DNA of 36,380 nucleotides from Psychromonas sp. (GTDB taxonomy: Bacteria > Pseudomonadota > Gammaproteobacteria > Enterobacterales > Psychromonadaceae). Location: contig JAOFNL010000003.1 in the NCBI GenBank assembly GCA_028041985.1, positions 1 to 36,380 of the forward strand. Direction: 5' to 3'. A program made the translations under genes and the position numbers. Positions 1-36,380 of this stretch are shown piece after piece. Under the pieces are notes generated by a model that was not told where the DNA came from, did not search any database, and worked only from the letters and a program-made list of their open reading frames with translations. How positions within the stretch are numbered: the first letter of the stretch is position 1; each line of letters begins with the position of its first letter.

Positions 1-63
1 GGTATTTTATTTTAACTAGATACAATAAAAATGTAATTTTATTACAGAAAATGAGGAAGTATA

Positions 64-2706
64 ATGACAGAACAATATGCAAACCTACGTGGTAATGTTG
101 GCCTACTAGGGCAACTTCTCGGTAAGAGTATTAGCGACCATCTTGGTGAATCCTTCCTTGAAAAAATTGAAAATATTCGCACACTTTCTAAATCATCACG
201 AGCAGGTAATGATAAAGATGGAGAGCGTTTAATTGAAGTACTATCAAACTTAAGTGATGATGAACTATTGCCCGTTGCACGTGCATTTACACACTTTCTA
301 AACCTTGCCAATATAGCAGAACAATTCCATGGTATTTCTCGCCATTGTGATAGTAGTGAATGCGCGCCTGAGCCAATCAATCAGTTAATAACAAAATTAA
401 AAAACTCTGATGTGTCAGAAGAAGAAATGCAAAAAGCAATTTCTGAATTAAAAATGGATATGGTACTGACCGCACATCCAACAGAGGTAACACGTCGTAG
501 TCTTATTCATAAGCATGCAGCCATAAACGAATGTTTAAGCTATTTAGAACTGACTGATATTTCAGACAAAGAACGTGACCAACTATTAATTCGTCTTGAG
601 CAATTAATCACGCAAGCTTGGCATACTAATGATATCCGCAAAAATCGCCCAACGCCTGTTGATGAAGCAAAATGGGGTTTTGCAGTTATTGAGAACAGCT
701 TATGGGAAGCCGTTCCTCAATACCTTCGTGAATTAGACAAAACGTTAAAAGATGGCTTAGGTATGGCTTTGCCTGTTGATGCTTCGCCTATTAAATTCAC
801 ATCATGGATGGGTGGAGACCGTGATGGTAATCCATTTGTAACAGCAAAAGTAACGCAAGAAGTTTTAATTACCAGTCGCTGGGTTGCGATTAGTTTATAT
901 CTAGAAGATATTCAAGATTTAACAAAAGAGCTATCTATGGCTAACTGCGACCCAGCATTGCGCGCGGTCGTCGGTGAAGAAGCAGATGAACCATATCGTG
1001 TTATTTTACGTAAGTTACGTTCCGAGTTAAAAGAAACGCTGACAGCATTAAGTGCAACGATTCAACACCATGACACAACTGCAAAAGATATTATTACTAC
1101 CACTAAACAACTTAAAGAACCGTTAGAAATTTGTTATCGCTCACTTATCAACATGGGTATGCATTCAATAGCAAACGGCTTAATTTTAGATGTTTTACGT
1201 CGAGTAAATTGTTTTGGTGTCAACCTAGTTAAATTAGATATTCGTCAAGATGGTGAACGCCATGGTGATGCTATTGCTGAATTAACACGCTATTTAGGTA
1301 TTGGCGATTACAATGCTTGGAATGAAGAAGATAAGCAAACTTTCTTATTGCAAGAATTAAACAGTAAACGCCCCCTTATTCCTGCAAACTGGGAACCTTC
1401 TGCTGACGTTCAGGAAGTGATAGATACTTGCCGAGTTGTTGCGCAAACAGATCCTGAAGCATTAGGTATATACATCATTTCAATGGCTCGCCAAGCTTCT
1501 GATGTATTAGCGGTACAACTGTTATTAAGAGAAGTAGGTTGCCCATTCCGCATCCCTGTTGCTCCATTATTCGAAACATTAGATGACTTGAATAATGCAG
1601 CTGATGTTATGCAACGTTTATACGCTGTTGATTGGTACCGAGGATATATCGCTGGTGAACAACATGTGATGATTGGTTATTCTGACTCAGCTAAAGATGC
1701 AGGTGTAATGGCAGCTAACTGGGCTCAATACACATCTCAAGAAGCATTGATTAAAATCAGTGAAGAAAATGATATTCAATTAGTCTTATTCCATGGACGT
1801 GGCGGTACAATTGGACGTGGCGGTGCACCAGCACAACAAGCACTATTGTCACAACCTCCAGGTTCATTAAAAGGCGGACTACGTGTAACTGAACAAGGCG
1901 AAATGATCCGCTTTAAATTTGGCTTACCAAAAGTAGCAATACAAAGCTTAAACATTTATACCGCTGCTATTTTAGAAGCGAACTTACTGCCGCCTCCAGC
2001 TCCAAAACAAGAATGGCGCGATTTAATGGATCAGTTTGCAGAGCAGTCTTGTAAAGAATATCGTCATTTCATTCGTGAAGAAGCTGACTTTGTTCCTTAC
2101 TTCCGCAGTGTAACGCCTGAACTAGAACTTGGTAAATTAGCATTAGGTAGTCGCCCAGCTAAACGTAAACCAAATGGCGGCGTTGAAAGTTTACGTGCGA
2201 TTCCTTGGATTTTTGCTTGGAGCCAAAACCGTTTAATGCTTCCTGCATGGTTGGGTGCGGGTTCATCGTTAAAAACATTATTAGATGAAGGTAAAAAAGA
2301 TCTATTACAAGAAATGTATGTAAGCTGGCCTTTCTTCCACACTCGTTTAGAAATGTTTGAAATGGTATTTATGAAGGCAGATGAAGGACTAACTAAATTC
2401 TATGAAGAACGCTTAGTACCAGAATCGCTATGGCCATTAGGTCAGCGCCTACGTGATAACCTTAAGTTAACACGTGAAAAAGTATTAGAAACAATACCTG
2501 ACCACCAGTTAATGCAAGAAAACCCGTGGATTAAAGAGTCAATAAAACTACGTAACCCGTATGTTGACCCACTAAATATGTTACAAGCTGAGTTATTGTC
2601 ACGTTCACGTGAGAATGAAAAGAACGAAACAATTAACCATGATGTAGACCAAGCATTAATGGTAACCATCGCAGGTATTGCTGCAGGTTTACGTAATACC
2701 GGCTAA
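64..2706 (+). CDS. ppc: Phosphoenolpyruvate carboxylase
   Basis: 880-aa ORF with PEPC motifs ([43 protein letters not shown]) and the C-terminal RNTG. Confidence 0.98.
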
Positions 2707-2747
2707 GTAGATTGATAGGCTTTTATTAAATTAAAGTATCAATGAAG

Positions 2748-2785
2748 AAAACGCCCTTTTGATTTTATATCAAAGGGGTGTTTTT
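2748..2785 (+). terminator. Rho-independent terminator of ppc
   Basis: AAAACGCCCTTTTGAT-TTTAT-ATCAAAGGGGTGTTTTT: 16-bp stem with two G-U wobbles on the + strand RNA, then a T tract, 42 bp after the ppc stop. Confidence 0.85.
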
Positions 2786-2949
2786 ATTTTTGATGGTATT
2801 AAACTTCAATCACAATTCAGAGCAACCTCATCTAAAGAAGTCCAAGTCCCTTTTTCATCAGCATGTAAGCAGTCTTTATTCTGGTCTCAGAAACCCTGAA
2901 TATGTTACCATCCAGTTTTTATTCTCTATGACAACGCTTGGAAAATGTA

Positions 2950-3192
2950 ATGAAAGATAACCTAGCAACTCAACAACTCGATGCACTTGGATTACGTTGC
3001 CCAGAACCTGTTATGGTTATAAGAAAAGCAGTACGTAAATTAGAATCTGGAGATTTATTAGAGATAATTGCAGATGATCCTGCCACCACTCGTGACATTC
3101 CGAGTTTTTGCCGTTTTATGGATCATGAATTAGTAGAAGCACAGATTGAGTCGACCCCTTATCGATACATCATCAAAAAGGGATCTAGATAG
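2950..3192 (+). CDS. tusA: Sulfurtransferase TusA
   Basis: About 80-aa protein with [45 protein letters not shown] at 2950 preferred over the upstream TTG at 2938. Confidence 0.9.
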
Positions 3193-3210
3193 TATTACAT
3201 GACTATTGGG

Positions 3211-3432
3211 ACACAGGATTCATCGTATTAACTTTGATTGAGACAGAAGCAATAAGAGTGTTCTTAATTTATATCGAGGCACAGAATTCATCGTATTAAC
3301 TTTGATTGAGACAGGAGCAATAAAAGTGGTCTTAATCTCTATCGGGGCGCAGGATTCATCGTATTAACTTTGATTGAGACAGGAGCAATAAAAGTGGTCT
3401 TAATCTCTATCGGGGCGCAGGATTCATCCTGC
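3211..3432. repeat. 68-bp tandem repeat, about 3.2 units, in the tusA/galE convergent intergenic region
   Basis: ATTCATC recurs at 3218, 3286, 3354 and 3422 (exact 68-bp spacing). Units 2 and 3 are nearly identical. The array ends in the palindrome GCAGGATTCATCCTGC (3417-3432). Confidence 0.95.
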
Positions 3433-3539
3433 ATATTTTGATTTAAGAAAAAACGACAACTGTAATGAGAATGAATCCCCCCCTCATTACCATCAGGTGA
3501 CTTAAAGCCCCTCAAAAAATAGAAACTCGCTTAGCGATT

Positions 3540-4553
3540 TTATTTATAACCATTCGGATTATTAGACTGCCAACGCCAAGTATCTTGCATCATCTCATCT
3601 AAACCACGCTCAGCTTGCCAATCTAGTTCAGCTAAAGCTTTTTCTGGTGCTGCATAACAAGCTGCAATATCGCCTTCACGACGAGGAGAAACGTTATAAG
3701 GAATATCCTTACCGCTAGCTAACTCAAATGCTTTAATCATATCAAATACAGAATAACCATTACCTGTACCCAAATTATAAATAAACACACCTTTATCATC
3801 TTTAATACGATTCAACGCTTTTAAATGCCCTAGCGCTAAATCAACAACATGTATATAGTCACGCACACCTGTACCGTCGGGCGTATCATAATCATTACCA
3901 AAAACTGCTAACGCTTTTAATTTTCCCACACTGACTTGTGCAATATAAGGCAACAAGTTATTTGGAATGCCATTAGGATCTTCACCAATTAAACCTGATA
4001 AATGTGCTCCAACCGGATTAAAGTATCGTAAAATTACAAACGCCCAACGTGGATCAGATTTGGCAACATCTGCCAACACCATCTCAACCATTAATTTAGA
4101 CGTACCATAAGGGTTCGTTGTGCCACCAACAGTAAAGCTCTCTCGAATAGGCAAAGAAGCTGGATCGCCATATACTGTTGCAGAAGAGCTAAATACCAGT
4201 TTAAATACACCCGCATCTTTCATCGCATCTAACAATGTTAACGTACCTTGAACATTGTTCTGATAATAAGCGATCGGATTAGCAACAGATTCACCCACTG
4301 CTTTTAAACCAGCAAAATGGATAACTGAATCAACATCATGTTTAGCAAAAATAGAGGCTAAAAAAGCTTTATCTAAAATATCGCCTTGATAGAAAAGCGC
4401 TTCTTTACCCGTTATCTGTTTAACGCGGTCTAAAGAAACTTGAGATGAGTTACATAAATTATCAACAATAATCACTTGCTGATCGACTTCCAATAACTCC
4501 ACCACAGTGTGTGAACCAATATAACCAGCACCACCAGTTACTAAAATTGTCAT
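3540..4553 (-). CDS. galE: UDP-glucose 4-epimerase
   Basis: 337 aa, N-terminal [11 protein letters not shown] Rossmann motif, [16 protein letters not shown] (YxxxK), [14 protein letters not shown]. Confidence 0.97.
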
Positions 4554-4653
4554 AATTTTCTCAGTATATTGATATAATAATAGGCATTATATTAACATCA
4601 ACGATACAGTTATTCGATACTAGAAGCACATCCATGTGCATTTGTATAAAGGG

Positions 4654-4959
4654 TTATAAACTCAAGTAAGGCATTATTTTAGTTAAAGTACTTTCCCCTA
4701 TGCCTTTCACATTGACGAGATCATTTAAATCAGTGAAGTTTCCATTTAATGTTCGGTAATCAATGATCGCTTGAGCTTTTTTAGCACCGATTCCTTTTAT
4801 CGATGATAAAAGATCAAGATCTGCACTATTTACATTCACTTTTCCCATAGCGGGGATTTCTGAAGTAGGCATATCGGCAGCGAAAATAGGTTGAAAACCA
4901 ATAGGCAAGAATAATAATGATGTAACTAAGATTAAACGGTGTGTTAATTTATTCATCAT
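4654..4959 (-). CDS. ComEA-like helix-hairpin-helix DNA-binding/competence protein (secreted)
   Basis: Signal peptide followed by VNVNSADLDLLSSIKGIGAKKAQAIIDYR...NVKGIGESTLTKI, the ComEA HhH signature. Confidence 0.88.
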   Translation of the reverse strand: MMNKLTHRLILVTSLLFLPIGFQPIFAADMPTSEIPAMGKVNVNSADLDLLSSIKGIGAKKAQAIIDYRTLNGNFTDLNDLVNVKGIGESTLTKIMPYLSL

Positions 4960-5137
4960 GCTTTTCCTTTTTTATTAAAGTGGATCTTTAATTTAGTTCT
5001 CCTTGCAGTTAAATCAACAAAACATCATAAATTAATTTTATACTACAACTTTTAAAATTTTTAGTCCTATTATTTTATTCGATTCAATTTCACATATCCG
5101 TTATGCTAAGAAACTGAATTTTAGAAGGATTATTACG

Positions 5138-5971
5138 ATGGTATTGTATCAGTTTGAAAATTTACGAATGGCTCGGGCATTTTCTGACTATTTAACTAGC
5201 CAACAGATTAATAACGTTATTGAACGTAGTGAATTTCACCATCAAATAGTGATTCAAGATCAATCACAATACTCACAAGCAACATCAGAACTAGCTGAAT
5301 TTTTGGCGAATCCAAACCAAAGCAAGTACTTATCTGCTAGTTGGGAATCAGGACATATTGAGCCTGAATCATCACAGCTCGCTTATACCAATGAAAACCT
5401 ATTCGCTAATTTCAAGCAACATGGAGGGTTAATCACACACAGCATCTTTATTATTTGTTTAGTTTTTTACGGACTTTCTGCATTGGGGTTGTTTAATCCT
5501 ATTAGCTCTTTTTTAGCTTTTTTCACTCACCAACCATTTGATTATCTGCAAAGTTGGCGATTCATTACCCCTGCTTTTCTACACTTTAGTCTTTTACATA
5601 TCGTATTTAATCTATTGTGGTGGTGGCAATTAGGTGGATTAGTTGAAAACCAGCAAGGAAAGCAACGCTTAATTCTATTGTTTACCTTTTCAGCGATTGC
5701 TTCTAACCTAGCTCAGTATTTTTTTGTAGGCCCCTATTTCGGTGGCTTAAGTGGTGTCGTTTATGGACTAGTGGGTTATTGCTGGTTATATGGATTACTT
5801 AACAAACAGAGTAGAGTGCAACTACCACACGGCATGTTTGTATTTTTATTAGGTTGGTTAGTATTAGGATTTGTAGACTTACTACCCGCTAATGTTGCAA
5901 ATTATGCTCATCTTGTTGGTCTTTTAGCGGGCTTAATTTTAGCGGGTGTCTGTAGTAAGTTAAAAATTTAA
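5138..5971 (+). CDS. glpG: Rhomboid family intramembrane serine protease (GlpG type)
   Basis: 277 aa with N-terminal cytoplasmic domain, multiple TM segments, GGLSGVVYGLVGY (GxSG) and YAHLVGLLAGL (catalytic His). Confidence 0.92.
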   Translation: MVLYQFENLRMARAFSDYLTSQQINNVIERSEFHHQIVIQDQSQYSQATSELAEFLANPNQSKYLSASWESGHIEPESSQLAYTNENLFANFKQHGGLITHSIFIICLVFYGLSALGLFNPISSFLAFFTHQPFDYLQSWRFITPAFLHFSLLHIVFNLLWWWQLGGLVENQQGKQRLILLFTFSAIASNLAQYFFVGPYFGGLSGVVYGLVGYCWLYGLLNKQSRVQLPHGMFVFLLGWLVLGFVDLLPANVANYAHLVGLLAGLILAGVCSKLKI

Positions 5972-5988
5972 ATTTTTAACTACCAGCT

Positions 5989-6405
5989 TTACTGATAAAG
6001 ATATTTAGTGAAGTGTAAATCTTTGACGGGTCTGTGTCCTACAACTTCAAAGAGCACTTCATTGACTTCACTTAAACAGCGTTGCCTAATAGCTTCTCGA
6101 TCAGCCATAGTTTTAATTTGCTGTTCATTTTGTTCCCCGAAAATAGTAATAATACGATCACGTATTAATGGATCATGTATTTCTATTTCTTCATAATCAC
6201 TACTAGATTTCACCATTAAATCCACACTGACTCTAACATAGCCGATATTTTTACCTGGTTTTATATAATTGGTAATGATATCTGGCTCTAATTGAAAATA
6301 TTGATAATCAACTGCCGCAGCCTGACTTTCTCCTTCCGCCGCCGCAAAACTGATTGGTGAAAATAGCGCGTAATAAAGTACACAACATAGCGCTTTTTTA
6401 AACAT
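5989..6405 (-). CDS. FliL-like flagellar basal-body-associated protein paralog
   Basis: 138 aa with signal peptide; YVRVSVDLMVKSSSDYEEIEIHDPLIRDRIITIFGEQ resembles the FliL periplasmic domain. Confidence 0.75.
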   Translation of the reverse strand: MFKKALCCVLYYALFSPISFAAAEGESQAAAVDYQYFQLEPDIITNYIKPGKNIGYVRVSVDLMVKSSSDYEEIEIHDPLIRDRIITIFGEQNEQQIKTMADREAIRQRCLSEVNEVLFEVVGHRPVKDLHFTKYLYQ

Positions 6406-6520
6406 AATTAATTCCTTTGACGAAAATATTGATATTTTTGAATGATATAATAACTCAATAGTGTATTGTTTGCTTGTTAGAAATAGATAAAATCACTTCG
6501 TTTTTTATTCAAAGGTTTGT

Positions 6521-7081
6521 ATGTTTAATCAGTTACTTAACATTGCAGCATCAACTGTGTGGCAAAAGAATATAACAACTCAAAAATGTACTCACACAAT
6601 GCTATCTTGGCTATTAGATGAAAGTTCATTAACTAATAAATTAGAGTCTCAATGTAAAATATTTAACGTTGACGTTAAACAGCAAGTAACCACCAATAAT
6701 ACCGATTCACCTCTTTCACAATATTTCCCTTTTCCAGAAAAAATACTAGTACGAGAAGTCCTTTTATACTGTGATGGAGTCCCCACTGTTTTTGCTCAAA
6801 CTGAAATACCTTATAGTACATTGTCAGATACCCAAGAAAAGTTAGCAGAACTTGGCAGTGTATCTCTAGGCAAAGTATTATTTGAAAACAAAACATTACA
6901 ACGCGGCCCCATTGAAATAGCCGAGTTCATGACCTCATCTGGCATGCATCAATTTAGTGAGTCATTACAGCAACCTTGCCACCATTCATTATGGGCTAGG
7001 CGATCACTTTTTTATATTGAAAATAAGCCGTTATTAGTCAGTGAAGTATTTTTGCCTGCCTCAGGAATTTACAAATCATGA
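6521..7081 (+). CDS. ubiC: Chorismate--pyruvate lyase
   Basis: 186 aa with [13 protein letters not shown]..., [34 protein letters not shown]; overlaps ubiA by 4 bp. Confidence 0.93.
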
Positions 7082-7944
7082 GTTACTTAACCCAAAGTAA
7101 ACGCCAAGCTTTATTAGAATTGATGCGTGTAGATAAACCGATCGGTACACTCTTGCTTTTATGGCCAACATTATGGGCATTATGGGTTGCCGCTAAAGGT
7201 TTTCCAAGTATTAGCGTATTGATCGTTTTCTGTTTAGGTGTATTTTTCATGCGCAGTGCAGGTTGTGTAATTAATGATTTTGCGGACAGAAAAGTAGATG
7301 GGTTTGTAACTCGTACAAAAAATCGGCCTTTACCTTCTGGTAGAGCCACCAGCAAAGAAGCGATTATCTTATTTTTAAGCCTAGCGTTATGTTCTTTTTT
7401 ATTAGTACTCACGCAAAATAAGTTAACCATTCAACTTTCATTTATTGGTTTATTACTCGCATTTATGTACCCATTTATGAAACGCTTTACTCATTTACCA
7501 CAATTTGTTCTAGGCGTAGCATTCAGTTGGTCTATTCCAATGGCTTATGCAGCTCAAGCTAATATGCTATCCACTACTGTTTGGCTATTATTTCTGGCTA
7601 ACATCACTTGGACAGTTGCCTATGACACAATGTATGCAATGGTGGATAAAGAAGATGATTTGAAAATTGGTATTAAATCTACCGCTATTTTGTTTGGTAA
7701 ACATGACAAACTAACCATTGGATTATTACAACTAACCACTATCACTCTTCTCATAGGAGTTGGTTTGTTAGAGCAATTATCGTGGATTTATTATCTTGCT
7801 TTGATTGTGGCAGGTCTATTATTTTTACTACAACAAAAACAAATTCAAGAGAGAGATAAAAAGGCGTGTTTTAAAGCATTTTTAGATAACAACTATGTAG
7901 GATTAGTTGTTTTTATTGGTTTCTTTTTAGCGTACCTTTTCTAA
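7078..7944 (+). CDS. ubiA: 4-hydroxybenzoate octaprenyltransferase
   Basis: 288 aa with [70 protein letters not shown]. Confidence 0.97.
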
Positions 7945-7983
7945 TTTCTCCGTAGAATTTTTACTCACTATTAAAATAAGTAA

Positions 7984-8246
7984 GGTGGCTTAAAAGCAAC
8001 GCCCCAAATTCGAGATACCTTTAACTTGGGGTGCACTACTTCTTTTGATTTAGGTAGTCGCTAAAACAATGATGCTAATGGATAAATTTTCCATTAGCAT
8101 CGGTGGCTTAAAAGCCACGCCCCAAGTTCGAGATACCTTTAACTTGGGGTGCACTACTTCTTTTGATTTAGGTAGTCGCTAAAACAATGATGTTAATGGA
8201 TAAATTTTCCATTAACATCGGTGGCTTAAAAGTCACGTCCCAAAAT
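7984..8246. repeat. 118-bp tandem repeat (two full units plus a partial third) composed of several stem-loops
   Basis: GGTGGCTTAAAAG at 7984, 8102 and 8220 (exact 118-bp spacing). The two full units differ at only four positions. Inverted repeats at 8071-8101 and 8189-8219 (12-bp stems) and 8120-8149 (9-bp stem). Confidence 0.97.
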
Positions 8247-8255
8247 ACAATATAG

Positions 8256-9719
8256 CTAACAACCCGGGCCACACTCCATACATTCGCTGATCATAGCCGA
8301 GCCTAGTTTCAATTTAGCATTCAAATCTCGTAATGCAGTTCTCACACCTTCTTCAATCACGGGATGGTAAAAAGGCATATCTAACATTTGTGAAATGGTC
8401 ATTCTATTTTGATGTGCCCAAGCTAACAAATGCGCAAGATGCTCTGCTTGTGGACCAATAATTTCAGCACCTAAGAAACGACCTGTTCCTTGTTCACCAT
8501 AAAGATTTAATAAACCTTTATTCTTTAACATGACACGACTACGACCTTGGTTTTCAAAAGAAACACTACCCGTTTCAAAACAACCACAGCCAGCAAATTT
8601 TTCTGATACTTGTTTATAACTTAAGCCAACCATCGCTAATTGTGGATCAGTAAAGACAGCCGCGATAGATGAGCGACGTAAACCAACACGTATATTAGGG
8701 TAAACGCCTGCGTTACTACCTGCTATTTTCCCCTGATCAGCGGCTTCATGTAATAACGGAATCTGATTACTTGCATCACCAGCAATGAATATATTAGCAA
8801 CAGATGTTTGCATTGTGTAAGGGTCTGCAATGGGTACACCACGACCATCACTTTCTAATTCAATATTTTCTAACCCTAAATTATCAACATTTGGACGACG
8901 ACCTGTTGCAGCTAATACATATTCAACTTCTTTAACTTGTTCTACGCCTTGTTTATCAACGTAAGTGATTTCAACTAGCTCACCTTTACGCTGCATATTT
9001 TTTACCTTGGCATCTGCATCTAAATAAAATTCGTCACTAAACGCTTTCTCTGCATAGGCCATCACTTCAGGGTCGGTAAAAGGACCAACTTGTCCACCCA
9101 TACCAAACATTAATACTTCAACACCTAAACGATGTAACGATTGTCCAAGCTCCAAACCAATCACGCCAGGTCCAAATACTGCCACAGATTTAGGTAAATC
9201 AGTCCAATCAAAAACATCATCATTAACGACTAATTTATCACCAAGATCATTCCACACAGGTGGGTAACTTGGACGAGATCCTGTTGCGATAACAATTCGC
9301 TCTGCATTCACTAAGGTATGATCATCTATCTGTAATTGTGTTTCTGATACAAATGTCGCTTTACCAATTAATTTATCTTCAACTTTAATTTCATCGACAG
9401 CTTCAACCACAAAACCAACAAAACGGTCACGTTCATCACGTACACGTTGCATCACTTTTTTGCCATCAACACGTACGTCGCCATCCACAAATACGCCAAA
9501 AGGTTCTGTATGAGCAGCACTATGTGCGGCTTCTGCAGCAGCAATCAATAACTTACTTGGCATACATCCAACGCGAGCACAGGTTGTTCCAAATTTTCCG
9601 CCTTCAATTAACACGACGGAATCTGTTTTTTCTTTGGCAGCTCGGTAGGCTGCGAGTCCTGCTGTTCCACCACCGATAACGGCAACTTGTACATTAATCT
9701 GCTTCATATTGTTCCCCAT
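8256..9719 (-). CDS. Dihydrolipoyl dehydrogenase-like pyridine nucleotide-disulfide oxidoreductase with Cys-rich C-terminus
   Basis: 487 aa with GGGTAGLAAYRAA, redox motif GTTCARVGCMPSK, ATGSRPSYPP, IFIAGDA, FYHPVIEEG; ends in SECMECGPGC. Confidence 0.93.
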   Translation of the reverse strand: MGNNMKQINVQVAVIGGGTAGLAAYRAAKEKTDSVVLIEGGKFGTTCARVGCMPSKLLIAAAEAAHSAAHTEPFGVFVDGDVRVDGKKVMQRVRDERDRFVGFVVEAVDEIKVEDKLIGKATFVSETQLQIDDHTLVNAERIVIATGSRPSYPPVWNDLGDKLVVNDDVFDWTDLPKSVAVFGPGVIGLELGQSLHRLGVEVLMFGMGGQVGPFTDPEVMAYAEKAFSDEFYLDADAKVKNMQRKGELVEITYVDKQGVEQVKEVEYVLAATGRRPNVDNLGLENIELESDGRGVPIADPYTMQTSVANIFIAGDASNQIPLLHEAADQGKIAGSNAGVYPNIRVGLRRSSIAAVFTDPQLAMVGLSYKQVSEKFAGCGCFETGSVSFENQGRSRVMLKNKGLLNLYGEQGTGRFLGAEIIGPQAEHLAHLLAWAHQNRMTISQMLDMPFYHPVIEEGVRTALRDLNAKLKLGSAMISECMECGPGC

Positions 9720-9748
9720 TTTGCTTAATTTATAGATTTTGGGTTTAA

Positions 9749-9784
9749 AAAAAGCGCGTGTCCGAGTTTGAACACACGCTTTTT
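9749..9784 (-). terminator. Terminator downstream of the Prx-Grx gene
   Basis: On the minus strand AAAAAGCGTGTGTTC-AAACTC-GGACACGCGCTTTTT, continuing into T; mismatches become G-U pairs only in the minus-strand RNA. Confidence 0.8.
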
Positions 9785-9803
9785 ATTTCAACTAATTTTT
9801 TGT

Positions 9804-10535
9804 TTAGCTGTTTGCGTAAGCTATTGCAGCTTCACTATCACCAAGATGTTTACCATCTACAAAAATTTGTGGGACTGTTGTTTGGCCTGAAACAGCTCTT
9901 AAGCTTACGCTTGTTGCATCAGTACCTAGTACAATCTCTTCAAAACCAATACCTTTGTCTTTAAGTGCAGCTTTTGCTTTTGCACAGAAAGGACAACCAG
10001 GTTTAGTGAACAACGTTACCGCAGCTGGTGCTTTAGCAGTTGGGTTAATGTAGTTCAGCATAGTATCTGCATCAGACACTTCAAACGGGTCGCCTGGTTG
10101 GTTTGGTTCAATGAACATTTTTTCAATTACGCCATCTTTAACCAACATACTGTAACGCCAGCTACGCTTACCAAAACCGATATCGCTTTTATCAACTAAC
10201 ATGCCCATACCTTCAGAGAAAGCACCTGTTCCATCAGGAACAACAGTGATATTTTCAGCTTCTTGGTCTGCAAGCCATGCATTCATTACAAATGTATCGT
10301 TAACACTTAAACATACGATTTCATCAACGCCATTTTCTTTTAAAACGCCCGCTAGTTCATTGTAACGAGGTAAATGCGTAGAAGAACACGTTGGTGTAAA
10401 AGCACCTGGTAATGCAAATACTACAACTGTTTTACCTTTGAAAAGTTCGTCTGTTGTTACGTTAACCCATTCGTCACCTTTGCGAGTTGGAAAAGTAACT
10501 GATGGGACGTTTTGACCTTCGATATTATCTAACAT
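9804..10535 (-). CDS. Hybrid peroxiredoxin-glutaredoxin (Prx5-Grx fusion)
   Basis: N-terminal Prx5 domain ([15 protein letters not shown]) fused to a C-terminal glutaredoxin ([28 protein letters not shown]). Confidence 0.95.
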
Positions 10536-10724
10536 GTGTTGCTCCTAATTATTATTTAAATGTGTATTTCTAGTATTCAACAAACGCCTTGTTTGTTGCG
10601 ATGGAGTTATTATGCAAAAAAACTTTCAATAGTTAAAATCGTTTGTTTTTATTAAAGCAATAGCCAAAAACTATTACGAATAGATTTGAACTATCGATCT
10701 TTAATATCTAATCTGTTTATCCTG

Positions 10725-12734
10725 TTAATCGAATAATGCTTTTAAACTGGCAATGCCTTTATCAGCTAATTGTTTTTTCTGTTCATCAGTGCGTTTTTTA
10801 GGGCCGCTTTCCCATTCAACATCTTCTTGTGGTAATTCATTTAAAAATCGACTTGGTTCAGGTTTGATCACTTCACCATACTGACTTCGCTCTTTTGCTA
10901 AGGTAAAGGTCAACTCTTTTTGTGCACGAGTGATACCCACATAAGCTAAACGCCTCTCTTCTTCTACGTTGTCTTCGTCAATACTCACTTGATGTGGCAA
11001 TAACCCTTCTTCCATTCCTATCATATAAACATAAGGAAACTCTAAACCTTTCGATGCATGTAACGTCATCAACTGCACTTGATCTAACTCTTCTTCACCT
11101 TCGTTACGCGATAACATGTCACGTAATGTAAGGCGAGCAACCACTTGTTCTAACGTCATCTCTTCATCTAAATCATCACCCTTCAACATCTCAGTGACCC
11201 ATTTAAATAAAGTAGACACGTTTTTCATCTGCATTTCTGCAGCTTTAGGGCTTGGGCTACTTTCATATAGCCAATCTTCATAACCAATATCTCGAATTAA
11301 ATCTCGAACTACATCAACATCATCTTCACGCTTCAAACGGTCATTCAACTCAACTAACCAGCGCGTAAAAGCTTGTAAGGTTTGTAGCCCTTTACCATTC
11401 AAGGTTTGCTCTAGCCCGATTTCAAAACTTGCAGCAAACATGCTGATATGACGCAAGTTGGCATAATTACCTAATTTTTCACGTGTCACCGCCCCAATTC
11501 CACGGGGCGGCTTGTTCACAACACGAATAAAAGCATTTTCGTCATCATGATTCACCAGCAATTTCAAATAAGCCATGATGTCCTTCACTTCGCTACGCGC
11601 AAAGAACGAAGTTCCACCACTTATTTTGTATGGTATACGATTTTCCATCATGACTTTTTCTAATAAACGACTTTGATGGTTACCTCTATAGAGAACAGCG
11701 TAATCTTTAAAGCGTGTCCCATTCATAAATTTATGGCCTGACAATTCCATAACGACACGCTCTGCTTCATGTTGTTCATTTTTGGCAAACAAAACTTTAA
11801 TTGGTTCCCCATAAGCTAATTCACTGAACAGACGTTTATCAAATTCATGTGGATTATTGGCAATCAAAACATTCGCAGCCTTTAGCACACGTTGACTAGA
11901 ACGATAATTTTGCTCTAACTTAATCACTTTTAATTGTGGAAAATCTCTTTGTAGAAGAACTAAGTTTTCAGGACGAGCACCGCGCCAAGAATAAATAGAT
12001 TGGTCATCATCCCCTACCACGGTAAAACGCGATCTCTCGCCAACTAAAGATTTAATCAGTTCATACTGACTGGTATTGGTATCTTGGTATTCATCAACCA
12101 GTAAATAACGTATTTTTTTCTGCCAACGTAAACGCACCTCTTCTTTATATTTCAACAATAAAGTCGGTAATACGATTAAGTCATCAAAATCTAACGCGTT
12201 ATAAGCTTTTAATTGCCGCTGATATAAATCATAACAATGTGCAAAAATAACATCGCGTTCGCCTTGGGCTTGCTTAATTGCTTGCGGCGGTAATATCAGC
12301 GCATTTTTCCAATTGGAAATTTGTGTGATTAAAGCTTTGAGTAGATCTGTATCTTCTTTTAATTGTTTTTCTGTGAGTTCTTTTAATAATGCTAAGGTGT
12401 CTTGATCATCGAACAGAGTAAATCCCGCTTTCATGCCTAATGTTTTGACTTCGCGCTTGATAATTTCTAATCCTAAAGAATGAAAGGTAGAGACCATTAA
12501 ACCGCGTGATTCCTTTCTGCCTAAGGTTTCACTCACACGTTCTTTCATTTCTCGTGCGGCTTTATTGGTAAAAGTCACTGCGACAATATTTTTTGCAAGG
12601 TAATCGCAATGCTGAATCAAATAAGCAATTTTATTGGTGATCACGCGAGTTTTACCACTACCAGCTCCCGCAAGTACTAAACAAGGGCCAGAGATCATTT
12701 TAACGGCGGCATCTTGCCCGGGGTTTAATTTCAT
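10725..12734 (-). CDS. rep: ATP-dependent DNA helicase Rep (UvrD/Rep superfamily 1)
   Basis: 669 aa with [69 protein letters not shown]. Confidence 0.96.
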
Positions 12735-12970
12735 GAAAGATCCTAATAAGAGAAAAAAGCGATTAACTATATCGCACGAAAACTGCTTCTGGTATTCAAT
12801 TTTAAATTAAACTGAGTATAGGAAATAATGGTACAATGCTGACATCTAACTTTTATCTTTTTATTACAATCACCAAACCAATAGTGAAAATGAAACATAT
12901 AGAAATTATATTGATTTCATTTATATATAAATTGTCATTTTGATATTGCAATCTATACACATTTAACGAT

Positions 12971-12992
12971 AATGAACATTCATTCATTCATT
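12971..12992. promoter_or_regulatory. Putative TetR-family operator
   Basis: AATGAA-CA-TTCATT perfect inverted repeat followed by direct CATT repeats, about 20 bp upstream of the TetR start codon. Confidence 0.5.
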
Positions 12993-13005
12993 CTAAAGTT
13001 CCATT

Positions 13006-13587
13006 ATGACTAAACGCACTCAAATATTAATTGCAGCAGAATATATTATTGGAAAACAGGGACTTCATGTTTTTTCAATGCAAAACTTAGCAGATACAGC
13101 CGGCGTTGCTGCAGGTACTATTTATCGTTATTTCGCCAATAAAGAAGCTTTGATGAATGAATTGCAAAAATTTATTCGCGAAGAAGCAGCTAAAAATCTT
13201 TTTTTAGGCTGGCAGGACTCTTTTACAGCACAGCAAAAATACAACTTACTTTGGAAAAATACATTTGATTGTGTATTGGCTAATCCGAAAAGGCTCACTG
13301 TTATCGAAATGCTTCACTGTGAGGCTAATATTAACCAAACAGAAATTACTTTATTTGAAAATAATGCTTTCAAACCCCTCATTGATTTTTATCAAAATGG
13401 TATCGAAACACAACGATTTTTAAAATGGCAACTATTTGCATTAGTTGCCATTAGTCTTGATAGTGCTATTTCATTAGCAAAACAAATAATCCGAGGCCGA
13501 CTTATAACTGATCAAACTCAATTAGATCAAGTAAGAGACGCTTCATGGGCAATCATTCAAAATCCACATTTTAACACACAGGAATAA
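13006..13587 (+). CDS. TetR/AcrR family transcriptional regulator
   Basis: 193 aa with N-terminal HTH: AAEYIIGKQGLHVFSMQNLADTAGVAAGTIYRYFANKEALMNEL. Confidence 0.93.
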   Translation: MTKRTQILIAAEYIIGKQGLHVFSMQNLADTAGVAAGTIYRYFANKEALMNELQKFIREEAAKNLFLGWQDSFTAQQKYNLLWKNTFDCVLANPKRLTVIEMLHCEANINQTEITLFENNAFKPLIDFYQNGIETQRFLKWQLFALVAISLDSAISLAKQIIRGRLITDQTQLDQVRDASWAIIQNPHFNTQE

Positions 13588-13591
13588 CACA

Positions 13592-14713
13592 ATGAAAAAA
13601 TGGATCGCTTCAGCAATCGTCTTAGCAATACTGGTCTTCGGTAGTGTTATAGGCTTTAATATGTTTAAGGCGCAAAAAATTCAAGAATATCTAGCATCTC
13701 TGCCTATTCCTGAATTTCCAGTGACATCAACAACCGTAAAATTAGAAGATTGGACTCCTCATTTACGTGCCATTGGTTTTATTGAACCCATTCAAGGTGT
13801 CACCATTGCAAATGAAGTGGCAGGAAAAATCGTCAAAGTAAACTTCGAGTCAGGTCAAACGCTAGAAGAAGGCGATCCACTTATTTATCTAGACACGGAA
13901 GTGGAAAAAGCGAACTTAAAAGCGTCAAAAGGTCGTTTACCTGCTGTTAAGCGTAACTTTGACCGTATGACTGCATTGTTTAAAAAAGGGTCCGTTTCTC
14001 AAGGAGAAGTTGATGATGCAGAGGCTGACTTACTCGCGTTACAAGGTGAGATAGAAAGTTATGAAGCAACGATTAGCCGTCGTATTATCACTGCGCCTTT
14101 CTCTGGTATCGCAGGTTTACGAAATGTCTTTTTAGGACAATACCTTGATGCAGGTACCGATATTGTTCGCTTAGAAAATATTAGCCGTATGCAAATGCGT
14201 TTTACTGTTGCACAAAACGATCTTAATAAGATCTATATCGGACAGGAAATGAATTTATTTATTGATGCAGAACCTGACACCGCATTTACTGGTCTTATCT
14301 CAGCAATTGAACCTGCGGTTAACTATCAAAGTGGTGTTATTCAAGTTCAAGCATCCATTCCAAATGATGACCAAATTTTACGTTCTGGAATGTTTGCTAA
14401 GGCTAACATCATTTTACCGACCATTAAGCAGCAAATTATTATTCCGGTAACTGCGATTAATTATACTTTATACGGTGAAACTGTTTATGTACTAACAGAA
14501 CAAAAAACTGATGATGGTAAAACCTTCCTAGAAGCAAAACAAAAAATAGTTACATTAGGGAAAACTAAGGGTGATCTCATACATGTAATGTCAGGTTTAA
14601 ATAAAGGTGATGTGATTGCGACTAGTGGGCAAGTTCGTTTAAGTAATGGTGCTCACGTTAAAATCGTTGAATCCGATGCACTAGATACTCCTTCTGTTCT
14701 TCCAGCGCTATAG
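13592..14713 (+). CDS. RND efflux system periplasmic adaptor (MFP) subunit
   Basis: 373 aa with N-terminal TM, paired barrel-sandwich segments (GKIVKVNFESGQTLEEGDPLIYLD; ITAPFSGIAGLRNVFLGQYLDAG). Confidence 0.95.
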   Translation: MKKWIASAIVLAILVFGSVIGFNMFKAQKIQEYLASLPIPEFPVTSTTVKLEDWTPHLRAIGFIEPIQGVTIANEVAGKIVKVNFESGQTLEEGDPLIYLDTEVEKANLKASKGRLPAVKRNFDRMTALFKKGSVSQGEVDDAEADLLALQGEIESYEATISRRIITAPFSGIAGLRNVFLGQYLDAGTDIVRLENISRMQMRFTVAQNDLNKIYIGQEMNLFIDAEPDTAFTGLISAIEPAVNYQSGVIQVQASIPNDDQILRSGMFAKANIILPTIKQQIIIPVTAINYTLYGETVYVLTEQKTDDGKTFLEAKQKIVTLGKTKGDLIHVMSGLNKGDVIATSGQVRLSNGAHVKIVESDALDTPSVLPAL

Positions 14714-14721
14714 GTGAACTA

Positions 14722-17700
14722 ATGAAATTTACAGATACCTTTATAAAGCGCCCCATCTTAGCAATCTCTCTGAGTTTGCTAATAGTATTATTGGGATTAC
14801 AAGCGCTCACTAAAATGCAGGTACGAGAGTATCCTGATATGACGAATACTGTAGTTACGGTAACAACCAGTTATTACGGAGCAAACGCAGACCTAATACA
14901 AGGTTTTATTACTCAACCTATTGAGCAAGCCATTGCTCAAGCAGATAACATCGATTACATGAGTTCGCAAAGTTTCATGGGTAGTTCAACCATTACCGTG
15001 AACATGAAACTGAATACTGATCCAAGTGGTGCAGTTGCAGATATTCTTGCAAAAGTTAACAGTGTTCGTTCACAGTTACCGAGTGAAGCTGAAGATCCAA
15101 CCATTGATGTCAGTACAGGATCATCGACATCGGTTATCTATATTTCTTTTTCAAGTGATCAATTAAACTCAAGTCAAATTACCGATTACTTAGAGCGCGT
15201 TATTAAACCACAGCTATTCAGTATTAATGGTGTGGCTAAGGTTAACTTATACGGCGGTACTAAATTTGCAATGCGTATATGGTTAGACCCTGAACGTATG
15301 GCGGGCTTTGGTTTAAATAGCGCAGACGTTGTACAAATATTACAAGCCAATAATATCCAATCTGCTTCTGGTCAAGCAATGGGATATTTCACCCTATTCA
15401 ATGGTAATACTGAAACACAAGTAGAAAATGCAAGTGAGTTAGAAACTCTGATCATCGCAACACGTGAAAACGGAAAAACAATCCGTTTGCAAGATATTGC
15501 ACGAGTTTCCCTTGAGAAAAGTCATGATACCTATCGTGCAATGGCAAATGGAAATGATGCAGTTGTCGTCGCTATTGATGCAGCCCCATCAGCAAATCCA
15601 CTTGATATTACAGCAGACGTAAGAAAAATGTTACCTGACTTAGAAGCCAATAATCCAAGTTCAATTCAAATGGAAGTGCTTTACGATTCAACGATAGCTA
15701 TCGAGGAATCGATTAGTGAGGTAATCAAAACCATTGCAGAAGCAGGCTTAATAGTATTGGTGGTTATGATCTTATTCTTAGGTTCATGGCGTGCTGTTAT
15801 TATCCCTATTATCACTATTCCTTTATCACTTATCGGTGTAGCGCTTGTGATGCAAATGTTTGGTTTCACTATCAACTTAATGACGCTTCTAGCGATGGTA
15901 TTAGCTATTGGTCTCGTAGTAGATGATGCGATCGTTGTTGTAGAAAATATCGACCGACACATTAAAGCAGGTGAAGAACCTTTCCGTGCTGCGATTATCG
16001 GTACTCGTGAAATAGCGGTACCAGTTATTTCTATGACCATTACACTCGCGGCGGTTTATGCACCGATTGCATTAATGGGTGGTATTACAGGGTCATTGTT
16101 TACCGAGTTTGCATTAACACTTGCAGGTGCGGTATTTGTATCTGGTATTGTTGCATTAACATTATCACCAATGATGTGTAGCAAAATGTTAACCGCTAAT
16201 CATCAACCAAACCGTTTTGAACGCACGGTTAATAATGTATTAACAGCATTAACCAATAAATACAGTAATGTGTTAGAGGTGGTCATGAAGCGTCGCCCAG
16301 CCATTATTATTTTTGCATTGTTAGTGTTTGCTTCATTACCACTATTATTTAAATTTATACCTTCTGAATTAGCGCCTAGTGAAGATAAAGGGGCATTGAT
16401 GATGATGTCTACTGCACCTTCTAACGCAAACTTAGATTTTATTGAAAGCAGTATGAGCAAAGTAGTTGCTGAAATAGAAAAGCAACCATCTGTATTAAGT
16501 AGTTTAGCTATGTCAGGTATTCCAACTGCTAACCAAGCATTTGGTATCGCGATCATGAAGCCATGGAGTCAACGCGACCAAAATCCTAAAGAGCTTGCTA
16601 ATGCGCTAACACCCGCCTTCAATAGCATCCCTTCAGTAGCAACAACTGCATTCCAAATGCCTGAATTACCAGGTTCATCTGGTGGTTTACCTGTGCAATT
16701 TGTTATTACCACTTCAAACCCATTTGAAAGCTTAGTAAGTATCGCAGCTGACGTTTTAGCGGAAACACAAGCTAACCCTAACTTTGTTTATTCAAATTTA
16801 GATTTAGCATTTGATTCAGCAACCATGAACATCAAAATCAATCGTGATAAAGCGGGTGCTTATGGTATTACCATGCAAGACATTGGGATAACATTAGGTA
16901 CATTATTAAGCGATGGTTATTTAAACCGCATCGATTTAGATGGCCGTAGTTATGAGGTTATTGCTCAGGTTGAACGTAAATATCGTTTATCCCCTGATAG
17001 TTTGGGTGATTTCTTCGTTCGTGCAGCTAATGACGATATGGTGCCATTGAGTGAGCTAATCACTATCGATGTAGTCGCAGAGCCACGTTCACTACCACAC
17101 TTTAACCAACTAAATAGTGCAACTATTGGCGCCGTATTAGCCCCTGGTTTTGCTATGGGTGATGCAATCGCTTTCTTTGAAAATTTATCAACAACTAAAC
17201 TACCTCAGGGTTATAGTCATGACTACTTAGGTGAAGCGCGTCAATTTGTAACTGAGGGCGGTGCGTTATACGTGACTTTCTTACTCGCGATATTCATCAT
17301 ATTCTTAGTGTTGGCAAGTCAGTTTGAAAGTGCACGCGATCCACTGGTTATTCTAATGACAGTACCTTTAGCGGTTAGTGGAGCGTTAGTTGCTCTTGCT
17401 TGGGGTGCCGCAACCATGAATATCTATACACAAGTTGGTTTGATTACCTTAGTGGGTTTGATTACTAAACATGGTATTTTAATTGCTGAAGTTGCAAAAG
17501 AAGAACAATTGCATCATGGATTAGATAAAATATCAGCTGTTAAGAAAGCAGCTGCAGTACGTTTGCGCCCGATATTAATGACGACAGCGGCAATGGTAGC
17601 GGGTCTTATTCCATTATTATTTGCAACCGGTGCAGGGGCAGTCAGTCGTTTCGGTATTGGTATTGTTATCGTGGCAGGTCTATCTATTGGTACTTTATTT

Positions 17701-17817
17701 ACCCTATTTATATTACCTGTAATCTACTCATTTATTGCAAGTGACCATAAAAAATCCGAAGAATTTGATGAGTCATTAACACCAAAAGTAAATGCAATAG
17801 AAAATAAAGCAGAATAA
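14722..17817 (+). CDS. RND multidrug efflux permease
   Basis: 1031 aa starting MKFTDTFIKRPILAISLSLLIVLLG; VREYPDMTNTVVTVTTSYYGA, AIGLVVDDAIVVVENIDRH, RLRPILMTTAAMVAGLIPLL. Confidence 0.97.
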   Translation: MKFTDTFIKRPILAISLSLLIVLLGLQALTKMQVREYPDMTNTVVTVTTSYYGANADLIQGFITQPIEQAIAQADNIDYMSSQSFMGSSTITVNMKLNTDPSGAVADILAKVNSVRSQLPSEAEDPTIDVSTGSSTSVIYISFSSDQLNSSQITDYLERVIKPQLFSINGVAKVNLYGGTKFAMRIWLDPERMAGFGLNSADVVQILQANNIQSASGQAMGYFTLFNGNTETQVENASELETLIIATRENGKTIRLQDIARVSLEKSHDTYRAMANGNDAVVVAIDAAPSANPLDITADVRKMLPDLEANNPSSIQMEVLYDSTIAIEESISEVIKTIAEAGLIVLVVMILFLGSWRAVIIPIITIPLSLIGVALVMQMFGFTINLMTLLAMVLAIGLVVDDAIVVVENIDRHIKAGEEPFRAAIIGTREIAVPVISMTITLAAVYAPIALMGGITGSLFTEFALTLAGAVFVSGIVALTLSPMMCSKMLTANHQPNRFERTVNNVLTALTNKYSNVLEVVMKRRPAIIIFALLVFASLPLLFKFIPSELAPSEDKGALMMMSTAPSNANLDFIESSMSKVVAEIEKQPSVLSSLAMSGIPTANQAFGIAIMKPWSQRDQNPKELANALTPAFNSIPSVATTAFQMPELPGSSGGLPVQFVITTSNPFESLVSIAADVLAETQANPNFVYSNLDLAFDSATMNIKINRDKAGAYGITMQDIGITLGTLLSDGYLNRIDLDGRSYEVIAQVERKYRLSPDSLGDFFVRAANDDMVPLSELITIDVVAEPRSLPHFNQLNSATIGAVLAPGFAMGDAIAFFENLSTTKLPQGYSHDYLGEARQFVTEGGALYVTFLLAIFIIFLVLASQFESARDPLVILMTVPLAVSGALVALAWGAATMNIYTQVGLITLVGLITKHGILIAEVAKEEQLHHGLDKISAVKKAAAVRLRPILMTTAAMVAGLIPLLFATGAGAVSRFGIGIVIVAGLSIGTLFTLFILPVIYSFIASDHKKSEEFDESLTPKVNAIENKAE

Positions 17818-17854
17818 TCATTAAATTCTTTAAAAGCATTTAATGAACATGTCG

Positions 17855-17893
17855 ATGAAGTAGGTTTAAATATTGAACCTACTTCATATTTTT
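17855..17893 (+). terminator. Terminator of the TetR-MFP-RND operon
   Basis: ATGAAGTAGGTT-TAAATATTG-AACCTACTTCAT perfect 12-bp stem followed by ATTTTTC. Confidence 0.75.
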
Positions 17894-17982
17894 CTAAAGA
17901 TTGATGGTTAATCACTTTCTTTAATTGTAAAAAAAATGACTTATCCTAGAGTTAAAGAAGACATTTAACTATAGGTATTATC

Positions 17983-19974
17983 ATGCTCCCCTTCATCAAT
18001 AATCTTTCTATTCGCAGTAAACTATTTGGCCTAACCTTCTTACCTTTAATAGGCTTTGTCTACTTTGCAAGCCACTATTTCATTGAAACTTATCAAGAAA
18101 AAATAACACTTGAAGAAATGCTCATTTTAACCGAGTCAGCTTCAGTTAGTGCTCTATTGGTACATGAATTACAAAAAGAACGTGGCGCTTCAGCAGGTTA
18201 CCTATCTTCGAAAGGTAATAAATTTCAACAAGCCATTGTAAAACATCGAGCAACGACGGATCAAAAAGTAGAAACATTGCAAAGTTTCATTGAAGCAACG
18301 GAATTAACCCCACAATTAACTTCGCTTTTTTCGCAAGTTAACACTCAATTAAATAAAGTGCCTAATATGCGCAAGCAAGTAGATAATTTATCGGTGAGTA
18401 TTAGCGATGAAGTTGCTTTTTATACACAGTTGAATGCTCTGCTCCTTTCAATTATCGATAATACTGCTAACCAAAATAAAAATGCTGAGTTAGCTATTTC
18501 AGCTGTAGCAATTGGTAGTTTCTTACAACACAAAGAGCGAGCAGGTATAGAACGTGCAGTGCTAAGTAATGTATTTGCAAAAAATAATTTCACACCTGCT
18601 TTGTTAGAAAAATTTATTCGTCTATTGGCAGAGCAAGAAGCTTATTTAGATAAATTTACTGCGCATGCGACACCAGAACAACTTACTATTTATGAAGAAA
18701 ATTTAACCGCAGACGCCTTAGCATCAGTGGAAGGTTATCGAGAACTTGCACTTAGTAAAATGGCTGAAGGCAACTTTAATACAGATCCAACCATTTGGTT
18801 CGATACCATTACAACTAAGATAAACCAATTAAAATCCATTGAAGAAACTCTATTGGCAAAGTTACGCGATCATAATGTCAGTCTAATAAAAGAAAATCAT
18901 TCACTTTTAATCAACTTATCTATCGCTATTTTAGTACCGTTAATTTTAGTTTTGCTACTGTCCTTTTACATAGCAAATCAATTGCATATAGGAATCAATG
19001 AAATAACCAGCAAACTCAATAAAATTACAAGTAGTGACGACCTAAGTTTACGTGTAGCAGTTGATAGTAATGATGAACTTGGCATGATAAGTAACACAAT
19101 CAACCAACTCGTTACACACCTTCAAGGATTGGTCGATAAAATTCAAAATGCTTCTATGATGCTAAAAGCTAATATTGCAGAGAATATAAATAATAATCAC
19201 AAGATTCAAAAAAATATTGCGAATGGATCAGATCAAGTTATCTCTGTAGTAACAGCGACAACAGAAATGAGCAGCACTGTTGCTGATATCGCTCGTAATG
19301 CCATACAAGCATCATCGGAAACAGAAAAAGCAAAAAATGAAACCATTCATGGTAATCATGAAGTTGAAGAAACGATTGATAATATCAACCGCCTATCAAC
19401 GGAGCTCAATAATGCATCTATCGTTATCGAAAAATTAAATGGTTCAGCCATGAACATTGGTAAGTTTCTTAATGTAATAAGAGAAATATCTGAGAAGACC
19501 AATTTATTAGCACTCAATGCAGCGATTGAAGCAGCGAGAGCGGGTGAATCAGGAAGAGGTTTTGCAGTAGTAGCAGATGAAGTGCGTAGTCTTGCATTGC
19601 AAACTAAAGAGTCAACTAATGAAATAGAAGCGATGATCGCGGAGTTACAAACCAGCTCTCATGCAGCACAAACAGCAATGAGCAATGGTATTAACATGGT
19701 TGAAAAAAGTGTTCACGATGCAAAACAAACAGGTAAAGATATCGCACATATTACTAATTACATTCAGCAAATCAACGCAATGAATGAACAAATTGCAACG
19801 GCTGCAGAAGAGCAAAGTTGTGTGACTGAAGACATTAACCGCAACATGATCCATATACAAGACGGTTATAGTGAAATGCAAACCAGTTATGAAAATATAG
19901 AAAAATGCAGTGAATTAGTAGATACGTTAGCCAATGAACTAAATGATACGGTGAAGAAGTTTAAAATATCTTAA
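17983..19974 (+). CDS. Methyl-accepting chemotaxis protein with NIT (nitrate/nitrite-sensing type) domain
   Basis: N-terminal [25 protein letters not shown]-type signature, second TM and HAMP, then the MCP hairpin tip [35 protein letters not shown]. Confidence 0.92.
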
Positions 19975-19997
19975 ATAAAGAGAATGAGGAGAAGCAA

Positions 19998-20026
19998 CTT
20001 GCTACCAACTATGTGCTGGTAGCAAG
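19998..20026. terminator. Stem-loop between convergent MCP and pyrE genes (possible bidirectional terminator)
   Basis: CTTGCTACCA-ACTATGTGC-TGGTAGCAAG perfect 10-bp stem; no strong T tract. Confidence 0.5.
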
Positions 20027-20035
20027 CTTATACTA

Positions 20036-20677
20036 TTAAATACCGTATTGGGCACGATATGCTTTAACAGACTCAAGGTGTTGTTGCATTTCAGGTAAGG
20101 TTTCAAGGTAGCTGACTACATCAGCAAGTTGTACAATTGAAATCACTTTCGCGTTGTAATCTCGCTCTACTTCTTGAATAGCAGATAACTCTGCTTTACC
20201 TTTTTCTTGGCGGTCTAACGCTATTAACACACCAGCAAGCTCTGCTTTATGTGCATTAATGATATCCATCGATTCACGGATAGCCGTGCCAGCTGTGATA
20301 ACATCATCCACTAGCATTATTTTTCCAGTTAACTCCGAACCCACCAAACTTCCACCTTCACCGTGAGTCTTAGCTTCTTTGCGATTAAAACAATATGGCA
20401 CATCTAAGTCGTAATCATTGGACAATGCAACCGCAGTCGTCGTCGCAATGGGAATACCTTTATAAGCAGGGCCAAATAGTAGATCATAAGCAATGCCTGA
20501 ATCTTGTAATGCAGCGGCATAAAAACGGCCTAATCGAGCTAAATCTCGACCTGTATTAAACAAGCCTGCATTAAAGAAATAAGGGCTAACTCTACCTGAT
20601 TTAAGGGTGAACTCACCAAATTTTAACACTTGTTTTTCGATCGCAAATTCAATAAATTCTTTCTGATAATCTTTCAT
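20036..20677 (-). CDS. pyrE: Orotate phosphoribosyltransferase
   Basis: 213 aa with [46 protein letters not shown]. Confidence 0.97.
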
Positions 20678-20680
20678 TCT

Positions 20681-21400
20681 CTACTCCGCGTTTAATGCTT
20701 TCTTTTGTTCAATAACTAATTTATCGATACCGCCTTTAGCTAGACTTATCATGGCGAATAGTTGCTCATGGCTAAACGCACCTTCTTCCGCAGTACCCTG
20801 TATTTCAATTATGCCACCCGTTTCTGTCATGACAATATTCATATCTGTTTCTGCATTTGAATCTTCAGCGTAATCCAGATCGCATACTGGAATACCTTTA
20901 TAAATACCCACTGAAACAGCCGCAACAAGCTGCTTTAAAGGACTTTTCTTCAACTTTCCTTCAGCCACCATCCAGTTCAATGCATCTGCTAACGCGATAC
21001 AAGCACCGGTAATGGATGCTGTTCGCGTACCACCATCAGCCTGAATCACATCACAATCAACTGTGATCATATTCTCACCAAGCGCTTTTAAATTTACAGC
21101 CGCACGCAATGAACGTGCAATTAAGCGTTGGATCTCTAAAGTGCGTCCGCCTTGTTTACCCGTCGCAGCTTCGCGCTGATTACGGTTATGGGTGGCACGA
21201 GGTAGCATTGCATATTCAGCAGTGATCCAACCTTTCCCCTTACCCCTTAAAAAATGGGGTACGGATTCAGAGACAGTCGCATTACATAAAACTTTGGTAT
21301 TACCGACTTCAATTAATACAGAACCTTCAGCATAATTTGTATAATGGCGCGTAATTTTAATATCGCGGTTTTGCTCAGAAGTGCGATTGCTTGGGCGCAT
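20681..21400 (-). CDS. rph: Ribonuclease PH
   Basis: 239 aa starting [80 protein letters not shown]. Confidence 0.98.
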
Positions 21401-21513
21401 AGATAAAAAAGCCTTATGGTTAAATGAGGGGCATTATACCTGTTATCAATCGAGGTGCAAAAATACAGGTAAAATTGAAATAAATAGATTTACGCTAAAT
21501 TAATACGTTAACT

Positions 21514-23736
21514 CTAATAGCCAGATTGATAAATAACCATCTGATTAAAGCCTTTATCCTGTGCTTGATATAAAGCTTGTTCTGCACGTCGACTCAACTC
21601 TGTTTCCGGATACTTGCCATTTGGCAGCATACATACTGCACCAATACTGACGGAAAGTATCTCACCCACTGGTGCACCTTTAAACTCAACCCCCCAACTA
21701 TTCATCATATAAAAAATGTCAGCAGCAATCGCTTTTAATCCATCTTCATCTGTATTAGGTAGAATAACCATAAACTCTTCACCATGAAAACGAGAGAGTG
21801 AGTCTGCTGGACGTTTAATAATACTTTGCAAACGACCAGCTAATTCAATCAAGCACTCATCACCAGCGGCTCTTCCATACACTCCATTGAAGAGTTTAAA
21901 GTTATCAACATCAATAATAAGTAAAGATATTTGTTCACCTGAACGTCGTCCTCTTATCCATTCTTTAGATAATTGCTCCTGGAAATAGTATTGATTTGGT
22001 AAGCCTGTTAAATAATCTCGCATGCCGATTGTTTCATATTTTGACTTTATTTTTTCTAATTCAATATTCAATTTTTTTACATTAGACAATCGCAACATTA
22101 ATAAAACCAATAAGAAAGCGAGAACTGCAATTGCCATCCAATATGCTGATACATCCCTATTTTTCTCATAAATAACAGGTAGCCAACGATTTAATATGTA
22201 CTGCTGTTCCTGCAAGGTAATTGAAGCAATAACACGATTAAATATATCTAAAAGCACGGGGTCATCTATCGCGACGGCCACAGAAAAAGCATTTTGCTCC
22301 TCAAATTTATCCACTATTTTCATTTCTGGATACTGTTCTTGTATGCTTTTGGTCATTACTGGTAATGATTCAATAAAACCATAAATTTCTCCACTATTCA
22401 CCGCCTTTAAGCCTGCTTCGATAGATTTATATTCAATCAAGTTTCCATCGGGGTAAAGTTCATCAAACCGATCTTTATAACCATACCCTTCTACTATGCC
22501 TAAAGGCCTATGCAATGCTTGCTGAAGGGTATAAGTTTTATTATCCTGATGCGTCGCTAACACCAATGGAAAGTGTAAATACGGAGAAGAAAAAGCCATG
22601 TAAGTTAAACGTTTATTCGTTGAACTAATCACGGGAATAAAATCACACTTGCCTGCTCTAAATGCATTTAATGTTTCAACCCATGTATGAGTTTCTACAA
22701 GCATAACAGGCTTATCAATACGTTTAGCAAACAAGGCTAAAAATTCAGCACCGATACCAATATATTCACCATTTTCTATCGCCTCAATAGGCAGCCAATC
22801 GGGATCGACACACATTTTCATTGGCCCATGTAGGTTTAAGTATTCACGCTGTCGTTCCGATAAAAATGGTCTTTTAACAAGTTCAATATCTTCATGCTTT
22901 AACGCTTTTGAACTACCCAATAATGACCATTTACGGCTCAGTTCATTCCGTTCACTTTTATTTAACGCCAATAGTCCTTTATTTAAAATATTACGTAATA
23001 CAATATTATCTTTATGCACAGCCATAAAATAGGGTGAATTAATAATTGCTTTGTCGTCATTCAGTGCTGTATTTCTAACACCTTGAATCGAAGAACTTTG
23101 CAAATAATAGTTGATCACCTCATAGGCATCTAAAACAGCATCAACATTTCCCAATTTCAATTGTTCAATAGCAGTTTCGATATCCGTTGTTAATACTAGA
23201 TTGAGAGAAGGATATTGGCTCTCAAGTCGCTCTTGATACATAGTTCCTTCAACCACCGAAATCGACTTTAGCTTATTAAAATCTGTAGAGTCCTCTGCAT
23301 TATCAAGCGTTAATAATCCATTTAATGGCGTTAATGCATAGTATTGGGTGAAAATCGCATATTGTTCTCGGGTAGGTGTTATTTTCATATTAGAAATAAC
23401 ATCGATATCTTTATTCTTTAATTTCCCCAAATAATCAACCCATTGATATCCGATAATAAACTCAATGTCTAAGCCTACTTTATTGGCGACTAAACTTATT
23501 AAGTCATTACTGTAACCAGATGCTTTACCGTTATCGATAAAATTATATGGGGCCCACGCTTGTTGAACATGTACTTTGATTAAAGGGTTTTGTTCAATAT
23601 ATAAAACCTCTTGCTCTGTTAACTCGAGGCTAGTAGGGGAAATTTGAGCGATAGCCATATTGACACTGCAGAATGCAGTAAAGCAGAGTGTATAAAGGCA
23701 CCTAATGAATAAGAAATTTACAAACCAGCATATCAT
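21514..23736 (-). CDS. Double substrate-binding-domain (SBP_bac_3 x2) membrane-anchored GGDEF protein
   Basis: Two periplasmic SBP-like modules, one TM (WMAIAVLAFLLVLLMLRL), GGDEF domain DYLTGLPNQYYFQEQL...RPADSLSRFHGEEF. Start placed at MICWFVNF (signal peptide); the track ORF extends to 23823. Confidence 0.9.
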   Translation of the reverse strand: MICWFVNFLFIRCLYTLCFTAFCSVNMAIAQISPTSLELTEQEVLYIEQNPLIKVHVQQAWAPYNFIDNGKASGYSNDLISLVANKVGLDIEFIIGYQWVDYLGKLKNKDIDVISNMKITPTREQYAIFTQYYALTPLNGLLTLDNAEDSTDFNKLKSISVVEGTMYQERLESQYPSLNLVLTTDIETAIEQLKLGNVDAVLDAYEVINYYLQSSSIQGVRNTALNDDKAIINSPYFMAVHKDNIVLRNILNKGLLALNKSERNELSRKWSLLGSSKALKHEDIELVKRPFLSERQREYLNLHGPMKMCVDPDWLPIEAIENGEYIGIGAEFLALFAKRIDKPVMLVETHTWVETLNAFRAGKCDFIPVISSTNKRLTYMAFSSPYLHFPLVLATHQDNKTYTLQQALHRPLGIVEGYGYKDRFDELYPDGNLIEYKSIEAGLKAVNSGEIYGFIESLPVMTKSIQEQYPEMKIVDKFEEQNAFSVAVAIDDPVLLDIFNRVIASITLQEQQYILNRWLPVIYEKNRDVSAYWMAIAVLAFLLVLLMLRLSNVKKLNIELEKIKSKYETIGMRDYLTGLPNQYYFQEQLSKEWIRGRRSGEQISLLIIDVDNFKLFNGVYGRAAGDECLIELAGRLQSIIKRPADSLSRFHGEEFMVILPNTDEDGLKAIAADIFYMMNSWGVEFKGAPVGEILSVSIGAVCMLPNGKYPETELSRRAEQALYQAQDKGFNQMVIYQSGY

Positions 23737-24057
23737 ACGGAACCCTTTATTTAGTGAGGGTATTTTATCAAAAAGTAAAATGTATATGTAATAAGTAAGA
23801 GCAAAAAACTTAAAACGAATCAATGCACTGTGATGGTCTTAACATCAGCGCAATCAGTACAGGACATAATCTTAATCATAATAAGATTCAATCTTTAGTT
23901 TATAGCCGTTACCATTCAGGTGTAATATTCAGCAAGTAGTAAATTGAACAGATTATAGGCAGAAAGAGGAACATCTGACGGGTTAAATCGACACTTTCAA
24001 CAACCAAGAGGACTGCCGTCTGGGTCGTTAGCTTGAACGATAACGGTCTATAATTTC

Positions 24058-24087
24058 ATAGCGTAAGTGAGTTATTACTTACGCTAT
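24058..24087. terminator. Stem-loop downstream of the M16 protease gene
   Basis: ATAGCGTAAGT-GAGTTATT-ACTTACGCTAT, perfect 11-bp stem. Confidence 0.55.
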
Positions 24088-24105
24088 TTTTATTACCTAA
24101 AAAAG

Positions 24106-27000
24106 CTATTTTTTAGGTAATTGATCGATATTAAGAATAACAGTTTCAAGTGGTAGTACTAAGGCTTTTTCTTGAGCAAATTTTGTGCCTTTGACTTGCA
24201 CTATAATTTGCTGTGTCTGCTGCTTATTCAAGAATAACTCTGCATAGTATTGTTGTACTTGTTCAAGTGTTACCGAGTCCAATAACTCAACATAATCGAG
24301 CTTAGTATCTATCTCAGCTTTATCACTCAGCCATTCATTCGTTAAGTATGAAAACTCACCACTTTGATTACTAGGTTTAGCAAGATAATTTGCAATATGT
24401 GCCTTTTTTATCTCTTCAAAGTCAGCGATTTTCGTTTCCATCAAACTCTTGTTGAAGTTATCTAAAAAAGCTTGGAATCGTTCATACAATGCTGCGGTCC
24501 CGATTGTCGGACTTTGTGTAAACAAACCAAATGCAACACTATCATTCACAGGAAAGCTTGCGGTAAATGGCGAGTAGGTTAATTGTTCTTGTGTACGAAT
24601 TTGATCATAAAAAGCAGGTTGCAATAATTTGTTTAATAACTCTGCTTTAGCGAATGAAACAGGCTCTGTATTTTTGGCTAAATATGCACTGACTAGCGCA
24701 TCATCTTCTTTGCCCGACTGAATAACATAATTTAAAGCACCAGCTTTAGGATCCGCATTGATACGCTTGATTTGATAAAATGCTTGAGGTTGGATTTTGA
24801 TATGCGTTTTTAACTGCGCAGTTAATTGCATAACATCAATGGTAGTGAAGTTCCCCAACGCTAATAAACGCACACTAGATTCTGTAAATACCTGTTGAGT
24901 GAATTTATTCAAATCATCTATCTTAACGCTATCGACTTCGGCTAATAATGTTTCATTTGACCATGACGGTTGACGAACAACTTGCCTCATTCCATCCAAA
25001 CCTAAATCCATCGCTTTGCTTTTAGACTTGTTGTTTAACCGGCGTATTAATTCTTGTTTCGCTAGATTCAAAGACTGCTCATCAATCTTCAAATTTTTGA
25101 TATGGTCAAGTAATGTCAGTAACAACTTATCTTGTTTATCACTATAACCACTAGTACTAATTAATAAGCCGTTATTACTACTCAAAGAAAAATTTAATCC
25201 AGCTTCTTGAGTCATGAAATTTAATTCTGAGAACTGCTTTTGTAAAAGATTCAACAGTAAGTTAATTTCAACTCTCGCTTTTGGACTCTGATCGCTTAGG
25301 TTGTTATTAAGTTGTAATTTATAACTGCCTTTAGGCTCTTCTAACTCACTTTGCTTGTACCAAACAGATAAACCAGATTCATTAACAAGTTTAACTGCCT
25401 GTTCGCTGCTTTCCTTTTTCACTAATGCTAAGTTTTCAGGTAGCCATTCATTACTCACTGGTAATGTCATAGCCGACTGAATGCTTTTTGCTTCTTTGCT
25501 CCACATTGCTAGACGTGAAGTTTTAATTTTTGCTTGTGAATATTGGCCTTGATAAAAAGGAATGTCCTTCTCTACCACTGCTTCTGAAGACATCAAAAAT
25601 ACACGACTATTTTCAGGTGTTAAATACCCTAATAATTGCGCAATGAACTTTTCATTAAAGGCATCTAAACGAAATGAGGAATAGAGCAAATCTTGTAATG
25701 GATAGATCTGCATATTCGCTGACAATGACATAACATAGTTAAAACCAGCGCTTTTAGGTAAGAATTGAAAATAATTATCTAAGCTTTTTTTCTGCTCTGA
25801 ATACTGTAATTCATTAATCCCTTTTTCTTGGATCAAATTAATATAAGCAAACAGGCTCGCTATCACAGTATCTTGTTCTGTTAAACCTTTATTGGTTAAT
25901 TTAAACTGCATACTAAATAAGGAATACTGATCACTGTGTGGACCGTAAAAGCCTGCCATCACTGACTCAACGAGCCCTAACTGTTGTAAATAATCAGATA
26001 ATCCACCTTTATGATCAGAGCCTAATAAACGACTAATATAACCGCCAGGTTGATACATATATTCATCTGTAACGCTTGGCACTAAAAAGTTAACTTGTAA
26101 CAGTTTTAAGTCTGCCGTTGGTTTCATTTGTACTTCTAATGCTAACTCTTGCTCTGTCACTAACGGAGTAATGATTAATGGCTTATCGACTTTATTATTA
26201 GGAATTTGCGATAAGTATTCCGCAACCACTGTTTGCAACTCTTCAATCGAGCGAGGACTAGTTACTGCTACTTTCATAGTGTTAGCAGAATAGTTTTGTT
26301 TAAAGAACAGCTCTAATTCTTTCTGTAAACTACTGCCAGGTTTATCGATTAAGGTTGTTAAGTCACCCGTACTAAAACGCGCCATAGGATGTTCAGGATT
26401 TAATGTGTAACGCTGTAGGGCATATAACTTACGCATATCATTATCAAAGTAAGTTTTATGCTCTGCATTAACTGTATGACGCTCTTTTTCAGCATACTTT
26501 TCATCTAATAATGGAGCGCGCATCACATCGCCTAACCTATCTAATGCCTCTGGAAATGCACTATCGTTTACTTCAAAACCATACACAGTACTCTCTTGTG
26601 ATGTATACGCATTGGTATAGCCACCATTTTGGCTCATGAATTTACTGTATTCATTGATCACAGGGTATCTTTCAGACCCCAGGAATAACATATGCTCTAA
26701 ATAATGTGCTAAACCCAACTGTGAATCAGGATTGTGCATACTCCCAACAGGCACAGATAACGAAGCGGCACTATTTTTTAAATCAGGATCTGAAACCAAT
26801 AACACTTCCAATTGATTATTGAGGCGGATCACTTGATATTGGCGCGTATCATTTGGACTTTGAGTTAATGTACTTTTAAGAATTTCAAAACTTTTCATAG
26901 TAGGCTCATCAGATTTAGGATTTGTATCAGCCTGTAAAAAGGCAGAGAAGCTGAACAAGAAAAAAGAAAATAGTAAGTAAATAGGCTTAATTGACTGCAT
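24106..27000 (-). CDS. ptrA: M16 family (insulinase/pitrilysin, protease III-like) metallopeptidase
   Basis: 964 aa, signal peptide, GLAHYLEHMLFLGSERYP (HxxEH) with downstream NAEHKTYFDND zinc ligand region. Confidence 0.92.
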   Translation of the reverse strand: MQSIKPIYLLFSFFLFSFSAFLQADTNPKSDEPTMKSFEILKSTLTQSPNDTRQYQVIRLNNQLEVLLVSDPDLKNSAASLSVPVGSMHNPDSQLGLAHYLEHMLFLGSERYPVINEYSKFMSQNGGYTNAYTSQESTVYGFEVNDSAFPEALDRLGDVMRAPLLDEKYAEKERHTVNAEHKTYFDNDMRKLYALQRYTLNPEHPMARFSTGDLTTLIDKPGSSLQKELELFFKQNYSANTMKVAVTSPRSIEELQTVVAEYLSQIPNNKVDKPLIITPLVTEQELALEVQMKPTADLKLLQVNFLVPSVTDEYMYQPGGYISRLLGSDHKGGLSDYLQQLGLVESVMAGFYGPHSDQYSLFSMQFKLTNKGLTEQDTVIASLFAYINLIQEKGINELQYSEQKKSLDNYFQFLPKSAGFNYVMSLSANMQIYPLQDLLYSSFRLDAFNEKFIAQLLGYLTPENSRVFLMSSEAVVEKDIPFYQGQYSQAKIKTSRLAMWSKEAKSIQSAMTLPVSNEWLPENLALVKKESSEQAVKLVNESGLSVWYKQSELEEPKGSYKLQLNNNLSDQSPKARVEINLLLNLLQKQFSELNFMTQEAGLNFSLSSNNGLLISTSGYSDKQDKLLLTLLDHIKNLKIDEQSLNLAKQELIRRLNNKSKSKAMDLGLDGMRQVVRQPSWSNETLLAEVDSVKIDDLNKFTQQVFTESSVRLLALGNFTTIDVMQLTAQLKTHIKIQPQAFYQIKRINADPKAGALNYVIQSGKEDDALVSAYLAKNTEPVSFAKAELLNKLLQPAFYDQIRTQEQLTYSPFTASFPVNDSVAFGLFTQSPTIGTAALYERFQAFLDNFNKSLMETKIADFEEIKKAHIANYLAKPSNQSGEFSYLTNEWLSDKAEIDTKLDYVELLDSVTLEQVQQYYAELFLNKQQTQQIIVQVKGTKFAQEKALVLPLETVILNIDQLPKK

Positions 27001-27168
27001 TCAATGAGCTCTTTTAATTGTGAGTAAAAGTGAATTATTCAGACTATTCACTATGCTATAAGTTCATTTAAAATAAAAGCGTTTAAACAAGAGTAAACAA
27101 CCCTATTGAAATAATAAATGGTTGTCTAACCCTGCGTTAATAACACTCCCCTTTAAAGTATGTATCAA

Positions 27169-27984
27169 CTAACCTTTAATGGTCACTCGATGCATTTTCC
27201 TTGGTTGGTCGCCATAATCAGTCACCGCGAAATGTTGTGTGCACCGATTATCCCAGATAGCAATAGAGTTTGGCTGCCATTGAAAACGAACGTGGAATTC
27301 TTCCTTTCTAGCGATCGCAAATAACTTATTGAGCAATGCTTGGCTCTCTTGGTCCTCTAATTCAACGATCTTTTTTGTGTATTGTTCATTAATAAATAAA
27401 CCTTCAATATTTGTTTCTGGGTGCTTCACCACCATCGGATGAATGACAGGTGGATATTCTTTCGACTTTTCAGCCACATAACTAGCACCGTTTTTATCTT
27501 TTTTATCGTAACGACTTCCCTCAAAAGCGTGCAGCGCATGAAGACAACTTAGGCAACGAAGTTTCTTTTTTTCATCCTCAGACAATGAGTCAAAAACCGC
27601 TTCCATAGATGTCCATATTGTATCACCGCCACTTTCAGGAATATGCTGAGCATGAAGAATTGAGCATTTGGGAGGTGTTTCAAGCCAAGTTAAATCCGTG
27701 TGCCAATAGCTTTTCCCTGGCGGATTGCCTTTGGAAACTTCAATAACAATAATTTGTTCAGCACCTTTTACGTTTGGGAAGAAAGGATGAATAGGCGCAA
27801 GCTCGCCAAATCTTCGCCCCACTGCTAAATGCTCTTCTGGTGTCAGCAATTGTTCTCTGAAAAAAAGTACTTTGTACTTTAAAAATGCCTGATACAGTAA
27901 AATAAACTCATCGTCATTAATTGCATTTAAAGTGATATCACTTATAACCGCTCCGATTTTAGGAGATAGTGGAGTAACTTTCAT
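27169..27984 (-). CDS. TauD/TfdA family Fe(II)/2-oxoglutarate-dependent dioxygenase
   Basis: KSYWHTDLTWLETPPKCSILHA (HxD) and NRCTQHFAVTDYGDQPRKMHRVTIKG (distal His/Arg). Start placed at MKVTPLSPKIGA; the track start at 28041 lies in intergenic-looking DNA. Confidence 0.9.
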   Translation of the reverse strand: MKVTPLSPKIGAVISDITLNAINDDEFILLYQAFLKYKVLFFREQLLTPEEHLAVGRRFGELAPIHPFFPNVKGAEQIIVIEVSKGNPPGKSYWHTDLTWLETPPKCSILHAQHIPESGGDTIWTSMEAVFDSLSEDEKKKLRCLSCLHALHAFEGSRYDKKDKNGASYVAEKSKEYPPVIHPMVVKHPETNIEGLFINEQYTKKIVELEDQESQALLNKLFAIARKEEFHVRFQWQPNSIAIWDNRCTQHFAVTDYGDQPRKMHRVTIKG

Positions 27985-28196
27985 AAACTGGCCATTGACT
28001 GAGAGGAAACTTACAAAACGTAATTTAATTATACCAATCACGTTAATTAACTGTTCTATTTTACGCGGAGAACCATCTACTAAGACCGTTAGAGGAAAGA
28101 AAAAATTCGATAAATCAGGAAATAATCACGATATTGTTTTATTAACAGCGCTATCGATAACCAAACTGCAGATGTTTTTTTACATAAAAGGTATTT

Positions 28197-28634
28197 TTAT
28201 ACCTGTAACCAAAATGTCGTTGGCCCATCATTAGTTGACGTAACTTGCATATCTGCGGCAAAAATCCCATTTTCAACATGGCAATTTAATTGCCTACATT
28301 GCTCACTGAACAGTTGATACAAACGTTCAGCTTCTGCAGGTTCAGCGCCATTACTAAACCCAGGACGGTTTCCTTTTTTAGTATCTGCCACTAATGTAAA
28401 TTGTGAAATCACTAGTAGCTGACCACCAGCTTGTTGAACATTTAAATTCATTTTCCCATCTTGATCTGAAAAAATACGATAGGCTAATACTTTCTCAGCT
28501 AAACGTTGGGATTGCTTATCCGTATCGCCCTTTTCAACACCCAACAATACTAACAGACCACTTTTAATGGCACCTACGGTTACACCTTCAACCACAACAG
28601 ATGCATCGGTCACTCGTTGAATCATTGCAATCAT
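28197..28634 (-). CDS. dtd: D-aminoacyl-tRNA deacylase
   Basis: 145 aa starting [59 protein letters not shown]. Confidence 0.97.
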
Positions 28635-29521
28635 TGATTCTCCTCCACCAATGTTGATGATTCATCTGCTGTCGGCTTATTATGCTCAATTAAAAACTCT
28701 TCTAATGTTGCTGTTACTTCTGCCCCTACTAATACAATCAACCAACTAAAATAGGTCCAGATAAACATAATGGGAATCACGGCTAATGCACCATAAATAA
28801 TCTGTTGAGACGGGAAGTTTGTAATATATAAAGTAAAAAGGTCTGTAGCAAAAGTGAATAATAGTGCAGCAACAAAACCACCAATCAAGGCATAACGAAA
28901 ACTAACACGTTGATGAGGCACCAAAGTATAAACACCAGCAAATGCTAACCAAGTAAAAATAAATGGCATTACAGTTAACGCCTGTTGCCCTATAGATAAA
29001 TAACCTTCATTTTTCATAATAGAAAAAAGATAAGAGCTCAGTGCAATACTGGCACCAATAATCACAGGACCCAAGCTTAAAATTGTCCAATAAATAGTAA
29101 ACGCATGGACTATTGAGCGTTTATTAGTGCAACGCCAAATTCTATTAATGGTTTGATCAATAGTCGAAATCAATAACAAAGCAATCACAATTAACGAGCC
29201 AATACCCATCATGCTCATTTTTTTAGTATTATCTATAAAACCATTCATATGTTCTTTAACTGCATTTCCCGCCGTTGGCACAAAATTGTTATAGATAAGG
29301 TTTTCTATAATTTCATTTAATTCAGAAAACATAGGAAAGGCAGATAACATATAAAAGATAACAGCAAGAAAAGGAACAACGGATAATAACGTCACATAGG
29401 CAAGGTGCCCTGCCGGTACGTTAATCTTATCTTCACGGCTACGTTCCCATAGAAAGAGACTGTACGAATAGGACAACTTAACCACATGTAATAACTTTTT
29501 TTTATTCAATCTCAAAATCAT
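28631..29521 (-). CDS. YihY/virulence factor BrkB family inner membrane protein
   Basis: 296 aa with [63 protein letters not shown]; 4-bp overlap with dtd. Confidence 0.93.
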
Positions 29522-29614
29522 CTTCCTTGATATGGAATAACCCTAATACTTCGATGTATAAAGTTAGAGAACTTAAAATAGACTCTACTATACGCATAAA
29601 TAACAACCAAAAAA

Positions 29615-29638
29615 AAGGTCTTACCGAAGTAAGACCTT
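29615..29638 (-). terminator. Rho-independent terminator of bipA
   Basis: Minus strand AAGGTCTTAC-TTCG-GTAAGACCTTTTTTTT: perfect 10-bp stem, C(UUCG)G tetraloop, T8 tract. Confidence 0.93.
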
Positions 29639-29671
29639 AATATTAGATTATTTTTCGTTTAAAGAAACGAA

Positions 29672-31495
29672 TTAACCTTTAGTTGGACGAGCCGCACGTT
29701 TACGCTCGTTTTCCGTTAATAGTTTCTTACGGATACGAATGCTTTGTGGCGTTACTTCTACCAATTCATCAACATCAATAAACTCTAATGCTTGTTCAAG
29801 CGTTAGTTTAATTTCTGGAGATAACGTTTGTGCTTCATCTGTACCAGATGCACGAACGTTAGTAAGTTGTTTACCACGTACACAGTTCACTGTTAAATCG
29901 TTAGAACGATTATGAATACCGATGATTTGACCTTCATATACTTCTGTACCGTGACCTAAGAATAGACGACCACGATCTTGTAAGAAGAATAAAGAGTAAG
30001 TAACCGCTTTACCTGCTTGATTACAAACTAAAACACCATTTTGACGTTGACCAATTGTACCGCCTTTATGAGGACCGTAATGATCAAAGCTATGGTATAG
30101 AAGACCAGAACCAGACGTTAATGTCATGAATTCAGTTTGGAAACCGATTAAACCACGACTTGGGATCATGAAGTCTAAACGTACACGTCCTTTACCATCA
30201 GGGATCATGTTAGTTAATTCCGCTTTACGGATACCTAACTGTTCCATGATTGAACCTTGGTGCTCTTCTTCACAGTCAACGGTCAATGTTTCCATTGGCT
30301 CATGTAATTGACCATCAATCATTTTTTCAATTACTTCAGGACGAGATACCGCTAATTCGTAACCTTCACGACGCATATTCTCAATTAAGATACCTAAATG
30401 TAATTCACCACGACCTGATACTTTAAATTTATCTGGATCTTCAGTTTCTTCAACTTTAAGTGCAACGTTATGCACAAGCTCTTTAGTTAAACGGTCAAGA
30501 ATGTTACGTGAAGTAACATATTTACCTTCTTTACCACAGAATGGTGAAGTGTTTACTTGGAATGTCATGGTTACTGTTGGTTCATCAACAGTTAATGGTG
30601 GCATTGCTTCAACATTGTTTTGTGCACAAATTGTGTCAGAAATTTTAAGCTCGCCTAAACCACTGATTGCAATGATATCGCCAGCTTCTGCAAGTTCAAC
30701 ATCATGACGCTCAAGACCTAAGTAACCTAATACTTGACCAACTTTACCTTTACGTTCTTTACCATCAGCACCGATTACAGTTACTTGTTGGTTAACTTTA
30801 ACGTTACCACGAGTAATACGACCAACACCGATAACACCAACGTAAGAGTTGTAATCAAGTTGAGAGATTTGCATTTGGAAATCACCATCGCGATCTGCTT
30901 CTGGTGGAGCAACACTATCAACGATAGTTTGGAATAAATCTTCCATGTTCTCTGTTTTAGTATCCATATCGATACTTGCCCAACCATTTAATGCAGATGC
31001 ATAAACAACTTGAAAGTCTAATTGGTCATCAGTAGCGCCTAGGTTATCAAATAGATCAAATACTTGATCCATTACCCACTCAGGACGTGCGCCTGGCTTA
31101 TCAATTTTGTTAATAACAACAATTGGCTTAAGACCATGTGCGAATGCTTTTTGTGTTACGAAGCGAGTTTGTGGCATTGGACCATCAACTGCATCAACGA
31201 TCAAACAAACACTGTCTACCATAGATAGGATACGCTCAACTTCACCACCGAAGTCAGCATGTCCAGGAGTATCTACGATATTGATATGGTAGTCGTTCCA
31301 TACAATGGCTGTATTTTTTGCAAGAATGGTGATACCACGTTCTTTTTCAAGATCGTTAGAATCCATTACACGTTCTTCAGAACCACCACGTGAATCTAAT
31401 GTACCAGACTGCTCTAACAGTTTATCAACCAAAGTTGTTTTACCATGGTCAACGTGAGCAATAATGGCAATATTTCTTAATTTATCTAACGACAT
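29672..31495 (-). CDS. bipA: Ribosome-associated translational GTPase BipA/TypA
   Basis: [50 protein letters not shown]. Start placed at MSLDKLRN; track ORF begins 4 codons upstream. Confidence 0.98.
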
Positions 31496-31526
31496 AACGC
31501 GCCTCAAAAATAACTACTAATTAAAA

Positions 31527-31573
31527 ATACCAATTAAATAAAAATAGAGGTTCCACTTTTATTTAATTGGTAT
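31527..31573. repeat. Perfect 17-bp inverted repeat in the bipA leader
   Basis: ATACCAATTAAATAAAA (31527-31543) / TTTTATTTAATTGGTAT (31557-31573), 13-nt loop. Confidence 0.95.
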
Positions 31574-31755
31574 AAAAAGAATTGGACTACTGAAAGCATT
31601 TTAAACAGACATAGCCAAATGTGCGCACATTGTAAACATAATTTCAAAAATAGAAAGTTTTAAGTCGGTCACAGTTAGCTTAAATATTGAAAATTTGTAA
31701 AAAATGAACTTAACATCGCCTTAGCCATGCAGTCGCACCAAAATAGAACGGCCAC

Positions 31756-31770
31756 GCACCATTTAGGTGC
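31756..31770. promoter_or_regulatory. Putative NtrC-binding site upstream of glnA
   Basis: GCACC-ATTTA-GGTGC matches the NtrC palindrome core (TGCACC-N5-GGTGCA); a half-site GCACC starts at 31735, 21 bp upstream. Confidence 0.6.
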
Positions 31771-31945
31771 TTATTTTTGCATAACAAGCCATTTCGCAAA
31801 ATAAAAACATAGGTATAATGATTAGGTCAAGTTGCACCGATTTAGCTACTTGGATGTAAAAGATAGTTCAGAATTACGATAAATCGTTTTTATATAATTA
31901 ACGATTTAATCCACAATAATTTGATATCAAATGAGGTTCTAAAAC

Positions 31946-33364
31946 ATGTCTGTACAAACTCTGCAAGACGTTCTAGCTATGATTAAAGAGCAAGACGTAC
32001 AATTCGTTGATTTACGCTTTACTGATACACATGGTAAAGAGCAACACGTATCCATTCCACATCATCAAGTAACTGAAGACTTTTTCGAAGAAGGTAAAAT
32101 GTTTGATGGCTCTTCAATCGCGGGTTGGAAAGGGATCCAGGACTCAGACATGGTATTAATGCCTGTGCCATCTACAGCAGTCCTAGACCCGTTTACAGAT
32201 GATGTAACCTTAAATTTACGTTGTAACGTATTAGAACCAAAAACAATGCTAGGGTACGATCGTGACCCACGTTCTGTGGCGATTCGCGCAGAAGCTTACA
32301 TGCGTTCAACAGGTATTGCTGACACAGTATTATTTGGACCAGAGCCAGAGTTCTTCTTATTTGACGACGTTAAATATGGCAACACAATGCAAGGTGCTTT
32401 CTTCTCTATCGACGCAAAAGAAGCAGCTTGGAACTCAGGTACTTCTTATGAAGACGGTAACACAGGTCACCGTCCTGGTGTTAAAGGTGGTTACTTCCCA
32501 GTTGCACCGGTTGATTCATCACAAAACATCCGCTCTGCTATGTGTTTAATCATGGAAGAGATGGGACTAGTTGTTGAAGCTCATCACCACGAAGTAGCAA
32601 CAGCGGGTCAAAATGAAATTGCTTGTCGCTTCAATACCATGGTTGAGAAAGCCGATGAACTGCAAATTTATAAATATGTTGTTCATAACGTAGCTCACGC
32701 ATACGGACAAACAGCGACATTTATGCCTAAGCCAATTATCGGCGACAACGGTTCAGGTAATCACTGTCACCAATCTTTAGGTAAAGATGGCGTGAACTTG
32801 TTCTCTGGTGATCAATATGGCGGTCTTTCTGAACTAGCGCTTTATTACATTGGCGGTATTATCAAACACGCTAAAGCACTTAACGCATTCACTAATGCTT
32901 CTACTAACTCGTACAAACGTTTAGTACCGCATTTTGAAGCACCTGTTATGCTTGCTTACTCAGCAGGTAACCGTTCTGCATCTATCCGTATTCCAATTGT
33001 ACCAACTGCTCGTGCAGCGCGTATTGAAGTACGTTTTCCAGATCCAACAATGAACCCTTACCTAGGATTCTCTGCAATGTTAATGGCGGGTCTTGACGGT
33101 ATCAAAAACAAGATCCACCCAGGTGAATCATTAGATAAAGACTTATACGATTTACCAAAAGAAGAAGCAGACGCTATTCCGCAAGTTGCTGTTTCTTTCG
33201 AAGAAGCATTAGCAGCATTAGACGCTGATCGTGACTTCCTTCTTGAAGGTGGTGTATTTACAAATGAAGCTATCGATGCCTACATCGGCCTGAAAACGGC
33301 ACAATGTGAATCAGTTTCACGTGCAACGCATCCAAAAGAGTTTGAATTATACTACAGCGTATAA
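31946..33364 (+). CDS. glnA: Glutamine synthetase type I (GSI-beta)
   Basis: 472 aa with [38 protein letters not shown], and adenylylation region [11 protein letters not shown]. Confidence 0.98.
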
Positions 33365-33392
33365 AGTAGTGAGTTAACGCTTATTCAACTCT

Positions 33393-33421
33393 AAAAAGGA
33401 TCGCCATTTGCGATCCTTTTT
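33393..33421 (+). terminator. Rho-independent terminator of glnA
   Basis: AAAAAGGATCGC-CATTT-GCGATCCTTTTTT, 12-bp perfect stem and T tract. Confidence 0.92.
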
Positions 33422-33626
33422 TATCTGTTTTGATTTCTACCTTCCTCACAATTCAATAATACAAAAGCATATATTTCACCTGTAATACCTTACAATCTCT
33501 ACATAAATAGCACCTTTGGCAATCTGGTCTAGATATTGCTAGATTAAAACGAATATTTATGTTTAACCTTTGAAAAATAACTCGGTTGCTAACAGCAACA
33601 CTATATAAAACAAGTAGGAGCCTTAC

Positions 33627-35798
33627 ATGAGTGGAAACCAAGTCCGCCTTCAAGCAATTGAACAAATTACTAACCGTGCACCAAAAAAGGTCGCTCAAAC
33701 TGAACCACTAAAACAAATCTGGGCACAAGATGTGTTCAATTTGCAAAGAATGTCAGAAGCGTTATCTAAAAATGCGTTTAAAGCGATTAAACAAACTGTT
33801 CAAAGTGGTGCAGTATTAGATAAAGCAACTGCTGATATCGTTGCTTCTGCGATGAAAGATTGGGCTATCTCAAAAGGTGCTAAATTCTTCTCTCACGTTT
33901 TCTACCCAATGACCAACATCACCGCAGAAAAACATGATGCCTTCATCATTACTAACTCTGAAGGTAATGCAATTAATGAGTTTACTGGTAGCCTATTGAT
34001 TAAAGGCGAACCAGATGGTTCTTCTTTCCCGAACGGTAGTTTACGTATGACTAACGCAGCGCGTGGTTATACTGCATGGGATCCAACAAGCCCTGCGTAT
34101 ATTCAACAAACAGCGAATGGCGCAACATTAATGATCCCAAGTGTGTTCATGTCTTGGACTGGTGAAGCACTAGATAAAAAAATCCCACTTCTTCGTTCAA
34201 ATGCAGCAATGAACAAAGCAGCGCAAAAAGTATTGTCATTAATGGGCGAAACTGACATCGCAGATGTAGGTTCAAGCTGTGGTCCAGAGCAAGAGTACTT
34301 CTTAATCGATGAAAACTTTGCTAACGCACGTCCAGATTTACTATTAACAGGTCGTACACTTTTCGGTGCAGCACCAGCTAAAGGTCAACAATTTGATGAT
34401 CACTACTTCGGTGCGATTCCAGCACGTGTTCAAGTGTTCATGCAAGACTTTGAAGACAAATTATACAAGCTAGGTATCCCAGCTAAAACTCACCACAACG
34501 AAGTTGCACCTGGACAATTTGAAATTGCTCCTTACTACGGCGCAGCTAACATTGGTGCAGACCAACAACAACTTCTTATGACAACAATGAAGCAAACTGC
34601 TAAAGAGCACGGCTTCCTATGTTTATTACATGAAAAACCATTCGCAGGTGTAAACGGTTCAGGTAAGCACGTGAACTGGTCTGTTGGTAACAGCACACAA
34701 GGTAACTTATTAGATCCAGGTAAGACTCCTCACTCTAACTTAGAATTTTTATTGTTCTGTGGTGCGGTTATTCGTGGTGTACATAAATACGGCCCGTTAT
34801 TACGTGCAGTAATTGCGACAGCTTCAAACGACCATCGTTTAGGTGCTAACGAAGCGCCACCAGCAATTATGTCTGTTTACTTAGGTGACCAATTAGAAAA
34901 AGTATTTGAAGACATCAAAGCAGGTAAATTAACAACATCTACTGATGGCGGCGCGATGGATCTAGGTCTATCACAAATCCTTCATTTTGATCGTGATCCA
35001 GGTGACCGTAACCGTACTTCTCCGTTTGCTTTCACAGGCAACCGTTTCGAGTTCCGTGCTGTTGGTTCATCACAATCAGTTTCTGGCCCATTAGTAGCAA
35101 TGAATACTATGCTTGCTGATTCATTAAACTGGATTGCTGAGAAACTAGAAGCTGCTTTAGAAACTCAAGACCAAACAGCTGCAGTTATTACAGTATTAAA
35201 AGAGTTAATGGAATTACACGGCAATGCAGTATTTGGTGGTGACGGTTATTCATCAGAATGGCACAAAGCAGCGGTAGAAGAGCGTGGTTTATTAAACCTT
35301 CCTACAACTGCTGATGCTTTACCACACTTATTGTCAGATGACGTAGTGGCATTATTCAAAAATACAGGCGTATTATCTCCTGTAGAATTAGAAAGCCGTT
35401 ACGAAGTTTACGCTGAGCAATACAACCTAGCTATCGAAGTAGAAGCTAAGTTAGTAAGCGATATCGCTAAAACTAAGATCTACCCTGCTGTAATTACTTA
35501 CTTATCAGAATTAACTCATGCGACTGCATCAGTTGCTGATTTAGGCATTGATCTAGATTCAAGCATTGCTAAGCAAGTTGCTGGTTTAGCAAATAGTTTA
35601 ATGGCATCAGTTGCTAAACTTGATGCTGAAATCGTGAAACATGATTTTGCTAACACAGAAGCACATATGCGTTTCAGTGCTGACGTTATTTGTCCATTAA
35701 TGGCTGAAGTACGTGAGTCTGCAGATCAACTTGAATTATTAGTGGCTGATGAATTATGGCCATTACCTAAATATTCAGAAATGTTATTTATCAAGTAA
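33627..35798 (+). CDS. glnN: Glutamine synthetase type III (GSIII)
   Basis: 723 aa with KFFSHVFYPMTNITAEKHDAF, VGSSCGPEQEYFLID, KTHHNEVAPGQFEIAP, HEKPFAGVNGSGKHVNWSVG, NRFEFRAVGSSQS. Confidence 0.95.
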   Translation: MSGNQVRLQAIEQITNRAPKKVAQTEPLKQIWAQDVFNLQRMSEALSKNAFKAIKQTVQSGAVLDKATADIVASAMKDWAISKGAKFFSHVFYPMTNITAEKHDAFIITNSEGNAINEFTGSLLIKGEPDGSSFPNGSLRMTNAARGYTAWDPTSPAYIQQTANGATLMIPSVFMSWTGEALDKKIPLLRSNAAMNKAAQKVLSLMGETDIADVGSSCGPEQEYFLIDENFANARPDLLLTGRTLFGAAPAKGQQFDDHYFGAIPARVQVFMQDFEDKLYKLGIPAKTHHNEVAPGQFEIAPYYGAANIGADQQQLLMTTMKQTAKEHGFLCLLHEKPFAGVNGSGKHVNWSVGNSTQGNLLDPGKTPHSNLEFLLFCGAVIRGVHKYGPLLRAVIATASNDHRLGANEAPPAIMSVYLGDQLEKVFEDIKAGKLTTSTDGGAMDLGLSQILHFDRDPGDRNRTSPFAFTGNRFEFRAVGSSQSVSGPLVAMNTMLADSLNWIAEKLEAALETQDQTAAVITVLKELMELHGNAVFGGDGYSSEWHKAAVEERGLLNLPTTADALPHLLSDDVVALFKNTGVLSPVELESRYEVYAEQYNLAIEVEAKLVSDIAKTKIYPAVITYLSELTHATASVADLGIDLDSSIAKQVAGLANSLMASVAKLDAEIVKHDFANTEAHMRFSADVICPLMAEVRESADQLELLVADELWPLPKYSEMLFIK

Positions 35799-35833
35799 TT
35801 TAAGTACTAAGTAATATCAGTACTAAAAACAAG

Positions 35834-35866
35834 CAAGAAGTGGGCATTGTCCACTTCTTGTTATTT
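35834..35866 (+). terminator. Terminator of the GSIII gene
   Basis: CAAGAAGTGG-GCATTGT-CCACTTCTTG then TTATTT. Confidence 0.8.
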
Positions 35867-36056
35867 CGACCAATTGCAACGTTTTAAAAAACATCTCAAT
35901 ATTCATGTTAATCGTAAAGTCGCTTGAATAAATAATCATGGTATTGACTAAGGGTTGATATTTTTAACTTAGCAGTGTTTGCCATATAATTATTTTATTG
36001 CCTAAACTGTTTATCTATCCGACAATGAGCTATTTCAATATTTAAGGTTGTTTATT

Positions 36057-36380
36057 ATGAAATTTTCAGTTGCATGCGTATCCACTTTACTTTTTTTATC
36101 TACCTCCATAGTACAAGCAGAAACAAAAATCTATCAATGGGTTGATGCTGATGGCAGCACTCACTTTTCAGACACTGCAGTACCTGGTACAGAACAAATA
36201 ACTGCCGGCAATAAAAACTTAGTCTCCGCTGACGTATTAAAACCGAACTCTACAACAAAAAAACAATCTACAACACCAACACAAGATAAAGCTATTAGCT
36301 ATCAAGCAGAGATTATTTCACCTCAAGATGATATGGCAATCCGCAGTAATGAGGGAACAATAGAAGTTCATGTTAAAACA
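36057..36380 (+). CDS. DUF4124 domain-containing secreted protein (truncated by window end)
   Basis: Open frame from ATG 36057: MKFSVACVSTLLFLSTSIVQAETKIYQWVDADGSTHFSDTAVPGTEQ..., signal peptide plus YxWxDxxGxxHFSD signature; no stop before 36380. Confidence 0.88.
   Translation, partial: MKFSVACVSTLLFLSTSIVQAETKIYQWVDADGSTHFSDTAVPGTEQITAGNKNLVSADVLKPNSTTKKQSTTPTQDKAISYQAEIISPQDDMAIRSNEGTIEVHVKT

Follow-up and report, generated by a model that had tools for sequence, protein, structure and literature searches.

The array between ubiA and the lpd-like gene

In the window, by which we mean the whole 36,380-nucleotide stretch of Psychromonas sp. DNA analysed here, the spacer between the convergent ubiA (7078-7944, plus strand) and lpd-like (8256-9719, minus strand) genes is filled by a tandem array at 7984-8244. 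Two programs detected it as two 118-bp units followed by the 25-bp start of a third (Table 1), confirming the layout given in the first-pass annotation, and the individual stems named there are all present in the sequence. The two full units differ at four positions, A7998/C8116, A8008/G8126, C8075/T8193 and G8097/A8215, the latter two of which are partners within one 12-bp stem, as had been described; it was from this paired change that selection for a folded structure had been proposed. The first two differences each lie in a stem that pairs in unit 2 but is left open in unit 1, which is therefore decayed at two of its stems. The predicted fold has 41 pairs, and four differences placed at random hit both partners of a pair in 3.6% of trials (P about 0.036), so that the compensatory pair by itself is weak evidence and does not prove selection. 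Because a change with this chance of arising at random is accompanied by two differences that break stems of unit 1, the local evidence for structural selection is mixed. Compared with shuffled sequences, unit 2 has a much lower predicted folding energy on either strand (z -7.9 and -8.2), and unit 1 a less extreme one (z -5.2).

Table 1. Positions of the array elements and of a second array in the window
Feature	Position	Strand	Description
Tandem unit 1	7984..8101	.	118 bp
Tandem unit 2	8102..8219	.	118 bp; 97% identity to unit 1
Partial third unit	8220..8244	.	25 bp, REP module only; ends 11 bp before the lpd-like stop codon
REP of unit 1	7985..8005	-	GGGGC foot 8001-8005; stem 7995-8000/7985-7990, mismatched once (in the predicted fold A7998 faces G7987); loop TTTA
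REP of unit 2, intact	8103..8123	-	GGGGC foot 8119-8123; stem 8113-8118/8103-8108; loop TTTA 8109-8112
REP of third unit, decayed	8221..8241	-	foot GGGAC; one stem mismatch
Long-range stem, unit 1 equivalent	8001-8031
Long-range stem, unit 2	8119..8149	.	CCCCAAGTT/AACTTGGGG; two REP feet in inverted orientation, extended by 5 further complementary bases
Putative inverted partner REP remnant, unit 1 equivalent	8028-8061
Putative inverted partner REP remnant, unit 2	8146..8179	+	GGGG retained; stem replaced by ACTAC..GTAGT
12-bp stem with paired change, unit 1	8071..8101	-
12-bp stem with paired change, unit 2	8189..8219	-	followed by ATTGTTTTAG on the minus strand; terminator-like
Second window array, same REP family	3203..3432	+	68 bp x 3.3; between convergent genes

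Each unit opens with a copy of a small hairpin module, referred to below as a REP, which is intact in unit 2 only; the array may therefore be inert. Comparison with the other arrays described below suggests that the segment listed as a partner remnant is an inverted REP that has lost its hairpin. The 12-bp stem is of another kind. On the minus strand a U-rich stretch follows the stem, which has a terminator score in both units and occurs nowhere else in the 2.0-Mb draft genome. Among the genomes compared, the array is specific to this one: it is absent from the ubiA-lpd spacer of the relatives, which is short and contains different plain terminators or none. The simplest reading is that the 12-bp stem is not a REP and looks like an lpd-side terminator that was caught in the duplicated segment. 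Downstream of ubiA at loci L187 (genome G013), L189 (G008) and L185 (G021) lie quite different palindromic repeat families, as if the ubiA 3' end were often colonised by palindromic repeats.

A family of hairpins with a GGGGC foot

The first-pass annotation had suggested that the 118-bp unit might belong to an undescribed family of structured repeats. Searching the draft genome (2.0 Mb in 231 contigs, 51% complete) with the whole unit returned no other full copy, and as a dispersed family the 118-bp unit was rejected: outside the array only its first 22-27 bp recur, the remainder being unique to the locus. A family does exist, as a 22-bp hairpin module, and these first 22-27 bp are found in many copies, both singly and in tandem arrays of other periods, namely 75/74 bp on contig C8, 92 bp on C9, 81/80 bp on C25, 109/108 and 72/71 bp on C151 and 80 bp on C202, while a reversed control pattern had 0 matches in the genome. 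Several arrays lie at contig ends, and the copy numbers are lower bounds. In most arrays the order is hairpin GTGGCTTAAAAGCCAC, GCCCC, spacer, GGGGC, hairpin GCAGGATTCATCCTGC and linker, so that reading from either side gives GGGGC and then a 6-bp stem closed by a 4-nt loop, in two inverted copies; the spacer and linker sequences are private to each array. The second array in the window has more decayed REPs, and its last copy, GGGGCGCAGGATTCATCCTGC, is intact at 3412-3432.

The REP module is a 21-nt single-strand motif composed of a GGGGC foot, a predicted 6-bp stem and a TTNA loop, usually arranged in inverted pairs (BIME). We collected 50 distinct REPs from this and related genomes by foot and loop, pairing not being required, and in this set 91.3% of cells were paired compared with 66.1% after shuffling; the covariation score was 0.699 against 0.235 shuffled, and at most 0.126 with slid partners. 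At the level of sequence, then, family-wide covariation shows that the REP stems are maintained; the paired change sits outside them, in the locus-specific 12-bp stem. When the foot was kept constant and the loop allowed to vary, 15 different fully paired stem types were recovered and 97 of 98 loops were TTNA, the third base being free. When instead stem type and loop were kept constant and the foot could vary, the stem was preceded by GGGGC in 97 cases and by GGGAC in 15, and GT[AG]G was never found directly at the stem. In genome G007 (L140-L148), where no Y1 gene was found, the REPs have a variant foot, GGGAC, which reads GTGGCTTAAAAGCCACGTC on the opposite strand.

How do these elements compare with REPs as they have been defined? 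The 21-bp hairpin, with 41 strict copies in the 2.0-Mb draft, falls within the usual range of a 20-40 bp palindrome present in tens to hundreds of extragenic copies; most REP-rich relatives contain 30-99 strict copies and G012 contains 13, with the control near 0. The arrays of this genome and of Psychromonas sp. RZ22 (G002) alternate two hairpins, as expected of BIMEs, in which REPs alternate and are often in tandem; the 7984-8244 array itself has a degenerate partner REP. The tetranucleotide GT[AG]G 5' to the hairpin, which defines the described REPs (PMC2817692, PMC3733652, PMC6006769), is replaced here by another foot, and because of this difference we do not file the family in the GTAG superfamily: its working is REP-like and it is associated with a RAYT, but its tag is another one.

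A Y1 transposase gene among the REPs of relatives

The GGGGC REP pattern is dense in G002, a genome identified as Psychromonas sp. RZ22 from the matching spacing of its arrays, and the only Y1_Tnp gene of that genome sits between REP arrays. It encodes a 179-aa HUH protein (Pfam Y1_Tnp, E 2e-11) with a predicted fold of mean pLDDT 85, for which the closest solved structure is 4er8, the E. coli RAYT bound to REP (E 5e-7); the HUH motif and the tyrosine are invariant across the homologues. The protein scores 56.7 bits in the NCBIfam REP_Tyr_transpos model, below the equivalog cut-off of 80. Taken together, sequence and predicted fold argue for a RAYT (TnpA_REP), with a Y1 HUH fold, the tyrosine and a position close to the REP transposases. 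Homologues at about 60% identity are present in seven more Psychromonas genomes (G005, G009, G012, G014, G018, G020 and G022), in each case with nearby REPs that share foot and loop and mostly have other stems, for example GTGGAC/GTCCAC in G005 and GTGGGC/GCCCAC in G022. In G002, G005, G022, G012 and others the gene is flanked by two inverted cognate REPs, the arrangement of a REPtron. In G009, G012, G014, G018 and G020 many stems have one mismatch, and in the flanks of their RAYT genes a T-T mismatch at stem pair 3 recurs in many REPs (GCTGGC..GCCTGC).

The strict REP pattern occurs in 13-86 copies in the eight RAYT genomes and in 0-4 copies in the others, except for our draft (41) and G019 (99). 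Leaving our draft aside, all eight genomes with the Psychromonas-specific RAYT are REP-rich compared with one of the 15 without it (hypergeometric P 1.8e-5, treating genomes as independent of phylogeny). The co-occurrence is not strict because G019, with its 99 GGGGC REPs, has no RAYT that we could find, and thus contains an orphan REP population; REPtrons have been lost in many E. coli strains (PMC3733652). In our own draft, which is 51% complete, family, protein and profile searches found no RAYT. More distant RAYTs in G013, G015, G016 and G021 (about 42-46% identity) were excluded from the family, there being no GGGGC REPs nearby nor any matching the pattern in their genomes. Beyond the genus, a relative at E 1e-20 or better turned up in a single sampled genome of the order, and this too has hairpins on its flanks, with foot GGAGC. 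At L204 (G119) hairpins with a GGAGC foot, 7-bp stems and 3-nt loops lie on both sides of a distant RAYT, which belongs to another family. A search of the available literature returned nothing relevant on Psychromonas with RAYT or REP.

A probable RAYT/REP system and its possible working

We consider it very probable that the repeat represents a short array of BIME type, made up of REPs from a Psychromonas family, and that this family belongs to a RAYT/REP system in which GGGGC takes the place of the GT[AG]G foot, because the module recurs, its stems covary, its loops are TTNA and a RAYT gene is flanked by such REPs in eight relatives. Of the identities that had been offered for the element, the REP/BIME-like one was thus the right guess. 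In such a system the RAYT would bind the hairpin in single-stranded DNA, on the lagging strand or in a cruciform, the GGGG foot would serve it as guide, and a nick beside the foot would be made through the tyrosine; such nicking might spread or recombine REP pairs. The 118-bp units would then have arisen when a REP pair and the neighbouring 12-bp lpd-side terminator hairpin were duplicated locally in tandem, and any use by the host at this locus, in terminating or protecting the 3' ends of both convergent transcripts, would be secondary. Since it is the features of a single-stranded DNA substrate that are conserved, the functional form is probably DNA and not RNA.

The alternative that the array is a structured RNA, a small RNA or 3'-UTR element that selection maintains at the transcript level and whose gene was tandemly duplicated, draws on the strong RNA folding of both strands, the terminator-like 12-bp stem and U-rich tail for the lpd-side transcript, and the compensatory pair in that stem. 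Yet the window has no Rfam match at gathering scores and no promoter-like site was found; the REP module is the only part that recurs, on either strand and in contexts unrelated to each other, and its conserved foot, TTNA loop and stem are features of a RAYT substrate. With plain and different terminators in the spacer of the relatives, where the array is absent, we regard an RNA as very improbable, and the small RNA that had been proposed finds no support. The paired change in the 12-bp stem may reflect either selection or a single template-switch event, between which two copies, giving no polarity, cannot decide. Template switching (quasipalindrome correction) can produce paired changes in one event (PMC8794818), and structure-breaking and compensatory variants are both present within arrays, such as that on C25; it remains a good explanation for the locus-specific stem. 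Extended to the whole array, so that paired change and perfect stems both arose free of selection and the array is a passive duplication, it is possible, if somewhat unlikely, and leaves the invariant foot, the TTNA loop and the link to a transposase gene unexplained. It competes with selection for the 12-bp paired change and is compatible with the REP identity.

A further scenario would have BIMEs kept by the host, as binding sites for gyrase or as protection of transcript ends, with the RAYT being only their origin. Both arrays in the window lie between convergent genes, as do two REP clusters out of the four in the stretch of G002, and E. coli BIME-2 binds gyrase (PMC2817692); against this, the present array is specific to its own genome among those compared and is partly decayed, and we find the scenario doubtful. 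Returning to the RAYT/REP reading, the E. coli REP/BIME system with TnpA_REP (yafM; 4er8) likewise groups its extragenic palindromes, as inverted pairs and in tandem clusters, around a gene for a Y1 HUH transposase, but its foot is GTAG and its stem long and bulged, compared with the GGGGC, six pairs and TTNA loop of Psychromonas, and the two proteins are about 15% identical in structural alignment. The group 3 REPtron of Marinomonas sp. MWYL1 also has a short stem, and a TTTA loop in which SELEX and mutants showed loop positions T12, T13 and A15 to be essential and position 14 to be free (PMC8266576); this loop rule is the TTNA rule seen across Psychromonas species. The Marinomonas foot, however, is GTAG, 2 nt from a 5-bp stem, whereas GGGGC stands directly at a 6-bp stem. 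RAYT subclass 2.4 / group 4 (PMC6006769) shares the NH[IFV]H motif and a tyrosine motif near YIxNNP, and its 'double foot' REPs, GT[AG]G...C[TC]AC, resemble the Psychromonas GTGGCT/AGCCAC hairpin; unlike these, other REPs of the Psychromonas family (GCAGGA, GCGGAC, GAGGCT) are not double-foot, W[DEA] stands in place of WQ, and the close clade has YIKNNA. TIRtrons, too, have Y1 transposase genes flanked by GGGG-containing repeats, of the form GGGGWSAS, but most of these are terminal inverted repeats, which have no relation to REPs (PMC3733652), and the Psychromonas GGGGCGNN does not match them.

Whether Psychromonas has a distinct RAYT lineage, in which a GGGG(C) guide replaces GT[AG]G and alters the choice of nick site while TTNA is kept and the stems diverge by species with the enzyme, we judge to be evenly poised. 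By the Marinomonas guide rule, a CC nick site would be expected for such a guide. The GGGGC foot would offer a test of whether the tetranucleotide is the true guide that sets the nick site. The locus also illustrates how a striking compensatory change in a single repeat can be mistaken for the mark of an RNA, when the element that recurs is an adjacent DNA hairpin module. Across the genus, about ten genomes with different stems and the same foot and loop form a natural series that allows the code linking a REP transposase to its hairpin to be deduced from sequence and put to the test.
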